64,000 bases of DNA from Spirosoma panaciterrae DSM 21099. GTDB taxonomy: Bacteria; Bacteroidota; Bacteroidia; Cytophagales; Spirosomataceae. Position 1 is the first letter of the stretch, and every line of letters begins with the position of its first letter. The position numbers and the translations under genes are program-made. The notes below the pieces were generated by a model that saw only the letters and a list, made by a program, of their open reading frames with translations, was not told the DNA's origin and did no database searches. This document shows, piece by piece, positions 1-64,000 of the stretch. The stretch covers positions 1 to 64,000 of the forward strand of contig NZ_KB893175.1 of assembly GCF_000374025.1 (NCBI RefSeq). The letters run 5' to 3'.

Positions 1-225
1 GTGTTCGAAGCGATCGGCTTTTTTCCAGCGATCAAAGTAATAATATACAGCTTGCCAGTGAGGAAAGTTAGAAGGCAAATTGCGCCATTGACAACCTGTA
101 CGTAAGAGCCAGAAAATAGCATCCATGATGGTACGTAATTCGTGTTTACGCTTGCGCTGAAGGTCAAAAAAAGCCGAAATTGCTGCCCATTGAAGGTCGG
201 TCAGTGGTTCCCACTGTTTGGTCAT
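1..225 (-). CDS. IS5-family transposase, N-terminal part (cut by window edge)
   Basis: Reading the minus strand from an ATG at 223-225 gives about 75 residues with no stop before the edge. They begin MTKQWEPLTDLQWAAI and continue through a WLLRTGCQWRNLP motif and a PHWQAVYYYFDRW motif. This is the typical N-terminal (DUF4096-like) region of IS5-group DDE transposases, before the catalytic core. The remainder of the gene is outside the window. The element's inverted repeat should lie between this start and the recombinase stop at 293, but I cannot define it with only one end visible. The IS was probably inserted into the integrative element. Confidence 0.8.
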   Translation of the reverse strand, partial: MTKQWEPLTDLQWAAISAFFDLQRKRKHELRTIMDAIFWLLRTGCQWRNLPSNFPHWQAVYYYFDRWKKADRFEH

Positions 226-292
226 GTCTTTGTAGTTTGGCGACCACAAAGTTGGCACGACCTTCAACCTTTCTCAGTTTCCCAACACGCTC

Positions 293-1618
293 TTACAAGT
301 TTTCAAAAGCGGCATCAACCAGATCTGTCTCAAATTCAGAAAGGTAAATTTGAGTAGTCCGTTCGTCACTATGTCCCATTGCTTCACTGATAACAGCCGT
401 AGCAACGCCCGAACGTTTTAAAGCTGTAGCAAACGAATGACGGGCAACGTATGTAGTTAGGCTTGTTTCTATACCTGTGGCTATGCCAATGGTTTTAAGG
501 TCTAAATTTACCTGTCCCATTATTTTACTGCATCGGTTATGCTTTTGGGTGGGTGTAGTGTGTAAAGCTGAATTGAGAATAGGGAAGACGTAACCACTTG
601 AATAAACCTCTTGTGGCTTATACCGTTCGAGGATAGCCAATGTTTGTGGCATCAACCGGATTGAAAACTTGCCGCCGGTCTTTTGCCGTGTGTAGGTCAA
701 ACGCGGTTTATTATCCATGTCTGTACCGATATTTGACCACTTCAAAGCGGCCATATCAACAAAATTGATACCACCACAATAGTAAGAAAAAAGGAATAAA
801 TCTTTGGCAAGCTGTAGCCTTTCCTGTGTATTGCGTAGGGTGGCATATTTCCCTTCAGTTTGTGGGGGCTGATAAGCTTCAATCTTTCGTATATCGGCTT
901 TACTTACGGCTCGTTTTGTTGTTTTGGTGTCGAACTTGCCAATCTGGAATTTGTTCTTCTCTGCACTGTTTCGCGCAAAAGGGTAGGAGGTAGGTTTTGA
1001 ATAGCCATTAGCGATGGCTTTGTTCAATATAGCTCGAAGGGTTCGGAATCGAAGGGATAACGTTACTTCAGTTACGCCTTCACTTCTCATTTTTATTTCC
1101 CACTCATTACAGAACTTGACTGTAACAGATTCAAAAGATACGTCCTCACCTTCACCTAAGAATCTACGTAAGCTGTTTTGTACGTCACGATATACCCGTC
1201 GATTTCCAACGTTTCCGGTCTTATCAAACTGGCTTATTACCTCATCGAAATAGGTTAACAGTTTAAACTTCCTAGTGGCAAGACGTTCATTACTAACCTT
1301 AGACGCAACCGATTTAACATCGTGTACTTCATCATTTCCGGCTAAGGTTTCGGCGGCATCTGTGTATTTATCTTTCCACTTCCGTAGTTGGGCTTCTAAT
1401 TCTTTACGCTTTTCGTCTGGAACACTTTTGCGAAAGGTGTTTTTCTCTTTATTCCAAAATTGCGGGTGTAAACTGATTCCCGTAGAAATCCAGCGGTTTT
1501 TACGGTCTTTTGTGATACGAACGACAAACGGGTGGGAACCGTCCGCTAATGTTTTGTGAGTGTAATAAACGATGTTTACAGTAGCTTTACCTTCTTTGTG
1601 TTCAGTAGCTCTTGCCAT
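293..1618 (-). CDS. Tyrosine recombinase / site-specific integrase (IntDOT-like)
   Basis: This is a site-specific recombinase of the phage-integrase superfamily, expected to cut and rejoin DNA at the att site in the adjacent tRNA-Pro gene. From the chosen ATG at 1618 it is about 441 aa. The order is an N-terminal arm domain (NIVYYTHKTLADGSHP, WISTGISLHPQFW), a SAM-like core-binding domain and a C-terminal catalytic domain. Visible catalytic residues are the box II Arg in YVARHSFAT (about residue 393), the His of GHS (about 416) and the nucleophile Tyr in TQIYL (about 425). The box I Arg is not seen; the equivalent segment is CGGINFVDMA, as in Bacteroidota integrases such as IntDOT that have Ser or Asn there. 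A further ATG 48 bp upstream is possible, but family homology begins after the chosen start. Confidence 0.9.
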   Translation of the reverse strand: MARATEHKEGKATVNIVYYTHKTLADGSHPFVVRITKDRKNRWISTGISLHPQFWNKEKNTFRKSVPDEKRKELEAQLRKWKDKYTDAAETLAGNDEVHDVKSVASKVSNERLATRKFKLLTYFDEVISQFDKTGNVGNRRVYRDVQNSLRRFLGEGEDVSFESVTVKFCNEWEIKMRSEGVTEVTLSLRFRTLRAILNKAIANGYSKPTSYPFARNSAEKNKFQIGKFDTKTTKRAVSKADIRKIEAYQPPQTEGKYATLRNTQERLQLAKDLFLFSYYCGGINFVDMAALKWSNIGTDMDNKPRLTYTRQKTGGKFSIRLMPQTLAILERYKPQEVYSSGYVFPILNSALHTTPTQKHNRCSKIMGQVNLDLKTIGIATGIETSLTTYVARHSFATALKRSGVATAVISEAMGHSDERTTQIYLSEFETDLVDAAFENL

Positions 1619-1821
1619 TGGTTGAAACAGTATAGAGAAAAACGGCCTTGATCTCTCAGAAACCAATCTTTTAGGCAGGTTTTCGGTTGAAACATTGGTT
1701 GAAACAAATGTACAATTTCAACCAAAACTAACTAATAGCAATAGAAATAATAATTTGATGAATTCTCTGTAAATCAGTTAATTATTAGAATAATGATTAT
1801 TAATAAATATTGTAGATTAAT

Positions 1822-1865
1822 GCTTTGGGAGCAGGAGGTCGTAGGTTCGAATCCTGCCACCCCGA
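1822..1865 (+). other. tRNA-Pro(UGG) 3' half: attachment site (att)
   Basis: The sequence contains a 3' half-tRNA: the inner bases of the anticodon stem, a TTTGGGA anticodon loop (anticodon TGG at 1826-1828), the stem GCAGG, a variable AGGTC, a T-arm GTAGG-TTCGAAT-CCTGC, the acceptor strand CACCCCG and discriminator A. The 5' half is absent: bases before 1821 are AT-rich and give no D-arm or CGGGGTG strand. Integrases that target tRNA genes leave such a 3' duplicate at one junction and rebuild the complete gene at the other. The core crossover segment therefore probably lies at or after 1821. This copy cannot be a functional tRNA. Confidence 0.8.
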
Positions 1866-1869
1866 CACA

Positions 1870-1910
1870 AAAAACGGCCCATTCCAACGGAATTGGGCCG
1901 TTTTTCTTTT
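1870..1910 (+). terminator. Rho-independent terminator after the tRNA-Pro remnant
   Basis: A hairpin with arms ACGGCCCA and TGGGCCGT, extended by inner TTCC/GGAA pairing, is followed by TTTTTCTTTT. It sits directly behind the 3' end of the tRNA-Pro sequence and is presumably the original tRNA terminator, retained on the chromosomal side of the junction. Flanking A-runs and T-runs make it potentially bidirectional. Confidence 0.85.
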
Positions 1911-2176
1911 TACGCCCTGCTTATTGGCCATTTTGGGCAGAAATTGGATCAATCGCTAAAGTTGTGGTGGTTTAGCCAATGATTAGTTTGTTTTGCTGGA
2001 ACAGTCATTTGGTATGCGGCTGATAGGATGGCTGACTGAACCAAACTCATGAGGGCAGAGTACTGGGAATTACGTTCCTGAAGTCGCAATTGGCAGGTTA
2101 TTTCAGAGAAATACAGTATAGGCAGGAGAGGGGCTTGCTTTCTGTTTGCGATCAACTGACTCTTTGTACCGTTTTT

Positions 2177-3007
2177 ATGCGACAATTGCTTGTTTCTCTG
2201 GCCCTGATTGGTTTGTTTAGTTCATTTCGTCGTCCGGAATTGAGCTGGGTGGCTATTGGGGATTCGATTACGTATCTCAATGAACATCTGGACGAAACCG
2301 GAAACCGGATTACAAAAGGGTACATGACCAGGGTGGTTGAGCAATTACCCTACATCCATTACACCAACCAGGGTCATAATGGCTGGACGGCGGTGCGCAT
2401 CGCCCAGCAAATCGAAACTTTAGGAATAACCAAAGCAGATCTGTACTCCGTCTTTCTGGGAACCAACGATTGGTGGTCGGGTAGGCCGTTAGGACGGCTT
2501 GCTGATTATCAGAATAATACAGGAACGAATACGGTGTATGGTTCGTTTCGGGTGATTATCAATAAGTTGAGAACTCTGAATCCGAAAGCGCCCATTATCC
2601 TGATCACACCGATGCAACGGGTCGATTTTGTGTATCTAACCAATTTCAAGAATAATGCCTACGGATCGTATAAAGCCAAAAATGGTCAGTTTCTCGAATC
2701 CTTTGCTCTGGCTATTGATTCAATAGCTCGCTATGAGCAGTTGCCAATTGTTGACTTGTACCACTTAAAAGGGCTAGACCTGAAAAGATTGGTAAAGTAT
2801 AAACGGTTGAAAAATCCGCAGACAGGGGTATATGAGAATTACAGATACCCGTCGTTTATTGATGTACCGTTCAACCCTGAAACGGATGCGTATCCATACC
2901 CCGTTGAGGCAATCGATAAGACGTATGATGGGCTTCACCCATCCGATAAAGGGTATGTGTTAATTAGTCGCCAGTTGGTCCGTGAAATCAAAAAAATAGT
3001 CGATTAA
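2177..3007 (+). CDS. Secreted SGNH/GDSL-family hydrolase
   Basis: This is a predicted extracytoplasmic esterase or lipase-like enzyme of about 276 aa. The ATG at 2177 is chosen because it opens a signal peptide (MRQLLVSLALIGLFSSF); a longer frame from 2090 lacks any recognisable leader. Family blocks are clear: GDSIT with the nucleophile Ser (residues 28-32), Gly in the NQGHNGW segment (about 66-69, oxyanion hole), GTND (95-98), and DGLHPSDKG near residue 251, which supplies the catalytic Asp and His. The substrate (carbohydrate ester, lipid or peptidoglycan acetyl) cannot be told. It converges with the next gene with a gap of only 4 bp. Confidence 0.85.
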   Translation: MRQLLVSLALIGLFSSFRRPELSWVAIGDSITYLNEHLDETGNRITKGYMTRVVEQLPYIHYTNQGHNGWTAVRIAQQIETLGITKADLYSVFLGTNDWWSGRPLGRLADYQNNTGTNTVYGSFRVIINKLRTLNPKAPIILITPMQRVDFVYLTNFKNNAYGSYKAKNGQFLESFALAIDSIARYEQLPIVDLYHLKGLDLKRLVKYKRLKNPQTGVYENYRYPSFIDVPFNPETDAYPYPVEAIDKTYDGLHPSDKGYVLISRQLVREIKKIVD

Positions 3008-3011
3008 GCAA

Positions 3012-3698
3012 TCAGCGATAGCTTTGGTAAGCTTCCTGTTTATAAGCCGATAAACGCCCTCGGGCAGCAACGGTTGCCTGATTCAATAATTTGAACAGGT
3101 AATCTCTGGCGAGTTGAAGGTTCTTGAGCTTTTCGGCTTCCTCCATGATCTGTGTTGTTTGCCGATTGAACTCATGGGCCTGATTTCGTAGGGTATTCAA
3201 ACAGACAGGCTCATGGAGTGGACTAAAATTCACGACCGAGAGTAGGTCGATAAACCAGGTATAATATTGCCCTAATAAGGCATAGGAGTCTTCATACAGG
3301 CGAATTTCCTTATAAAAAAAGGGCTTGCGACGACTAATTGGGAAGGGGGGAAGCGCGAACCGTTGAATTTTCTGATGCAGATTTTTTAGCAACAGGTTAG
3401 CAATACTATCGCTGGTCGATTGATGACAAACGTCGGCCCACACGGTATCGATTACCTGTCGTATACCCGCCGTCGATCCGCTGGCGACCTCTTTACGTGC
3501 CTCTGTAAGGGTTTGGTAGGTGTGCAGTTGCTCATCGAATTGTTGATTGATCTGGTCAATCCGGCCAATGATCGACTCCAGAATGGTTTCTTCCGGGAAA
3601 GCTTCCCGTTTGCATCGTTGCCTCCACTTCGCCATCATTTGGCCCAGCTCGAAAGCCTGGGTCAGTTTTTTGGCCAGCGTGCCTTCGTAAGGTGTCAT
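3012..3698 (-). CDS. Hypothetical helical protein
   Basis: I do not recognise this 228-aa protein. It has no signal peptide or membrane segment and is rich in Gln, Leu, Lys and Arg with heptad-like stretches (for example near QHTYQTL-type and EEAEKLKNLQLARDYLF segments), so it is probably an all-alpha cytoplasmic protein. No catalytic motif is evident. It starts at an ATG at 3698 and its stop lies 5 bp from the stop of the convergent SGNH hydrolase gene. The 5' end faces the promoter region of the TonB receptor, so the two genes are divergent. Confidence 0.6.
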   Translation of the reverse strand: MTPYEGTLAKKLTQAFELGQMMAKWRQRCKREAFPEETILESIIGRIDQINQQFDEQLHTYQTLTEARKEVASGSTAGIRQVIDTVWADVCHQSTSDSIANLLLKNLHQKIQRFALPPFPISRRKPFFYKEIRLYEDSYALLGQYYTWFIDLLSVVNFSPLHEPVCLNTLRNQAHEFNRQTTQIMEEAEKLKNLQLARDYLFKLLNQATVAARGRLSAYKQEAYQSYR

Positions 3699-3939
3699 GA
3701 ATCTTCTCGCTCTGAATACGCTTGCCTGACTACTTAACTATCGGGTCAGGAAGTTGGTATGAAAAACAATTTATTATCCGCTGAAACGCACGCATAATAT
3801 CTTCCTAATATTCATTAATAAATAGTAAGCGACAGAATACTAGGTAGTTAACTTAATAACGTGAGTTTGTCGGTTAATCTGTGGAACAAATAAACAACAA
3901 CCGCTCTTGGATTAAAAACAGGTTAAACAATGATAATAT

Positions 3940-3977
3940 TGGGGTAATCCTGGGGTAACATTAGCCAGATAGTTTTG
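3940..3977 (+). promoter_or_regulatory. Putative activator site and -7 element before the TonB receptor
   Basis: Two direct copies of TGGGGTAA start at 3940 and 3951, exactly 11 bp apart. A -7-like TAGTTTTG (matching the Bacteroidota TAnnTTTG) lies at 3970-3977, 33 bp before the ATG at 4010. No TTG -33 box is found at proper spacing, and the repeat overlaps where it should be. This suggests a response-regulator-type activator site rather than a constitutive promoter. The regulator is unknown. Confidence 0.45.
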
Positions 3978-4009
3978 CGGTGCCAAAAAGCGACACCCAA
4001 ACGATCTTT

Positions 4010-6907
4010 ATGAACCGCAAGCTAATCCTTCTTATTTTCTCTCTTGTTTTTACTACACTAACCACCAGGGCACAGGTAAACGTCGGCACCATTCGGGGCA
4101 CCGTTCGGGACGGCCAGACGAAGGAAGCGTTGATCGGCTGTACCATCCGAATCGATGGCATCCAATTGGGCGTTACAACCGATGTTGAGGGCAACTTCTT
4201 ACTCACCAACGTACCCGTCGGAAACCAGAAAGTAATTATCTCCTACATTTCGTACCAGACCAAAGAAATTCCGAATGTGCGGGTCGAGTCTGGAAATACA
4301 ACGGCTATTGAAACCGAGTTGCTGACCGAAGGGAAAGCCCTGCAGGAAGTGGTGGTCCGGGGCAATCGGTCTACCAACACCGAAGTGGCCGTTATCACCG
4401 AGATCAAGCAGATGAAGCCCATCGCTGTCGGTATTTCGGCTCAGCAGATTGTAAAATCGCAGGACCGTGATGCGGCAGCCGCCATTCGTCGGGTTCCGGG
4501 CGTGAGTATTGTCGATAATCGTTTCGTACTGATTCGTGGATTGGCTGCGAGGTATAATTCAGTGCTTATCAACGACGTAATTACGCCATCGACCGAAGTA
4601 GATACCCGCTCGTTTTCGTTCGATCTGGTACCCAGTAACATCATCGACCGGATGATCGTGTTCAAATCGGGTTCGGCCGAATTGCCCGGCGATTTCGCGG
4701 GGGGCGTAATTAAGATTTATACCAAACGGCGCCCTGACCAGAATTTTATAGATGCTGGCCTGACAGCAGGTTATCGCGCCAACACAACTTTCCAGACAGT
4801 ACAGACTCAGACACGTAGTGGCTTGAACGGGTTAGGACTCTGGGGAGCCGATCAGCAGATTCCGAGTAGCTTTCCGACAAAATTGGGGGAGTTCAATGCG
4901 TTAAATCCGCTTCAGCGGGCTGCCTATGCGCGGTTACTGCCCAACTCCTGGGGGTTGAAAGCCTATTCGGTAACGCCCGACATACGGTTTGCCTTAAACC
5001 TGGGTCGTCGGTTCGATGTGGGGGCTATTCGTTTCAGCAACCTGACCAGTATCAACTACGCGACGACCAATCAATTCTCGAATATCGATTTCAAGTTATA
5101 CGATAACGGTACAATTGCTAATGCCGTTGCCGAGCAATACAATGATGCCAACTATGCACGTCAGTCGCGGCTGGGGGTTTTGCATAACTGGACGGCCCGG
5201 TTCTCACCAGGATTTACGCTGGAGTGGAAAACACTCTTCAATCAGCTCAGTACCACCGAAACCGTCGTTCGGAGTGGTCAGCGTATTCAGGACGGATTTG
5301 ATGTTCAGAGTTTTTCGGAACGGTTCGAAAACCGGAGTATCCTGACGTCTCAACTGTCGGGCGAGCATTCGATAAGTGACCTGACCAAGTTCAACTGGAT
5401 TGCCAGCTTTGGCTATACGGGGCGCTGGGAACCCGATTGGAAACGGGTTCGGTATCAGCGGGTAACGGGTGCTGCCGGAACCGATGGGCAATTGCAGCCT
5501 TTTTCCATTGCCACACCAAATGATCCGAACCCCATCGATGTAGGTCGGTTCTATTCGAAGTTGCACGAGTACGTGGTGTCGGCGATTGGGAATGGCGAGC
5601 ATACGTTTGGCAACCCGACCGACCGGGAGCCGAATCGGATCCGGTTTGGGGTGTATGCCGAACAAAAAAATCGGGACTACTCCGCTCGGTTCTATGGTTA
5701 TCAGAGCGTTGGGAACAGTACGGTTGCAAAAGCCAGTGATATTAATACTGCCTTCAGCCCGGCTAACGTAAACGGTCAGAACGGATTCTCGCTGCTGGAT
5801 GGTACGAAACCACTGGATTCGTATAAAGGCATCAATACGTACTTGTCGGGGTATATTACCGGCGATGTGTACTTCGGGCCGAAAGCGAATCTGACGCTTG
5901 GTTTCCGTGGCGAATACAACGACCAGGGCATACGTGCTACCCGGACAACGGTTGAGGAATCACTGGTTTCAAATAAAGTATTCAGTCCGCTGCCTTCGCT
6001 GAACTTTACCTATAAACTCAGCGACCGGACTAATCTGCGGCTGGCGTACTCGTCGTCTGTAAACCGCCCCGAATTTCGTGAGTTAGCCCCGTTCAGCTAT
6101 TTCGACTTTAACCTGCTGGCCGACATTCGTGGGAACACGGCTTTGAAAACGGCGAACATCCAGAATATCGACGCCAAATGGGAGTTTTATCCATCACCAA
6201 ACGAATTGATTTCGGTAACGGGTTTTTACAAGCATTTTACGAATCCCATCGAATCGTTCCTGCTGATTCAGGCAAATGGGTTGGCTTACACGTTTGCCAA
6301 TGCCAATTCGGCGCAGAATTACGGGGTTGAGTTTGAGGTGCGCAAAGGGTTTCCAAATTCAGCAAGCGTATTTCTGCAAAATCTGTCGGTAGTTGGTAAC
6401 GTATCGCTGATCAAGAGCCAGGTCAACGTGGGCGATATTGTCCGGGCGCCTGACCTGAGTGGCGAGGTGCGGGAATATGATATTCGCGGCATTGCTGATA
6501 CCCAGCGTCCGCTGGCAGGCCAATCGCCTTACCTGATCAATGCCGGTCTGTATTATGCCGCCCCCAAATCGGGCTGGCAGGCAAATGTACTGTACAACGT
6601 ATTTGGCCAGCGGATTTTTGCCGTAGGCAACCGAAACAACCCGACTATTTACGAGATGCCACGTAACGTGGTCGATCTGAACGTAACCAAACAGGTCAAT
6701 AAAAAGCTGGAACTGCGGCTGGGTATTCAGGACTTGCTGAATCAATACGTTCGGTTCGTGCAGGATTTCAACCATGACGGCAAGATCGGCAGCGATGTTA
6801 CTTCGCAAACCGCTGATGCTGACCAAACCATTCGTCGATTCAAACGGGGTAGTTACTACACCCTCAGTGCTGTCTACACGTTTGGGCGTCGAACCATACT
6901 TCCTTAA
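4010..6907 (+). CDS. TonB-dependent outer-membrane receptor
   Basis: This is an active-transport outer-membrane receptor of about 965 aa. The ATG at 4010 opens a signal peptide ending TTRAQ; a GTG 30 bp upstream is less likely. Domains in order are a carboxypeptidase-regulatory-like beta-sandwich (about 25-105, GTVRDGQTKEALIGCT and GVTTDVEGNFLL), a plug domain (about 130-240; SQDRDAAAAIRRVPGV, LIRGL, LPGDFAGGVIKI), and then a long beta-barrel with Tyr/Asn/Phe-rich strands. The C-terminus ends TFGRRTILP, a few residues past the usual terminal aromatic strand. No SusD partner follows; instead an IPT/TIG beta-helix lipoprotein lies 36 bp downstream and is probably its surface partner. The substrate is unknown. 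Confidence 0.9.
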   Translation: MNRKLILLIFSLVFTTLTTRAQVNVGTIRGTVRDGQTKEALIGCTIRIDGIQLGVTTDVEGNFLLTNVPVGNQKVIISYISYQTKEIPNVRVESGNTTAIETELLTEGKALQEVVVRGNRSTNTEVAVITEIKQMKPIAVGISAQQIVKSQDRDAAAAIRRVPGVSIVDNRFVLIRGLAARYNSVLINDVITPSTEVDTRSFSFDLVPSNIIDRMIVFKSGSAELPGDFAGGVIKIYTKRRPDQNFIDAGLTAGYRANTTFQTVQTQTRSGLNGLGLWGADQQIPSSFPTKLGEFNALNPLQRAAYARLLPNSWGLKAYSVTPDIRFALNLGRRFDVGAIRFSNLTSINYATTNQFSNIDFKLYDNGTIANAVAEQYNDANYARQSRLGVLHNWTARFSPGFTLEWKTLFNQLSTTETVVRSGQRIQDGFDVQSFSERFENRSILTSQLSGEHSISDLTKFNWIASFGYTGRWEPDWKRVRYQRVTGAAGTDGQLQPFSIATPNDPNPIDVGRFYSKLHEYVVSAIGNGEHTFGNPTDREPNRIRFGVYAEQKNRDYSARFYGYQSVGNSTVAKASDINTAFSPANVNGQNGFSLLDGTKPLDSYKGINTYLSGYITGDVYFGPKANLTLGFRGEYNDQGIRATRTTVEESLVSNKVFSPLPSLNFTYKLSDRTNLRLAYSSSVNRPEFRELAPFSYFDFNLLADIRGNTALKTANIQNIDAKWEFYPSPNELISVTGFYKHFTNPIESFLLIQANGLAYTFANANSAQNYGVEFEVRKGFPNSASVFLQNLSVVGNVSLIKSQVNVGDIVRAPDLSGEVREYDIRGIADTQRPLAGQSPYLINAGLYYAAPKSGWQANVLYNVFGQRIFAVGNRNNPTIYEMPRNVVDLNVTKQVNKKLELRLGIQDLLNQYVRFVQDFNHDGKIGSDVTSQTADADQTIRRFKRGSYYTLSAVYTFGRRTILP

Positions 6908-6943
6908 GTGTTTACCAATCCAATTCAACTAAATTAACTAGTT

Positions 6944-8638
6944 ATGCAAATGCATCAAGTGCGCCGTCGAATGGCTGGCTGGGCTTATCTGCTGCTGGCG
7001 GGTGTCGGACTGTTTGCGTCCGTTTCGGCCTGTAAGAATGATGATACACCGGCTCCGGTATTGAGTATTACGTCTATTTCACCTACATCGGCACCCGTTG
7101 GGTCTAGTGTGGTGATTACGGGTACTGCCTTCAATGCCACCCCTTCCAGCAATACGGTAACGTTTGGTACGGTGCCTGCTCAGGTCACTGGGGCTACTAC
7201 AACGTCATTGACTGTAATTGTTCCGGCCAATGCAGGTACGCCCATTGCCGTGACTTCGGGCGGAGCAACGGTAAGCAGCACAACGGCATTCCAACTGGGG
7301 AATAAACCCGTGATTACGGTAGCCAGTAACATTACTGCCAGTACCAACTGGACCGCTGGTAATGTGTATGTAATTCAGGGTTTTGTCAGCGTTACATCAG
7401 GGGCTACGCTGACCATTGAAAAAGGAACGATTATTAAAGGGGCTCCCAAAGAACAGGACCCATCAGGCCAGGGCAAAGGCGGAACGCTGATTATTCAGGC
7501 GGGGGCTAAAATCAACGCGGTTGGTACGGTCGATTCGCCGATCATTTTCACGTCCAGTAAGGCGGCCGGTTCTCGTAATTATGGTGACTGGGGTGGTGTC
7601 GTGCTGATCGGTAAAGCCCCGCACAACCAGCCGGGAGCGACAGCCTTTGAAGGCGGTATTCCAGGTACAATCGGAACTTTCACCGATGTGAACGACAACT
7701 CGGGAGTTATGCAGTATTGCCGGATCGAATTTGCCGGTATCGCTCTGACCAATGTTGCCAACAGCGAAATCAACGGTCTTACTTTATACGGCGTAGGCGC
7801 TGGCACCACCATCGACCACATCCAGGTTTCGTACAGCGGTGATGATTCCTACGAATGGTTTGGGGGTACCGTAAACATGAAGTATCTGGTAGCCTTCCGG
7901 GGTTGGGACGATGATTGGGATACCGACTGGGGTTATACTGGTAAAGTGCAATATGGTGTATCGCTGCGTGACCCAGACGTCGCTGACCAATCGGCTTCGA
8001 ATGGCTTTGAGTCGGATAACTTCAACCCAGGTGCTCCGGCAACGGCTGCCAACAACGGCTTGCCCCTTACGGCTCCTGTGTTTGCCAATATGAGCAACTT
8101 TGTAACGGCAGGTACGCCATCGAATGCGGCTTCGGCCAAAGGAAGCGGTCCCTATCAATCGGGCATGCACCTGCGTCGGAACACCTCGATCAGTATTTTC
8201 AATTCGTTGCTGGTAGGATATCCCGAAGGTTTACGGTTAGATGCTCAGACAGGTACAACCAATACGCTCGACAATGCGACTGCCGGAAACCTGCAACTAC
8301 GTGGGATCGTGATTGCCAATACGACTACCCCGGTTCGTGGGGCGCAATCGATCACGAACGATCAGGCAACGACTTTCTTCAACACAACTGCCTATCAAAA
8401 CCAGATCATTGTCAGCACAGATTTGAGCAAGTTGCTGCTTAACTCGGCTAACTTCACTCTGACAGCGCCTAATTTCCTGCCTCAATCGGGGTCGCCTTTG
8501 CTAACGGGAGCCATTTGGGATGGTAAGGGAGCCGATGCTTTCTTTACGAAAGAGACGTTCAAAGGGGCATTTGGTACTACCGACTGGACGAAGGGCTGGA
8601 CCAACTGGGACCCTCAGAATGCAAACTATGATAAATAA
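6944..8638 (+). CDS. Surface lipoprotein with IPT/TIG domain and beta-helix-like body
   Basis: This is a 564-aa lipoprotein. The leader ends in a lipobox SVSAC (Cys about residue 30) followed by KNDD, an acidic tail like the lipoprotein export signal that sends Bacteroidota lipoproteins to the cell surface. Residues of about 38-118 form an IPT/TIG immunoglobulin-like domain (ITSISPTSAPVGSSVVITG). The rest has repetitive Gly/Thr/Ile segments (GATLTIEKGTIIKG, GGTLIIQAGAKI, GDWGGVVLIG) that look like a right-handed beta-helix. It follows the TonB receptor in the same direction and ends just before a strong terminator, so the two form an operon. A role as substrate-binding partner is inferred from this context only. 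Confidence 0.8.
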   Translation: MQMHQVRRRMAGWAYLLLAGVGLFASVSACKNDDTPAPVLSITSISPTSAPVGSSVVITGTAFNATPSSNTVTFGTVPAQVTGATTTSLTVIVPANAGTPIAVTSGGATVSSTTAFQLGNKPVITVASNITASTNWTAGNVYVIQGFVSVTSGATLTIEKGTIIKGAPKEQDPSGQGKGGTLIIQAGAKINAVGTVDSPIIFTSSKAAGSRNYGDWGGVVLIGKAPHNQPGATAFEGGIPGTIGTFTDVNDNSGVMQYCRIEFAGIALTNVANSEINGLTLYGVGAGTTIDHIQVSYSGDDSYEWFGGTVNMKYLVAFRGWDDDWDTDWGYTGKVQYGVSLRDPDVADQSASNGFESDNFNPGAPATAANNGLPLTAPVFANMSNFVTAGTPSNAASAKGSGPYQSGMHLRRNTSISIFNSLLVGYPEGLRLDAQTGTTNTLDNATAGNLQLRGIVIANTTTPVRGAQSITNDQATTFFNTTAYQNQIIVSTDLSKLLLNSANFTLTAPNFLPQSGSPLLTGAIWDGKGADAFFTKETFKGAFGTTDWTKGWTNWDPQNANYDK

Positions 8639-8662
8639 GCGTTTAACCGCCATACACTAAAC

Positions 8663-8699
8663 AAAAAATAGCCGGGGCTTTCCTCCGGCTATTTTTTTA
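8663..8699 (+). terminator. Rho-independent terminator of the TonB receptor operon
   Basis: A hairpin AATAGCCGG...CCGGCTATT (8669-8692) is preceded by an A-run and followed by seven T residues. It lies 25 bp after the lipoprotein stop and could also work for the convergent small lipoprotein gene at 8722. Confidence 0.9.
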
Positions 8700-8721
8700 T
8701 GATCGGCTGCGTGAAAGCGAT

Positions 8722-9000
8722 TTATCTGGACGAGCAGCTAATGGCCTGCGTGACCGTAGTACTGAAACCACCGGGGCCGTAATCCGACGTTCCGTTTCGT
8801 TTTAGCAAGGAGTCACGGTCAGCCGTGCCGCATACCTCGTAGGTTACCGAGTTCGAAGCCGGGACATATACGCCCGCTGCTCCTTTATAGTTATAGCGAA
8901 TGGAACAATCATAGCACTGACTAGCCTCAATATCTTCCTTTTTTTTGCAGGCTGTAAACAGGGCCGAGAGACCAATGAAGATCAGTGTAGATTTATTCAT
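8722..9000 (-). CDS. Small lipoprotein
   Basis: This 92-aa protein has a short signal peptide (MNKSTLIFIGLSALFTAC) and a Cys at about residue 18, then KKKED. The mature part is about 74 residues with a CYDC motif, another Cys in YEVCGT and a Cys near the C-terminus (AISCSSR), so disulfides are likely. The ATG at 9000 is preferred over a much longer frame starting at 9219, because that extension is non-homologous-looking and crosses a long stem-loop. No family is recognised. It stands alone, with its 3' end facing the TonB operon terminator. Confidence 0.65.
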   Translation of the reverse strand: MNKSTLIFIGLSALFTACKKKEDIEASQCYDCSIRYNYKGAAGVYVPASNSVTYEVCGTADRDSLLKRNGTSDYGPGGFSTTVTQAISCSSR

Positions 9001-9126
9001 GGATGAGTAGAACAGGTAAAGGCTATGTAAATAAATGAATTTTTGCCATACGTTGTCGATTTTGCCAACGTGAACGAGAATATACGACTTTGTAGACTCG
9101 GACCGACGTAATAAACGGGCACTTGA

Positions 9127-9206
9127 TTTTTTGCCACCAATACGTGTAGGGTACTGAAAGAGAGTTAAAGCGTTCAGTACCATACATGTATTGGTGGCAA
9201 AAAAAA
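9127..9206. repeat. Long imperfect inverted repeat (stem-loop)
   Basis: Two 30-nt arms (9127-9156 and 9175-9204) are complementary at 28 of 30 positions around an 18-nt loop. The outer ends are TTTTTTGCCACCAATAC on the left and GTATTGGTGGCAAAAAA on the right, so the T-run comes first and the A-run last, opposite to an intrinsic terminator. It lies about 125 bp upstream of the small lipoprotein gene, in a 335-bp gap with no other gene. It may be a small mobile repeat (MITE or REP-like) or a structured leader. Confidence 0.75.
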
Positions 9207-9335
9207 TGCCAATCAGCACAGCCGCGTATCGATTTCGTTTTGAAGGTGGGGATTCGTCGCTGCAGAGAGACCCTATTACCTGGGTTGCTAAACCAAGGGA
9301 TGATGAACCCCAGCAAATAGCTATAGCGTCAGTAG

Positions 9336-10091
9336 CTACAAAAGCTGGCTGTTGAGGAGGGGTTGCTGGCTAAGTAGATCGAGGGTGGCCGGATCGAAAA
9401 CGTGCTCAAGGGTAGTTAAATGGGCCAGTCGATGTAAATCGCTGCCAATAAAATCGATGTGTTTCAATTGGAGTAACTTATGGGCAAGCTGCTGGGCCCG
9501 TTTGCCATAATGCCCCGTTATTGACATCAAATTGAGCTGAAACAAACATCCTTTTTCTTTTAAGGCCATGAGTTGCTCAGGCGAATTCTGATAGTAGTGG
9601 TAGCGTTCGGGATGGGCCAGTACAGGTTTATACCCTTTTAGCTGCATCAGAAACAAATATTGGTCCAGTTGCTGTGGAGGGCTTGCCCAGCCGTTCTCGA
9701 AAAGTACGAACCGATCATTTCCGAAACATAATACCTCATTCTGTTCGAGCAATTTATAATACCACTCATCTACCAGATATTCGGCGGCCAATGAGAAGTG
9801 AATGGGGAGGTTAGCCTCTTCAATGGCTTGTTGAACCGTTTCGGCTACCTGTTTTAATCGTTGTACTTCATTTGGGTAATAATCCTGGCTGATGTGTGGC
9901 GTGCATATGACGCTTTTTACCCCCCACTCCACGTATTTCTGAAGGCAGGCCAATGTATCGTCGAGGGTGGCCAATCCATCATCTACACCCGGCAAAATGT
10001 GGTTGTGTAAGTCAACGGGCCAAATGTCGGCAAAGCTTTTCTGAACAGTTGAGTGTTTATGGTTAAACCAATTTGTGAAGTCTTTCCACAT
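9336..10091 (-). CDS. PHP-domain tyrosine-protein phosphatase (CpsB/YwqE type)
   Basis: This is a cytoplasmic metal-dependent phosphatase of 251 aa, expected to dephosphorylate the tyrosine-rich tail of a Wzc-like kinase and so control polysaccharide export. The metal-binding PHP motifs are visible: LHNHILPGVDDG (about residue 29), TPHIS (about 64), AAEY, AHPERYHYY (about 160) and SDLHR (about 217). The length fits CpsB/YwqE proteins. Its probable substrate, the Wzc-type kinase at 19873-22209, is in the exopolysaccharide cluster 9 kb away. A pairing of PHP phosphatase and Wzc is common in Bacteroidota and Firmicutes, where no low-molecular-weight Wzb is used. Confidence 0.88.
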   Translation of the reverse strand: MWKDFTNWFNHKHSTVQKSFADIWPVDLHNHILPGVDDGLATLDDTLACLQKYVEWGVKSVICTPHISQDYYPNEVQRLKQVAETVQQAIEEANLPIHFSLAAEYLVDEWYYKLLEQNEVLCFGNDRFVLFENGWASPPQQLDQYLFLMQLKGYKPVLAHPERYHYYQNSPEQLMALKEKGCLFQLNLMSITGHYGKRAQQLAHKLLQLKHIDFIGSDLHRLAHLTTLEHVFDPATLDLLSQQPLLNSQLL

Positions 10092-10370
10092 AAAGTGTGT
10101 AAATACCCTTTATAATAAAAAAAGAATTTATATTTTTGGTAATAAGTAAACTAAATATAAGTGACAATTCCTTTTGTTTTGAAATATGTCTACTTAATAT
10201 AAGTCAACAAATTACTTGTTTTAATTCAAAGTTAACAATCGTTCCATGGAAAAGAAACCCGGTCGGATGCGGATGGCTTCGATTGGTAAGAATATGATGG
10301 AATGGATTCGATGACTCGCAGGTAAACGGTTGACCGCTAAAGTTATCGTTAACGTAGATAGACAGGATTG
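10092..10370. other. AT-rich divergent promoter region
   Basis: The gap between the PHP phosphatase gene (minus strand) and the GT9 gene (plus strand) is strongly AT-rich from about 10095 to 10230. It contains two near-copies of AATATAAGT followed by G/CA-type bases, near 10155 and 10197. I see no open reading frame, tRNA or terminator. It presumably holds the two divergent promoters. Confidence 0.35.
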
Positions 10371-11378
10371 ATGAAAGTACTGATACTACGGTTCTCCTCG
10401 ATTGGTGATATTATTCTGACAACGCCCGTTGTCAGGTGCCTGAAACAACAGATGCCTGACACAGAAATTCATTTCTGTACCAAACGAGGCTATGCATCGC
10501 TGGTGCAGCACAATCCCTATATCGACCAGTGTCATTATCTGGATGGGAGTTTGTGGGCGTTGGTCCGACGGTTGCAGGCGGAACGGTACGATCTTATTAT
10601 TGATTTGCACAACAACCTTCGCACATCCCTGATTAAAGCAGCTTTGCTAACGAAGACCTATACGGTCAATAAGCTGAATTTTCGGAAATGGCTGTATGTA
10701 CGCTGGAAATGGAATGTTATGCCCGATGAGCACATCGTCGATCGGTATCTGGCTACTGTTCAGCCGCTGGGTGTTGTTGAAGATGGCCTGGGGCTGGATT
10801 GTTTTCTGGCGGATCAGGATCTGATCGATAAAAGCCAGCTGCCCTTAACTCACCAGTCGGGATACGTAGCGTATGCCATTGGCGGACAGCATACTACCAA
10901 GCGACTGCCAGCCGCGCGAATGATTGAGCTTTGCAAAAAGATTGACGCTCCCATCATCTTACTGGGTGGTGCCGAAGATCGGGTTGCGGGTGATGCCCTT
11001 GTTCAGGCTCTGGGTAACCGATTGATTTACAATGCCTGCGGGCTTTATTCTCTAAATCAGTCGGCCTCTCTACTGCGGCAGGCTCGAGTCGTATTTAGCC
11101 ATGATACGGGCCTGATGCACATGGCTGCTGCATTGAAAAAAACAGTGTATTCAATCTGGGGTAGTACCACACCCCAATTGGGGATGTATCCTTATAAAAC
11201 CCGGTACGTACTGATTGAAAACAAAGGGTTACCTTGCCGGCCCTGCTCCAAGATCGGGCATAACCAGTGCCCACAAAAGCACTTTCGATGCATGAACGAC
11301 CTGAAGTTCGATTCGGTGGAATCGCTCAATTTGCCGGTTTGGCCGGAAACGAAGAAACTCGTTCAACTGCCTCAGTAA
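10371..11378 (+). CDS. Glycosyltransferase family 9 (heptosyltransferase-like)
   Basis: This 335-aa protein resembles ADP-heptose:LPS heptosyltransferases (WaaF/WaaC group), GT-B enzymes that add sugars to the lipopolysaccharide core. The N-terminus LILRFSSIGDIILTTPVV is the family signature, and the C-terminal donor site is seen as FSHDTGLMHMAAAL (about residue 244), followed by a Cys-containing segment (CRPCSKIGHNQCP). The ATG at 10371 is used, as a TTG one codon earlier is weaker and AGGA lies just upstream. It is followed after 44 bp by a GT39-like transferase. A heptose donor is assumed from the family only. Confidence 0.87.
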   Translation: MKVLILRFSSIGDIILTTPVVRCLKQQMPDTEIHFCTKRGYASLVQHNPYIDQCHYLDGSLWALVRRLQAERYDLIIDLHNNLRTSLIKAALLTKTYTVNKLNFRKWLYVRWKWNVMPDEHIVDRYLATVQPLGVVEDGLGLDCFLADQDLIDKSQLPLTHQSGYVAYAIGGQHTTKRLPAARMIELCKKIDAPIILLGGAEDRVAGDALVQALGNRLIYNACGLYSLNQSASLLRQARVVFSHDTGLMHMAAALKKTVYSIWGSTTPQLGMYPYKTRYVLIENKGLPCRPCSKIGHNQCPQKHFRCMNDLKFDSVESLNLPVWPETKKLVQLPQ

Positions 11379-11422
11379 CAAATGAATGCCCAAAGTCCAA
11401 TAGACGCATAAGCGAAACCCAT

Positions 11423-13051
11423 ATGCTGGCTACCCCTTCTCAGCAAAAGCTGAAACCGCGTGATCGTAATCTTTTTCCAACAAACTGGACGCTCCTGCTG
11501 GTTGGCGGGTTGGTTGTGGTACTCGTATCGCACCTGGGGCTAATTCCGCTCGATATGGGCGACGAATCGCGTAGGGCGCTTGTCTCCCTGGAGATGATCC
11601 TGTCGGACGATTATATCACCCCCACGCTGAATGGCGAACGGTATTTTAATAAACCACCGCTTTTTAACTGGCTGATTATTGGCTCGTACAAGCTGTTTGG
11701 GAATTATTCGTCGTTTGCGCTTCGATTTCCCATGCTCGTTTCATTACTGCTTTTCGGATTAACGATCGGTGGTTTTGTGCGACGCTACACCAATCCGACC
11801 ATAGCCCTTGCGGCTTCGCTCATGACACTGACTACGGGACGGGTATTGCTCTATGATTCCATGCTGGGGCTGATCGAGATTACGTTTGCCTGGATAACCT
11901 ATTCGGCTATGATGCTCGTGTACCATTTTGATCAGAAACGCCAGTATGGGTGGTTATATCTATCCACGTATGCACTCACGGCAGTTGGGTTTCTGTTAAA
12001 AGGGTTGCCACCGATTGCGTTTCAGGGATTAACCTTAGTTGGGTGGTTTCTATACACACGCCAGGTAAAGCGGCTTTTTCATCCGGCTCATTTGGCGGGT
12101 ATCGCTCTCTTTTTACTCATAACGGGCAGCTACTACCTGGTTTATCTCAGCCGAAACGCCATTCCATTTAGTGAAATCGCTACGGTATTGTTCCGGGAAA
12201 GCGCCAAACGAACCGGCCTGAAATTTGGACTTGGTGAAACATTGCTTCACCTGGTTACTTTTCCCGTTGAGGCTATTTATCATTTTTTGCCTTACCTGCT
12301 GCTGGTGGTGCTTTTAATCCGTCGCGATTTGTATCGGGTATTAAAAACGAATTCGTTTGTCCTGTTCAATGCGTTGACGTTCAGTACCACCGTGCTGATC
12401 TATTGGTCGTCGCCCCAGGTATATGGTCGTTATCTGATTGGGTTGGTGCCGCTGCTGCTGACCGTACTGGCCTACCTCTATTATAACCACTCAGAGCCAG
12501 CGGATCGCCCGCGCTGGTGGATTGAGCAGATTTGGCTGGTAGCTACGGGCATTGTGGCTGTAGGCGTCTGGACGGCGGTGTTCTATCCCGCAACACGGGG
12601 GCTGACTGGGGTGATCTGGAAAACCGCTGTTGTATCGGGATTGCTAGGAATACTGACCTGGAAATTATACAGAACTTCCCAAAATCGGTTGGGGCTTATG
12701 CTGGCTGTGATGGTTGTCGTGCGTTTAGGATTCAACTGGCTCGTTTTACCTGGGCGGGTAGCCAAACGGCAATTTTATCAGGACACATCTGAACAGGCCG
12801 CCAGACAAACGCTGGGACATCCCCTATACGGCTACGGTACAACGATTGGCAATGATTCACCAACCGATGCCAATTCCTTCCATATTGAAGCCCTCCGTGG
12901 CGACATCCTTCGTATCAACAACCATAAACAGCCCAACGCGTATTATATTGCCGATTCGCTCAACCTGGTAGGGCAGCATTACCAGATTGTCGGAAAGATT
13001 GTCCTGTTTGATCGTCATCCGGCCTATGTGGTTCGCTTTCTGAACGAATAG
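11423..13051 (+). CDS. GT39/ArnT-like integral membrane glycosyltransferase
   Basis: This is a GT-C fold enzyme of about 542 aa with about 11-12 membrane helices that uses polyprenyl-phosphate sugars on the periplasmic side. The catalytic acidic motif follows the first helix: LDMGDESRRA (about residue 45). A conserved PTLNGERYFNKPPLFNWL segment with the family's KPPL signature follows. The C-terminus is a soluble domain of about 90 residues. The ATG at 11423 is chosen because upstream in-frame codons overlap the GT9 gene. The convergent GT2 at 13079 is of the kind that makes undecaprenyl-phosphate sugars, the donor such enzymes need. The acceptor may be lipid A or protein. Confidence 0.85.
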   Translation: MLATPSQQKLKPRDRNLFPTNWTLLLVGGLVVVLVSHLGLIPLDMGDESRRALVSLEMILSDDYITPTLNGERYFNKPPLFNWLIIGSYKLFGNYSSFALRFPMLVSLLLFGLTIGGFVRRYTNPTIALAASLMTLTTGRVLLYDSMLGLIEITFAWITYSAMMLVYHFDQKRQYGWLYLSTYALTAVGFLLKGLPPIAFQGLTLVGWFLYTRQVKRLFHPAHLAGIALFLLITGSYYLVYLSRNAIPFSEIATVLFRESAKRTGLKFGLGETLLHLVTFPVEAIYHFLPYLLLVVLLIRRDLYRVLKTNSFVLFNALTFSTTVLIYWSSPQVYGRYLIGLVPLLLTVLAYLYYNHSEPADRPRWWIEQIWLVATGIVAVGVWTAVFYPATRGLTGVIWKTAVVSGLLGILTWKLYRTSQNRLGLMLAVMVVVRLGFNWLVLPGRVAKRQFYQDTSEQAARQTLGHPLYGYGTTIGNDSPTDANSFHIEALRGDILRINNHKQPNAYYIADSLNLVGQHYQIVGKIVLFDRHPAYVVRFLNE

Positions 13052-13078
13052 CGGACGATCGATTGTCCGATTGAGGTA

Positions 13079-14062
13079 TCATTCAACAGGGGCAGTGAAT
13101 AGGGAAGGCAAAACAAGTCCCTCACTCGAATAGACCTTACGCACGGTGTATGGCTTTTTTTGCTGCGACTCATGGTAGGTGCGCATCTGTAACTCGGTCA
13201 TTATTCCCAAGCCTATAAACTGCAGGCCTGCCAGAAAACAAACGACGCCAAGGAGCAATGCTAAATGGCCAATTCGGGTATTATTGAAGGCGGTCTGCAC
13301 CAGCCAGTAGCTGACCAGAGCAATCCCGGTCAATGAACTCATAAGCCCCCAGCTTCCAAACAGATGCATCGGTTTTTGACCGTATTTTTTCAGGAAAAGC
13401 ATCAGCATCAGGTCACTCATCACCTTCAGCGTCCGATTCAGGCCATATTTCGATTTCCCTGACAGACGAGCGTGGTGCTGTACCGAAACCTGCATCATGC
13501 GAGCCCCTTCCAGATGCGCCAGAATCGGGATAAAGCGGTGTAGTTCGCCGTAAATCTTCAGCCGCTTCGCCAGATCGGCCCGGAAAACTTTCAGTGTGCA
13601 TCCGTAATCGGTCCAGCGTATACCCGTGGTGCGGGCGATCAATGCATTCGCCAGTCGGCTGGGCCATTTTCGAAGAAGCGCAGCGTCTTGCCTATGGGTG
13701 CGGATGCCCGCTACCAGGTCGTAATCACCCTGTATGGTCAGGGCCAGCATTTGCGGAATGTCGGCAGGATCATTCTGTAAATCCCCATCCATCGTGACGA
13801 TATATTCCCCACGAGCGGCATCGATTCCGGCCTGGAGTGCGGCACTTTGGCCGTAATTTTTCTGCAAATCAAGAATGCGGAGTTGATCATGTTCCAGGCT
13901 ACGCAGTTCGAGTAACGTTTGATCCGTAGAGCCATCGTTTACATAGATCAGCTCATAATCGAATGCGACCAGAGCCTGCTGGATTTGCCGGATCATCGGT
14001 CGGCAATTACCCGCTTCGTTGAATACACAAACGACGATCGATAAGTAGGGGGAGGACTGCAT
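13079..14062 (-). CDS. Glycosyltransferase family 2 (DPM1/ArnC-like, membrane anchored)
   Basis: This 327-aa protein probably transfers a sugar from a nucleotide donor to undecaprenyl phosphate at the cytoplasmic face. The GT-A domain is complete: SIVVCVFNEAGN (about 6), YVNDGSTDQT (about 40), NYGQSAALQAGIDAARGEYIV and the DGDLQNDP metal-binding motif (about 93-100). Two C-terminal membrane helices follow (about 235-255 and 267-290). It converges with the GT39-like transferase, its probable partner as source of the lipid-linked donor. It is followed upstream on the same strand by the lipoprotein at 14080, with only 17 bp between the genes. Confidence 0.88.
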   Translation of the reverse strand: MQSSPYLSIVVCVFNEAGNCRPMIRQIQQALVAFDYELIYVNDGSTDQTLLELRSLEHDQLRILDLQKNYGQSAALQAGIDAARGEYIVTMDGDLQNDPADIPQMLALTIQGDYDLVAGIRTHRQDAALLRKWPSRLANALIARTTGIRWTDYGCTLKVFRADLAKRLKIYGELHRFIPILAHLEGARMMQVSVQHHARLSGKSKYGLNRTLKVMSDLMLMLFLKKYGQKPMHLFGSWGLMSSLTGIALVSYWLVQTAFNNTRIGHLALLLGVVCFLAGLQFIGLGIMTELQMRTYHESQQKKPYTVRKVYSSEGLVLPSLFTAPVE

Positions 14063-14079
14063 GAGTAGTGATTGATGGC

Positions 14080-15705
14080 TTATTTACAATACATTTCGGC
14101 TTTGATCTTAAGCGTCCATTCGGGCTTATCGACCAGGTAATTATCCTGCCGAAGCGGCCAGGTAGCTCCGCCATCGGTACTGGCCCGGAAATCGTAATAT
14201 CGGCCAATTTGAAGTTTATATGAGGAAACTTTTCGCTGATAGCGGGTGGCTGTGATCAGGTCATGCCAATTTTCCTTGCCTACCTCGCTATACTGGGTTT
14301 TGATTAAAGACGGTAATGACGACTCGTCCAGTTTAGTGCCGCCGGGGCAGGAGAACGTAAACTCCAGATCCATGGCTGGCGGTACGGGGAGGGGCGTCAG
14401 ATTGATAGCGACCGGGGTGGGGTCGCAGGTTAGGCCGGGTCCCGATTCAGCAATCAGCCCGCCTTTGGCCCCTTTTCCCCAGGCGTCGGTTTCGTCGTAT
14501 ACCTGCAATTTCAACCGCCGATTTCGGGACTGATTATAAATGCTAATGACCGATCCATTGTTGACATTGGCGTAGAAACTGGCGGTCTGCTGACCAGTCG
14601 ATACATCGATGAGCTTGCAGAGGTAATTCACATCGACATTCGCCAGTTTGCTGCTTACCTTAAATACAGGCCCTATGGCACAGATCGATTCGCCCCAACC
14701 GACAACATAGGCAGTGGTATTCGTCACCGAAGCCTGATACTCCAGGCGATTGGTTTGTGAATTCCGTTTTACGATACCGGGTTTTTCTTCCTGCCATCGA
14801 TAGGTAAAGTCGTCAAAACTATATAATGGTATGGAATCGCCCTCCTGAATGGCCCTCCCTGCGATGATGTTATACGTACCTGGATTCAGGTCCATAGTCC
14901 AGGGGATAGGTTGCGAACTGGCTCGAACCAGATCGAAGCGGCTGTTGTACAATTGCATCGTTACGGAGCCGGCAATCGATAAGACTCGAATGTTGCCAAG
15001 GGAGGGACCACCATTGCGGCTGTAAACGTTCGTCATCACCCCACCACCCGGAATGTAAGCCGTGGCAAAATCGCTCCGGGCATTGGTATGGATCACGGCT
15101 AGTGTCAGGTCGCCATCTACAGGCTGGCCGTCTCGATTAGTGAGTCTTGTACCCGTAGGAATGGTTACCGTGGCATGATCAGCGTCGTTGGTCCGTTGAG
15201 TGGTGGTATTAGCCAAGGCCGTCTTGACCATTCCATCGGTATTGGCAGACCCACTCGTGCGGGCGGCTGCCAGCGTAGGGGGCGGATTTTGTAGGTTAAT
15301 CCAGCGCAGGTTCCGTGTCTGTCGATTCAGGTCGGCAAGTACGAAGGGCTGAATGATCGTTAAATAATTGGGGGCTTCAGCCACCACCGAAAAGCGAAAA
15401 GGGCGCTGAGCCGAAACCGAACCAGCCGCATCGGGCGATACGGCAGCCAATAAAATCCCATCGCTATTGATTTTGTAGCGGGTAGTGTTTACGGTCGTTA
15501 CGACCTGGTCGGCATTGGGGCCAGCCATTTTCACCTGAACGTCGGTTGGAAGTGGTTTGCTGGCTGGATCGTAAAATCGACATTCAATAATACCGACATC
15601 AATAGGATCTTTCAGGCCAAGTTTGACGCCATCAAGTGGGTTTTTACAGGCCTCGAGGCTCATTAGGCATACGAGCAGACAGTAAATACAATATCGGATA
15701 TACAT
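14080..15705 (-). CDS. Large hypothetical lipoprotein
   Basis: This 541-aa protein has a lipoprotein signal peptide ending MSLEAC (Cys about 20) and then KNPLDGVKLGLKDP. The mature part is rich in Thr, Ser, Asn and Pro, with several beta-sandwich-like segments, including a carboxypeptidase-regulatory-like N-terminal part. Paired Cys residues occur in the second half (SICAIGP, NYLCKL, LTCDP, FSCPGG). No enzyme motif is recognised. It is encoded just upstream of the GT2 gene and 54 bp downstream of an outer-membrane barrel protein, suggesting one transcription unit from 16491 to 13079. A cell-surface structural role is a guess. Confidence 0.65.
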   Translation of the reverse strand: MYIRYCIYCLLVCLMSLEACKNPLDGVKLGLKDPIDVGIIECRFYDPASKPLPTDVQVKMAGPNADQVVTTVNTTRYKINSDGILLAAVSPDAAGSVSAQRPFRFSVVAEAPNYLTIIQPFVLADLNRQTRNLRWINLQNPPPTLAAARTSGSANTDGMVKTALANTTTQRTNDADHATVTIPTGTRLTNRDGQPVDGDLTLAVIHTNARSDFATAYIPGGGVMTNVYSRNGGPSLGNIRVLSIAGSVTMQLYNSRFDLVRASSQPIPWTMDLNPGTYNIIAGRAIQEGDSIPLYSFDDFTYRWQEEKPGIVKRNSQTNRLEYQASVTNTTAYVVGWGESICAIGPVFKVSSKLANVDVNYLCKLIDVSTGQQTASFYANVNNGSVISIYNQSRNRRLKLQVYDETDAWGKGAKGGLIAESGPGLTCDPTPVAINLTPLPVPPAMDLEFTFSCPGGTKLDESSLPSLIKTQYSEVGKENWHDLITATRYQRKVSSYKLQIGRYYDFRASTDGGATWPLRQDNYLVDKPEWTLKIKAEMYCK

Positions 15706-15759
15706 GGATGAAGCGAGTAGGGTGCGTTACTATGAACAGCCTCATGAATGAGGATTGAT

Positions 15760-16491
15760 TTAATTGACCGATTGTGTACGCTTCCCCGGGTTGGTGAGGG
15801 TATACGAAAAAGTCAGGTTGAGGGTCGGCAGATAGCGGTAGTTCGATAAATTACGCTCAACGATGGGCACTTGTTCGTCGATCGTAGTGGTTTCCAGAAA
15901 ACCTTCATAATCAAGATTGACCGATGGTTTGCCCAGGTAGAATACACCCATTTCGACGCCCACGCCAAACCGTTTGTTGGGTAGGCTTCGACCAAACCCC
16001 CAGCCTAAATACCCAACCACCGGATGCCAGCGAAAACCAATATCGACGGTGCCTACATCTTCTGGAGTCATGACGAGCCCATCGAGGTCCAGTTTGTTTT
16101 CGGCCTGAAGCATGAAGCGCATGTCGGGGTGCCAGGTGTAGCCAACTCCGCCTGTCACGAAAAACGAACTTTTCGGGAAGGGATGCCATTTCAACGAAGC
16201 CAGTGCCAGACCAATCGTAATGTCGGGCTTGATTTGTATATAGGAATCGGAAGCGGCTTTCAGCCGTACGGTCTGGCGATAGGCTGCATACTGGCCTCCA
16301 ATACGCAGGATCAACCGATTGGATTGGCTAAGTACGCGGTTATAGACCAGACCCGGCCCTGTAGTTCCCAGGTAGGCACTGATGGATTGTTTAGGTTGGG
16401 AACGGTACAAGGAGTCGGGAGGAGCATGGCTTGCACAGGTCGGTTGATGCAGCCCTACTAAGCAGGTCATAGCTACTATATATAAAGGCAT
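15760..16491 (-). CDS. Outer-membrane beta-barrel protein
   Basis: This 243-aa protein has a signal peptide (MPLYIVAMTCLVGLHQPTCAS) and a body of alternating hydrophobic and polar residues with Gly and aromatics (FFVTGGVGYTWHPDMRFML, GYLGWGFGRSLPNKRFGVGVEMGVFYLG). This is typical of small 8-strand barrels of the OmpW/OprF-N type. The last strand (LPTLNLTFSYTLTN) is followed by a short polar tail. It is the first gene of a putative minus-strand unit with the large lipoprotein at 14080. No specific function is recognised. Confidence 0.65.
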   Translation of the reverse strand: MPLYIVAMTCLVGLHQPTCASHAPPDSLYRSQPKQSISAYLGTTGPGLVYNRVLSQSNRLILRIGGQYAAYRQTVRLKAASDSYIQIKPDITIGLALASLKWHPFPKSSFFVTGGVGYTWHPDMRFMLQAENKLDLDGLVMTPEDVGTVDIGFRWHPVVGYLGWGFGRSLPNKRFGVGVEMGVFYLGKPSVNLDYEGFLETTTIDEQVPIVERNLSNYRYLPTLNLTFSYTLTNPGKRTQSVN

Positions 16492-16793
16492 AATTGATCA
16501 GTTAAATAGATGTAGAATTATGTTACTAAATTCAATATTAGTTAATAAAAAATATCTTTAAAATTTGAATTGTTAACTATTTGTTCGAATATAGCAAAGA
16601 ATATTCCAAAACGGTTCTCTATTGAGCCCCTAGTAATATGAAAAAATGTATTTCCTTCAAGTATTTCATGAGTAAATCCAGTTTAGTGGGCTAAAGCACT
16701 TCTTCAAAAAAATAAGTGGGCTTTGAAGGGCAGTTAGTTTGCTTTCTGGGTCCCAGTATATAATCTGATCAATAATCAGCGTCTTTCTTATCA
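16492..16793. other. AT-rich divergent intergenic region
   Basis: This gap of about 300 bp lies between two divergent outer-membrane genes. The part from 16500 to 16600 is strongly AT-rich (for example TTAATAAAAAATATC). I find no gene, tRNA or terminator. It presumably holds promoters for the OMP gene on the left and the PagL-like gene on the right. Confidence 0.3.
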
Positions 16794-17915
16794 ATGCCAT
16801 TCCTGCCGGGTACATACACACATAGGCTAACCTTTATTGGGGTGACTATAGCTCTATGGGCATTGTATAGACCTATGGCTTTCGGACAGGCAAACGAAGT
16901 AGCGGATGAGCGTGAAGTAGGCATCAATTACCTAATGGGCCTATATGCATCAACCCGAATTGTGCCGTCATCGACCCAGGCACCCGTTGGAGTTGAAGTT
17001 CGGTATAGCCGAATGCACACAAGCCAGCAGTCGTGGGAGCAGTGCCATTGCCTCTACAGATCGGGTGTTTTTCTGAACGCCTATTCATTTCGGAACCCCG
17101 TGGCTTTGGGCCAATCGATTGGAGCGGGGTTATTTTTCGAGCCACTACTGATTCATCGGGCGCGATGGGATATCGCTTTCCGAGCGTTGGCGGGGATTAC
17201 CTATGTTTCGCGTTCTCATGATGCGGTAACAAATCCGGGAAACAGAGCTTTCGGAACACCCATTAATGGGCTTATCGGTACGGGCTTATACGGACGCTAT
17301 GCCATTGGCCCTCACTGGAAGATAGTAGCTGGATTTGATTATAAACATATATCCAATGCAGGGGTGAGGCTACCCAATGAAGGTTTGAATATTCCTTCAG
17401 CAACCGTTGGCCTCACCTATTATACGGGTAAGACGATACCGATCCCTCACTATACACCCGCGTCGAAAACGAGTAAGCGCTGGATGTTTCGAGGGCTGGC
17501 GCTGGCCTCTGTCAAAGTCCTGGAAGCGACCGATCAAGAGCCGGAAAGGGGGTTCCCCATATGGGGGCTGAATCTGATAGGGGGGTATCATCTGACGCAG
17601 GCCCATGTTCTTTCAGGGGGCGTTGAGCTACTGGACGATCAATACTTCAAGGAGCAGATTTTGCGATGGACAGGGCATTATCAACCTTATCGTCAGCTAA
17701 CTCTTTTGGCGGGTTATGAATTCTGGCAGGGGCATTTTGCATTCACAGCCCATATGGGGTGGAATGTAGTACGACCGTATGGCTATAAACCGGCAACGTA
17801 TCAAAAATATGGACTGCTATATCGGTTTACCAACGGCTTCACAACGGGCGTAGCCGTCAAGGCCTACGGCGAAAACACCAAAAATTTCCAGGCATTACTT
17901 GGCATGACGCTATGA
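16794..17915 (+). CDS. PagL-like acyloxyacyl hydrolase / outer-membrane barrel
   Basis: This 373-aa protein has a signal peptide ending near MAFGQA, then outer-membrane strands. The segment FDYKHISNAGVRLPNEGLN resembles the active-site region of lipid A 3-O-deacylase PagL, where His and Ser sit as HxS and a Glu follows; here H-I-S and N-E are visible, though the Glu spacing is shorter than in Pseudomonas PagL. The N-terminal half (about residues 35-215) is the PagL-like barrel. The second half (about 225-373) has further barrel strands, making it about twice the size of PagL, as in other Bacteroidota members. Lipid A remodelling is plausible next to glycosyltransferases, but unproven. Confidence 0.6.
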   Translation: MPFLPGTYTHRLTFIGVTIALWALYRPMAFGQANEVADEREVGINYLMGLYASTRIVPSSTQAPVGVEVRYSRMHTSQQSWEQCHCLYRSGVFLNAYSFRNPVALGQSIGAGLFFEPLLIHRARWDIAFRALAGITYVSRSHDAVTNPGNRAFGTPINGLIGTGLYGRYAIGPHWKIVAGFDYKHISNAGVRLPNEGLNIPSATVGLTYYTGKTIPIPHYTPASKTSKRWMFRGLALASVKVLEATDQEPERGFPIWGLNLIGGYHLTQAHVLSGGVELLDDQYFKEQILRWTGHYQPYRQLTLLAGYEFWQGHFAFTAHMGWNVVRPYGYKPATYQKYGLLYRFTNGFTTGVAVKAYGENTKNFQALLGMTL

Positions 17916-18262
17916 TAAAACCAGTTGGTTAGGGTCAGAAGTAGCCTTAAAGAGGACTCATTATGTTTACGAAGTATGAAAATAGTAAATATTTAATAAA
18001 AAATAAGTTTATATTAATTAAAAACATTTATATTATAATTAATTTTAAAATGATTTTTAAAACATAATAAAATTTTATAAAATATTAAATAAACAGAATA
18101 TAATATTGATTAATATTTAATTAACCATTGTAAATTACTTTTTATTAAAAATATATTGAAGAAAACTTTTTTTGTAATTGGTAACAAATTATCTTTGAAC
18201 TGTACATCCACATAAACTAATAGAAAATATGTATACATCCTTTTTCAACCTTACTCTCGCTT
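17916..18262. other. Very AT-rich island ahead of the exopolysaccharide cluster
   Basis: From about 17970 to 18200 the sequence is nearly all A and T, with many TTTTAAAA- and TTAATTAA-like runs and no reading frame. Such a block before a polysaccharide cluster probably contains the main promoter and could bind nucleoid proteins; it may also mark a recombination border. No promoter box can be assigned with confidence because TA-rich matches are everywhere. Confidence 0.5.
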
Positions 18263-19093
18263 ATGATCAAAAGACTGTACACGCTTCCTGATTTCAGGGA
18301 AAGCTATGTTAATGTGCCAGTCCGGCTGTTCGCCTTTTTCGTACTGGTTTCGTTAGTAAGTTGTGTTACGCCAAAGAAATTAGCGTACTTTCAGGGGGAG
18401 TCGACAGGAGCCGACAGTGTACTGGCCAAACCCTATGTAACGACCATTCAGGTAGGTGATTTATTGTCGGTCCAGGTCAATAGCCTTAATCCAGAAGCGA
18501 CTACGTTTTTTAACCCCTATTCCCCTATTACCGCTGCTGATCGTACCGGAACCTATGGGTACCAACAAACAACCCCGTTGCCAGCGAACGCAGGCTATCT
18601 GGTAGCGGCCGACGGCACCATTGTGCTGCCTATGGTAGGCCCGGTACTGGTTGCAGGAAAAACCAATGCGTTGGCTGCTGACATGATTCAGGAGAAGCTT
18701 AAGATTTACCTCAAGGAGCCAACGGTAAGTATTCGGAACCTGAATTTCCGCATAACGGTACTTGGTGAGGTCAATAGACCATCCCTGTACAACATCACCA
18801 ACGAGCAAATTACCTTACCCGAAGCCCTGGGGCTGGCTGGCGATCTGACCATATTCGGTCGACGAAATAGCGTCATGGTGATCCGTCAGGAGAATGGGAA
18901 GCGGACGTACAACAAACTTGATTTAACCAGACGCAGTGTTCTTCAATCGCCTTATTATTATCTGCATCCCAACGATGTAGTGTATGTAGAACCGGGTCAA
19001 TCACGGGCTGCTTCGGCCGATCGTATCTATCAGATCATCCCCATGACCCTGAGTGCGCTTTCCTTTATCGCCATTATCGTTACGCGTTTATAA
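18263..19093 (+). CDS. Polysaccharide export outer-membrane lipoprotein (Wza-like)
   Basis: This 276-aa protein should form or gate the outer-membrane channel for polysaccharide export. It has a lipoprotein leader with the Cys at about residue 34 (SLVSC), a polysaccharide-export (Poly_export) domain (IQVGDLLSVQVNSLNPEA, about 60-150, then ADGTIVLPMVGPVLVAGKT), and a SLBB-like domain (FRITVLGEVNRPSLYNI, about 160-235). A C-terminal hydrophobic segment follows (IIPMTLSALSFIAIIV), as in short Bacteroidota homologues. It is the first gene of the cluster, followed in order by the priming sugar transferase and the Wzc kinase, so it works with them. Confidence 0.9.
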   Translation: MIKRLYTLPDFRESYVNVPVRLFAFFVLVSLVSCVTPKKLAYFQGESTGADSVLAKPYVTTIQVGDLLSVQVNSLNPEATTFFNPYSPITAADRTGTYGYQQTTPLPANAGYLVAADGTIVLPMVGPVLVAGKTNALAADMIQEKLKIYLKEPTVSIRNLNFRITVLGEVNRPSLYNITNEQITLPEALGLAGDLTIFGRRNSVMVIRQENGKRTYNKLDLTRRSVLQSPYYYLHPNDVVYVEPGQSRAASADRIYQIIPMTLSALSFIAIIVTRL

Positions 19094-19146
19094 TAGTTGT
19101 ACTTGAAGGTATTGATAGTATATCTCCATGCTAATTCAACCTACAC

Positions 19147-19833
19147 ATGATTTCATTAGACTCCTCTATTTTTCCAAAAGTAGATCCCGAGCAGGTCGGA
19201 GATCGTGTGATCGGGATTACTGACCAAACCTGGTATGCTCAGTATGGTAAACGGGTTTTTGATATTGTTGTGGCGCTGCTGGTCTGCATGTTTGTTCTTT
19301 CCTGGTTGATTCCGGTGCTTGGTCTGATTATATGGGCTACATCGCCAGGGCCGGGGTTATACATTCAGCTTCGGACAGGGCGCAATGGCCGGGTTTTTCG
19401 TTGTGTAAAATTCCGCACCATGTACTTCAAAAAGGATTCGGCATTTGAGCAGGCAAAAATGGGCGATCCCCGTGTAACCCCAATGGGCGCTTTTCTGCGC
19501 CGAACCAATCTGGACGAGATGCCCCAATTCTGGAATGTATTGATGGGCGATATGAGTGTAGTAGGCCCCAGGCCACACCCCATTCAATTAGACCATATGT
19601 TCTGGCAGGAGATCGACAAGTACCCGCAGCGGTATGCCATACGCCCCGGCATTACAGGATTGGCTCAGGTACGGGGTGCCCGTGGTCAGACTGAAGCCAT
19701 GATCAAGATGCGACATCGAGTTCGTTATGACCTGCATTATGCGAAACGGCAATCGTTGCTGGTTGACCTGAAGCTGTGCTGGCTGACCGTCAAACCCATG
19801 CTGAGTGGAAGTGAGAATGTAAATGCATGGTAA
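19147..19833 (+). CDS. Undecaprenyl-phosphate sugar-phosphate transferase (priming enzyme)
   Basis: This 228-aa enzyme starts the repeat unit by moving a sugar-1-phosphate from a UDP-sugar to undecaprenyl phosphate at the inner membrane. It has one N-terminal hydrophobic segment (about 30-60) and the bacterial sugar transferase domain: KFRTMYFKKDSAFE (about 91), DPRVTPMGAFLRRTNLDEMPQ, GDMSVVGPRP (about 138) and RPGITGLAQVRG (about 165). The length corresponds to the catalytic domain alone, without the four-helix N-terminal part of WbaP or WcaJ. The specific sugar cannot be deduced. It lies between the export lipoprotein and Wzc genes, with 40-55 bp gaps. Confidence 0.92.
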   Translation: MISLDSSIFPKVDPEQVGDRVIGITDQTWYAQYGKRVFDIVVALLVCMFVLSWLIPVLGLIIWATSPGPGLYIQLRTGRNGRVFRCVKFRTMYFKKDSAFEQAKMGDPRVTPMGAFLRRTNLDEMPQFWNVLMGDMSVVGPRPHPIQLDHMFWQEIDKYPQRYAIRPGITGLAQVRGARGQTEAMIKMRHRVRYDLHYAKRQSLLVDLKLCWLTVKPMLSGSENVNAW

Positions 19834-19872
19834 GCTTATTCATCATACTGTTATCAAAAATAATCAACGCCA

Positions 19873-22209
19873 ATGAACAATCCAGTCAATAATTATTCAT
19901 ACGTATCGTATCAGAACGTTGATAATGATGCAATTAACCTACGAGCGATTGTTTTTCGTTATCTGCGCAACTGGTATTGGTTTGTACTTTCTATTGGCTT
20001 GATGCTCGCGGGTGCGTATATATACCTACGTTATCAGGCTCCCAGTTATAAAAGTCAGTCCAGTTTATTGATCAAAGACGAGAAGAAAGGCCTTGATCAG
20101 GAGAATATTCTGAAAGAACTGGAAATCTTTGCGCCTAAAAAGGTAGTCGAAAATGAAATCGAGATTCTGAAGTCGTATACCCTGATGGACCGGGTTGCCA
20201 AACAACTGAATCTTAATGTCTTTTATTATCAGGATACGCCCTACGGGAAGCGTGAAATCTATGAGAAATCACCGATACGATTCATCGTTGAACAGGCCAC
20301 ACCAGCACTCTACAACGACGACTATCTGACCATTCGTTTTAACGATAATCAGACGTTTAGCCTCAACGACAAGGTGTATCCGTTGAATAGTAGTGTACAG
20401 ACTCCGTATGGCCGTATACGCCTGTTTACCCGCCGACCCGTATCGAGCAAGAATGAACCCGTGTATGTATCCGTAATAGGTCAGACGAAGCTGGTGAGCG
20501 ATTTGGTAAAGAAACTCAAGGCTGAACCAACCAGTAAAGCCTCAACCGTGATCATGCTGACTCTGGAAACGGCAGTGCCAGACAAAGGCGAAGCCATACT
20601 GAATCGGTTGATCGATGTGTATAACGAAGCCGCTATCCTGGATAAAAACCGGGTTGCGGCTAATACGCTGAATTTTATTGATGAGCGGCTGAAGCTGATC
20701 TCCAGCGAATTACAATCCGTTGAACGGGGGGTAGAAGCTTACAAATCAGCGCAGGGTATTACGGACCTGGGCGTACAGGCCGAGGAGTTTCTGAAAACCG
20801 TTCAGCAAAATGATGCGCAGCTGAATCAGGTAACCATTCAGTTGGGGGCTTTAAACGATCTGGAACAGTATATCAAGCAGCAACCGGGCAATCGGGCCGG
20901 AACCCCCGCTACACTGGGCCTTAGTGATCCTACCCTGCTGGCGCTGATCGAAAACGTTACCAAACTGGAAGCGCAGCGGGATATGCTGGCCCGGACCACG
21001 TCGGATCAAAACCCTGTATTGCAAACGATTGATAGCCAGATCCACGCGACGAAGAACAGCATTCTCGATAATGTGGCTACGATGAAAGCCATGCTGACAA
21101 CAGCCAAGCAGCAATATGCAGCAACGAATTCCAAAATGGAAGGCGTCATTCGGAGTATTCCAACCAAAGAGCGGGCCCTGATGGATATTACCCGGCAGCA
21201 GGCTATCAAAAACAATTTGTATACCTATCTGCTCCAAAAGCGGGAAGAAACCGCCGTGTCCTTTGCGTCAACCATTTCAGACTCGCGCACTGTGGATGTG
21301 GCCCGTAGCGATGCAAAACCTGTTAAGCCCGATCGGCCAAGCACGTACGTCCTGTTTGCTTTTCTGGGCTTGCTTTTACCGGTGGGTGTGCTGGCCACCA
21401 GCGATGCCATGAACAATCGTATTATGCGTCGGAAAGACGTAGAAGAAGGGACCAATGTGCCGATCCTGGGTGAAGTAATCAAGAATAAAAATACACAGGC
21501 CATCATCGTAGAGGCTCGTAATCAGTCGGTTATTGCTGAGCAGATTCGCGCCTTACGAACCAATCTTCAGTTTTTGCGGGAAAGTCGTGAAGGCAGTCAG
21601 GCCCTCTTATTTACATCGAGTATCAGTGGTGAAGGAAAATCATTCATTTCACTGAACCTCGGAGCCAGTCTGGCACTGGTGGGTCGGCGTACCGTTATTC
21701 TGGAGATGGATTTGCGGAAACCCCGTCTTCGCCATTCATTGGAAAATTTCCCGGTTGGCATAGGGATCAGTAATTATTTGATTGGCGAGGCCGTTCTGGA
21801 AGATATCATCCAGCCGATTCCCAATACAGAAAATTATTATATAATCACCTCGGGACCAATACCACCCAATCCGTCTGAATTATTGAGTAGCCCACGTCTG
21901 GAAACACTTATCCAGGAGTTGCGTCAGCATTTCGATTATGTCATCATTGACGCTCCACCAATCGGCCTGGTAACCGATGCCCAGCTCATTGCCCCATTTG
22001 CGGATGCTACGCTGTTTATTGTTCGGCATGATTTAACGCCGAAAAGCTACATGAAAATGGTTGAGACCATTCATCAGGAGAAACGCTTCAATAAACTCAA
22101 CATCGTATTGAATGCAGTTGGGGGTGGCGACGAAGAATACTACAGTTATAGCTACGGGTATAATTATGCCTATGGCGAAAAGAAAAGCACTAAAAAATGG
22201 CTGAGTTAA
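19873..22209 (+). CDS. Wzc-type tyrosine kinase / chain-length determinant
   Basis: This 778-aa inner-membrane protein controls polysaccharide polymer length and export. It has an N-terminal Wzz domain with TM1 (about 37-55), a long periplasmic helical region (about 60-480), TM2 near 490 (YVLFAFLGLLLPVGVLA) and a C-terminal BY-kinase domain. The kinase shows Walker A SGEGKS (about 585), Walker A' ILEMDLRKP (about 613) and Walker B YVIIDAPP (about 695). The tail is a tyrosine cluster (EEYYSYSYGYNYAYGEKK), the autophosphorylation site. The matching phosphatase is probably the PHP protein at 9336-10091. Kinase and Wzz domains are fused, as in Gram-negative Wzc. Confidence 0.93.
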   Translation: MNNPVNNYSYVSYQNVDNDAINLRAIVFRYLRNWYWFVLSIGLMLAGAYIYLRYQAPSYKSQSSLLIKDEKKGLDQENILKELEIFAPKKVVENEIEILKSYTLMDRVAKQLNLNVFYYQDTPYGKREIYEKSPIRFIVEQATPALYNDDYLTIRFNDNQTFSLNDKVYPLNSSVQTPYGRIRLFTRRPVSSKNEPVYVSVIGQTKLVSDLVKKLKAEPTSKASTVIMLTLETAVPDKGEAILNRLIDVYNEAAILDKNRVAANTLNFIDERLKLISSELQSVERGVEAYKSAQGITDLGVQAEEFLKTVQQNDAQLNQVTIQLGALNDLEQYIKQQPGNRAGTPATLGLSDPTLLALIENVTKLEAQRDMLARTTSDQNPVLQTIDSQIHATKNSILDNVATMKAMLTTAKQQYAATNSKMEGVIRSIPTKERALMDITRQQAIKNNLYTYLLQKREETAVSFASTISDSRTVDVARSDAKPVKPDRPSTYVLFAFLGLLLPVGVLATSDAMNNRIMRRKDVEEGTNVPILGEVIKNKNTQAIIVEARNQSVIAEQIRALRTNLQFLRESREGSQALLFTSSISGEGKSFISLNLGASLALVGRRTVILEMDLRKPRLRHSLENFPVGIGISNYLIGEAVLEDIIQPIPNTENYYIITSGPIPPNPSELLSSPRLETLIQELRQHFDYVIIDAPPIGLVTDAQLIAPFADATLFIVRHDLTPKSYMKMVETIHQEKRFNKLNIVLNAVGGGDEEYYSYSYGYNYAYGEKKSTKKWLS

Positions 22210-22353
22210 GGTCGGAAAACCGATTGTCGGCCCAAGCTGATTTCTGAAAAATACTTGCTAAGGAGTTGCTAGTTAGCCGGTTTAGGCTGGTGGATTTTGG
22301 TGCCGTATTGGTGAAAAAGCCAGTTCGAATTAGCCTGTAATTTATTAAGGACA

Positions 22354-23709
22354 ATGTCTGTAAAAGGAAGTATCATTAAGAATATAGGCGCAGGTACCTG
22401 GGGGAAACTTTCAAATGTACTCTTCAGGTTGGTGCAGGTGCCGCTACTGATTTCAGCCTTAGGGGTAGAGGATTATGGGCGTTGGCTGGTGTTGGCATCG
22501 CTCCCTGCCTGGATACGGTTAGCCAATTTCGGATTTGGGAATGTAGCCGCCAACGAAATGTCGATGTTACTGGCCTCGAATGAAGTGAACAAAGCCAGAA
22601 ATGTTTATTCAACCACGTTGGCATTAACAACCCTAATCGGTGTAGTAGGCTGCGTGCTGGCCACTGTGCTGGTGCCCCTCATTCCGTGGGATGGTTTCAT
22701 TGGCCAAAAGAGCCAGAGCGAAATTTCAAAAGCAGTTTACTGGTTAGCGATTTCTGTATTCGTTTCGTTTCTGATCGACGTAAGCTACAGTCGATTCCGA
22801 GCCGCACGAAAAGCTCATTTATCGGTATTGATCGGAAGCTTTATGCCCTGGGTCGAGCTGTTGTTGATGGTCATTGTATTACGGTACACAACCCGGTTCG
22901 ATTATCTCGGTTTGGCAGTGTTGGGTTCTACGGTGCTTTTTCTGGGTTTGTATCAATTCTTAAGCCGAAAAAGCATGCCGTTGTTAACATTTTCGTTTAA
23001 AGATGTTCAGCCAGCCAGATTTAAGGATTTGTTCTGGAAAGGCATGGCCTTTCAGGCTTTCCCGTTAGGCAATGCATTGGTATTTCAGGGAAACCTGCTG
23101 ATCATTCAGGCTATTTTAGGGCCTTATGCGGTAACCGTTTTTGGTACCACTCGGACCTTAATACGTACCATCAATCAGGCAATGGAACTGGTCAATCAGG
23201 CTATCTGGCCTGAGATGAGCCATCTGTTTGGCAGCAATGATATGGGAAGGGCCTCTAAGCTACATCGACTGGGGGTAGGTGTATCAATTATTGGAGCCTG
23301 TATCGGTACTATTTTTCTGATCTTTTTTGGCAAAGATTTATATAGTCTGTGGGTGGGAAAAGACATAACGATATCCAATCGCTTATTGATTATTTTCCTT
23401 ATTCCCATTCCATTTAATGCCATATGGTTTACGAGTAGTGTTGTGCATCTGGCCAGTAATAAACATGAAGGATTAGCGATCAGGTATTTGCTTTCTACGC
23501 TGATCGGCTTTTTGGCCTGTATTGTCCTGTGTTATTTTCAGGGAATTGAAGGGGCAGCCTTATCGACTATCGTAGCCGACCTGGTTTTAATTCCTTACGT
23601 AATCAAAAATTCATTACTGTTAACAGAAGATACCTGGAAGGCATTTTCGAAGGGTTTGATTCTGGAAATAAGTTCTATTAAAAATATACTAATAAAGCGG
23701 ATAGCCTAA
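22354..23709 (+). CDS. Polysaccharide flippase (Wzx-like)
   Basis: This 451-aa multi-pass membrane protein has about 12 hydrophobic segments spread over the full length. It resembles the MOP/MVF oligosaccharide flippases that move undecaprenyl-linked repeat units to the periplasm. The N-terminal part (SIIKNIGAGTWGKLSNVLFRLVQVPL, then LGVEDYGRWLV) has the usual shape: start of helix 1, then a YG-containing loop. The gap of about 145 bp after wzc might contain an internal promoter, though I see no clear box. It acts upstream of the polymerase at 24735. Confidence 0.85.
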   Translation: MSVKGSIIKNIGAGTWGKLSNVLFRLVQVPLLISALGVEDYGRWLVLASLPAWIRLANFGFGNVAANEMSMLLASNEVNKARNVYSTTLALTTLIGVVGCVLATVLVPLIPWDGFIGQKSQSEISKAVYWLAISVFVSFLIDVSYSRFRAARKAHLSVLIGSFMPWVELLLMVIVLRYTTRFDYLGLAVLGSTVLFLGLYQFLSRKSMPLLTFSFKDVQPARFKDLFWKGMAFQAFPLGNALVFQGNLLIIQAILGPYAVTVFGTTRTLIRTINQAMELVNQAIWPEMSHLFGSNDMGRASKLHRLGVGVSIIGACIGTIFLIFFGKDLYSLWVGKDITISNRLLIIFLIPIPFNAIWFTSSVVHLASNKHEGLAIRYLLSTLIGFLACIVLCYFQGIEGAALSTIVADLVLIPYVIKNSLLLTEDTWKAFSKGLILEISSIKNILIKRIA

Positions 23710-23849
23710 CCAACGGTAAGCGCATACGACAACACATTCAGTGCTTCATTCCAGCAGTAAATCTGCTCTTGCTCACAACAGGTAAATTAAGTAGGCTTTA
23801 ACGGTACACGATCATTTTTTTATTGCCTTAGTTTTTAACGACCTATAAG

Positions 23850-24731
23850 ATGAATAAGAGAAACTTCATCGATCTTGATCTACTTAGTAACGGCGAAGGG
23901 AAGCTGGTGTATGGGAATCGCCTGGATGCTGTTTCGTTTCATGAAACAACCTGCGAGGAATGGTTTTCTGATTTTGTTGAAGAGGTATCGTCGGCGATTG
24001 GTAAACGCTATTTTCCCGTTTACCGAATTGCGGATGGCGAAATGAGATTCCTGTTCGGCTACAAGGTCAATTGGAAAAATAAACCATTTCGTAGCCTGCT
24101 GAAATACATTAAGTACGAGCTTTTCAAATCGCCCTGGAAAACTTCCTGGGGTGAGAGCTATTCCCCTACAGAAAAAAAACATCTCCAGACCTTATTAGCG
24201 AAATGCATAAAAAATATAGCGCAGGAGGGAAAACTCGCTATATACTGGAATGACAATGGATTAAATGCTTTTGTCGAGTATAATAGCTATATGGAGGCCC
24301 TATTTGAAAAAATAGGTGTACGGCTAGATGCAGATAACTATGTGCCTTTCCATTTTGCGCAGGCCATTTTTGCGAACTATGCCGATCGGCTGCTGAGAGG
24401 AAAAAATGTATTGGTAATATCTGGATTTGATGCGATTGAAAAAGACGCTTTAGGGAAACGGTTACAGAAGATAGGCGTTGCTCATTACGACTTTTATAGA
24501 TGCTCTCCGACCTCAGCATTAAAAGACGATTATACGCTCATAAAGCCTCGTATAAAGCCCGATATCGTATTAGTAGCTGCTGGGATTGGTGCTGCGCGTG
24601 TATTGGCTGATTTGAAACATCTAAACTGCCCTGTAATTGATGTTGGAAGCTATTTGAATGTGTTGAGTGGGAAGTACGAAAACGCACATGCTGGATTTTT
24701 TATTCAGCCAAAGGTTCTGGAAAATAGCTAA
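23850..24731 (+). CDS. GT-D fold glycosyltransferase-like protein
   Basis: This 293-aa protein matches the pattern of the GT-D (DUF1792-like) glycosyltransferases. The acidic RIADGEM motif at about residue 60 corresponds to the RxGDGE metal/nucleotide site. The C-terminal half has the Rossmann-like segments NVLVISGFDAIEKDALGKR and DIVLVAAGIGAARVLADL, then CPVIDVGSYLNV. No membrane segment is present. In streptococci such enzymes add sugars to adhesin glycans; here it sits between the flippase and polymerase genes, so a role in building the exopolysaccharide repeat is likely. It stops 3 bp before the polymerase start. Confidence 0.65.
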   Translation: MNKRNFIDLDLLSNGEGKLVYGNRLDAVSFHETTCEEWFSDFVEEVSSAIGKRYFPVYRIADGEMRFLFGYKVNWKNKPFRSLLKYIKYELFKSPWKTSWGESYSPTEKKHLQTLLAKCIKNIAQEGKLAIYWNDNGLNAFVEYNSYMEALFEKIGVRLDADNYVPFHFAQAIFANYADRLLRGKNVLVISGFDAIEKDALGKRLQKIGVAHYDFYRCSPTSALKDDYTLIKPRIKPDIVLVAAGIGAARVLADLKHLNCPVIDVGSYLNVLSGKYENAHAGFFIQPKVLENS

Positions 24732-24734
24732 AAC

Positions 24735-26048
24735 ATGGTACGAGAAAATAAAACTATATATTATTATCTAGTCAGCATTTTAGTATGCTCCGTATTTACC
24801 TGGATTGGTGTAATTCTGAGTATTAATATACTGAAATATGTAGCCGCTGCCGGAATTATCCTACTAACCTGTATTTCATCCGTAACTATTTATAAGTATA
24901 AAAATACGATAACTTGGCAGAAAGCCCTTCCATTGCTCCTGATCACTTTAGGCTATCCACTTGTCAGGATAACGATGGATGTATTTGTTGACTTTCAATT
25001 TAAAACATTTACGGATGGATTTATTCTGGAAGGCAGCTATTATCTACTGCTGCTTTATGGGTTGAATATGGCCCTGGCAACAAGGATGGGTATTTCGTAT
25101 CGGCAATTATTTAAGTTTTCACTTATTGCTCTTCCTATTGGTATAGCCTTGATCTATACAAGCTTAGTGTTGATACCGGATTACAATATATGGATTGGGC
25201 ACTTGTCTTTAAATAACTGCCTGATACCCGTCTCTATGCTGGCTCTTTATCCTAGAAATGAAAAGTATTTACTCTGGGGTTGGTCGGCCATATTTCTTTT
25301 GTTGTTTATCGCGGCAAAAATATGGTCTCGTTCCTATACATTAGTCGGTTTCTACATCGCTCTTTTTGCCTATCGGTCTATTTTTCATTTGGGAAAACGT
25401 AAACTAGGTATAACCTTATTGATACTTCTCATTGTCGGTTATTCAATCGGGGCCTTCTCTTTTTTTACGGAGAACTCAGAAGTACGTGATCAGTCGGTAG
25501 CTGATAAATATCAGTTCGATTCGCTGATCAAAACGTTTGATGACTTTCTTACAGACTTCGATGTGACTAAGTTATTTTATTGGGAGGGAAACTCACGATC
25601 TACCTTATTGGTCGATGCATTTGGGAAAGCCAGCTATGTAGACTGGCTTTTTGGCCATGGCTTATTTGGTACCTACGATTCGACTATTGAGGTGAGTAGT
25701 AATATGCTGGTCAGACGAAGTACAATTGAAATTGGCTGGGCACAGGAGGTATTCCGTTGGGGATTACCCTATGTGCTTTTTTTTCTGTATTCGCTTGTTC
25801 GGGCTCGTACGTATTTGAAAGGCCTATATCTGCAAACTAATGATCCCATTTATAAAGCACTTGCAGAATTAATACTTGTCAAAATATTGGATGGGTTTGT
25901 TTTTGGCTTGCCATTTTTTCATGTCTATAATCTTTTAGTGTTCTGGGGGTTGATGATGACTTGTGTTAAAATCAATATCGTTCCAGTAATTATAGAGGCT
26001 AAAAATAGATATGCAGAAAAAACCACGGAATTACAAGTTGCCAATTAA
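24735..26048 (+). CDS. O-antigen/exopolysaccharide polymerase-like membrane protein (Wzy)
   Basis: This 437-aa protein has about 11-12 hydrophobic helices and a large soluble loop in the second half (about residues 245-340, containing ENSEVRDQSVADKYQFDS and the GNSRSTLLVDAFGKASYVDWLFGHG segment), the layout of Wzy/WaaL proteins. The family is poorly conserved, so the assignment rests on topology, an Arg-rich loop and its place next to the flippase and glycosyltransferase genes. The base composition is clearly more AT-rich than in the flanking export genes. ATG at 24735 follows the previous stop by 3 bp, suggesting translational coupling. Confidence 0.72.
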   Translation: MVRENKTIYYYLVSILVCSVFTWIGVILSINILKYVAAAGIILLTCISSVTIYKYKNTITWQKALPLLLITLGYPLVRITMDVFVDFQFKTFTDGFILEGSYYLLLLYGLNMALATRMGISYRQLFKFSLIALPIGIALIYTSLVLIPDYNIWIGHLSLNNCLIPVSMLALYPRNEKYLLWGWSAIFLLLFIAAKIWSRSYTLVGFYIALFAYRSIFHLGKRKLGITLLILLIVGYSIGAFSFFTENSEVRDQSVADKYQFDSLIKTFDDFLTDFDVTKLFYWEGNSRSTLLVDAFGKASYVDWLFGHGLFGTYDSTIEVSSNMLVRRSTIEIGWAQEVFRWGLPYVLFFLYSLVRARTYLKGLYLQTNDPIYKALAELILVKILDGFVFGLPFFHVYNLLVFWGLMMTCVKINIVPVIIEAKNRYAEKTTELQVAN

Positions 26049-26084
26049 ATGCATAATCGATTAAGAATCTAATTGGTAATACTG

Positions 26085-26744
26085 ATGAAAAGTTTATTAA
26101 AACGCTTCGCTCGTTACGTCTACTTGAGGTATAAATTTCCGACAGCTCGTATTGCTTTTTCGGCGACCGTCTCGTTGGATAGTGTGCTGGCAAATGGCGT
26201 AAAAATATTACCAGGCAGTATGCTGGGCGACTGCAAAGTTGATCGGTATACCTATATCGGAAATAACTGTCAGTTTTCAAGAACGCAAATTGGTGCTTTT
26301 ACCAGTATTGGTCCTGAAGTTATTTGCGGTTTAGGCGCCCATCCGGTTGATTTCGTATCGACATATCCTGGCTTTTATTCTGCCGAATCGTCAGGGGCCA
26401 ATTGGTTTGGGAGTGTACATGCCTTCGCCGATAAGCCTACCGTTCAGATTGGATCCGATGTGTGGATTGGGGCGCGGGCGATCATATTAGGCGGGGTTAA
26501 AATTGGGCACGGGGCTATTATAGCTGCCGGTGCAGTGGTTACAAAAGATGTTCCGGCTTATTCAATTGTAGGGGGAGTGCCGGGAAAAATAATTCGGTAT
26601 CGATTCGAGCCAGGTTTACAGGATAAGCTCCTGAATTCCAATTGGTGGAATATGCCGGATGATACGCTCCGTACACTAGCCAAATATGTAGCAGAGCCAA
26701 CTGTTTTTGTTGAAAAATTAGCAGAAAATTATGGCGATAAGTGA
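26085..26744 (+). CDS. Hexapeptide-repeat acyltransferase (CatB/xenobiotic acetyltransferase-like)
   Basis: This 219-aa protein is a left-handed beta-helix acyltransferase, probably an O-acetyltransferase of a sugar in the exopolysaccharide. Hexapeptide turns are visible throughout ([86 protein letters not shown]). The loop [14 protein letters not shown] carries the His expected for catalysis. ATG at 26085 is preferred to an in-frame TTG at 26073. It overlaps the following acyltransferase by 14 bp, so both are surely co-translated. Confidence 0.82.
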
Positions 26745-27363
26745 GAATGCGAAACAGACGATAAGGACTATTCTTTATGCCTGGCGATTTCCCCGAGACC
26801 TTGTTTACTGTTACTGGAAATTGAATGCCTGGCACGCTTCCTGGCGATTATATGGCACCCCGTTAATTCAGGTGCATAGAAAAGCAAAAATAACGATTGG
26901 AAAGGACTGGATTGCCTGTAGTGACCCAAAATATAACTCGTTGGGTGTGCCTCAAAAAGTGATTATTAAGGCCGTTCGACCGGGGGCTGTAATTACAATC
27001 GGTGATGGGGTAGGCATGTCGGGAGTAACGATTTCCTGCGGCCATAAAATTATAATTGGCAACCAGGTTTTATTGGGGAGTGGTGTGCTTATTACGGATA
27101 ATGATTCGCATGCTATTCATCCAGATTTGCGCCATTCACGCTACCATATCGGAGAAGCGCCCGTGGTTGTTGAAGATCAGGTATTTATTGGGGCAAGATC
27201 AATCATTTTAAAAGGGGTAACAATAGGGTACGGAGCCGTCATTGGCGCTGGGTCTATCGTTACAAAAAATGTACCTGCCTTTAGCATTGTGGCTGGAAAT
27301 CCGGCACGAATTGTTGGCAATGTTTTGGACGAAAAATATGCAGGAGAGCTTGTACTAAAATAG
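26731..27363 (+). CDS. Hexapeptide-repeat acyltransferase (WbbJ/maa-like)
   Basis: This 210-aa left-handed beta-helix acyltransferase is likely to acetylate the repeat unit or a precursor sugar. An N-terminal helical part of about 60 residues precedes the repeats: [45 protein letters not shown] (with the catalytic-type His), [36 protein letters not shown]. The end [10 protein letters not shown] is typical. It starts inside the previous acyltransferase gene (14-bp overlap). Acceptor and acyl donor are not predictable from the sequence. Confidence 0.83.
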
Positions 27364-27372
27364 AGATTGTCA

Positions 27373-28506
27373 ATGAAAAAACCTTTGATTTTTTGGTGTG
27401 GATCGATCCTGAATTACGAAGGATTAAAACATTATATTGGCGAGTCGGCAGCAGCCACCCAATGGTCGTATGGGTTATTGTCAGCCTTGTCGGCCAATAA
27501 TGTTGACATCAAAACGTATGCCCCTATTTGGGATTCGGCTTTTCCCAAAGGAAAATTATTTCCAGGGAAGTCGGCCTATCTGGAACAAAGTTTTGATCAA
27601 ACCTTGGTTCGCTATTTAAATCTACCCTGGATTCGCCCTAAATCCATAGCGCTTTCCTTGGAGAAAGCAATTGAAAGTGAACTCCGCAAAGGAACGCGAC
27701 CGATCGCTATATTAAACTACAATCCGCTTTCTTATTATTCTGAAGCCTTAGACAAAATTAGCCGAAAATACCCAGATATTCCCTGGGTTAATATCGTTCT
27801 GGATCTTAACGACCCAACAGCAGATAATTGGGCTACGTTTCTACAAACAACCCGACGCTCGAAAGGGAGTGTTTTCCTTTCGTGGTGGGGCTACTGCAAT
27901 GCTCCGCTGGAAAATAAACTTCATCTGGATGCGGGTTGGAGTGGCACATTGCCCAATACATCTAAATCCGCTGAAAAAGTATTTATATACGCCGGAAAAC
28001 TGGAAGAATATGGTGGAATAAATCAGCTACTTGAAGCCATAAAAGTGTTACCGGATAAAGATGTTTTCTTTGATTTTTATGGGAAGCGAAGCAATGCAGC
28101 TTTAGACAAACTAGCTGCGGAAGATAGCCGGGTCCGGTTTCACGGTTTTGTTCCTGATGAGCAGTTAGATGAAGCCTGTAGTAAAGCTACTGCCTTCCTG
28201 AATCCTCGGGATTTGAGTCATCATACCAACAACATGATTTTTCCGTCTAAACTGCTCTTTTATATAAAATACCGGAAGCCAATATTGGGGCCTACGATGC
28301 CGGGAATCTCGCCAGAATACAACAGTTTATTGATTCAACCAACTGATTCTTCGCCTGAAAGCTGGGTCAATGCGATACAAAAAACCATACGATTGACGGA
28401 GAAAGAGACAAAAAAAATTGCTGCTGAGTGTACTAAAATACTTCAGAGAAAAACCTGGGATAGTCAGGCTACTAGTTTAATGAAATTTTTGGAGACTATA
28501 CAATAA
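27373..28506 (+). CDS. Glycosyltransferase (GT4-like, GT-B fold)
   Basis: This 377-aa protein looks like a GT-B sugar transferase. The C-terminal donor domain is visible: VFIYAGKLEEYGGINQLLEAIKVL (about 200), FFDFYGKRSNAALDKLA, VRFHGFVPDEQLDEACSKATAFLNPRD (about 250), then FPSKLLFYIKYRKPILGP. The N-terminal half has an unusual acceptor part with NYNPLSYYSEALDKI. ATG at 27373 is used; a TTG two codons upstream is weaker. It probably adds one sugar of the repeat unit. The specificity is unknown. Confidence 0.78.
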   Translation: MKKPLIFWCGSILNYEGLKHYIGESAAATQWSYGLLSALSANNVDIKTYAPIWDSAFPKGKLFPGKSAYLEQSFDQTLVRYLNLPWIRPKSIALSLEKAIESELRKGTRPIAILNYNPLSYYSEALDKISRKYPDIPWVNIVLDLNDPTADNWATFLQTTRRSKGSVFLSWWGYCNAPLENKLHLDAGWSGTLPNTSKSAEKVFIYAGKLEEYGGINQLLEAIKVLPDKDVFFDFYGKRSNAALDKLAAEDSRVRFHGFVPDEQLDEACSKATAFLNPRDLSHHTNNMIFPSKLLFYIKYRKPILGPTMPGISPEYNSLLIQPTDSSPESWVNAIQKTIRLTEKETKKIAAECTKILQRKTWDSQATSLMKFLETIQ

Positions 28507-28631
28507 CTAGCCGGACTATTCAACGGTATTGTGGGCCTGAGCCTAGCGAAAAAATCGACCAGATTTAGCAACTAATTGCGCGCTTTCTGCCACGTATTGT
28601 TTGAAAACGGTAAATAATCATTGATCAGACT

Positions 28632-29828
28632 ATGAAGCTTCTCCATGTAATTAATAGTATGGACCCGGCTATGGGGGGACCATGCCAGGGAATTCGAAAT
28701 GTCATTCAAGAATCGGAGCGATTAGGTATATACAGAGAAGTGGCCTGTCTGGATGATCCATCGTCGGATTATCTGGGTAAAGATTCATTTCGTATTCATG
28801 CGCTTGGGCCTAAAGTTGGTCGGTGGCAATATGGCTCTCGACTGATCCCCTGGATGAAAGAAAACCTCGACCGCTTTGACGCCGTAATCATAAATGGCTT
28901 ATGGCTATACCCAAGTTATGGGGCCTGGAAAGCCATTAAAATGTATAAAAAAACGGGCAATAAGGATTTGAAAATCTTTGTGATGCCGCATGGCATGCTT
29001 GATCCTTATTTTCAGAAGGCATCCAGCCGGAAATTAAAGGCCATTCGCAATTGGTTTTATTGGGAGTTTCTGGAAAAAAATGTGGTGAATGATGCCGACT
29101 GTTTGCTGTTTACCTGCGAGGAAGAGCTTAGGTTGGCAAAAGATACATTTGACTCCTATCATCCTAAGAATACCAAAAATGTTGGCTATGGAATAGAAGA
29201 ACCTCCTGCCTTTTCAAAAACTATGGCGGCCGCTTTTTATACGAAATGTGCTGAGGTGAAAAATAAACCTTACTTTCTTTTTCTTAGCCGCATCAATTAC
29301 AAGAAAGGTATCGACTTGTTGATAAAGTCGTATTCGGTCGTATTAAATGAGTATGCATCGAAAGGGAAAGAGATTCCTAAACTGGTTATTGCAGGGCCAG
29401 GTCTGGATACAGCCTATGGCGAAAAAATGATAAACCTGGTTGCCGAAGATCCTGGTTTAAAAGGTCAGGTTTTTTTTGCAGGCATGCTTTCAGGCCCTGC
29501 TAAATGGGGCGCTTTTTATGGCTGCGAAGCTTTTGTACTCCCTAGCCATCAGGAAAATTTTGGTATTGCGCTGGTGGAGGCATTGGCTTGTAGTAAGCCT
29601 GTTCTGACCACTCAACAGGTCAATATATGGCGGGAAATTGCTGACGGTGACGCCGGGTTTATTGCTGAAGATACACTGGAAGGAACCAGGCAGCTTCTGG
29701 AGAAATTTCTGGCCCTTGATGGTCCGGAAAAACAGCGAATGGAAACGAATGCGCGTAGCACGTTTGAAAACAACTTTTCCATCAAAAATTCAGTCCGTCG
29801 TTTTACGGATGTCATTACGGCTTTCTGA
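28632..29828 (+). CDS. Glycosyltransferase family 4
   Basis: This 398-aa GT-B enzyme is related to GT4 transferases. The N-terminus LLHVINSMDPAMGGPCQGIRNVI is the acceptor-domain glycine-rich loop. The donor domain includes YFLFLSRINYKKGIDLLIKSY (about 220), LVIAGPGLDTAYG (about 253), QVFFAGMLSGPAKWGAFYGCEAFVLPSHQENFGIALVEALACSKPVL (about 280-325), with the E-x7-E-type motif as ENFGIALVEA. This is complete and of normal length. A gap of about 125 bp separates it from the previous gene. Confidence 0.88.
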   Translation: MKLLHVINSMDPAMGGPCQGIRNVIQESERLGIYREVACLDDPSSDYLGKDSFRIHALGPKVGRWQYGSRLIPWMKENLDRFDAVIINGLWLYPSYGAWKAIKMYKKTGNKDLKIFVMPHGMLDPYFQKASSRKLKAIRNWFYWEFLEKNVVNDADCLLFTCEEELRLAKDTFDSYHPKNTKNVGYGIEEPPAFSKTMAAAFYTKCAEVKNKPYFLFLSRINYKKGIDLLIKSYSVVLNEYASKGKEIPKLVIAGPGLDTAYGEKMINLVAEDPGLKGQVFFAGMLSGPAKWGAFYGCEAFVLPSHQENFGIALVEALACSKPVLTTQQVNIWREIADGDAGFIAEDTLEGTRQLLEKFLALDGPEKQRMETNARSTFENNFSIKNSVRRFTDVITAF

Positions 29829-29942
29829 CGCACTACGGGTTCCTTCGCTTCATGGATAGATAGGTCTGTTCTGGAAAAATTACTCGAATAATTGCTGGAA
29901 GGATGTAAACGATAGTCCGAATAATTTCATAAAAATTTTACT

Positions 29943-31205
29943 ATGCGCATCTTAATTTATGGAATCTTATACGCACCGGAGCTAACAGGGGTCGGTAAAT
30001 ATTCGGGTGAAATGGCCGCCTGGATGGTACGCCAGGGTCATACTGTCGATGCCATTATGCCAATGCCCTATTACCCAGAATGGAAAGTGCAAGCTGACTA
30101 CAAAAATAAGGGGTGGTTTACAGAATTTGTTGATGGTGTCAGAGTACATCGATGCCCCATTTATGTGCCTAAAAAAGTAACGGCTTCCGGACGGATGCTG
30201 CTCGATTTTTCGTTTTTGCTGAATAGTTTATTTTACTGGATTCGTGTGCTTTTTTCGAAACGATACGATGCGGTTATTTGTGTAGCTCCTCCCTTTCATA
30301 TCGGTTTGTTTCCGGTGCTCTATTCAATGGTTCGACATGTGCCTGTATGGCTTCATATCCAGGACCTGCAGATTGATATTGCCAAAGAAATGGGTATGAT
30401 AAAAAGCGAAAGGTTCCTGAACCTATTATTCAAAGCCGAGCGATTCATTTTGAAGCGGTGCAAAATCGTATCGACCATCAGTGAAGGAATGATCAGGAAA
30501 GTAACCGAAAAAAATTGTACGCAATCCGATTGTGTTCTGTTTCCGAATTGGGTAGATGAGGGCTTTGTTAAACCCTTGCCCAAACACGAATCGCTGCGTG
30601 CTGAGTTAGGCTTAACGGAAACCGATAAGGTGGTTTTGTATTCGGGAAGCATTGGGGAAAAACAGGGGTTAGAATTAATCATTGAAGCCGCTAACCAGTT
30701 TGCCCATCGGCCGGATCTGAAATTCCTGATCTTTGGTTCGGGCGGAGGTAAGGGCCGTCTGGAAGCCCTGGTACAGCAGCACAAACTGACCAACGTATCC
30801 TTCTATCCGTTACAGCCTTATGAAAAATTGTCGGCCCTTTTAGCGACCGCCGATCTTCACCTGGTTCTCCAGAAAAAATCGGCCTCCGACCTGGTATTGC
30901 CTTCTAAATTGACGGGTATTCTGGCGGCTGGTGGCTGTGCCCTGGTTTCGGCTGTGCCGGGTACTTCGCTGCATAAAGTGGTGGCTGATGAACAGATGGG
31001 AATCCTGATCGAACCCGATTCACTGGATGCTCTGATTGAAGGCATTGATCGGGCTTTTCGTTCCGATCTGACCGTTTACCGGAAAAATGCAAGGGCATAT
31101 GCCCGAAGAAACCTCAGCAAAGAAGAGATCCTTCAGCAATTTGAAGCCCAGATGCTCAATGAACTTAATCCAGTTGCTGAACAACTTGTAGCTGAGCAAG
31201 TGTAG
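29943..31205 (+). CDS. wcaI: WcaI-family colanic acid-type glycosyltransferase
   Basis: This 420-aa GT4 enzyme has the WcaI hallmarks: RILIYGILYAPELTGVGKYSGEMA at the N-terminus, PYYPEWKVQADYKNKGWFTE, and RVHRCPIYVPKKVTASGRMLLDFSF. In the second domain FPNWVDEGFV, VVLYSGSIGEKQGLELIIEAA and SDLVLPSKLTGILAAGG follow. WcaI is generally believed to be a fucosyltransferase of colanic acid, but in Bacteroidota clusters the donor may differ. Together with Wzi and WcaF downstream it indicates a colanic-like exopolysaccharide. The gene is complete and 114 bp behind the previous GT4 gene. Confidence 0.87.
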   Translation: MRILIYGILYAPELTGVGKYSGEMAAWMVRQGHTVDAIMPMPYYPEWKVQADYKNKGWFTEFVDGVRVHRCPIYVPKKVTASGRMLLDFSFLLNSLFYWIRVLFSKRYDAVICVAPPFHIGLFPVLYSMVRHVPVWLHIQDLQIDIAKEMGMIKSERFLNLLFKAERFILKRCKIVSTISEGMIRKVTEKNCTQSDCVLFPNWVDEGFVKPLPKHESLRAELGLTETDKVVLYSGSIGEKQGLELIIEAANQFAHRPDLKFLIFGSGGGKGRLEALVQQHKLTNVSFYPLQPYEKLSALLATADLHLVLQKKSASDLVLPSKLTGILAAGGCALVSAVPGTSLHKVVADEQMGILIEPDSLDALIEGIDRAFRSDLTVYRKNARAYARRNLSKEEILQQFEAQMLNELNPVAEQLVAEQV

Positions 31206-31254
31206 GAATTCGTCTGTTTGGCGGAACGGTAAAACAACTTGTATTTCAAACCTC

Positions 31255-32811
31255 ATGGTGAAGCGGCAGTACTTTTTTTGGGGGGCAATTCATCTTGCTT
31301 GTATACAAGTGGGCATTATGCCGTCGGTTGTGATGGCTCAGTTTCCGAACCGACCGACGTATGATACGACAACCGCGAGCGGCATTCGCTACCGGGCCGA
31401 ATTAAGCGGCATGGCCTCTACAAACGGGAATACGCCCTTCTGGATGCGTTCGAATCAGTTTGGTACGATACCGTGGCAGTTGCCGGCCGGAATCGGTACG
31501 GTGGGCCTCAGTGGCCTGTGGGGCAATGCCCGACAATCCCGAAAACCCTATATAAAAGCCGCTATTGAAGTTGTGGGGAATCTAAACCAGTCTTTCCGGC
31601 TGGTATTGCCCGAAGCCTACTTGGCTGTTCGGCTAGGGCATGGGGAGCTGTACGTGGGGCGGCAGAAAGAAATTCATGGCTTGGTTGATACCCTGCTCAC
31701 CTCAGGTTCCATCGCCTGGTCGGGTAATGCGGTGCCGATCACACAGATCCGGCTGGGCACACGAGATTTTGCTCCACTGAAATTTACGAAAGGGCTGATC
31801 GCTATCAATGCGTTTTTTAGTCATGGCTGGTTTGCTGATACCGATTCGATGCACAACGTTATGCTACATGCCAAAGCGATCATGGTGCGAGTGGGGAAGC
31901 CCAACTGGAAAGTCCGGCTCTATGGGGGCACTAATCATTTTGCTCAGTGGGGAGGGTACTCAAAAGCCCTGGCCGATGGCCCTGTTTCTCAGTTTCTGTC
32001 GTCAAATGGCCATTTGCCCAGTTCGCTGAAAGCCTATAAATCGGTTGTATGGCCAATTGGCCAGCCAGGAAGTGATGATCAATATGCAACAATCGATACC
32101 ATCAATCAAGTTGGTAACCACCTGGGTTCTATCGATGCTGGCCTTGATATACAGCTTAAAAACGGGTCTCTTTTTCTGTATTCCCAGCACCTGTTCGAAG
32201 ATAATTCAGGCCTGACATTCAAGAATTTTCCAGATGGTCTTTTCGGTATCCGATGGAAAGCGGGCCGATCCAATGATGGGGCGGTTGTCCAGTTGAAACA
32301 ACTGACTGCTGAACTCATTACCACCCGAAACCGGAGTGGAACCAAACTGCCTTACGGACGGGACGATTATTTCTTTCATGGCCAGTATCTGGATGGGTGG
32401 ACACATAAGGGGGCTATCATTGGTACTCCAATTTTTACCCGGACAGCCGATTTACCGGCTGCTTTGCTGAAAAAAAGCACCTGGCTCAGCCGAAGTTTTG
32501 CCTACCGGCTGTTGCCTGTCAATAACAACGATGTTCAGTCGATACACGTAGGGGCATATGCCGTACTGTTTCAGCGGATTTCGGTGATGCTACTGGCGAC
32601 AGGCAGCCGGTATTATGAGTTCGATTATTCAACGAAAACCTATGACCAGCTTTCCGTAAGTCTCGAACTTGCTAATCTTGTAATGATGGGTAATGTCAAT
32701 ATGGGCCTTAAACTGGCCTATGATACCGGAGCTATTTTCGCCAGTAACCTGGGCGGAATGCTCATGCTTCGTAAAACGGGTTTGCTGACTCGAAAATCGG
32801 CCAGCCGTTGA
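31255..32811 (+). CDS. wzi: Capsule assembly Wzi-family outer-membrane protein
   Basis: This 518-aa protein has a signal peptide ending VVMAQF and resembles the Wzi outer-membrane barrel that binds nascent polysaccharide to the cell surface. Characteristic segments are GMASTNGNTPFWMRSNQFGTI (about 45), EAYLAVRLGHGELYVGRQKE (about 122), SGNAVPITQIRLGTRDFAPL (about 158), HGWFADTD, and DDYFFHGQYLDGWTHKGAIIGTP (about 365). The barrel ends with GMLMLRKTG. It lies between the WcaI and WcaF genes, with 28-50 bp gaps, at the end of the exopolysaccharide operon. Confidence 0.85.
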   Translation: MVKRQYFFWGAIHLACIQVGIMPSVVMAQFPNRPTYDTTTASGIRYRAELSGMASTNGNTPFWMRSNQFGTIPWQLPAGIGTVGLSGLWGNARQSRKPYIKAAIEVVGNLNQSFRLVLPEAYLAVRLGHGELYVGRQKEIHGLVDTLLTSGSIAWSGNAVPITQIRLGTRDFAPLKFTKGLIAINAFFSHGWFADTDSMHNVMLHAKAIMVRVGKPNWKVRLYGGTNHFAQWGGYSKALADGPVSQFLSSNGHLPSSLKAYKSVVWPIGQPGSDDQYATIDTINQVGNHLGSIDAGLDIQLKNGSLFLYSQHLFEDNSGLTFKNFPDGLFGIRWKAGRSNDGAVVQLKQLTAELITTRNRSGTKLPYGRDDYFFHGQYLDGWTHKGAIIGTPIFTRTADLPAALLKKSTWLSRSFAYRLLPVNNNDVQSIHVGAYAVLFQRISVMLLATGSRYYEFDYSTKTYDQLSVSLELANLVMMGNVNMGLKLAYDTGAIFASNLGGMLMLRKTGLLTRKSASR

Positions 32812-32838
32812 CGCTACGTATAAATAAGTGAATAGACC

Positions 32839-33426
32839 ATGTATCAGCAGATCGATAATTTTAAGTTGCCTCCAGGCTTTCGGGGCCGACCAGGTTGGTA
32901 TGTACAGCTCTGGTGGATAGTCGAATCATTGTTTTTCAGAACTTCCCCTCAGTTTATGTACGGATGGCGCCGATTTCTGCTTCGAAGTTTCGGGGCTAAA
33001 ATAGGCCAGCGCGTTCAGGTCAGACCATCTGTACATACCCAGTTTCCGTGGAAAGTAACCATTGGCGATTCGAGCCGAATCGGCGACGATGTGGTGCTAT
33101 ACAGCCTCGGACCGATCACGATCGGGGCCAATGTAATTGTCTCACAAAAGAGTTATATCTGTACTGGCTCACACGACTATCAGGATCTAGATTTTGGCAT
33201 TTTTACCGAGCCCGTCGTCATTGAAGACGAATGCTGGCTGGCAACCGACGTATATGTAGCGCCCGGCGTAACGATTGGCAAAGGGACTGTTGTTGGGGCC
33301 AGGTCGTCCGTATTGAAGTCGTTACCTGCCAATAAGGTGTGTGTTGGAACTCCGGCCAAACCGCTTAAGGATCGAAAACGGCTGGATACGTATTCGGAGG
33401 ATGTTCAGAAGGCCTGGGTAGTTTAG
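32839..33426 (+). CDS. wcaF: WcaF-family acetyltransferase
   Basis: This 195-aa left-handed beta-helix acetyltransferase has the WcaF-specific N-terminus (NFKLPPGFRGRPGWYVQLWW, then SPQFMYGWRRFLLRSFGAKIG). The hexapeptide coil follows (VRPSVHTQFPWKVTIGDSSRIGDDV, ITIGANVIVSQKSYICTGSHDYQD with the catalytic His, VVIEDECWLATDVYVAPGVTIGKGTVVGARS). It probably O-acetylates a fucose-like or other residue of the exopolysaccharide. It is the last plus-strand gene of the cluster; its stop overlaps the stop region of the convergent epimerase by 4 bp. Confidence 0.88.
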   Translation: MYQQIDNFKLPPGFRGRPGWYVQLWWIVESLFFRTSPQFMYGWRRFLLRSFGAKIGQRVQVRPSVHTQFPWKVTIGDSSRIGDDVVLYSLGPITIGANVIVSQKSYICTGSHDYQDLDFGIFTEPVVIEDECWLATDVYVAPGVTIGKGTVVGARSSVLKSLPANKVCVGTPAKPLKDRKRLDTYSEDVQKAWVV

Positions 33427-34394
33427 CCAACGAAACTCAGGTTGGCATACGTACTTCGGCTACTTAACCAGTCGGCCATTTGCTGAAGGCCATCAGACAG
33501 GCTTGTGGTAGGTTGATAATCCAGCTTTTGCTTCGATTGGGTTAAATCGGCCCAGGTATGAGCCACATCGCCAGGTCGGTCTGGCTTCTGAATGATTAGG
33601 GCTTTTTGATTGGTCACACGTTCCATCGTGGTAATCAATTGCCGCAACGATATGCAGCACCCACTACCAATATTGTAGATCGCAAAGCCATTCACCCGAA
33701 GCATAGCCTTACTGATACCCTGAACAATGTCGGCTACGAACGTGTAATCGCGGCTAGTGCCTTTTCCATATATGCTGAGCGGGCGTTGCTGACGGATGGC
33801 TTCCAGAAACTGGTAAATAGCCATGTCGGGTCGTTGGCGGGGGCCATAAGCAGTAAAAAAACGCAGGCAGGTGATGTCGATCCCATACTGCTGGCTGTAA
33901 TGTCGGCAGAGTTGCTCGCCTTTGTACTTCGTGAGTGCATAAGGCGATATGGGGAACAGCTGCTGGCTGTTTTCCTGGAGGGGCATAGCCGGACTGTCGC
34001 CATAAACCGACGATGAAGAGCCAAAGATTAGCTTCCGAACACCGAACTGATGCATGGTGTGGAGAAGGGTACGAGTGCCATTGATGTTTACATCCGTATA
34101 CGCATCCGGATGTTGGAGCGAAGCCTGAACACCGGGCAGAGCCGCTAAATGAATCACTACATCGAATGGATATTGCCGGAACAGATTTGCCAGCGCAGTG
34201 GCATCGCGAATATCGCCCTCGTGCAAATGATAGGCCGAATGATTTAGGCTGGAGCGAATGTTCAGGAGTTTCTGCTCTCGGGAGTAATTCGAATGAAAGT
34301 TGTCCAGCACATGAACCCGGCAACCCATCACCAGTAAATGATCGGCTACATGTGACCCAATAAATCCAGCTCCACCCGTAATCAGTACATTCAT
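33423..34394 (-). CDS. NAD-dependent nucleotide-sugar epimerase (UDP-glucuronate 4-epimerase-like)
   Basis: This 323-aa extended SDR enzyme makes a nucleotide sugar, probably for the adjacent exopolysaccharide. Visible are the NAD site GGAGFIGSH (residues 7-15), the GDIRD motif (about 60), HLAALPGVQASLQHP (about 84), the catalytic Ser region FGSSSSVYGDS (about 123-132), YALTK (Tyr about 150) and GPRQRPDMAIYQF (about 180). The ALPGVR/Q and RPDMA segments match UDP-GlcA 4-epimerases better than GalE. It is transcribed convergently to the cluster from its own promoter near 34400. Confidence 0.87.
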   Translation of the reverse strand: MNVLITGGAGFIGSHVADHLLVMGCRVHVLDNFHSNYSREQKLLNIRSSLNHSAYHLHEGDIRDATALANLFRQYPFDVVIHLAALPGVQASLQHPDAYTDVNINGTRTLLHTMHQFGVRKLIFGSSSSVYGDSPAMPLQENSQQLFPISPYALTKYKGEQLCRHYSQQYGIDITCLRFFTAYGPRQRPDMAIYQFLEAIRQQRPLSIYGKGTSRDYTFVADIVQGISKAMLRVNGFAIYNIGSGCCISLRQLITTMERVTNQKALIIQKPDRPGDVAHTWADLTQSKQKLDYQPTTSLSDGLQQMADWLSSRSTYANLSFVG

Positions 34395-34725
34395 ACCTAA
34401 AATTGGCTCACTTTGTAGTTCCCCAGAAAGAAAAGACTTAAACGATGAGAATATTAATATTAATTACAAAATGTATCTTATTAGATACTATAAAATAATA
34501 TCAGTAAATAAATATAGGAATTATATTTTCAATATTATATAAAATGAAAATAAATATTAGCTTTTGATCAGGGGCCTTGCCAGATAGATAGGATGAATTA
34601 TACGGTTGGCTGTCACGGATGATTTACAAATTATGGCCAATCGATCTCACGTTAATCGCTCAGATGAGTCGCCCTTTATACGGATTTATGACCATCAGGC
34701 TGATTGACTAAATAAACATACCCGC
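34395..34725. other. AT-rich intergenic region at the far end of the exopolysaccharide cluster
   Basis: The section 34440-34560 is strongly AT-rich and lacks reading frames, mirroring the island at 17970-18200 on the other side of the cluster. It contains the divergent promoters of the epimerase gene and the multi-PAS kinase gene. I see no repeats long enough to define an element boundary and no tRNA. Confidence 0.4.
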
Positions 34726-37254
34726 TTGTATAAGGGTTTATTGCTCAACGACATCTGTACTGTGAACAAATTGAATTTCGAAAATAAGCAGGCCTTTTGG
34801 CAGGGTGGGGGCGAAATGGGAGCACTTACCCGAGCGTACGACTGGGCCCAAACAACGATGGGGGCCCCTGAATTGTGGCCGCAGAGCCTGCGGACAACGT
34901 TAGGGATTGTCTTGCACTCAGCATTCCCAATGTTCCTTTTCTGGGGTGATGAGCACATCTGTTTTTATAATGATGCGTACCGGCCCAGTCTTGGTCATGA
35001 GGGCAAACACCCGGCGTTGGGTAAACGTGGAGAAGACGTTTGGGCGGAGATATGGGGCTTTATTGGGCCGCTGATCGGCAAGGTTATGACCACTGGTGAA
35101 TCGGTTTGGTATAAAGATCAACTGGTTCCATTTTACCGCAACGGGAAGCTTGAGGATATTTACTGGACCTTTAGTTACAGCCCGATATACGGCGATAGTG
35201 GCCATATAGATGGTGTACTGGTAACCTGCACCGAAACGACAGAGAATGTTCAGGCGATTCAGAAGTTAAAAGAAAGTAATGACCAGCTTGCTTTTGCTAT
35301 TGAAGCTACTGAGCTGGGAACCTGGGATCTGGACCCGGCTTCGAATGCATTATCCGCGAATACGCGTCTGAAGGAATGGTTTGGTTTACCAGCCGATGGG
35401 CAGGTTGCCTTACCTTTGGCCACCAGCGTCGTTGCGGAAAAAGATCGGCAACGCGTCGAAGAGGCCATTCAACGGGCTTTGCAGTACGAATCAGGAGGGT
35501 ATTATGATATCGATTACACACTGATCCATCCAATCACGAAAGAAGAGCGGATTGTGCGTGCAAAAGGCAAGGCCTGGTTTACCGCCGATCGGGTCGCTTA
35601 TCGATTCAACGGAACATTACAGGATATAACGGAACGTAAAAAAGCGGAACAGGAGGTAGTCGCCAGCGTACAGGCGCTACAGAGTATAATCGAAAGCGCC
35701 CCATTTCCGATTGGTATTTATGTGGGGCCGCAGATGCAGATTCAGTTTGTCAACTCGGCTATTGTCAAGGTATGGGGAAAAGGGCCTGATGTGGTCGGAA
35801 AGCGGTATGCCGATGTATTGCCCGAACTGGCAAACCAGGGGATATACCATCAGCTCGACCAGGTCTATGAAACGGGGACTCCGTTTCATGCTCGAAATCA
35901 GCGCGTCGATCTGGAAGTGGATGGCAGGCTGCAGCCCTTTTATTTCAATTATAGTTTTACGCCCTTATACAATGCCGAAGGGCAGATCTATGGGGTAATG
36001 AATACCGCTGCCGAGGTTACAGACCTTGTCGAGGCCAAACAGAAGCTGGAGGATACCGAAGCCACGTTGCTCGGAGCAATTGAACTGGCCGAGCTGGCTA
36101 CCTGGCGTATGGATGTATCGACCCGAACCTTCTCGTTCTCAAAACGATTTATGGACTGGCTTGGCTTCACCGACGAGTCAAAGACGCGGGATGAAGCCTA
36201 TAATCCATTACCTACCCATTACCACCAGCAGGTTGTTGAGGCCATTGAGGCTGCCATACAGCCCGGTTCGTCGGGCTATTACGAAAATGAGCACCCGATC
36301 ATCAACCGGCAAACGGGGCAAATGCGGATTATACATGCACAGGGCCAGGTGTTTTATGATGTTGATGGAAATCCGGTTGTACTGAGCGGAACCGCACAGG
36401 ATATAACCCAGCAACGGGAAGTTCAGTTAACCCTGGAACGGCAGGTACAGGAGCGTACAGAAGAACTGGAGTCAACAAACGAAGAATTGACCGCTATCAA
36501 CGAAGAACTTACCGAAGCTAACCAGCTTTTGATTCGGTCGAACGATAACCTGCAGCAGTTTGCCTATGTAGCCAGCCATGATTTGCAGGAGCCGCTTCGT
36601 AAAATTCAGCAGTTCAGTACGCTCCTAAAACAGGAGTATGCTGAGTCATTGGACGATAAAGGGAAAGACTTTCTGGATCGACTAACATCGGCTAGTTCAC
36701 GAATGTCGATGCTTATTAAAGATCTGCTTACCTTCTCCCGAATCTCGACCCAACAAGTAACCCATCGGCGGGTCGATCTAAACGACGTACTGCGGGAGGT
36801 TCTGGAAAACCTGTCGATAGCCGTCGATGAAACTAAAGCCGTGATTCAGATAGACCCCCTCCCCGTTATTGAGGGAGACGCCTTACAGTTGGGGCAATTA
36901 TTTCAGAATCTCCTCTCCAATGCGATCAAATTTCATCAGCCAGACGTCAGGCCGGTAATACAGGTACGGATCAGTCAGCTACTGGCGAAGGAGCTGCCCC
37001 TTTCATTGCCCGTACTGCGTCAGTCAAGAGCCTATTATTGTGTCGATATTGCCGATAATGGGATTGGATTTGATGAGAAATACAAGGAACGGATTTTTCA
37101 GGTTTTTCAGCGACTACACAGCAAGCGGGAGTTTGCCGGGACGGGCATAGGCCTGGCCATATGCCAGAAAGTGGCTACCAATCATGGAGGGGCTATTACG
37201 GCAACCAGTGAGCCAAACCAGGGAGCAACGTTTAGTGTATATCTGCCAGTTTAG
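34726..37254 (+). CDS. Multi-PAS sensor histidine kinase
   Basis: This soluble histidine kinase has up to 842 aa and no membrane segment, so it senses a cytoplasmic signal. The N-terminal PAS-like domain (GGGEMGALTRAYDW, then GAPELWPQSLRTTLG, about 28-170) is followed by three PAS/PAC units (about 175-305, ending LQDITERKKAEQE; about 305-435; about 440-565, ending AQDITQQREV), a coiled coil (570-605) and HisKA with the phospho-acceptor motif VASHDLQEPLRK (His about 621). The ATPase domain has LFQNLLSNAIKF, DNGIGFD and GTGIGLAI. The start is uncertain: a TTG at 34726 or a GTG at 34762 both keep the conserved N-terminus. No response regulator is adjacent. Confidence 0.87.
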   Translation: MYKGLLLNDICTVNKLNFENKQAFWQGGGEMGALTRAYDWAQTTMGAPELWPQSLRTTLGIVLHSAFPMFLFWGDEHICFYNDAYRPSLGHEGKHPALGKRGEDVWAEIWGFIGPLIGKVMTTGESVWYKDQLVPFYRNGKLEDIYWTFSYSPIYGDSGHIDGVLVTCTETTENVQAIQKLKESNDQLAFAIEATELGTWDLDPASNALSANTRLKEWFGLPADGQVALPLATSVVAEKDRQRVEEAIQRALQYESGGYYDIDYTLIHPITKEERIVRAKGKAWFTADRVAYRFNGTLQDITERKKAEQEVVASVQALQSIIESAPFPIGIYVGPQMQIQFVNSAIVKVWGKGPDVVGKRYADVLPELANQGIYHQLDQVYETGTPFHARNQRVDLEVDGRLQPFYFNYSFTPLYNAEGQIYGVMNTAAEVTDLVEAKQKLEDTEATLLGAIELAELATWRMDVSTRTFSFSKRFMDWLGFTDESKTRDEAYNPLPTHYHQQVVEAIEAAIQPGSSGYYENEHPIINRQTGQMRIIHAQGQVFYDVDGNPVVLSGTAQDITQQREVQLTLERQVQERTEELESTNEELTAINEELTEANQLLIRSNDNLQQFAYVASHDLQEPLRKIQQFSTLLKQEYAESLDDKGKDFLDRLTSASSRMSMLIKDLLTFSRISTQQVTHRRVDLNDVLREVLENLSIAVDETKAVIQIDPLPVIEGDALQLGQLFQNLLSNAIKFHQPDVRPVIQVRISQLLAKELPLSLPVLRQSRAYYCVDIADNGIGFDEKYKERIFQVFQRLHSKREFAGTGIGLAICQKVATNHGGAITATSEPNQGATFSVYLPV

Positions 37255-37756
37255 GAGTTGCTTTGTCTGATTCAGACGGATACAGCACCAAACAGCCAGT
37301 TGCTCCTGGCTACTGCAATTGCGTTAAGCAATGCTGCCTGTGCTTACTTCTTTGGTCCATGATGTTTCAAGTACTGACAAAGGGGTGGTAAAGACCTCCT
37401 GTAGCGTATCTGCCTTTTGGGTTAGAGGTGACATGGAGGTGCCAGCCAACGAGGCTGTTCACGTTCTGATGGGCAACGCCATTCGGCGAAAATCGACAAA
37501 AAACGCTGACCTCATGCCGAGCCCAGCGTTTAAATCTAACCCATAAGAGCTTGCTAGCTATAGAACCAATAGTTTGCAATCGGGGCCATTTTAGTTAATA
37601 ATTGCCTTAATCGTTAACTTATTGATTGGACGGCAATGCCTAACTTACCCTTATGGATCGCTTTCTAAGCCCAAACAGAATGATTCATACGTAGTTGAGT
37701 GAACCGAGTAAGGGCTACTAAAAATGTGCAGCAGCCAAATCAATAGACGGCTAAAT
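37255..37756. other. Intergenic region, nothing clear
   Basis: About 500 bp lie between the convergent kinase and YiaA-like genes. A 71-codon frame at 37331-37546 has no homology-like features, signal peptide or proper start context, and I do not annotate it. No terminator with a convincing T-run is seen near either stop. It may hold decayed sequence. Confidence 0.3.
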
Positions 37757-38143
37757 TTAGGCCGATTGACCATCGCGGGTATTTTTCTGGACGGCTATAG
37801 CGCCAAATAAAGCGAGCAGAAAAGCAAAGGCATAAAAGCCTTTTTCGCTGGGCAATAGAGTGGCGTTCCAAAGGCCAACGGTGAGCAGTACGATGGCTAA
37901 AATAGTGGAAAACCAGCTTAAGCCGTAATAAATATCGGTTACCGGCAAACCTTCCAGCCGATCTCGTACACTCTTTTGCACCGATACGACTGAAAATAGA
38001 CCGTACATCAACACCGTGAAGTAGAATCCTTTTTCATTGAGGAGCATGTCGGAGCGCCATAAACCGATTAAGAAGCCAAACATACCGGCACCCAGCGCTA
38101 CCCAGGAAGCGCCGACAAATGCCATTGAGGGTTTTTGAGTCAT
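37757..38143 (-). CDS. yiaA: YiaA/YiaB-family inner-membrane protein
   Basis: This 128-aa protein has four hydrophobic helices arranged as two YiaAB repeats: residues of about 8-65 (FVGASWVALGAGMFGFLIGLW ... EKGFYFTVLMYGLFSVVSVQKSVRD) and about 72-124 (YGLSWFSTILAIVLLTVGLWN ... EKGFYAFAFLLALFGAIAVQKNTRD). The repeated EKGFY and VQKxxRD motifs are the family's signature. Its molecular function is not known. It is a single gene with its 5' end toward the tRNA-Arg. Confidence 0.85.
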   Translation of the reverse strand: MTQKPSMAFVGASWVALGAGMFGFLIGLWRSDMLLNEKGFYFTVLMYGLFSVVSVQKSVRDRLEGLPVTDIYYGLSWFSTILAIVLLTVGLWNATLLPSEKGFYAFAFLLALFGAIAVQKNTRDGQSA

Positions 38144-38513
38144 TTTAGTAGTGATTAGATGGTGACTGTTTTGGGAAAGTGGCCGGGAAAAGGATTACCG
38201 GAACAACCGACTTGTAATCACTTACCTGCAGTATAAAACCACCTTTGCTTACGACCACAAAGTTGAAAAGTGCTTTTGAGGGAAAATACAGCTAATCAAC
38301 AATTGGTAGGAATGAGTAAATAAATGCCGCTCTGGGCTGAGTTATTCCCGAAACAAGGGTAAACAGGATAATCATATGGCATTTTTGTAAAATAGTAGAA
38401 ATGCACGTATTTTTACAGCCTTTATGAATAGTTACCAGGGAATGAATGTGAGGGCTTACGCTTTCAATACGTTTCTTTTCTACATTAGTAGCCGTTCATA
38501 GATCATGAAACAC
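38144..38513. other. Intergenic region before tRNA-Arg
   Basis: This 370-bp stretch contains the promoter side of the YiaA-like gene (minus strand) and the upstream region of tRNA-Arg (plus strand). No gene-sized frame is seen. Short direct repeats or operators like those of the trehalose region are absent. Confidence 0.3.
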
Positions 38514-38587
38514 GGTCCTGTAGCTCAGTTGGATAGAGCATCTGCCTTCTAAGCAGACGGTCAAGCGTTCGAGTCGCTTCGGGATCA
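38514..38587 (+). tRNA. tRNA-Arg (anticodon UCU)
   Basis: A complete cloverleaf is visible: acceptor GGTCCTG paired with CGGGATC (two G-U pairs), D-arm GCTC-AGTTGGATA-GAGC, anticodon stem TCTGC/GCAGA with loop CTTCTAA (anticodon TCT at 38548-38550), T-arm AAGCG-TTCGAGT-CGCTT and discriminator A at 38587. CCA is not encoded. It decodes AGA/AGG. A terminator follows 11 bp later, and a decayed IS630 lies about 110 bp downstream. Confidence 0.95.
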
Positions 38588-38598
38588 CTCAGGTAATC

Positions 38599-38633
38599 AA
38601 GCACTTACGATATATTCGTGGGTGCTTTTTTTC
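38599..38633 (+). terminator. Terminator after tRNA-Arg
   Basis: A hairpin AAGCAC-T-TACGA / TCGT-G-GGTGCTT is followed by a T-run (TTTTTTTC). Position and orientation fit termination of the tRNA-Arg transcript. Confidence 0.85.
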
Positions 38634-38698
38634 TTGAATGGCCTAGCTACGATTCACTATTGAAATTTTTCTGACGGGTTCAGATATTGATCCGTGAA

Positions 38699-39755
38699 TT
38701 ATTCCGTAATGAATGCTACCTCTTTTTTATTGAAGAATGCCTTCACTGATTTAGGGCCATTTTCAAACCGTTTGGCTTGCTCAAGAACTGCCACCGTTAG
38801 CTCATCTAGACTGGTATACGCTCGATTTTTCAAGCTGCCCTTCAACCGCTTCGGCGGTCCGATGACTCCAGAACAGTTCAACCGGGTTTAATTCTGGGCT
38901 GTAAGCTGGTAAGCGTTCCAGATGAATCCTACCGGGCCGTTCATGAAGTAACTGCTTGACGGCCTCGCTCCGGTGAATGGCAGCTCCATCCGCGACGGCG
39001 GCCCGGCCAGATAACCAGTAAATTTCGCTTTCGGTATCATCCACAGAGCTGGCTTAAAAACCATACGATGTCTTCGCCTGTAAAGGGCTGGTCTTGACCA
39101 GCTAAATAGATCCGACCGTTAGGAGCAATTGCAGCAATGAGGCTTAAATGAGTACGCCCCGCTTGCTCAATGAGTACCAGTGTCTGACCACAAGGTGCCC
39201 AAGTATGAGCCACTAATGGCAATAGATAACAGGCTGATTCATCCACATATAAAATGACGCGTCCTTCAGCATGCGCTTTTTTTAAGTTCAGTCGGACCGC
39301 TGATGTGGTAAGCGTTCTTCTCGCCATTGAGCAACCGTCCCTGCGTCTTGCTGGCTAGCCTTACGCTGCGGTAACTGCCTGCTCCATCCTACCTTTTTCA
39401 AAATCCGGCCAATTTGAGACGGATCATAGCTGACACCAAACAGCTTCTTGATCAGCTCATTAACTCGGGGGCGAGTCCAGACGGCTCCACTAAATCCGTG
39501 ATATTGGGCCCCTTTGTTTAGTTCGATTACTAATTGACTCAGCTGCTGAGCAGATAGTCGGGCTGGCGCGCCGGTTCGTTTCCCCTCTTGCAAAGCGGTT
39601 AGTCCTTGCTGGTTGTATTTCTTTAAAGTTCGACTGACCCAAGGTTGAGTTAACCCGAAGGCGTTAGCAATTGCTGCCTGCTGCCAACCGGCCTGGCTGA
39701 GTTCGACACAACGTCGGCGAAGTGCTTCGTAATCGGATTGTTTGTAGTTTGCCAT
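38699..39755 (-). pseudogene. IS630-family transposase, frameshifted in at least three places
   Basis: On the minus strand the parts of an IS630/Tc1-mariner transposase are spread over different frames. Piece 1 (39755-39288) is the helix-turn-helix N-terminus (QAAIANAFGLTQPWVSRTLKKY, then GFSGAVWTRPRVNELI). Piece 2 (39327-39037) is the first DDE part (VILYVDESACYLLPLVAHTW). Piece 3 (39044 to about 38850) has ADGAAIHRS and RLPAYSPELNPVELFWSH, and piece 4 (about 38850 to 38699) has the C-terminus (LKNRAYTSLDELTVAVLEQAK). An A7 run occurs near the first break, but the upstream frame is already closed by TGA, so a programmed slip there would not rescue it. I take it as a decayed copy. Terminal repeats were not identified. 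Confidence 0.75.
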
Positions 39756-40355
39756 AGAAAGCGAAAGCTACTTACATAACAGACTTACTCACGTATCAAT
39801 AACAAAACAGCCCGGTGGCAATGCTACCGGGCTGAAAAATAACTATCCTAATCTTTAGTAAATGATCAACGAAGTGTACAAGCCTATTGTTTACTTACCT
39901 TTTGGAAGGTTAAAAAGTAGATCGGTTAGCAAGCGCCCGTTGGCAGTAGATGAAAACGAATACGCATACTCTTTACCGTGGAGAAAACGCCCTACTTTGT
40001 AGTATAGGAGGAGGGGATAAATAAATTTTTATACTATTGGCAGCTAAGAAAATATCTTTTTGATAGAATAGGTGAAGGTTTGTTGTTGGGTAATTGTCAG
40101 GTATTTAGCTAATATAATCTTCGTGGAGTTGCGTTTGAGAAAGCCAGATTATACCTGGCCGTCCAGCCTCAATACCATAGACGAATGCTACCGCCAGATG
40201 GCCTGGCTCAACGCAGTATTCATTCGTAACGCCTAACCTTACAATGAATACCCAAAATCTATTTACTTTTCAGTCAATAAGAAAATTGGTTAAAATGAGG
40301 ACGATACTTCATTATACAAACCATAGACTGGTTGTTTACTATATCCTCTTCGGCT
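39756..40355. other. Intergenic region with a GC-rich hairpin
   Basis: This is 600 bp without a clear gene. At 39808-39834 a hairpin CAGCCCGGT...ACCGGGCTG is followed, on the minus strand, by TTTTG, so it may be a terminator reading toward the IS remnant. A 60-codon frame near 40051-40237, ending WLNAVFIRNA before TAA, is noted, but its start (GTG) and composition do not make it convincing. The 3' part carries the promoter of the small lipoprotein gene at 40356. Confidence 0.35.
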
Positions 40356-40790
40356 ATGAAACATTTCTTCTGTGTCTTGATCCTTTTAACGGTCGGAATG
40401 GCCGCCTGTCAGCAGTCAACTACACTCCCGATACCGACCTACGAAGGTCAATACAATTTACAAGTATCAGGGGAGTATACCTTTGATAGCTTTCCGGTCA
40501 ATCAGACTGACAAGGGCACCTTAACAGTTGTTAAGAATGCTGACGGAACTTACACCTTTACGGAGAAACTGTCGGTTAAAGTTCGATCCTATCAGGTACG
40601 GGTTAGCGGTGCTAAATTTGAGGTGCCAATTCAAATAGATTCTTTCCCGGTCAACGGAGTGACTTATAGCCCTGCATTCAAGGGGACGGGTGAATTTAAG
40701 ACCAATAGTGTTACGATAACCCGGACCACTTCGTTTACGGCTGGGGCAGTGCGGGTCAATATTTCAACGGAAACCTATGGCTATCGCTAA
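40356..40790 (+). CDS. Small lipoprotein of unknown function
   Basis: This 144-aa protein has a lipoprotein leader (MKHFFCVLILLTVGMAAC) and a mature domain of about 125 residues predicted to be mostly beta. A near-repeat of DSFPVN occurs twice, and FTEKLSVKV and TVTIT-like strands are visible. The ATG at 40356 is chosen because it precedes the leader. An earlier frame overlapping it in another phase is a shadow. No family is recognised. A monocistronic gene. Confidence 0.6.
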   Translation: MKHFFCVLILLTVGMAACQQSTTLPIPTYEGQYNLQVSGEYTFDSFPVNQTDKGTLTVVKNADGTYTFTEKLSVKVRSYQVRVSGAKFEVPIQIDSFPVNGVTYSPAFKGTGEFKTNSVTITRTTSFTAGAVRVNISTETYGYR

Positions 40791-40860
40791 CAAGCTTTAG
40801 CTGCCATCTGTAGGGGACATGAAATAAGGGCTTACTATCTATCATGCTATTCCGAGTGCT

Positions 40861-40956
40861 ATGGCTTATATCTACCTGCCGATTTTAAGTCTGCTGGGCA
40901 TCGCTTTGCTTATCCCTTCGATTAGGTTGTTACTTTTCGTTGAAGACTTCGTCTAA
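40861..40956 (+). CDS. Possible 31-aa hydrophobic peptide
   Basis: An ATG at 40861 opens a 31-codon frame with one long hydrophobic stretch (YIYLPILSLLGIALLIP) followed by SIRLLLFVEDFV and TAA. The composition is like that of single-pass membrane micropeptides. There is no homology evidence and the start context is ordinary, so it may be chance. It lies 240 bp before the operator at 41193. Confidence 0.2.
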   Translation: MAYIYLPILSLLGIALLIPSIRLLLFVEDFV

Positions 40957-41192
40957 CGCGCGAGGCCAGGTTTTCTAATCCGCTTTTGCCGATTCAGACG
41001 GGTTAGCATAGAAATTTAGGCAGCGCTAATTCCGGTTGCATCGGATGCTTGCTAGAAGCCTGCCTGTTCAGCTAAACGCTTATCACTTGGGAGGCAACTA
41101 GTTGCATGGTTGCCTGCTCAACCAATAGTAGGGTTGGTGTACTCTTCTTTGTCTCGCGTCCCACAAATACATCCATAAACATTTGCGGCTCG

Positions 41193-41250
41193 TTCTAAGC
41201 AGTTTCTAAGATCTGCTTAAGGGCATTCTAAGCAATGCGTGTGTTATTTG
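41193..41250 (+). promoter_or_regulatory. Four-unit TTCTAAG operator and -7-like element, TreZ-like gene
   Basis: Units begin at 41193 (TTCTAAG), 41204 (TTCTAAG), 41215 (GCTTAAG) and 41226 (TTCTAAG), an exact 11-bp pitch. After a 10-bp gap, GTTATTTG at 41243-41250 keeps the TTTG of the Bacteroidota -7 box. The distance to the ATG at 41445 is about 195 bp, implying a long leader. Same architecture as at 48479, 55489, 60025 and 61379. Confidence 0.7.
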
Positions 41251-41444
41251 TTTTGTTCGTAACTAACCAACATCGGATAGGGCAAGGCTCAAGCATACTC
41301 AATTTCTCATTCATATTGAGTCGTTTTCAACGCCATGAAGCCGGGTGTTCATGCGCCCGACCTGCTGATGGCTATGCCATGGTTAGGAAAATTTGCCAGT
41401 AGATGGTCGGATGGCTTCTCCGATATCTCGTAACATCTTTTTCT

Positions 41445-43202
41445 ATGAGTCATACGAAAGACTATCATCAACGATCGCTTGGCCTTACCTTCACCCCAGA
41501 TCATACAGCGCAGATAACTGTATGGGCGCCTTTTGCCCAGAAAGTGGCCGTCTCCATTCAAACGGGTTCGTCTGAACTACCTTTGCAAAAAGGAACGAAT
41601 GGGGACTGGCACGGAGAAACCGATCAGATCAAACCCGGTGATTTATATACGTTTGTCATCAACGACGAGCAGGAATGCGCTGACCCGGCATCACTTATAC
41701 AACCCCAGGGGTTCTATGGCCCTTCCCAGGCGTTTGATACATCTGCTTTTTATTGGGAAGATGCACACTGGGTCAATCCGCCCATCGACGACTACATCAT
41801 TTACGAACTTGATATATGCACCTTCACGCCAGAAGGTACACTTAAGGCGCTGATTCATAAACTGAGCCATCTCAAAAAATTGGGTGTTACGGCAATTCTG
41901 CTTAGGCCCATCACTCCGTTTCTGAATCCCCAATCCCAACAGCAGTCCGCTCCTTTTTTATATGCTGTTCAAACGTCATGTGGTGGACCGGCGCACCTGC
42001 AACAACTGGTAAATGCCTGCCATTTTGAAGGCATCGCCGTTATTCTGGATATGGTGTATCAACGGACAGAACAACCAGCAAAAGGATTTGGGAACTTTGG
42101 GTTGCTGGCCCGTTCGCAGGCCCGCACGCTTACCGATAAGCCTGACTTTTTTCGTGAAGCTCATGAGCGCTACCTTATCGAGAATATGATGATGTGGTTT
42201 CAGGAGTTTCATATCGACGCGATTCAGTTGAGGGATATTCAGACCTTGCCGGATGCCGATCAGCTACTTCATCGAATGCGGGAGCGTACAAATGCTTTAA
42301 CTAACCTGACCGGACGGCAATATTATCTATTGGCTGAACACGACTTGCCCCAACCGATGTGTAGTAATGAAGATAAATCGAGTAGCGATCGGGTTAGAAA
42401 GCCAATTTCCTCCGGAAACAGGGCTGACTCAGCCCGTAATTCGTTTAACCAGGATATAATCGCTCGTCGGTGTCAAACCCGGCATTATCAGGAATCGTAT
42501 CTGTATGATGCGCATTTCTCGGAGGTACTTGACGAGTTGTTTGATCGAGAAGGGGCCGAGGGAGCCGGAGAAGGGGTGCTTTCACTATCGCAGACTTGTT
42601 ACAAAGCCCAAAACAATCTGCTGGAAACCTATACCACGCAGCCACTCAACACAGAATCCGTCAAGCTCATGGCGGGGTATATTCTAGTGAGTCCCTGTAT
42701 ACCTACGCTGTTTATGGGCGAAGAATGGGGGCACATGAATCCATTCCTGGCACTGACTCAGGATGAGCCTGTACGGATGGCTGAAAAATCGTTGCCTGTC
42801 GATCAGGAAATCCAGTCGGCTTCTGCTTCAGCCTGGGAGGGGCTGGATGAGCCCCCAAGCCCAACCTTGTATCGGTACTATCAGTCGCTTACGGCACTCC
42901 GGCGTCAGCAACCGGCATTGTATCATCTCAATCCCCGACACACCCGGATCATTCATCAGGAGGGAGAAACAACGCTTCTCATGCATCGGTGGCATAAGAC
43001 CAACGACGTATTGTGCCTGATGAATTTTTCCTCCGAAAAACAGATCGTGACACTGCCTGACCTGGGAGAAAGCTGGCAAAAGCTGCTCGACTCAGCCGAC
43101 CCCGTCTGGGAAGGGCCCGGCGCATCGCCCGAGCTTTTGGCCAGCAAAGCCACGCTGATTCTTCAGCCGGAGTCAATCGTCGTCTACAAAGCCCAAGCCT
43201 GA
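41445..43202 (+). CDS. TreZ-like GH13 protein lacking catalytic residues
   Basis: This 585-aa protein follows malto-oligosyltrehalose trehalohydrolase (TreZ). It has a CBM48-type domain (about 8-110; ITVWAPFAQKVAVSI, DPASLIQPQGFYGPSQAFD), a GH13 barrel (about 120-460) and a C-terminal beta domain. However, the signature sites are altered: region I DVVYNH is DMVYQR; the nucleophile segment DGLRLDAVH is DAIQLRDIQ, with Arg at the Asp position; and the QNHDQVGNR segment is not found, with SQTCYKAQNN in its place. Only the LLAEH Glu and the LFMGEEWG segment persist. It is therefore probably a non-catalytic binding or regulatory protein. No treY neighbour is seen. ATG at 41445 is chosen because family homology begins nearby. 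Confidence 0.75.
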   Translation: MSHTKDYHQRSLGLTFTPDHTAQITVWAPFAQKVAVSIQTGSSELPLQKGTNGDWHGETDQIKPGDLYTFVINDEQECADPASLIQPQGFYGPSQAFDTSAFYWEDAHWVNPPIDDYIIYELDICTFTPEGTLKALIHKLSHLKKLGVTAILLRPITPFLNPQSQQQSAPFLYAVQTSCGGPAHLQQLVNACHFEGIAVILDMVYQRTEQPAKGFGNFGLLARSQARTLTDKPDFFREAHERYLIENMMMWFQEFHIDAIQLRDIQTLPDADQLLHRMRERTNALTNLTGRQYYLLAEHDLPQPMCSNEDKSSSDRVRKPISSGNRADSARNSFNQDIIARRCQTRHYQESYLYDAHFSEVLDELFDREGAEGAGEGVLSLSQTCYKAQNNLLETYTTQPLNTESVKLMAGYILVSPCIPTLFMGEEWGHMNPFLALTQDEPVRMAEKSLPVDQEIQSASASAWEGLDEPPSPTLYRYYQSLTALRRQQPALYHLNPRHTRIIHQEGETTLLMHRWHKTNDVLCLMNFSSEKQIVTLPDLGESWQKLLDSADPVWEGPGASPELLASKATLILQPESIVVYKAQA

Positions 43203-43266
43203 AAGCGGTCAGCGTTCGTCAGGGCCGGGGTCTGTCTGAGGCAGACAAAATCGGGAAGTCGTCTGT

Positions 43267-44880
43267 TTACTTTTCACTGAGCAACCTCAAAAGGACGCCG
43301 TTGGTCCAGCCGAAGCCGTCCTGATTGGGGTATTCTCCGCCTTTGGCGGCTGCCGTACTGATTACGTCGTATTTTTCGACCATCTTACCCGACACTTTGT
43401 AGACCCGCAGATTCTCGGCTACCCAATTTATTTTGATCTTACTGGCCAGTGGCAACTGGCGATAATTACGCAGACCCTGTATGGCTATCCATTGTAATGG
43501 GGCCCAGCCGTTGGGCGAATCCCATTGTTGACCCGTATTTTGCAAGGTGGTTGTCAATCCGCCTGGTTTCAAAAACGACTGCTCCAGTTTGCGGGCTACA
43601 GCTACGGCTTGAGCGGGCGTCGCTATCTTCACGAATAGAGGATAGATACCCGCCAATGAATAGACTGTGGAGGGCTTGCGGGCCACGAAATCATAATCGA
43701 AAAAGAAACCACTTTTCGGATTCCAGCAGTACCGCTGAAGCGCAGTTCGACGTTGCTGCGCCAGTTGTTGGTAGGTTTTGGAACGGTTTAAATCGCCTTT
43801 CAATCGATAACCATCTGCCAACGTTTGCTCCAGATTGACAAGCAGTGCGTTTAAATCGACGGGGATAAAGTCGGTTGTATGAATGGTACGTAGGTTTTTA
43901 CCATCCCGAAACCAGCGACTGCTGAAATCCCAGCCCGACTCGGCTGCCGCCCGGAGGTGCCGGTAAAGGGGCTGTGGATTTTTGATGTGGCGAGCCAGTT
44001 GCACGTCCTCCCGATACGATTCAGGGCGAGGGGTTGATTTGTCGTCAAAATAGCGATTTAGATATATGCCCTCCGCCAGTTGAACCACACGTCGGTAAGC
44101 TGGCTGCTGTGCCGTTACCTGATCTTTGCCGTCCATCCAGAAATCATATTCCTGCTGAAGTTCAGGTAAATAGGTCAGCAATACCCGCCGTCCCTGAATT
44201 TCCGAAAGTAGGTTGACCATGAATGAGAAAAACGGCGGCTGCGACCGGCCCAGAAAATACGTTCGGTTTCCGTTAGGAATAAAGCCAACTGTGCGGATCA
44301 GATAGGCAAAATTATCGACCATATTTCGGATGAGCGCTGGTTTGCCCGACGCCCGTAATCCCAGCATTGTAAAATAGCTATCCCAGTAATACATCTCTCC
44401 AAATCGTCCTCCGGGAACCACATACGGATTCGGCAGGGGAATCAGTGAGCCCGGTTGTAAGCCCTCTTTCAGACGGGGTGTGGCCGGGCGCGTCAGTACA
44501 GGCCATAAATCGGCCATATGCTCACTCGCCGACTGACCGGCATGGCTGGTGTAGCCCGAAGCGGGTTTGACCGGCAGGGTGAACTGCTGTAGAATAAACG
44601 CCTTCAAGTTGAAGTCGCTGCGCTGACGGGCTTTTTCGTAGTTGGCCAGAATAGTTGCTGGCGGATAGTTGGGAATGCAGTCAGCAAATGTTTTTGAATC
44701 GGGAAAAACAGCTTTTATCTGAACGGTTTCAAACAGATTTCCGAATTGCTCGTCGGGCCCGAGTAGCAATGGCCGTTCTGTACTGGTTTTTTTGAGGACT
44801 TGCTGTCCCTGATTGGGTGTTACGCTACCTAAAAAGAAAATGAGAAATGCAATGTATGGGATACGAAGGGGGTGTTTCAT
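43267..44880 (-). CDS. treA: Periplasmic trehalase (GH37)
   Basis: This 537-aa enzyme hydrolyses trehalose to two glucose molecules in the periplasm. It has a signal peptide (MKHPLRIPYIAFLIFFLG...). Both trehalase signatures are present: PGGRFGEMYYWDSYFTMLGL (about 155) and QWDSPNGWAPLQW (about 456). The catalytic acid region SGWDFSSRWF (about 316) and the catalytic base region GGEYPNQDGFGWTNGV (about 512) are intact. It is downstream of the TreS-maltokinase gene with a 29-bp gap, so it is part of the operon starting at 48284 and controlled by the operator at 48370-48427. Confidence 0.92.
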   Translation of the reverse strand: MKHPLRIPYIAFLIFFLGSVTPNQGQQVLKKTSTERPLLLGPDEQFGNLFETVQIKAVFPDSKTFADCIPNYPPATILANYEKARQRSDFNLKAFILQQFTLPVKPASGYTSHAGQSASEHMADLWPVLTRPATPRLKEGLQPGSLIPLPNPYVVPGGRFGEMYYWDSYFTMLGLRASGKPALIRNMVDNFAYLIRTVGFIPNGNRTYFLGRSQPPFFSFMVNLLSEIQGRRVLLTYLPELQQEYDFWMDGKDQVTAQQPAYRRVVQLAEGIYLNRYFDDKSTPRPESYREDVQLARHIKNPQPLYRHLRAAAESGWDFSSRWFRDGKNLRTIHTTDFIPVDLNALLVNLEQTLADGYRLKGDLNRSKTYQQLAQQRRTALQRYCWNPKSGFFFDYDFVARKPSTVYSLAGIYPLFVKIATPAQAVAVARKLEQSFLKPGGLTTTLQNTGQQWDSPNGWAPLQWIAIQGLRNYRQLPLASKIKINWVAENLRVYKVSGKMVEKYDVISTAAAKGGEYPNQDGFGWTNGVLLRLLSEK

Positions 44881-44909
44881 GAAGTTTTGTTTATGGATAG
44901 GGTGTTCTT

Positions 44910-47900
44910 TTAGAACGACCCTATCCCATCAACGGTCTCTGGCATGAGCTCTTTGGCCACAGTGCCAGTCTGTTCAATAATCGATTGAATGATTTCCAGG
45001 GGCACACGAACCCAGTCGGGTCGGTGGCTGAGTTCACTATTTAGGTCCGATATGGCTTTTTCGAGCAGGTACGTTTCCAGCATCATTTGCAGATCGTTGG
45101 CGTCATCGGGAATAAACGAACTGCCCCGAACGGTTTCCAGATAGGCTTCCATAAAAAAGTTGCTCATGCATTGGGCCCAGAATATAGCATAGGGTAAAAG
45201 GGGGATCGTGTCTTCGGCCGTGACCTGATTATTCTGTAAAAAGCCTTCGTACCCAACGTAATAGAACGAGCGAATCATAGACGCGACATCACGCAGAGGA
45301 GACCGTTTCAGACGACGTTCGCTGTAGCTCCGGCCAGGGTCGCCCCCAAAATCCTGAATGGCAATATCTTTGCCCGTCAGCAGAATCTTGTCCAACTGCA
45401 GGTCCCCGTGAATGCGAATCTTGGTGCTGACCAGTTTTTTACTGTAAATCCGTTTAAACAGGGCTAATACTTCCTCTTTTCGACCCAGTATCTGTTCAAC
45501 ATCCTGCCGAACATTGTCGGGCAGGCGTTGCAAATTTCGTTTTTGGGTCTGGTAACTTTCGCGAACCAGCGATTGAAAACCGGCATACAACGACCGCTGA
45601 TAGTGCAGGGAAAATTCTTCAGGGGCAAAGTCTGTCAGTGTCGTGTTCGACGCCAGTGCCTGGTGCATCGCCCCGATTCGTTCGCCTAGTAGCCGAACCT
45701 GCTGAGCGGCCCGGTGGCCAAGTAACTCCTGTGCTTCGGGGGGTAAGCTCGTGAACGAAACCGGCTGACTCAGGGTGCCCAGCGTTGCATTCAGGGCCTC
45801 GGCCAATTGCATTGAATTGCGGGCCAGAATCCGTTCAATAAAGTTGTTGATGCGTTCCAGAACATACTGTTTCCCATCGCCATGTTGCGCTACAAGTTTC
45901 TGCATAACGGCCAGCATGATCGGCTCGCCCGAAGCCAGCATTTCGATCATTCCGGCAAACGGAGGGACGTTCGAAAAGTCTGCCTGCTCAGACAGGAACT
46001 GAGTCATTTCGGCATCTGGATTGATCGTTAAATCAACCTTTCGATACACTTTCAATACGTAACAGTGATCGTAAATGATAGAGGCATAGGCAGGGCCCGA
46101 AGCCACCAGTTTCGACTTTATAGCACTGTGCTGACGGACGTAGTCCATCAATAACGGTTTAGATTGCAGAACAAGGTTGCCTTCAGCATGTCGGTCATTC
46201 TGTGTTAGTTTCTGAAGCAGAGCCTGCTGTACATCGGGGAGGTAAAGACCATCGCAGAGTACCCCCGATTCGTGCCCCAGATGCAGATTGGCCAGTACCG
46301 CCTGAGGGCAGCTATGTAATAACAGAGCGGCCTGTAGCTCGTCGGCAAAGGCAATAACCAACTGGAAAATTTCGGGCAGGCCCCGCTCATACGTAACTTC
46401 AACCAAAAGAATGTAGGCCGAACCCACTGGCAGCATAAGCGGTGCCTGGTTCAGAATAGAAACGCCCCGCATGGTTACCCGCTTTTCTTCGAACCAGTCG
46501 GTCCTGAGCAGGTAATCGGGCAAGACTTTCGTTTCCAGGCGTTCCCGGGTGTTGTTGCTCAAAATCTGTCCCCACAGGGCAATATGCAGTTCAGGAAGCT
46601 GGAGGGGAGCCGCCACACGCGCAGCTGTTTTTTCCAGCACAAACCACTGGTAGTCGTGAGGGGCCAGCGTGAAGAAATACGTTTCCTGTTCCGTAACAGC
46701 CGGAAACGTATTTCGGCTGAATAACTCAACCGGAACATACCCGCCAAACCCATCCAGTTCAATTTCGGCAGGTTGAGCATATTTCGACAGGTTAATGATG
46801 ATCAGCAGCGTCTGGTCTTCGTAGGTGCGGGTAAACGCCAGCACTTTTGGATTTTCGACGTTCAGAAAGGTCAGATCTCCTCGCCCAAAAGCCTTGTATT
46901 TCTTCCGTAGGGTCATCATCCGTTTCATGAACCAAAACAGCGAGGAGGTGTTCTGACGCTGCGTTTCGACGTTGACGGATTCATAATGGTACTCCGAATC
47001 AAGAATGGTAGGCAGATATAGCTTATGAGGATTGGCGGCCGAGAATCCGGCATTTCGGTCGGGCGACCATTGCATGGGCGTTCGTACGCCATCGCGGTCG
47101 CCCAGATACACATTATCGCCCATGCCGATTTCATCGCCGTAATACAGAACCGGTGTGCCCGGCAACGAAAAAAGCAGCGAGTTCATCAACTCTATTTTTT
47201 TTCGGTTGTTGCTCAGCAGCGGAGCCAAACGATGGCGTAGACCCAGATTGATGCGGGATCGGGGGTCTTTGATGTACGTCTTGTACATATAGTCCCGCTC
47301 CTCGTCGGTCACCATTTCGAGGGTTAGCTCGTCATGATTGCGGAGAAAGATAGCCCACTGGCAGTTTTCGGGGATGGCGGGGGTTTGATCAAAAATATCG
47401 GTGATGGGATAGCGGTCTTCCATTTGTAACGCCATAAACAACCGGGGCATGACCGGAAAATGGTAGTTCATATGGCACTCATCGCCATCACCAAAATACG
47501 ATGCGGCTTCTTCGGGCCACATATTGGCTTCGGCCAGAAAGACCACTCCCGGAAAATGATCATCGACGTGTTGCCGCAGTTGTTTTAGAAACGCGTGGGT
47601 TTCGGGCAGGTTTTCGCCGTTGGTACCCTCCCGCTCGTACAGGTAAGGGACAGCATCGAGCCGGAAACCATCCACACCCATGTCGCACCAATAGTCGATT
47701 ATTTTGAATATCTCGCTCTGCACGAGTGGGTTATCGTAGTTCAGGTCGGGCTGATGATGGAAAAAGCGATGCCAGTAATATGCCTGCGCTTCATGATCCC
47801 AGGTCCAGTTCGAATGTTCAAAGTCCTGGAAAATAATGCGAACATCTTTGTATTGAGTCGGGTCATCCGTCCAGACATAATAGTCGCGTTCGGGCGATCC

Positions 47901-48284
47901 CTTGGGGGCTTTTCGGGCGCGTTGAAACCAGGGATGCTGATCGGAGGTGTGATTGATGACCAGTTCGGTAATCACTTTCAGATTCCGCTGATGGGCTTCG
48001 TGAAGCAGCGTTTTAAACTGCTCGATGGTCCCATAGGCGGGGTTGATGGTGTAATAATCGGCTATATCGTACCCGTCATCGCGCAGGGGCGAAGGGTAGA
48101 ATGGCAAAAGCCAGATGGCCGTAACCCCCAGTTCCTGAAGGTAATCCAGCTTTTGGAGTAAGCCCTGAAAATCACCGATTCCGTCGCCATTGCCGTCGTA
48201 AAAGGCTTTGATATGCAATTCATAAATGATGGCATCCTTGTACCACTGAAGATTGTCCTGGAGATCTATGGTATTTTCTGTCAT
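44910..48284 (-). CDS. treS: Trehalose synthase fused to maltokinase (TreS-Mak)
   Basis: This 1124-aa fusion has an N-terminal GH13 trehalose synthase (about 10-555) that interconverts trehalose and maltose, with NHTSDQHPWF (region I), GFRLDAVPYL (nucleophile Asp about 207), FLAEANMW (acid Glu about 249) and FLRNHDELT (Asp about 317). It is joined to a maltokinase (about 590-1110) that makes maltose-1-phosphate for glycogen-type glucans. In the kinase part IHGDLQLDKILL and IQDFGGDPGRSYSERRLKRSPLRDVASM are seen; the usual DFEGEP is DFGGDP here. The TreS half is complete. It is the first gene of a two-gene operon with trehalase and is divergent from the OtsA-OtsB gene, each side with its own operator. 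Confidence 0.93.
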   Translation of the reverse strand: MTENTIDLQDNLQWYKDAIIYELHIKAFYDGNGDGIGDFQGLLQKLDYLQELGVTAIWLLPFYPSPLRDDGYDIADYYTINPAYGTIEQFKTLLHEAHQRNLKVITELVINHTSDQHPWFQRARKAPKGSPERDYYVWTDDPTQYKDVRIIFQDFEHSNWTWDHEAQAYYWHRFFHHQPDLNYDNPLVQSEIFKIIDYWCDMGVDGFRLDAVPYLYEREGTNGENLPETHAFLKQLRQHVDDHFPGVVFLAEANMWPEEAASYFGDGDECHMNYHFPVMPRLFMALQMEDRYPITDIFDQTPAIPENCQWAIFLRNHDELTLEMVTDEERDYMYKTYIKDPRSRINLGLRHRLAPLLSNNRKKIELMNSLLFSLPGTPVLYYGDEIGMGDNVYLGDRDGVRTPMQWSPDRNAGFSAANPHKLYLPTILDSEYHYESVNVETQRQNTSSLFWFMKRMMTLRKKYKAFGRGDLTFLNVENPKVLAFTRTYEDQTLLIIINLSKYAQPAEIELDGFGGYVPVELFSRNTFPAVTEQETYFFTLAPHDYQWFVLEKTAARVAAPLQLPELHIALWGQILSNNTRERLETKVLPDYLLRTDWFEEKRVTMRGVSILNQAPLMLPVGSAYILLVEVTYERGLPEIFQLVIAFADELQAALLLHSCPQAVLANLHLGHESGVLCDGLYLPDVQQALLQKLTQNDRHAEGNLVLQSKPLLMDYVRQHSAIKSKLVASGPAYASIIYDHCYVLKVYRKVDLTINPDAEMTQFLSEQADFSNVPPFAGMIEMLASGEPIMLAVMQKLVAQHGDGKQYVLERINNFIERILARNSMQLAEALNATLGTLSQPVSFTSLPPEAQELLGHRAAQQVRLLGERIGAMHQALASNTTLTDFAPEEFSLHYQRSLYAGFQSLVRESYQTQKRNLQRLPDNVRQDVEQILGRKEEVLALFKRIYSKKLVSTKIRIHGDLQLDKILLTGKDIAIQDFGGDPGRSYSERRLKRSPLRDVASMIRSFYYVGYEGFLQNNQVTAEDTIPLLPYAIFWAQCMSNFFMEAYLETVRGSSFIPDDANDLQMMLETYLLEKAISDLNSELSHRPDWVRVPLEIIQSIIEQTGTVAKELMPETVDGIGSF

Positions 48285-48369
48285 GATTGTCTGGAAGTAA
48301 ACGATTCAAACGGTCGATCGGGCTGGTCAGATATACGCTGATCGGGCACGAAGGACCAACTGGATTTTG

Positions 48370-48427
48370 GCAACTACTCGATTTGAGCTAAGAATCTGCT
48401 TATAGACCGCTTAGAAATTACTTAGAA
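48370..48427 (-). promoter_or_regulatory. Four-unit TTCTAAG operator for the TreS-trehalase operon
   Basis: Read on the minus strand, units are TTCTAAG (48427-48421), TTCTAAG (48416-48410), CTATAAG (48405-48399) and TTCTTAG (48394-48388), all 11 bp apart. The last is followed after about 11 bp by TAGTTGCC, a weak -7 match. The operator ends about 100 bp before the TreS ATG at 48284. It lies back to back with the plus-strand operator at 48479. Confidence 0.68.
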
Positions 48428-48478
48428 CGCTTTTCTGGCTTTGTTGTTTAGCAGGAAGTCAAAGTTGTGGTGGAGCTT

Positions 48479-48536
48479 CTCTAAGAAGTTTCTAAGATTT
48501 ACTTAAGTTGGCTCTAAGCCCAATTGGCGTCTTTTG
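48479..48536 (+). promoter_or_regulatory. Four-unit TTCTAAG operator for the OtsA-OtsB gene
   Basis: Units start at 48479 (CTCTAAG), 48490 (TTCTAAG), 48501 (ACTTAAG) and 48512 (CTCTAAG), an exact 11-bp pitch. Ten bp after the last, GTCTTTTG at 48529-48536 preserves TTTG. The ATG is at 48575, 39 bp after this element. The pattern of a third unit nCTTAAG is shared with 41215 and 61401. Confidence 0.72.
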
Positions 48537-48574
48537 TAAAACACACTGCGCGTTCAGTAACGCAACAAGCCTGC

Positions 48575-50809
48575 ATGACAACCTCTAAAACTCCGTTTAA
48601 ACGCCTGATCATTGTTTCGTATCGATTACCATTTACCGTAAAGGAAAAGCAGGAAGGGTATGAGCTGGTCCAGAACTCAGGAGGTCTGGTGTCGGCTGTG
48701 CTGTCGATGGCCGGACAAATGGGACAGTCGTCCGATGGTTTGCCGACCAAAATTCACTGGGTGGGCCATGCCGATTCGGCCTTTCAGGATGTCGATACAT
48801 CGGTTTTTGAGAACGAAACGTTTGTGGCTCATCCGGTTTTTATCGATGAGGCTGTCCATACAGGTTTTTATTACGGATTTAGTAATGATCTCGTCTGGCC
48901 TTTGTTTCACTACTTTCCGTCGTATGCCTCATTTCGGGAGCATGATTTTGACCATTATCAGCAGGCCAATGCCTGTTTTCTGCATGTTCTGAATGAATTG
49001 ACTGAACCGGGCGATCTCATCTGGATTCACGATTTTCAACTGATGCTCCTGCCCGATATGGTTCGCCAGGTAGTTCCTGATGCGTCTATTGGCTATTTTT
49101 TTCACATTCCGTTCCCGACCTACGAGATTATCAAGTTGTTGCCCCGTGCCTGGCGGCAGGAATTGTTGAAGGGTGTTCTGGGGGCCGATGTCATTGGGTT
49201 TCATACGGCCGATTATGTCCAGCATTTTATCCAGAGCGTGGCCGAAGTACTGGAACTGCCCATCATCGGCCAGCGAATTGTATTGGCCGATCGCTCGCTA
49301 CTGGTCAAAGAATTCCCCATAAGTATCGACTTCAACAAGTTCGACCAAAGCAGCCAGGAGGCCGATGTCGTAGAGATGCGCCAACGAGACAAAGCCCTGC
49401 TGCGGCATAACCGGATCATTTTTTCGGTGGATCGACTCGACTATACGAAGGGCATTACGTACCGATTACGAGGATTTGAACGATTTCTGGTTCAACATCC
49501 CGAATGGCATAATCGCGTTACGTTTGTGATGACGGTGGTTCCCTCGCGCGATAAAATTGGTCAGTATCAGGAGTTAAAGCGAGAAATCGAAGAAACGGTT
49601 GGTCGGATCAATGGCCTATTCGGTACCATTGGCTGGCGCCCCATCGTGTACACCTATTCGTCGCTCTCCTTTACAGAGCTACTGGCGCTCTACACCGCCT
49701 GCGATATTGCGTTGATTACGCCCCTTCGCGATGGCATGAATCTGGTCTGTAAAGAATTTATTGCCAGCCGACACGATCAGCGGGGCGTTCTGATTTTGAG
49801 CGAGCTGGCCGGAGCTGCCCAGGAGCTTCAGGAAGCGCTCATCATTAATCCGACCGATACGCAGGAAGTAGCGGATGCCATCCAGCAGGGCCTTACTATG
49901 CCCGAAGCGGAGCAGGAACGGCGACTAACGACGATGCGCAAGCACGTACAAAACCATAATGTGTTCCGCTGGAGTCACGATTTCCTGTCGGCCTTTCAGG
50001 TGATTCGTGAGAGTGAAACGGAACTGGAGACCGATCTGCCCATTGCCTCCTTTGTGAGTTCGTTCGAACAGGCACAACAACGGTTGCTCCTGTTCGATTT
50101 CGATGGTACCCTGGCCCCAATTGTCAATGACCCGGCCCTGGCTAGTCCCTCCAAGTCATTGAAGCGAACCATTCAGCACCTGGCCGAAACCAGTGATGTA
50201 GTAGTCATCAGTGGCCGAAATCGGGCCTTTCTGGAAAAAACGTTTGCGGGTATTTCAGTCAGTCTGGTAGCCGAACACGGCGCTTTTCTCCAGAAACCCG
50301 GCCAGCCCTGGGAGCGGCTCGATTTATCGGCCGATGACTGGGTCGATTCGGTTCGGACCATCATGACTCCTTTTGTCGATCAGGCGCCTGGTTCGTTCAT
50401 TGAAGAGAAAGAAACTTCCATTGCATGGCACTATCGGAAGAGTGAAATAGACGACATTGAAAATCAGGCCATTGATCTGGCTACTCAGTTGCGTAGTGCT
50501 TCCTATTCTGTTCCCTTAACGATTATTCAGGGGAGTAAGGTGGTGGAGGTCAAAACCGCTCAGCATAGCAAAGGAACGGTTGCCAATGCCATATTTGAGC
50601 AAAAACCCTACGACTTTATTGTAAGCATTGGCGATGACACGACCGACGAAGATATGTTTCGGCAATTGCCCAACTGGGCTTACACTGTTAAAGTGGGAGC
50701 AGGCATTTCATTTGCCCGCTACCATCTGGCCCGGCAGCGGGATGTCGAAGTGTTGCTGGAGCGAATGAGCCAGGTGTTGACTAAAGCGCCCGAAGATCAA
50801 TTGAGCTAA
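48575..50809 (+). CDS. otsAB: Trehalose-6-phosphate synthase / phosphatase fusion (OtsA-OtsB)
   Basis: This 744-aa bifunctional enzyme makes trehalose from UDP-glucose and glucose-6-phosphate. The GT20 synthase (about 1-475) contains IVSYRLPF, NSGGLVSAV, WIHDFQLMLLPDMVRQ (about 150), SVDRLDYTKGITYRLRGFERF (about 285) and DGMNLVCKEFIASR (about 385). The HAD phosphatase (about 500-740) contains LLFDFDGTLAP (nucleophile Asp about 507), ISGRNRAFLE and IGDDTTDEDMF (about 687). ATG at 48575 is used; the frame is open from a TTG at 48524, but that overlaps the -7 element. It is expressed from the operator at 48479 and ends before a hairpin at 50828. Confidence 0.94.
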   Translation: MTTSKTPFKRLIIVSYRLPFTVKEKQEGYELVQNSGGLVSAVLSMAGQMGQSSDGLPTKIHWVGHADSAFQDVDTSVFENETFVAHPVFIDEAVHTGFYYGFSNDLVWPLFHYFPSYASFREHDFDHYQQANACFLHVLNELTEPGDLIWIHDFQLMLLPDMVRQVVPDASIGYFFHIPFPTYEIIKLLPRAWRQELLKGVLGADVIGFHTADYVQHFIQSVAEVLELPIIGQRIVLADRSLLVKEFPISIDFNKFDQSSQEADVVEMRQRDKALLRHNRIIFSVDRLDYTKGITYRLRGFERFLVQHPEWHNRVTFVMTVVPSRDKIGQYQELKREIEETVGRINGLFGTIGWRPIVYTYSSLSFTELLALYTACDIALITPLRDGMNLVCKEFIASRHDQRGVLILSELAGAAQELQEALIINPTDTQEVADAIQQGLTMPEAEQERRLTTMRKHVQNHNVFRWSHDFLSAFQVIRESETELETDLPIASFVSSFEQAQQRLLLFDFDGTLAPIVNDPALASPSKSLKRTIQHLAETSDVVVISGRNRAFLEKTFAGISVSLVAEHGAFLQKPGQPWERLDLSADDWVDSVRTIMTPFVDQAPGSFIEEKETSIAWHYRKSEIDDIENQAIDLATQLRSASYSVPLTIIQGSKVVEVKTAQHSKGTVANAIFEQKPYDFIVSIGDDTTDEDMFRQLPNWAYTVKVGAGISFARYHLARQRDVEVLLERMSQVLTKAPEDQLS

Positions 50810-50827
50810 TTGCATGCATTCGTTGTC

Positions 50828-50862
50828 TGTGGCCCGACCTAGTCGGGCCACAAGTCTTTATT
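50828..50862 (+). terminator. Hairpin after OtsA-OtsB
   Basis: A perfect 11-bp stem TGTGGCCCGAC / GTCGGGCCACA with a 3-nt loop lies 19 bp after the stop and is followed by AGTCTTTATT. The T-stretch is short, so the strength is moderate. It also separates the convergent acetyltransferase gene. Confidence 0.65.
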
Positions 50863-50906
50863 GAGGTTGATGTCCGTAAAACGCTATTGAATCGATTGGA
50901 ACCAAG

Positions 50907-51470
50907 TTACAACGTGCGGATGACTTTAGCAGGTACTCCGGCAACGACCGTATTGGGCGGAACATCCCGACTCACCACCGCACCGGCTGCAACAATCGCA
51001 TTTTCACCAACGGTTACACCGGGCAGAATAGTGGCCCCTGCACCTATCCAGGCATTTCGTTTGATCAAAACGGGGCTGGGAATAACGGTTTTTCGATCAC
51101 CCGGATCGAGCGGATGGTTTTCTGAGGTGAGGTTCACGCGTGGGCCAATCTGTACGTCATCTTCGATGGATATGCCACCGATGTCCAGAAAAGAACAGGC
51201 ATGGTTGATGAACACGTTTTTTCCCAGCGATATTGACCGGCCAAAGTTGGTATAAAATGGAGGGAAGATCGTGGTCGATTCATCGATTGGGTTTCCGATG
51301 ATGATGCTTAACTGATCGCGTACCTGATCGACATGGGTTGCCGTTGTGTTCATCTCAACACAGAGCCGGATTGTTCGCGAAACAACTTCGCCAAACGCAC
51401 CATATTCAGGATCGTCTTTTCGTAGCAGCTCCCCGGCTCGAAGCCGTTCAATTATTGATTGATTGTTCAT
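50907..51470 (-). CDS. Maltose/galactoside O-acetyltransferase-like protein
   Basis: This 187-aa protein is a left-handed beta-helix acetyltransferase of the NodL/LacA/Maa group. The N-terminal helical MAC-type domain ([16 protein letters not shown], about 7-60) is followed by [62 protein letters not shown] (catalytic-type His about 126) and [48 protein letters not shown] at 51470 fits the family start; the frame extends a few codons further. Near trehalose and maltose enzymes it might detoxify excess sugars, but the operator found at those genes is absent here. Confidence 0.87.
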
Positions 51471-52049
51471 AATCGTGTTTATGGGAAGGAGAGGCCGCAT
51501 CTGCAAACCAACCATCCGCCTTTTTGAGATACGAGTAACGTTCGGTTACTGCCTTAGTGTCTGTCAAATTTCTGGTCAGGAAATCGTTGAGCATGTCCGC
51601 GACATAAACCCTTATGGGTACCCAACCCGGCTAAAAACAAACTAGTCCGGAGCGACCTATGTAGTTTTACTTAGCCGTTTGAATATAAGTAGATTATTAG
51701 AAATGCATCAGGTTAATTTTTGTCCTGCGTCAGCAGGACAAAAAGGCCAGTTTGAGATACGCTAAACGAGTTGTGCTTCTGTACCTGGTGTAATTTAAGT
51801 TGTCGGTCATTCCAACCCGCGACAAAAGTAATGGATGGGCAACCTACTGATTTTATACATTTTACGGTTTTACTTACCACTTTTACGGATGCGGGTTTGA
51901 GTCACTGTTTTCGCCGTTAGATTTGGCTGAAAGATCAGACGATGACTGGACTAGTTTACCTGAAAAAGTACAGGACTCTAGGGAAAGTACCCACTGATTT
52001 GGCCAGAATTTGCTACATAAACCCTTCAATACAGAAACGACCAAAAACC
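51471..52049. other. Intergenic region with a perfect palindrome
   Basis: This 580-bp stretch has no convincing gene. At 51717-51744 a perfect inverted repeat has arms TTTTTGTCCTG and CAGGACAAAAA around a 6-nt loop. The rest looks like divergent promoter sequence of the acetyltransferase gene and the esterase pseudogene. A frame from 51942 into the esterase is an unneeded N-terminal extension. Confidence 0.45.
51717..51744. repeat. 28-bp perfect inverted repeat (possible operator)
   Basis: Two 11-nt arms are fully complementary with a 6-nt spacer (CGTCAG). T-runs are outside left and A-runs outside right, so it is not an intrinsic terminator. The size and symmetry fit the site of a dimeric helix-turn-helix repressor, or a small structured element. 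No repressor gene is next to it. Confidence 0.5.
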
Positions 52050-52824
52050 ATGATTACAACGAACAGACGGCATTTTTTGACTAGTTTATCGTTGGCAACT
52101 GCAGCCGTATACACGTCGCCCTACGCTTTTTCGGGGACTGGGAAAGCCGATGAGTACGTTCAGGTTGAGACGTCGTATGGGCGAATTCGCGGTATCCGCA
52201 AAGAAGGAGTCAATACGTTCAAAGGCATTCCCTACGGAGGAAAGGTATCTGGCGACTGGCGGTTTCGTAGGGCGGCCCCGGTAAATCCCTGGACGGGTGT
52301 TCGCGATGCACTGGAGGTTGGTGCTCCGGCCATCCAGCCCCCCCGTCGGAATGAGCCTGCTCCAGCCGAAGACTATTTATTCCTGAATGTCTGGACGCCC
52401 GCCAACAATCAGAAGAAACGGCCTGTCATGTTCTACAATCATGGCGGTGGGTTTGTCATTGGATCGGGGGCTTCGGCAAGCCAGGATGGCTCTAATCTGG
52501 CCCGGAACTTCGACGTAGTCGTAGTCGAAACAAATCATCGGCTGGGTTTACTGGGGTTTCTGTATCTGGATGAACTTGCTGGGGCGACTATGCCGGATCG
52601 GGCAATATGGGGAAGCTGGATATGGTGTCACGGCCTCCCGTCACTTTGCTGAACTCTGGACGACCTTCGCCCGAACGGGTAAGCCAGCGGCTAAAGACGT
52701 TCCCCAATGGCCAGCCTACAACCTCAAAACCCGCCCAACGATGCGCATTGATACTACCTGTCAGGTGATCGACAATCGATTTAGCCGGGAACTGGCTATG
52801 TGGCGTTCCATTGGCAGGATGTAG
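52050..52824 (+). pseudogene. Carboxylesterase type B, internally deleted
   Basis: The ATG at 52050 opens a Tat-like leader (TTNRRHFLTSLSLATAAVYTS) and the N-terminal part of a type B carboxylesterase: VETSYGRIRGI, FKGIPYGG, EDYLFLNVWTP, PVMFYNHGGGFVIGSG (oxyanion hole) and RLGLLGFLYLDEL. After about 190 codons the sequence jumps: in another frame (52570-52824) the C-terminal end of the same family appears (HFAELWTTFARTGKPAAKDVPQWPAYNLKTRPTMRID). The middle with the GxSxG nucleophile, catalytic Glu and His is missing, about 250-300 codons. An internal deletion with frame change is the simplest explanation; enzyme activity is not possible. Confidence 0.8.
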
Positions 52825-52947
52825 GCTGCTCAGAATTCCGAACTTACTTATGCCTTTCAAGCCCGAACAGTGGAGATAGGCCGTATACCCGGTCGCTCTG
52901 TTTTGTCTGGGCTATGTGCTCTGTAGCTTAGGGCAAAGGGCAGGCCA

Positions 52948-53142
52948 CTAATTGATCTCATCGATTGGCGTTTTGTAGTCTTTCTGACGCTGAGAAGACT
53001 TTCTAAGACGTTGGCGGAGATGGGAATAATGGGGAGGGAGCCTATCGAAACCCGAACTTTTCAGGCCATACCGAGCACTGGCTAAATAGCTTAAGGCACC
53101 TATGGCCAATAGGGTTAGTGTTATAATCAAAGCTAGCAGCAT
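52948..53142 (-). CDS. Small single-pass membrane protein with basic tail
   Basis: This 64-aa frame starts with a strong membrane helix (MLLALIITLTLLAIGALSYLASA) and continues with a basic, polar tail (HLRQRLRKSSQRQKDYKTPIDEIN). No family is recognised. The reason to take it as real is its promoter region: on the same strand, 120-180 bp upstream, are units of the shared operator and a CTTTG-containing -7 candidate (53264-53320). The response regulator gene is divergent from it, so it could report to or be controlled by that system. Confidence 0.45.
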   Translation of the reverse strand: MLLALIITLTLLAIGALSYLASARYGLKSSGFDRLPPHYSHLRQRLRKSSQRQKDYKTPIDEIN

Positions 53143-53263
53143 CGGTCGGTTTCATCAAGGGAAGTACCAGAATCTACTCACAACATTGACCATACCCTGC
53201 CAGTAAGAAAACAGGGTATGGATCAATGCATTAGGAAAGCGCATGTTCACCGCTTTGCCCCAG

Positions 53264-53320
53264 CAAAGTGGAAAACAGGAATAAGGAAGTGCTTAAGCTG
53301 ACCTTAGAATTTGATTAGAA
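53264..53320 (-). promoter_or_regulatory. TTCTAAG-type operator between small membrane protein and response regulator
   Basis: On the minus strand the units are TTCTAAT (53320-53314), TTCTAAG (53309-53303), GCTTAAG (53298-53292) and a weak TCCTTAT (53287-53281), 11 bp apart. A CACTTTG sequence ending at 53264 lies near the -7 position. Orientation points to the small membrane protein at 52948-53142, but the site is also about 110 bp upstream of the response regulator ATG, so it could serve autoregulation. Confidence 0.55.
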
Positions 53321-53428
53321 GCCACCAACAGGTTCGAAAAAGACCAATACGACAACACCGTACTAACTAATAGCGTACTTTGCTGTTTAATACATGACAC
53401 AGGCTACTCATTGGTAGCTTGTAGTACT

Positions 53429-54106
53429 ATGAAACTATTAGTAGTTGAGGACGAAGCCAAAACCTTGCAGGCCATTCAGCAGGGGCTGGAAGAAAGCCAG
53501 TTTGAAGTCGATATTGCCTACGATGGCTTAATCGCCAAGCGGTTGGCTCTGAAAAACAATTATGCTGCCATTATTACCGATCTGATTTTGCCGGGCCTTA
53601 ATGGGTATGAACTATGTCGTCAGCTTCGGGCCGAAGGGCTTACTACGCCCATCCTGATTCTGACGGCGCTGGGCGAAACGGACGATAAAGTTATGGGATT
53701 CGATGCCGGGGCCGATCAGTATCTGACCAAACCGTTTCAGTTTGCCGAGCTACTGGCGCGGGTACGGTCGCTGACCAAACGCGGTACGCAGGTAGCCATG
53801 ACCGCCCAGACGTTACGCTATGGCGGTATTGAAATGAATCTGGATGCCAAAACCGTGACGCGTGATGGCAAACCAATTGATCTGACCGCCCGAGAGTTTG
53901 CGCTGCTGGAGTTCCTGATGCGTAACCAGGGGAGGGTACTTTCCAAGCCAGCCATTGCCGAACACGTCTGGGATTTGAATTTCGATACGGGCACCAATGT
54001 AGTAGAGGTTTACATCAACTACCTCCGTAAAAAGATCGACAAAGACTTTCCTAAAAAGTTGATCCACACCCAGTTTGGCATGGGCTATATGTTTAAGGAA
54101 GAATGA
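53429..54106 (+). CDS. OmpR-family response regulator
   Basis: This 225-aa two-component regulator has an N-terminal receiver domain (about 1-115; acidic pair at VVEDEA, phospho-acceptor Asp in IITDLILPG at about 51, LTALGE and the Lys in YLTKPFQF at about 101) and a C-terminal winged helix (about 128-222; LTAREFALLEFLMRNQGRVLSKPAI, TNVVEVYINYLRKKID, GMGYMF). OmpR/PhoB-type winged helices bind 7-bp half-sites at 11-bp pitch, the geometry of the operators in this region, so it is the leading candidate regulator. ATG at 53429 is chosen; the frame opens at a TTG at 53411. It precedes its kinase by 9 bp. Confidence 0.93.
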   Translation: MKLLVVEDEAKTLQAIQQGLEESQFEVDIAYDGLIAKRLALKNNYAAIITDLILPGLNGYELCRQLRAEGLTTPILILTALGETDDKVMGFDAGADQYLTKPFQFAELLARVRSLTKRGTQVAMTAQTLRYGGIEMNLDAKTVTRDGKPIDLTAREFALLEFLMRNQGRVLSKPAIAEHVWDLNFDTGTNVVEVYINYLRKKIDKDFPKKLIHTQFGMGYMFKEE

Positions 54107-54115
54107 ACAGGCTCT

Positions 54116-55480
54116 ATGACCATTCGCAACCGCTTAACAATACGCTTCACCGGACTGGTTTCCAGTATTCTACTACTGGCCTTTGTGAGCATCTACGCCT
54201 TTTGCTGGTATTTTATTTCGTCGGATTTCTACCGACGTCTCGACCGGAAGGCCAATACCATTGGGGATATGCTCATCCGTCACCGATTGAATACGGACTT
54301 GATTCAGCAATTGACCCGCATCCGGAAAGACCAGCTACCGAACCAGAAAATCATTGCGTTTGATCAGCGGGATTCCATTATTTTATCGACCAATGAATCA
54401 ATCACACTAACCCTTCCCCAATCGGTACTGAGCAATATTCGCCAAACCCGGGAAAAGGAATTCCGCCAGGACAAGTATTATGTGGTAGGGGCCCGGTTTA
54501 TGACGGCTTCCGGGCAATTTGTCGTAATTGCCAGTGCCGAGAATAAGTACGGCGACGAATTCCTGCGTCGGCTGTTCTGGTCCTTAACGGGGCTTTTCTG
54601 CCTGATTGTAGCGATTACGGCGTTTTCGGGCTGGTTTTTTGCCAACGATGCTCTTCGCCCGGTGCAGGCCATGGACCGGACGCTGAATGCCATTTTTCCT
54701 AAAAACCGCGATGAACGTTTGCCGTTATACCATGACAATGACGAGATCAGCCGTTTGTCGCAAACCATCAACCAACTGCTCGACCGGGTCAATGAGTCAT
54801 TTCGTTTGCAACGGATGTTTGTGGCCAACGTATCGCACGAACTTAAAAATCCGCTTACCCTGATCAGTTCTCAGCTTGAAGTGAGCTTGCTGAATGAGCG
54901 AGGCCCCGAAGCGTATCGACAGACCATTCGTTCGGTTTTGCAAGACGTGACCGAACTGGCTAGTTTAACCCACGAACTACTCCGGCTCTCCCAACTCAAC
55001 CAAAACGATGCCGTTAGCCTGCTCACCGATCAGGTACGAATCGATGAAATTGTTTGGGATGTTCGTGCTCAGGTAAATGCCATCAATCCACACTACAAGG
55101 TGACCGTGCAGCTCGGAACCTTACCCGAAGAACCCGATCAATTATCGGTTCAGGGAAACAAAACTCTGCTGGAAACGGCTCTGAAAAATCTGACCGAAAA
55201 TGCCTGTAAATTTTCGGACGACGGAAAAGCACGGGTAGAGGTCGACTTTCAGGAAGCTGTGGTTACGATTCGTATTCAAAACCAGGGGAATCCCATCCCA
55301 ACGGCCGATCTGCCCTATATTTTTGAACCGTTTTACCGTAGTCGTAAAACCGCCGAGGTACGCGGCTACGGGATTGGCCTGTCGCTCGTCGAACGCATCG
55401 TTCGCTTACACCGGGGGCGTGTGCAGGTAAGTTCATCAGTTGGTCAGCCAACCGTGTTTAGTATTATGCTTCCCCGTTAG
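54116..55480 (+). CDS. Membrane sensor histidine kinase (partner of 53429)
   Basis: This 454-aa inner-membrane kinase has TM1 (about 12-32), a periplasmic domain of about 115 residues, TM2 (about 152-175), HAMP (about 176-230; DALRPVQAMDRTLNAI), HisKA with VSHELKNPLTLI (His about 241), and HATPase with LTENACKF (N box), EPFYRS and GYGIGLSLVERIV. The SHELKNPL and YGIGLSL types are as in CusS/ArlS-like kinases that pair with OmpR regulators. It begins 9 bp after the regulator's stop and ends just before another copy of the operator (55489). The signal is not evident; trehalose and ion-transport neighbours suggest osmotic or envelope stress. Confidence 0.92.
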   Translation: MTIRNRLTIRFTGLVSSILLLAFVSIYAFCWYFISSDFYRRLDRKANTIGDMLIRHRLNTDLIQQLTRIRKDQLPNQKIIAFDQRDSIILSTNESITLTLPQSVLSNIRQTREKEFRQDKYYVVGARFMTASGQFVVIASAENKYGDEFLRRLFWSLTGLFCLIVAITAFSGWFFANDALRPVQAMDRTLNAIFPKNRDERLPLYHDNDEISRLSQTINQLLDRVNESFRLQRMFVANVSHELKNPLTLISSQLEVSLLNERGPEAYRQTIRSVLQDVTELASLTHELLRLSQLNQNDAVSLLTDQVRIDEIVWDVRAQVNAINPHYKVTVQLGTLPEEPDQLSVQGNKTLLETALKNLTENACKFSDDGKARVEVDFQEAVVTIRIQNQGNPIPTADLPYIFEPFYRSRKTAEVRGYGIGLSLVERIVRLHRGRVQVSSSVGQPTVFSIMLPR

Positions 55481-55488
55481 CAGTTGGC

Positions 55489-55546
55489 TTCTAAGGATAT
55501 TCTAAGGAGTTTATCAGCGGATATTAATTCGCTGAAAGCAGTTTTG
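55489..55546 (+). promoter_or_regulatory. TTCTAAG operator and -7 element before small membrane protein
   Basis: Units start at 55489 (TTCTAAG), 55500 (TTCTAAG), 55511 (TTATCAG, degenerate) and 55522 (TATTAAT, degenerate), with 11-bp pitch. Ten bp later CAGTTTTG at 55539-55546 matches the Bacteroidota -7 consensus except its first base, and the identical octamer stands at 60075-60082 in the same phase. The ATG is at 55589, 42 bp further. Confidence 0.7.
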
Positions 55547-55588
55547 GTTGTTTACTAACTTACCCTTATCCATAAACATACCAGACTC

Positions 55589-55783
55589 ATGATCCATTCA
55601 GCGTATCCCTATACTCCGTTTTTTCCGCCCGGACCTGCTACCCGTAAACGACCAACGCCAAACCCATTGTATGATGATGATCAGCCTCCACAGCCCGACT
55701 GGCTGCTTATTTTGATGTGCGCTCTCTTTCTGCTTACGCTTTTTCTGGCGTGGTACGTAGATATTCCCCGTCTGTTACACTGA
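55589..55783 (+). CDS. Small proline-rich membrane protein
   Basis: This 64-aa protein has a Pro-rich, charged N-terminal part (PYTPFFPPGPATRKRPTPNPLYDDDQPPQPD) and one C-terminal membrane helix (WLLILMCALFLLTLFLAWYV). I recognise no family. It has its own operator and -7 element upstream and directly follows the sensor kinase gene, which supports its reality. Together with the protein at 52948 it flanks the two-component pair, a pattern seen for small membrane modulators of kinases, but this role is inference. Confidence 0.6.
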   Translation: MIHSAYPYTPFFPPGPATRKRPTPNPLYDDDQPPQPDWLLILMCALFLLTLFLAWYVDIPRLLH

Positions 55784-55808
55784 ACGGATTGGGTCGGGAT
55801 GTACATCG

Positions 55809-57203
55809 TTAGTCGATCAGTAACTTTACTTTCCTACTTTTAGTCCGGCTTTGTAACCAGCGTTCGATTCGACGTTTTTCTGCGGCTGTATGCTTTCGGG
55901 AAAACTGAGCATAAACCAGGGTAACCGTATCGGGACGATTGCGGGCTGTGTTAATCACCAGGGCTCTGGTTGCTGTAAACGTACGCACATCGGGCATCAG
56001 CGTTTTAAGCTCATTACGCAGATCAGCTACCGGAAGGTCAGCCCTCTGATTCCGTTTGATGAAGTTCTGGAGTGAGTCGATGGTCTGGTCTTTACGGGCT
56101 ATGGCTCCCTGGCTGTATTTGATCATCTGATCGGCCAGTGTGTTCGTAATTGCGTTCATATCGACCTCGGTATCCTTAAAACTGCCTTGCTTCACAATCA
56201 GTTGGGCATCCTGAATACCATAGGCCGACATTCTGTTTTTTAGTTCGTTGATGGAGTCTTTGGGCAACGGCTCCCCTACAATGGTTAGTTCGAGCTTGCT
56301 TTGATTTCGGTTATACCGGGCGGCATAGTTAATGACTTGTCGGTATTGAAACTCGCATTCGTTGGAAACAAAGCGTTTGGCCGACTGCTCGAAGATGGTT
56401 TTACGGACAATCTGATAGGCGAGATACGTGCTGGGAACGATAACGATCAGAATCGCAATCCAGATGGTATTTCGGACCCGGCGTTCTACATCAGGCGATA
56501 GATATTCCTTTTTCGGAAAGTCCAGAAAGCGCACCATCAGAAAGGTTGCCAGACTGATGCAGATGCAGTTGATCAGAAAGAGATAAAAGGCTCCGGCGAA
56601 GTAGTAGAAATTGCCAGTGGCCAGGCCATACCCTGCCGTACAGAGTGGAGGCATCAGGGCGGTAGCAATGGCGACCCCCGGAATCACATTCGTTACTTTT
56701 TCCCGGCGCGAACCAGCAATAATTCCGGCCAGACCACCAAAGAACGCGATAAAGGCATCCCAAACGGTAGGCGATGTACGAGCCAGCAATTCGGACTGCG
56801 CAATGTGCAGGGGGCTTATCAGAAAGTAAACGGTGGAGGTCAGCAGACTGATGAAAATGGCAATGCTGATGTTTTTAATGGCGCGTTGAATCAGCGCCAG
56901 ATCGTTGATACCAATGCCCAGACCAATACCCATGATCGGCCCCATGAGTGGTGAAATAAGCATGGCACCGATAATAATAGCCGGTGAATTAACATTTAAG
57001 CCGATCGAAGCAATAAAAATGGCAAAGATGAGTGTCCAGAGGTTGATACCCCGAAATTCGATGCCTTTACTGATCGACTGCATGATGGCCTCTTCATCGG
57101 CTTTATCTTCTTCGAGGCTAAACCGTTCGCGAAAAATCCGGCTAAATCGAGTCAGCATATCGGTTCGATTTGTTCTCGAAGTATTCTGATTTTCAGTAAT
57201 CAT
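55809..57203 (-). CDS. DUF389 membrane protein
   Basis: This 464-aa protein contains a DUF389 domain with about six membrane helices (about 55-235): IFAIFIASIGLNVNSPAIIIGAMLISPLMGPIMGIGLGIG is the family signature, followed by NVIPGVAIATALMPPLCTAGYG. A further helix near 255 is followed by a soluble C-terminal half (about 280-464) with a conserved-looking repeat of beta-alpha type. DUF389 proteins are putative transporters of unknown substrate. It converges with the small protein at 55589 and is divergent from the antiporter gene at 57291. Confidence 0.88.
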   Translation of the reverse strand: MITENQNTSRTNRTDMLTRFSRIFRERFSLEEDKADEEAIMQSISKGIEFRGINLWTLIFAIFIASIGLNVNSPAIIIGAMLISPLMGPIMGIGLGIGINDLALIQRAIKNISIAIFISLLTSTVYFLISPLHIAQSELLARTSPTVWDAFIAFFGGLAGIIAGSRREKVTNVIPGVAIATALMPPLCTAGYGLATGNFYYFAGAFYLFLINCICISLATFLMVRFLDFPKKEYLSPDVERRVRNTIWIAILIVIVPSTYLAYQIVRKTIFEQSAKRFVSNECEFQYRQVINYAARYNRNQSKLELTIVGEPLPKDSINELKNRMSAYGIQDAQLIVKQGSFKDTEVDMNAITNTLADQMIKYSQGAIARKDQTIDSLQNFIKRNQRADLPVADLRNELKTLMPDVRTFTATRALVINTARNRPDTVTLVYAQFSRKHTAAEKRRIERWLQSRTKSRKVKLLID

Positions 57204-57290
57204 TTTTAGGTCGTGTACTAAGTGGGATGATTAATCAACCTGGTTTTTAATCAAAAGTTAATGTATTCTTGTGTAATTCTTACGTAATCA

Positions 57291-58538
57291 ATGGATCTAT
57301 TTACCCTCATTACGCTACTCATCGTTGCCTCGGCGCTCTTTGCTTATCTGAATACCAGGCTCTTGAAATTGCCGGATGCCATTGGCATTATGGTGTTGTC
57401 GCTAGCCTTTTCGGCATTGCTCATTGCCTTTAATACCATCCATCCCGTTTGGTTGACTGAGGTTCGGCAGACAGTAGCACAAATTGATTTTGGCCGGGTA
57501 TTGTTCGATGTCATGCTCAGCTTTCTGTTGTTTGCGGGCGCGTTTCATACCAATACCGATCAATTGCGGCAGGTTCGTGGATCCGTCATGTTATTCGCCT
57601 TTGTGGGCGTCCTGATTAGTACAGCTCTCGTTGGTACGGGACTATATACACTTGTGGGCTGGCTGGGATTTAGCATTTCGTTTCCATTGTGCCTGCTCTT
57701 TGGGGCACTGATTTCGCCCACCGATCCCATTGCGGTATTGGGAATCCTGGCCAAGTTTAAACTGCCGGCAAATGTCAAGTATAACATTGTAGGCGAATCT
57801 CTGTTCAACGATGGCGTGGGGGTTGTTGTCTTTGCATCCATTTACCGAATCGCTGTAAATGGTACCGAAAGTATTCGTGCGGGCAATATCGCTTTGCTGT
57901 TTCTGGAAGAAGCTGGGGGGGGAGTGCTGTTTGGCCTGATTCTAGGCTATGGACTCTTTCGCTTATTACGATCCATCAATCATTACCAGACCGAGGTCCT
58001 GATCACGATAGCGGGGGTGATGGGTGGGTATCTGCTGGCTCAGAAACTCCATATTTCCGGGCCACTGGCTATGGTTGTGGCGGGTTTACTCATGGGTGGA
58101 AAGGCCCGTGGTGAAGCCATGAGCGATGTGACGGAAGAATACGTCGATAAGTTCTGGGAGTTGCTGGATGCCATTCTCAATGCTATCCTGTTTGTTCTGA
58201 TCGGGGTTGAGCTGTTGCTGATCGATTTTCAGGTGGCCTATCTGCCACTATGTGGAGCCGTTATCGTGCTGGTACTTGCCGCTCGGTTTGTATCGATCTG
58301 GTTTCCCTTTCAACTGGCACGGCGTTGGCTCAGCCTGGACAAACACGCACCTGTCATGCTTACCTGGGGTGGTTTGCGGGGCGGTTTATCCATTGCCATG
58401 GCACTTTCCATTCCGGCTAAGCTATCGGGTCAGGGCTTGATTGTCACACTTACCTACGCAGTGGTTCTGTTTTCGGTTATTGGACAGGGACTAACTATGG
58501 AACGCTTAATCAGACGGTTATACCCAACATCGCCTTAA
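57291..58538 (+). CDS. Cation:proton antiporter (CPA1/NhaP-like)
   Basis: This 415-aa integral membrane protein of the CPA1 family exchanges Na+ or K+ for H+. About 12 helices are present. Typical motifs are LLFAGAFHTN (about 82), FGALISPTDPIAVLGIL (about 144-160), GESLFNDGVGVVVF (about 168, with the Asp in the ND pair expected for ion binding), and TWGGLRGGLSIAMALSI near the C-terminus (about 360). The ATG at 57291 follows an AT-rich gap shared with the divergent DUF389 gene. Length is normal without a long cytoplasmic tail. Its place between DUF389 and ClC suggests ion homeostasis. Confidence 0.92.
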   Translation: MDLFTLITLLIVASALFAYLNTRLLKLPDAIGIMVLSLAFSALLIAFNTIHPVWLTEVRQTVAQIDFGRVLFDVMLSFLLFAGAFHTNTDQLRQVRGSVMLFAFVGVLISTALVGTGLYTLVGWLGFSISFPLCLLFGALISPTDPIAVLGILAKFKLPANVKYNIVGESLFNDGVGVVVFASIYRIAVNGTESIRAGNIALLFLEEAGGGVLFGLILGYGLFRLLRSINHYQTEVLITIAGVMGGYLLAQKLHISGPLAMVVAGLLMGGKARGEAMSDVTEEYVDKFWELLDAILNAILFVLIGVELLLIDFQVAYLPLCGAVIVLVLAARFVSIWFPFQLARRWLSLDKHAPVMLTWGGLRGGLSIAMALSIPAKLSGQGLIVTLTYAVVLFSVIGQGLTMERLIRRLYPTSP

Positions 58539-58544
58539 CCTTGG

Positions 58545-59951
58545 TTAGTCGGCCTGAACGGGTTCGGGGGATTGCTGCGTGTTGGCTGATTCCGGTTGCG
58601 ACAGCGCTTCATACACAAAACCAGCTTTCAGATGCTCATAAAAGGAAACCGGGTCTATGAGCGAGGCTGCTCCCTGTGCCATCAGTCCACCCAGCAGGAG
58701 TTGAAAAATAGCCGAGTGACGGTCGGTCATTTCCAGCACAAGGATAGCGGCTGTAAAGGGCGAGCGAACAACGCCGGTTAGAAAGCTGACCATACTCACC
58801 AGAATTACCAGATTGGTATCCGAAGCAGGAACGCGAACCAGCCGGGATAAACCATCGCCGAGAATAGCCCCCGCACTGAGCGACGTGGCAAATACACCGC
58901 CCGCAGCCCCACTGCAATAGCTGAGCGTCATGCCCGCAAAGCGGACCGGAAACAGATACCAGGGGGTCTGATGATCATTCTGAAACAGCAGTCGGTTAAT
59001 GATGGGTTTTCCGGTACCAAAGGCATCGGTTCCGACCCAGAAGGCCAGCGCGGCCAGCAGCAATCCAGATCCGGCCACCCAGCCAGCCTGAGCTGGTAAG
59101 GTCGTGAACCGTCGGCGGTAAGCATTGGCCCACAACAACATTTTGGCGAAAGCAGCTCCCGCCAGTCCGCAAAAGATGGCAACCAGCACCACAATCCCTA
59201 AAAACCAGCCTGTTGTCGACGTGATCTTAGGGAAGCCAAGGTACAGATAAGGCCCTAATATGGCCTGGGCCGTCATCCCGGCAATGATAACAGCGGTAAA
59301 AACGGCCGTTCGGAAACGGGTAATGTGGGTTTGCGTGAGTTCTTCCACCACGAACACAATACCCCCCAATGGGGTGTTGAAGGCTGCCGCCAGCCCGGCC
59401 GCTCCACCCGTGACTAAGGCAATCTGCCGTGAAAGCTGCGGCCATCCGGCGGGTTGTAAGCGATTGATGGCCCGAAAAATGGCCGCAGAAATCTGGATGG
59501 TTGGTCCTTCTCGACCGATAACACCACCACCCAGCAACAGAACGACACTACTCAGTACCTTAACAAAGGCAACCCGAAGGCTCAGTAGATAGGCGATGCG
59601 ACCGTGGGTTTTGGGCGTCGACAACTCAATACCTGCCATCACTTGCGGGATGCCACTACCTCGGGCGGCTGGTGCCCAGCGACTTACCGCTAGCCAGGCC
59701 AATACAAAGGCCAGGGGAGTTAAAATGAAAACCAGATAGGGTTGGCGGCTCAACCAGGTAAAGCTCAGGTGCTCGGCCCAAAGAAATAATTCTTCATACC
59801 CAACGGCAATCAGACCCACCAGCAGAGAGGCTACCCAAAACGGTAAGCTTTGTAGAATAACCCGACGGACTCGTTCGGTATAGAGCCGACGAATCACATG
59901 CTGGTCGAGCCAGTCCAGTACGCGGGCATACCGGGTCAATTTAGGAAGCAT
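58545..59951 (-). CDS. ClC-type chloride channel / H+-Cl- antiporter
   Basis: This 468-aa membrane protein of the ClC family has selectivity motifs GSGIPQV (about 98), GREGPTIQ (about 147, including the gating Glu) and a GGVFATS segment (about 353, equivalent to GxFxP). About 10-12 helices lie between residues 30 and 445; there are no CBS domains. It moves chloride, possibly in exchange for protons. It converges with the antiporter gene with 6 bp between the stops. Its promoter region (59952-60117) is shared with the coiled-coil gene, but the TTCTAAG operator there points the other way. Confidence 0.92.
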   Translation of the reverse strand: MLPKLTRYARVLDWLDQHVIRRLYTERVRRVILQSLPFWVASLLVGLIAVGYEELFLWAEHLSFTWLSRQPYLVFILTPLAFVLAWLAVSRWAPAARGSGIPQVMAGIELSTPKTHGRIAYLLSLRVAFVKVLSSVVLLLGGGVIGREGPTIQISAAIFRAINRLQPAGWPQLSRQIALVTGGAAGLAAAFNTPLGGIVFVVEELTQTHITRFRTAVFTAVIIAGMTAQAILGPYLYLGFPKITSTTGWFLGIVVLVAIFCGLAGAAFAKMLLWANAYRRRFTTLPAQAGWVAGSGLLLAALAFWVGTDAFGTGKPIINRLLFQNDHQTPWYLFPVRFAGMTLSYCSGAAGGVFATSLSAGAILGDGLSRLVRVPASDTNLVILVSMVSFLTGVVRSPFTAAILVLEMTDRHSAIFQLLLGGLMAQGAASLIDPVSFYEHLKAGFVYEALSQPESANTQQSPEPVQAD

Positions 59952-60024
59952 GCGTGCAACGATTAAACAGAGTCTTATTGACTAGTAACGCTAAGGCAGC
60001 CAAGTTGATTTACGAAACGCTCAG

Positions 60025-60082
60025 GTCTAAGCAAATTCTAATATCTCTTTAAGGCATCTGTAACGACTATAGTCCAGTTTTG
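60025..60082 (+). promoter_or_regulatory. TTCTAAG operator and -7 element before coiled-coil/HMA operon
   Basis: Units start at 60025 (GTCTAAG), 60036 (TTCTAAT), 60047 (CTTTAAG) and 60058 (CTGTAAC, weak), an 11-bp pitch. Ten bp after unit four, CAGTTTTG at 60075-60082 is the -7 element, identical to that at 55539. The ATG at 60118 is 35 bp further. Confidence 0.68.
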
Positions 60083-60117
60083 GGCATTCCTTCACCAGTT
60101 TAAAACAACAACCCCTT

Positions 60118-61035
60118 ATGAAAGAAACTGGACGCACCTCAATCAATCTGGCCTGGACGTTGGCGCTGCTCATCGTTGTCGGGTTGGCCGGTGGTATTTA
60201 CTGGCGAAACAATCGGATGTGGACCAATCACTATAATCAGGTCGAATTACGGGCCGACTCGCTGCTATCGGTCAAATTTCACCTCGAAGATGATATACAT
60301 AATCTGGAAAGCCAACTGGCTACGGCTGCTGATGATAAGGTATACTTCGATAAGCGCCTGAATCAATTTTACGGCATGTTAAATGAACAGGATCGACAGG
60401 CAGACAAACTAAAACAGACAAAGCGTCGTCAGACAAGCACAATTCAACAGCTTCGGCATCAGGGAGATTCATTGGCTATAATTCGTGATAGTCTGGAAAG
60501 CCAACTGGAAGCATCGAGAGATAAGATAAACTGGCTGACCGATGCCAATGCGCTTCTCCTTGGTCAGAATAAGGAGCTGGAACAACGGCTACGTTCGTTG
60601 AATACCGATCTGGCGGTTACGATACCCCGCGCTAGTCTCACGGGGAATGCTTTTCTGGTCGAACCGCTTAAAAGCAACAAAAAAGTAACGGCCAAAGCGA
60701 CAAAAATTCGTAGCCTGCTTGTATCCTGTACGGTTCCTGCTGAGCTTCAACTGGAGGGTCGTCAGGAGGTATTTTTAAGCCTGACCGATGCAAACCGCGA
60801 AGCTATGATTCCTGCCATTCGAACAACGACTATAGCCCTGCCCAATCTGAACGAAGTTATTCCTGTGCATGCGGCACAAATGGTATCCTTTACCCAATCA
60901 CCACAGCGAATTGTCTTTCGATTTACACCCCAAACAGCTTTACAATCAGGATTGTATCGGGCGTCGATCTACACGCGGGATGCTTTTCTGGGGACCGTTG
61001 AGTTCCGGCTGCGGGATAGTTTCTGGTTCTTTTAA
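60118..61035 (+). CDS. Membrane-anchored coiled-coil protein
   Basis: This 305-aa protein has one N-terminal membrane helix (LAWTLALLIVVGLAGGIYW) and then a long coiled coil (about 35-165; LEDDIHNLESQLATAADD, LKQTKRRQTSTIQQLRHQ, LESQLEASRDKINWL, LEQRLRSL). A beta-rich C-terminal domain (about 185-305) with segments such as IRSLLVSCTVPAEL and QRIVFRFTPQTALQSGLYR follows, probably in the periplasm. No exact family is recognised; similar tethers occur in Bacteroidota next to envelope genes. It is the first gene of an operon with the HMA-fold protein and follows a shared-type operator. Confidence 0.7.
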   Translation: MKETGRTSINLAWTLALLIVVGLAGGIYWRNNRMWTNHYNQVELRADSLLSVKFHLEDDIHNLESQLATAADDKVYFDKRLNQFYGMLNEQDRQADKLKQTKRRQTSTIQQLRHQGDSLAIIRDSLESQLEASRDKINWLTDANALLLGQNKELEQRLRSLNTDLAVTIPRASLTGNAFLVEPLKSNKKVTAKATKIRSLLVSCTVPAELQLEGRQEVFLSLTDANREAMIPAIRTTTIALPNLNEVIPVHAAQMVSFTQSPQRIVFRFTPQTALQSGLYRASIYTRDAFLGTVEFRLRDSFWFF

Positions 61036-61074
61036 CCGATTGTATCAGCAATCAATCCGTCAACAACTTACTGT

Positions 61075-61284
61075 ATGGAAACGCTTAATTTCAAAACAAA
61101 CCTGCTAACGTCCGACGATGTGGCCGCCGTTACCCTCAGCCTGAACGACATAGAGCCTGTAGATGGTTGGAATGTGAATGCAAGTGGCCTGCTGACCGTT
61201 CAAACAACCGATAATCGAATTGGCGAGCAGGTCATCGATGCTGTTAAAAAGGAAGGGTACTGGGCAGAAGCTATACCCATCTAG
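61075..61284 (+). CDS. HMA-fold small protein without metal-binding cysteines
   Basis: This 69-aa protein has the ferredoxin-like pattern of heavy-metal-associated domains: a first strand and loop (NFKTNLLTSDDVAAVTLSLNDIEPVDGWNV), a middle strand (GLLTVQTT) and a last helix with a family-like end (IGEQVIDAVKKEGYWAEAI). The loop that usually carries CxxC reads LLTSDD, so copper or other soft metal binding is unlikely. Homologues without cysteines occur in Bacteroidota. It follows the coiled-coil gene by 39 bp and is presumably co-transcribed. Confidence 0.7.
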   Translation: METLNFKTNLLTSDDVAAVTLSLNDIEPVDGWNVNASGLLTVQTTDNRIGEQVIDAVKKEGYWAEAIPI

Positions 61285-61378
61285 CTAATAATTACACGCT
61301 GACCAATCCTCCCGTTGTGATGTCAGATGCTTGCATCGGAACTACCTAAACAAACTACGCTTAAGTACAATAAAAGCC

Positions 61379-61436
61379 TTCTAAGGCAATTCTAAGCAAT
61401 CCTTAAGCCCGTTCTTAATTGCCGATAGTAGTTTAG
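61379..61436 (+). promoter_or_regulatory. Four-unit TTCTAAG operator and -7-like element before TPR gene
   Basis: Units start at 61379 (TTCTAAG), 61390 (TTCTAAG), 61401 (CCTTAAG) and 61412 (TTCTTAA), with exact 11-bp pitch. After 10 bp, TAGTTTAG at 61429-61436 is a -7-like element (TAnnTTTG with one change). The ATG at 61489 is 52 bp later. An additional GCTTAAG at 61359 is out of phase. Confidence 0.72.
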
Positions 61437-61488
61437 TGAAGTAATCCAATGAGTGTGGATTGGCTTAATTCCTAAAACAACGACGATT

Positions 61489-63192
61489 ATGAAAACGCAT
61501 GTTCGAACGGCAATGGTTCTCGCTATGCTATCGGCTGCACCGGCAGGTTTGGCATTGGCCCAAACGGCAGGTCCTGATGCGAACACATTGCTCAATCTTG
61601 GCCGATTCGATGAGGCCAAACAGCTTCTTTTGAAGAATGTACAACAAAATCCATCCGCCCAAACCTATTTCGAAGCAGGCTATGGATATCTCCGAACAGG
61701 ACAGCCCGACTCAGCCAGAATCTGGTTTGAAAAAGGCATTCCGATGGATGAAAAGCGTGTGCCACTGAATCAGACCGGGTCTGCTTTAACGTATCTGGTC
61801 AAACAGGATACGGTGAACGCCAATCCGAAACTGGATGAGGTAATTAAGAAAAGCAAAGGTAAAAATGCAGAGATTCTGTACCGAATTGGAGAAGCATATA
61901 CGGGGTATCTGACACCGGGCAATGGTTCCATAAAACCCATTTACCCACGCATTGTCAATACGGCAAAGGCAATCGATTTCCTGAATCGAGCCACTGATCG
62001 CGATAAGAAAAATGCTTCTATTCAGCTTGCTCTGGGCGATGCTTACTACCAGAACCGGGATGCCGGAACGGCCGTATCACGCTACGAGAGCGCTATCGAA
62101 CTGGGAATGAATCCGTCGCGCGTATACCAGCGCATCGGCGACATCTATTGGCAGGGGCGCAATCTGAATCTGGCTGTAGAGAATTATAAAAAAGCCATTG
62201 AGGCCAATCCAAACTACGCTCCGGCCTACAACCAACTGGCCGAACTCTATTTTCTGGTCAACCGATATAAGGAAGCGGCCAGCTATATCGATCAGTACGA
62301 GAACGTATCGAAAGACAAACGGCAGGAAACATTGCTCCGGCAGGCTCAGTTTCATTTTCTGGCGAAAGACTATCAGCGGGCTATCAGTCTGATTGATAGT
62401 AACCGAACGGCGCTGGGTCAGAATCCTATTGTGTACCGGATCGAGGGATGGGCTTATTCATCGCTGAAGCAGCCCCAGAAAGCCATCGAAAACCTTACTA
62501 CGTTCCTGGAAAAAGCTCCGGAAAAAATCATGCCCGACGATTACAAGTATCTGGGGCAGGCGTATCTGGCTACCGAACCGACGGACGACGATTCGGTAGG
62601 GGTGGTCTATCTGGAAAAAGCAGCCCCTGCCGATACCAGCGAAAATCTGTACAGCGACATTGCCCGCTATTATTACCGGACCAAAAAGCATCCCGAAGCG
62701 GTTGCTGCTCTCGATTCGGCTGCCAAACACGGCTTCAAAGCCGATGTTCAGGATTTGTTTCGCTACGGTATGAGTAACTACACGCTTGGCTTTCAGCGCG
62801 ATAGTTCAGGGAAACTGACGCGCGATACCGTCCGGTTCGCCCTGGCCGACTCGGCGCTGGCGCTGGCGCAACAAGGATCGCCTGATTATGCACCTACGAT
62901 CCTTTACCGCGCCAAAGCAAATTACTATGCCTACGAACCCGAAGACGCAGTACGGAATGGGAAAGCAAAGCCTTATTTTGAGCAGTTTATCACAATGGTA
63001 GCCGATAAACCTGAGGAGCGTACACGCTACAAAAATGATCTGGTGCTGGCCTTTAAGTACCTCATTTCTTACAATGAACTGGTTACCAAAGATGAAGCTG
63101 CCCGCAATGAATGGCTTCAGAAAGGACTGGACTGGTTCCCCGACAATAAAGATCTGGTCGCTATTTCTGCACCGCGACCCAGCTCCCAATAG
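61489..63192 (+). CDS. Exported TPR-repeat protein
   Basis: This 567-aa protein has a signal peptide (MKTHVRTAMVLAMLSAAPAGLALAQT) and is built of tetratricopeptide repeats from about 30 to 480 (for example NLAVENYKKAIEANPNYAPAYNQLAELYF and KAIENLTTFLEKAPEKIMPDDYKYLGQAYL). The last part (PYFEQFITMVADKPEERTRYKNDLVLAFKYLISYNELV) is also helical. TPR proteins act as scaffolds for protein complexes, here in the periplasm. ATG at 61489 is chosen as it starts the leader. It has a clear shared-type operator upstream and a terminator downstream, so it is monocistronic. Confidence 0.82.
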   Translation: MKTHVRTAMVLAMLSAAPAGLALAQTAGPDANTLLNLGRFDEAKQLLLKNVQQNPSAQTYFEAGYGYLRTGQPDSARIWFEKGIPMDEKRVPLNQTGSALTYLVKQDTVNANPKLDEVIKKSKGKNAEILYRIGEAYTGYLTPGNGSIKPIYPRIVNTAKAIDFLNRATDRDKKNASIQLALGDAYYQNRDAGTAVSRYESAIELGMNPSRVYQRIGDIYWQGRNLNLAVENYKKAIEANPNYAPAYNQLAELYFLVNRYKEAASYIDQYENVSKDKRQETLLRQAQFHFLAKDYQRAISLIDSNRTALGQNPIVYRIEGWAYSSLKQPQKAIENLTTFLEKAPEKIMPDDYKYLGQAYLATEPTDDDSVGVVYLEKAAPADTSENLYSDIARYYYRTKKHPEAVAALDSAAKHGFKADVQDLFRYGMSNYTLGFQRDSSGKLTRDTVRFALADSALALAQQGSPDYAPTILYRAKANYYAYEPEDAVRNGKAKPYFEQFITMVADKPEERTRYKNDLVLAFKYLISYNELVTKDEAARNEWLQKGLDWFPDNKDLVAISAPRPSSQ

Positions 63193-63227
63193 TGCTTTTA
63201 TTACCGTTGGTTCATTATGACTTGCTT

Positions 63228-63270
63228 TTACCGCTACCGGAGCATTGATCTCTGGTAGCGGTTTTGTTTT
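63228..63270 (+). terminator. Terminator after the TPR gene
   Basis: A hairpin ACCGCTACCGGAG / CTCTGGTAGCGGT with a 7-nt loop is followed by TTTTGTTTT. It can end the TPR transcript. Confidence 0.88.
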
Positions 63271-63315
63271 AAGGAGTCTATTGCTCCCTAGCGGTTCAAT
63301 TCGTTTCCGATTCAG

Positions 63316-64000
63316 CTATCGCTTGGCTACGAGCGATTGGGGCAGTAGCCTTTGCAATACATGTTGCCCAACGTGTTCTCCCTGAATAGTGCCCTCTTCG
63401 ACGCCGTCACGGTAGTGAATCCCTCCATATACCCGACTCACCGAAGCTTCCTGATAGGCTGCTTCTACCGATGCAAATGAACGTACCCCATGCCCATAAG
63501 GCAACTCTGTCGAATCGGTAAAGGCCACGTTATTCCCAATCAACTGTTCGATTACCTTGCCCGCTGCCGCCGAAATATCGCTGTGCCCACTGACGTATTC
63601 GGGGAAAGCCGGGGTTTCCAGAAAAGGGCGCCACTGCGGATCGATATTCGTATTGATAACTGTTTCTGGCCGAATGCGGATGTGTGTGTATTTTTCATCC
63701 CAGCAGGCAATGAAGGCGTCGAACATGGCAATCGACGTCAGCGAAAACAACTGAGCAGCCTGAACCATGTTCAGTTTTTGCTGACGGGCCAGCGTGGTAG
63801 CAATAGCCAGCCAATGACCGGGTGGCGACATTTTTTTACTGGCAAACATCACGTGGCCCGAAATGTTGGTCACAAACGCATTATCGTCCCAGAAGTACGC
63901 AATGGCCTGTTCGGTCTTATCCTGTCGTTGGCCAATCGTATACACTTCTTCAGTAAGTTTCCAGAACGGGCTGTTGTGATTCAGATCGTATTTGGCGGGG
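63316..64000 (-). CDS. Vanadium-dependent haloperoxidase / PAP2-family protein (cut by window edge)
   Basis: The minus-strand frame runs from the window edge (beginning in PAKYDLNHNSPFWKL, with no stop) to TAG at 63316, about 228 residues of the C-terminal part. Haloperoxidase/PAP2 motifs are present: KKMSPPGHWLAIA, an aligned RPETVIN segment, FPEYVSGHSDISAAAG (His and Ser of the SGH phosphate or vanadate site) and SRVYGGIHYRDGVEEG (Arg and His of the last motif). Such proteins in Bacteroidota are exported and of uncertain activity: haloperoxidase or acid phosphatase. The N-terminus lies outside, so signal peptide and full length cannot be judged. Confidence 0.85.
   Translation of the reverse strand, partial: PAKYDLNHNSPFWKLTEEVYTIGQRQDKTEQAIAYFWDDNAFVTNISGHVMFASKKMSPPGHWLAIATTLARQQKLNMVQAAQLFSLTSIAMFDAFIACWDEKYTHIRIRPETVINTNIDPQWRPFLETPAFPEYVSGHSDISAAAGKVIEQLIGNNVAFTDSTELPYGHGVRSFASVEAAYQEASVSRVYGGIHYRDGVEEGTIQGEHVGQHVLQRLLPQSLVAKR

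Follow-up and report, generated by a model that had tools for sequence, protein, structure and literature searches.

The stretch of 64,000 nucleotides from Spirosoma panaciterrae DSM 21099 analysed here (the window) encodes a sensor kinase and a response regulator amid tandem copies of the heptamer TTCTAAG. We are fairly confident of one overall explanation, namely that the pair activates a regulon marked by TTCTAAG arrays.

The kinase-regulator pair and the arrays of the window

The domain search found Response_reg and Trans_reg_C in the regulator (91.8 and 89.2 bits, above the cut-offs) and HisKA and HATPase_c in the kinase behind it, confirming what an earlier note on this DNA had said of the pair and of the PhoB/OmpR winged helix. 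That note had also seen no other winged-helix regulator in the region, and the 53429 regulator is indeed the only PF00486-type protein on its contig, with 19 genome-wide. The top NCBIfam family of the regulator was TIGR01387 (CusR/CopR/CzcR) with a score of 240.4, below the curated cut-off of 279.2. The kinase was CusS/CzcS-like (185, also below its curated cut-off of 292.6), and the PmrA model NF007928 gave the regulator 163.2 bits where the curated cut-off is 330. A search of solved structures with the regulator returned nothing but other OmpR/PhoB-type regulators and no fresh lead. Named relatives of 82-99% identity came mostly from Spirosoma, Larkinella, Fibrella, Fibrisoma, Rudanella and Arsenicibacter. 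An orthologue of the kinase (58-100% identity) is present in all 14 regulator-positive genomes tested and in none of eight negatives, where the best match was 36-38%. In two Rudanella genomes the kinase gene is relocated away from the regulator, and an array still adjoins the kinase.

The exact motif TTCTAAG-N4-TTCTAAG occurs four times in the 8.13-Mb genome, and all four copies (41193, 48410, 55489 and 61379) lie in a stretch of about 20 kb within the window. When up to two mismatches were allowed, the genome count of 39 equalled that of the reversed control (40), so that only near-exact sites are informative; a regulon of many weak genome-wide sites was rejected on this ground. Strong half-site pairs in the window (scan threshold 12.7 of 14) were spaced at 11 bp (7 pairs) or 22 bp (3 pairs), and none at the other spacings from 7 to 30. 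On reading further into the flanks, four half-sites at an 11-bp pitch were seen in each of the arrays listed. The tandem of 7-bp half-sites 11 bp apart that the earlier note had described was thus right in its pitch, but the operator is larger, with four half-sites and a -7 box at a fixed distance. Its consensus is TTCTAAG-N4-TTCTAAG-N4-nyTTAAG-N4-nyTWAk, each half-site having 7 bp, and it ends about 10-11 bp ahead of a Bacteroidota-like -7 box, in sense orientation to the target gene.

A set of 131 arrays was drawn from the window, from 32 named loci and from 28 of 43 distal loci, the 43 being the listed distal places of the regulator-positive genomes minus those of G021 on C467. Since the 28 were picked by hand and several arrays lacking the third half-site were omitted, the proportion with a third half-site (124/131) is biased. 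Positions 0, 11, 22 and 33 were conserved in the 124 arrays, and AnnTT(T/G) stood at +51 in 60% and at +52 in 12% of this partly hand-picked set, with 0-3% at the other offsets from 41 to 74. The Bacteroidota -7 element is given as TAnnTTTG in excerpts of PMC9723704; its first T was weak in the arrays (29%). Among the unselected distal exact arrays of positive genomes, 35 of 52 had the third half-site, and the full architecture was present in 30 and absent in 22. From this geometry, an activator occupying the place of the -33 element is suggested.

Table 1. Features of the locus and of the array-bearing genes in the window
Feature	Coordinates	Strand	Basis
Operator array upstream of TreZ-like gene 41403-43202	41193..41232	+	
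Operator array upstream of TreS-maltokinase-like gene 44910-48284 (minus)	48388..48427	-	
Operator array upstream of OtsAB fusion gene (to 50809; likely start 48575)	48479..48518	+	
Second small membrane ORF TM2, 64 aa, divergent from regulator	52948..53142	-	tblastn homologues behind sense arrays in 5/5 loci
Putative -7 box CACTTTGC of divergent promoter	53263..53270	-	flank reading
Operator array between regulator and divergent small ORF (TM2), sense to TM2	53281..53320	-	near-match
OmpR/PhoB-type response regulator, 225 aa	53429..54106	+	Pfam domains, NCBIfam scores
Sensor histidine kinase, 454 aa	54116..55480	+	Pfam domains; orthologue comparison across genomes
Operator array, four half-sites, sense to small membrane-protein gene	55489..55528	+	exact tandem, flank reading
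Putative -7 promoter box CAGTTTTG, offset +50 to +57 from array start	55539..55546	+	-7 alignment over arrays
Unannotated 64-aa, apparently single-helix membrane protein (PDWLLIL...VDIPxLL family)	55589..55783	+	ORF, alignment, genome searches
Operator array upstream of ORF 60118-61035	60025..60064	+	
Operator array upstream of TPR protein gene 61453-63192	61379..61418	+	

Copies of the motif had been noted on both sides of the pair. The site after the kinase stop is exact and precedes the gene of the small membrane protein, which the earlier note does not mention; the upstream copy is a near-match on the minus strand that faces away from the regulator. This upstream array and its putative -7 box point toward the divergent TM2. 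Because a sense array stood before the regulator in one of the 32 named loci and antisense arrays alone in 11, direct autoregulation through the upstream array was rejected.

At the named loci, counted with an array definition that itself required a partial third half-site, sense arrays lay upstream of the small membrane protein in 29/31 cases, of OtsAB in 11/12, of the TPR protein in 8/11, of ORF 60118 in 8/10, of TM2 in 5/5, of TreS-maltokinase in 5/7 and of the TreZ-like gene in 3/4. DUF389 (0/9), CLC (0/7) and trehalase (0/2) genes of these loci had none and are not supported as targets; the Na+/H+ exchanger, with a sense array in 2/10 cases at 270 and 303 bp, is a doubtful one. The OtsAB fusion was recognised by its GT20 and trehalose phosphatase domains in Pfam. 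The enzyme names TreS (alpha-amylase, Malt_amylase_C and maltokinase cap) and TreZ (alpha-amylase, DUF3459 and CBM48) are likewise inferred from the Pfam domains. Just past the window end, at G000:C4:65604 (L204:1604), an array of four half-sites with altered bases (CTCTAAG and TTCTAAT first) precedes the gene of an HlyD/CusB-type efflux subunit. The carboxylesterase ORF 51942-52824 is short against its Pfam model (positions 4-150 of 515) and is perhaps a remnant.

Co-occurrence with the regulator, and the paralogues

In 200 genomes of the family, 47 had an orthologue of the regulator (82-100% identity) and 61 a relative of 62-73%, and the remaining 92 gave no match at E <= 1e-95; the orthologue threshold of E <= 1e-120 was set after the gap between 82% and 73% identity was apparent. 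The exact 11-bp tandem was present in 46/47 genomes with the orthologue versus 13/153 without it (Fisher p 4e-32, a statistic that ignores relatedness). By class, it was found in 46/47, 7/61 and 6/92, and the reversed control pattern gave 0, 6 and 10. The co-occurrence that the earlier note had expected was therefore observed. The contrary case, motif without regulator, was confined to the 13 genomes; TTCTAAG sites in the 153 negatives occurred at about the rate of the control (16 sites), and the full architecture was seen in 0/14 of the arrays taken from 12 of the 13 (G103 was left out). In G085, the sole exception among the positives, the array is present with one base changed.

For an rpoB tree, midpoint-rooted and with a few weak nodes, 30 genomes were chosen from three genera; on it the presence of the regulator changed at least six times (Fitch). 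In several comparisons of sister genomes the exact sites follow the regulator: G001 (regulator absent) has 0 and G019 (present) 3; G005 (absent) has 0, G000 and G004 (present) 4 and 5; G034 (absent) has 1 and G014 4; G109 (absent) has 0, G059 and G094 2 each; G064 and G110 (absent) have 0 each, G095 and G132 3 each. G003 and G020, which lack the regulator, have one site each, both ahead of efflux-protein genes. Altogether, 5/14 sites of the regulator-negative genomes lie before one protein cluster, of whose eight members three were tested and all were outer-membrane efflux proteins; these five sites are probably targets of a paralogue. Taken together, the comparisons suggest that the TTCTAAG regulon is very probably activated by the pair, with the regulator as the predicted binding protein, and that the pair very probably switches on trehalose genes and the gene of a tiny membrane protein through the four-repeat array, which comes and goes with the regulator in evolution.

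The best of the competing explanations, which we consider improbable, is that the TTCTAAG arrays are bound mainly by a CusR/CzcR-like paralogue encoded in the same genome and that the pair merely shares their neighbourhood. The recognition helix TNVVEVYINYLRKKID is near-identical in seven same-genome paralogues as well as in 33 orthologues and in 19 relatives of 62-73%, and this similarity speaks for the paralogue. Asn190 is kept in 33/33 orthologues, 19/19 relatives and 6/7 paralogues, and the 62-73% relatives differ from one another at positions 191, 192 and 196. Four paralogue loci (C15, C46, C1_312 and C67) have arrays of their own after the kinase or regulator gene, made of TTCTAAT or TTCTAAC; the -7 spacing is the same at C15, and the box lies 22 bp (two half-sites) further at C46 and C67. 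However, five regulator-negative genomes of the same genus (G001, G003, G005, G020 and G034) still encode such proteins, among the matches listed a 60-63% relative in at least four and a 55-58% relative in all five, and contain only 0, 1, 0, 1 and 1 exact sites. Moreover, TTCTAAT tandems occur in 119/200 genomes, many of them without the 53429-type regulator and with control hits there too, whereas the TTCTAAG tandems track the regulator.

Given the near-same helix and the TTCTAAT/C arrays of the paralogues, cross-binding by paralogues in the cell is likely. The earlier note's candidate master of the regulon has strong co-occurrence in its favour, but "master" is a loose word where paralogues share a near-identical helix and four have their own arrays. 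An obvious explanation of the seventh-position G versus T by the recognition helix was not supported, as orthologues and paralogues hardly differ there. At the loci of distant relatives, an array lay near the regulator-kinase pair in 15/19 cases, right after the kinase in 14; among 14 loci listed for the box, the -7 TTTG had the same offset in 12 and stood one half-site less away in two. In another genus, the five loci of 72-73% identical relatives likewise show an array directly behind the kinase gene, and the -7 spacing there is unchanged. From these loci and the TTCTAAT and TTCTAAC arrays of the paralogues, TTCTAAG looks like one clade's dialect of a family-wide operator.

Sites away from the regulator

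In the 29 regulator-positive genomes of the genus, 33/110 exact sites (17 genomes) were located more than 30 kb from any regulator copy or on another contig, which in fragmented assemblies may mean a short distance; 2.8 were expected from the site rate of the regulator-negative genomes. The tie between site and regulator is therefore more than linkage. No such site was found in 12 of the 29 genomes, and some of the 33, ahead of efflux genes, may belong to a paralogue. Some of the families found behind the distal arrays are known from the window, namely OtsAB, enzymes of the TreS/TreZ type, the small membrane protein and the TPR protein. DUF4136 and Usp proteins also stand behind such arrays, and others precede unrelated genes, efflux genes included.

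For OtsAB, the orthologues of positive genomes had the array in 13/16 copies, several of them unlinked; this count includes the array of G085, which scores 10 of 12 in the first pair and has good third and fourth half-sites. The three copies lacking it sit in G007 and G010, both with the regulator. G003, the single regulator-negative genome with an OtsAB orthologue among eight negatives searched, had no array there. The OtsAB paralogues of positive genomes had it in 0/11, where a match of 10 of 12 on the antisense strand of L302 was uncounted. In four genomes, a tandem TTCTAAG-GTTT-TTCTAAK with no third half-site was seen near ion-transporter genes (L147, L149, L162 and L203), with CitMHS near L147 and a Na+/H+ exchanger relative near L203; these fall outside the rules of the TTCTAAG regulon.

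Co-occurrence by itself cannot tell apart proteins that travel together, and an unrelated, unrecognised DNA-binding protein co-occurring with the locus could bind the arrays. We regard this as very unlikely, as direct repeats of 7 bp separated by 4-bp spacers have been documented as a target geometry for the OmpR/PhoB class in excerpts of PMC4832192 and PMC3973317, and the kinase gene retains its array when apart from the regulator. Unlikelier still is a repetitive or structural DNA element of no regulatory role: the exact sites do cluster in 20 kb of one genome, but the sense orientation, the fixed -7 distance, the same gene families at unlinked positions and the array-less DUF389 and CLC neighbours all speak against it.

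Activation by the pair may proceed as follows. As in its family, the kinase would sense an envelope signal and phosphorylate the regulator. The active regulator would then bind the four-half-site arrays, probably as two head-to-tail dimers, and, with the array occupying the -33 position, would recruit RNA polymerase to the -7 box 10-11 bp downstream. The predicted targets are OtsAB, TreS-maltokinase, the TreZ-like enzyme, the TPR protein, ORF 60118 and the two small membrane proteins. Some species would add an efflux subunit and proteins of the Usp and DUF4136 families. Since trehalose genes and stress proteins are among the targets, osmotic or drying stress is suggested as the signal.

The small membrane protein and comparison with known systems

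The 64-aa protein encoded behind the kinase has a variable proline-rich front, the motif PDWLLIL and one hydrophobic stretch ending in VDIPxLL, apparently a single membrane helix. No member of an alignment of 22 sequences matched Pfam or NCBIfam. The protein was found in 47/47 regulator-positive genomes (the match in G006 has an internal stop) and convincingly in 0/153 others, where G093 and G108 each gave a marginal, uncounted hit with stops inside (E about 5e-4); in 291 genomes of the order, all 13 hits were in regulator-positive genomes. Its gene lies between regulator and kinase in 7/8 Larkinella loci, still behind an array in the loci scanned. In G002, regulator and kinase are on one side and the small gene on a different contig, with an array alongside; a scan of locus flanks, from which those of L058 were left out, gave no array after the G002 kinase at its threshold. 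Short ORFs of one blastp cluster behind the arrays of L173, L183 and L186 look like TM2 by eye and are divergent from the moved kinase gene in Rudanella. At L178, L179 and L187, in three Larkinella-type genomes, 61-aa ORFs follow distal arrays, and at G157:C1:4504929 a weak hit to the small protein adjoins an exact array; the small gene may be duplicated together with its array.

Because regulator, kinase and small protein form a strict trio, we propose the latter as an accessory or feedback subunit of the kinase; a role as an effector in the stress response is just as conceivable. Going further, we can imagine, tentatively and with some doubt about the whole, that regulator, kinase and the 64-aa PDWL protein are an obligate three-part module of the six genera named above, in which the regulator drives the small protein and this sits with the kinase in the membrane and sets its activity, as a convergent Bacteroidota counterpart of MgrB, and that CusR-like regulators throughout the family share one type of operator, an array of several half-sites joined to a -7 box, each regulator having its own preference for the seventh base.

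The open-access PMC listings searched brought up no described regulator of trehalose synthesis and no such operator in these bacteria. If our explanation is right, regulator, operator and regulon are assigned for a whole clade, and the rule of TTCTAAN arrays with an 11-bp pitch, ending 10-11 bp before a -7 box, can be used to read the targets of orphan CusR-like systems in the family. An unannotated membrane microprotein would also be tied to one two-component system, making feedback control in Bacteroidota directly testable.

Among the known systems, PmrA/BasR of the Enterobacteriaceae is also of the OmpR/PhoB type, and BasR structures are among the solved relatives of the regulator (E about 2e-32). 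According to excerpts of PMC3973317, PmrA recognises the half-sites CTTAAT and CCTAAG, 11 bp apart and head to tail, which resemble the TCTAAG and CTTAAG found here. However, the PmrA box has two half-sites instead of four, the regulon is different, the score for the PmrA model is below its cut-off, and His193 and His195 of PmrA are Tyr and Asn in the 53429 regulator when aligned by eye. PhoP of M. tuberculosis, in excerpts of PMC4832192, binds 7-bp direct repeats with a strict 4-bp spacer as a tandem dimer; it shares the repeat geometry but differs in its half-site TCACAGC, in phylum and in targets. CusR/CopR/CzcR is the family with the best score, and the kinase is of the corresponding type, but the regulator scores below the curated cut-off and its predicted targets are mainly trehalose and stress genes; the gene of the HlyD-type efflux subunit at C4:65604 also has an array. 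The small protein, finally, may have a parallel in MgrB, the feedback peptide of PhoQ/PhoP, a very small inner-membrane protein whose gene belongs to the regulon of a two-component system (PMC2789325). By its size, its hydrophobic stretch and the array before its gene in 29/31 loci, the 64-aa protein would likewise be a tiny membrane protein in the regulon of its own system, with no sequence relation claimed; unlike mgrB, its gene adjoins its system in most loci.
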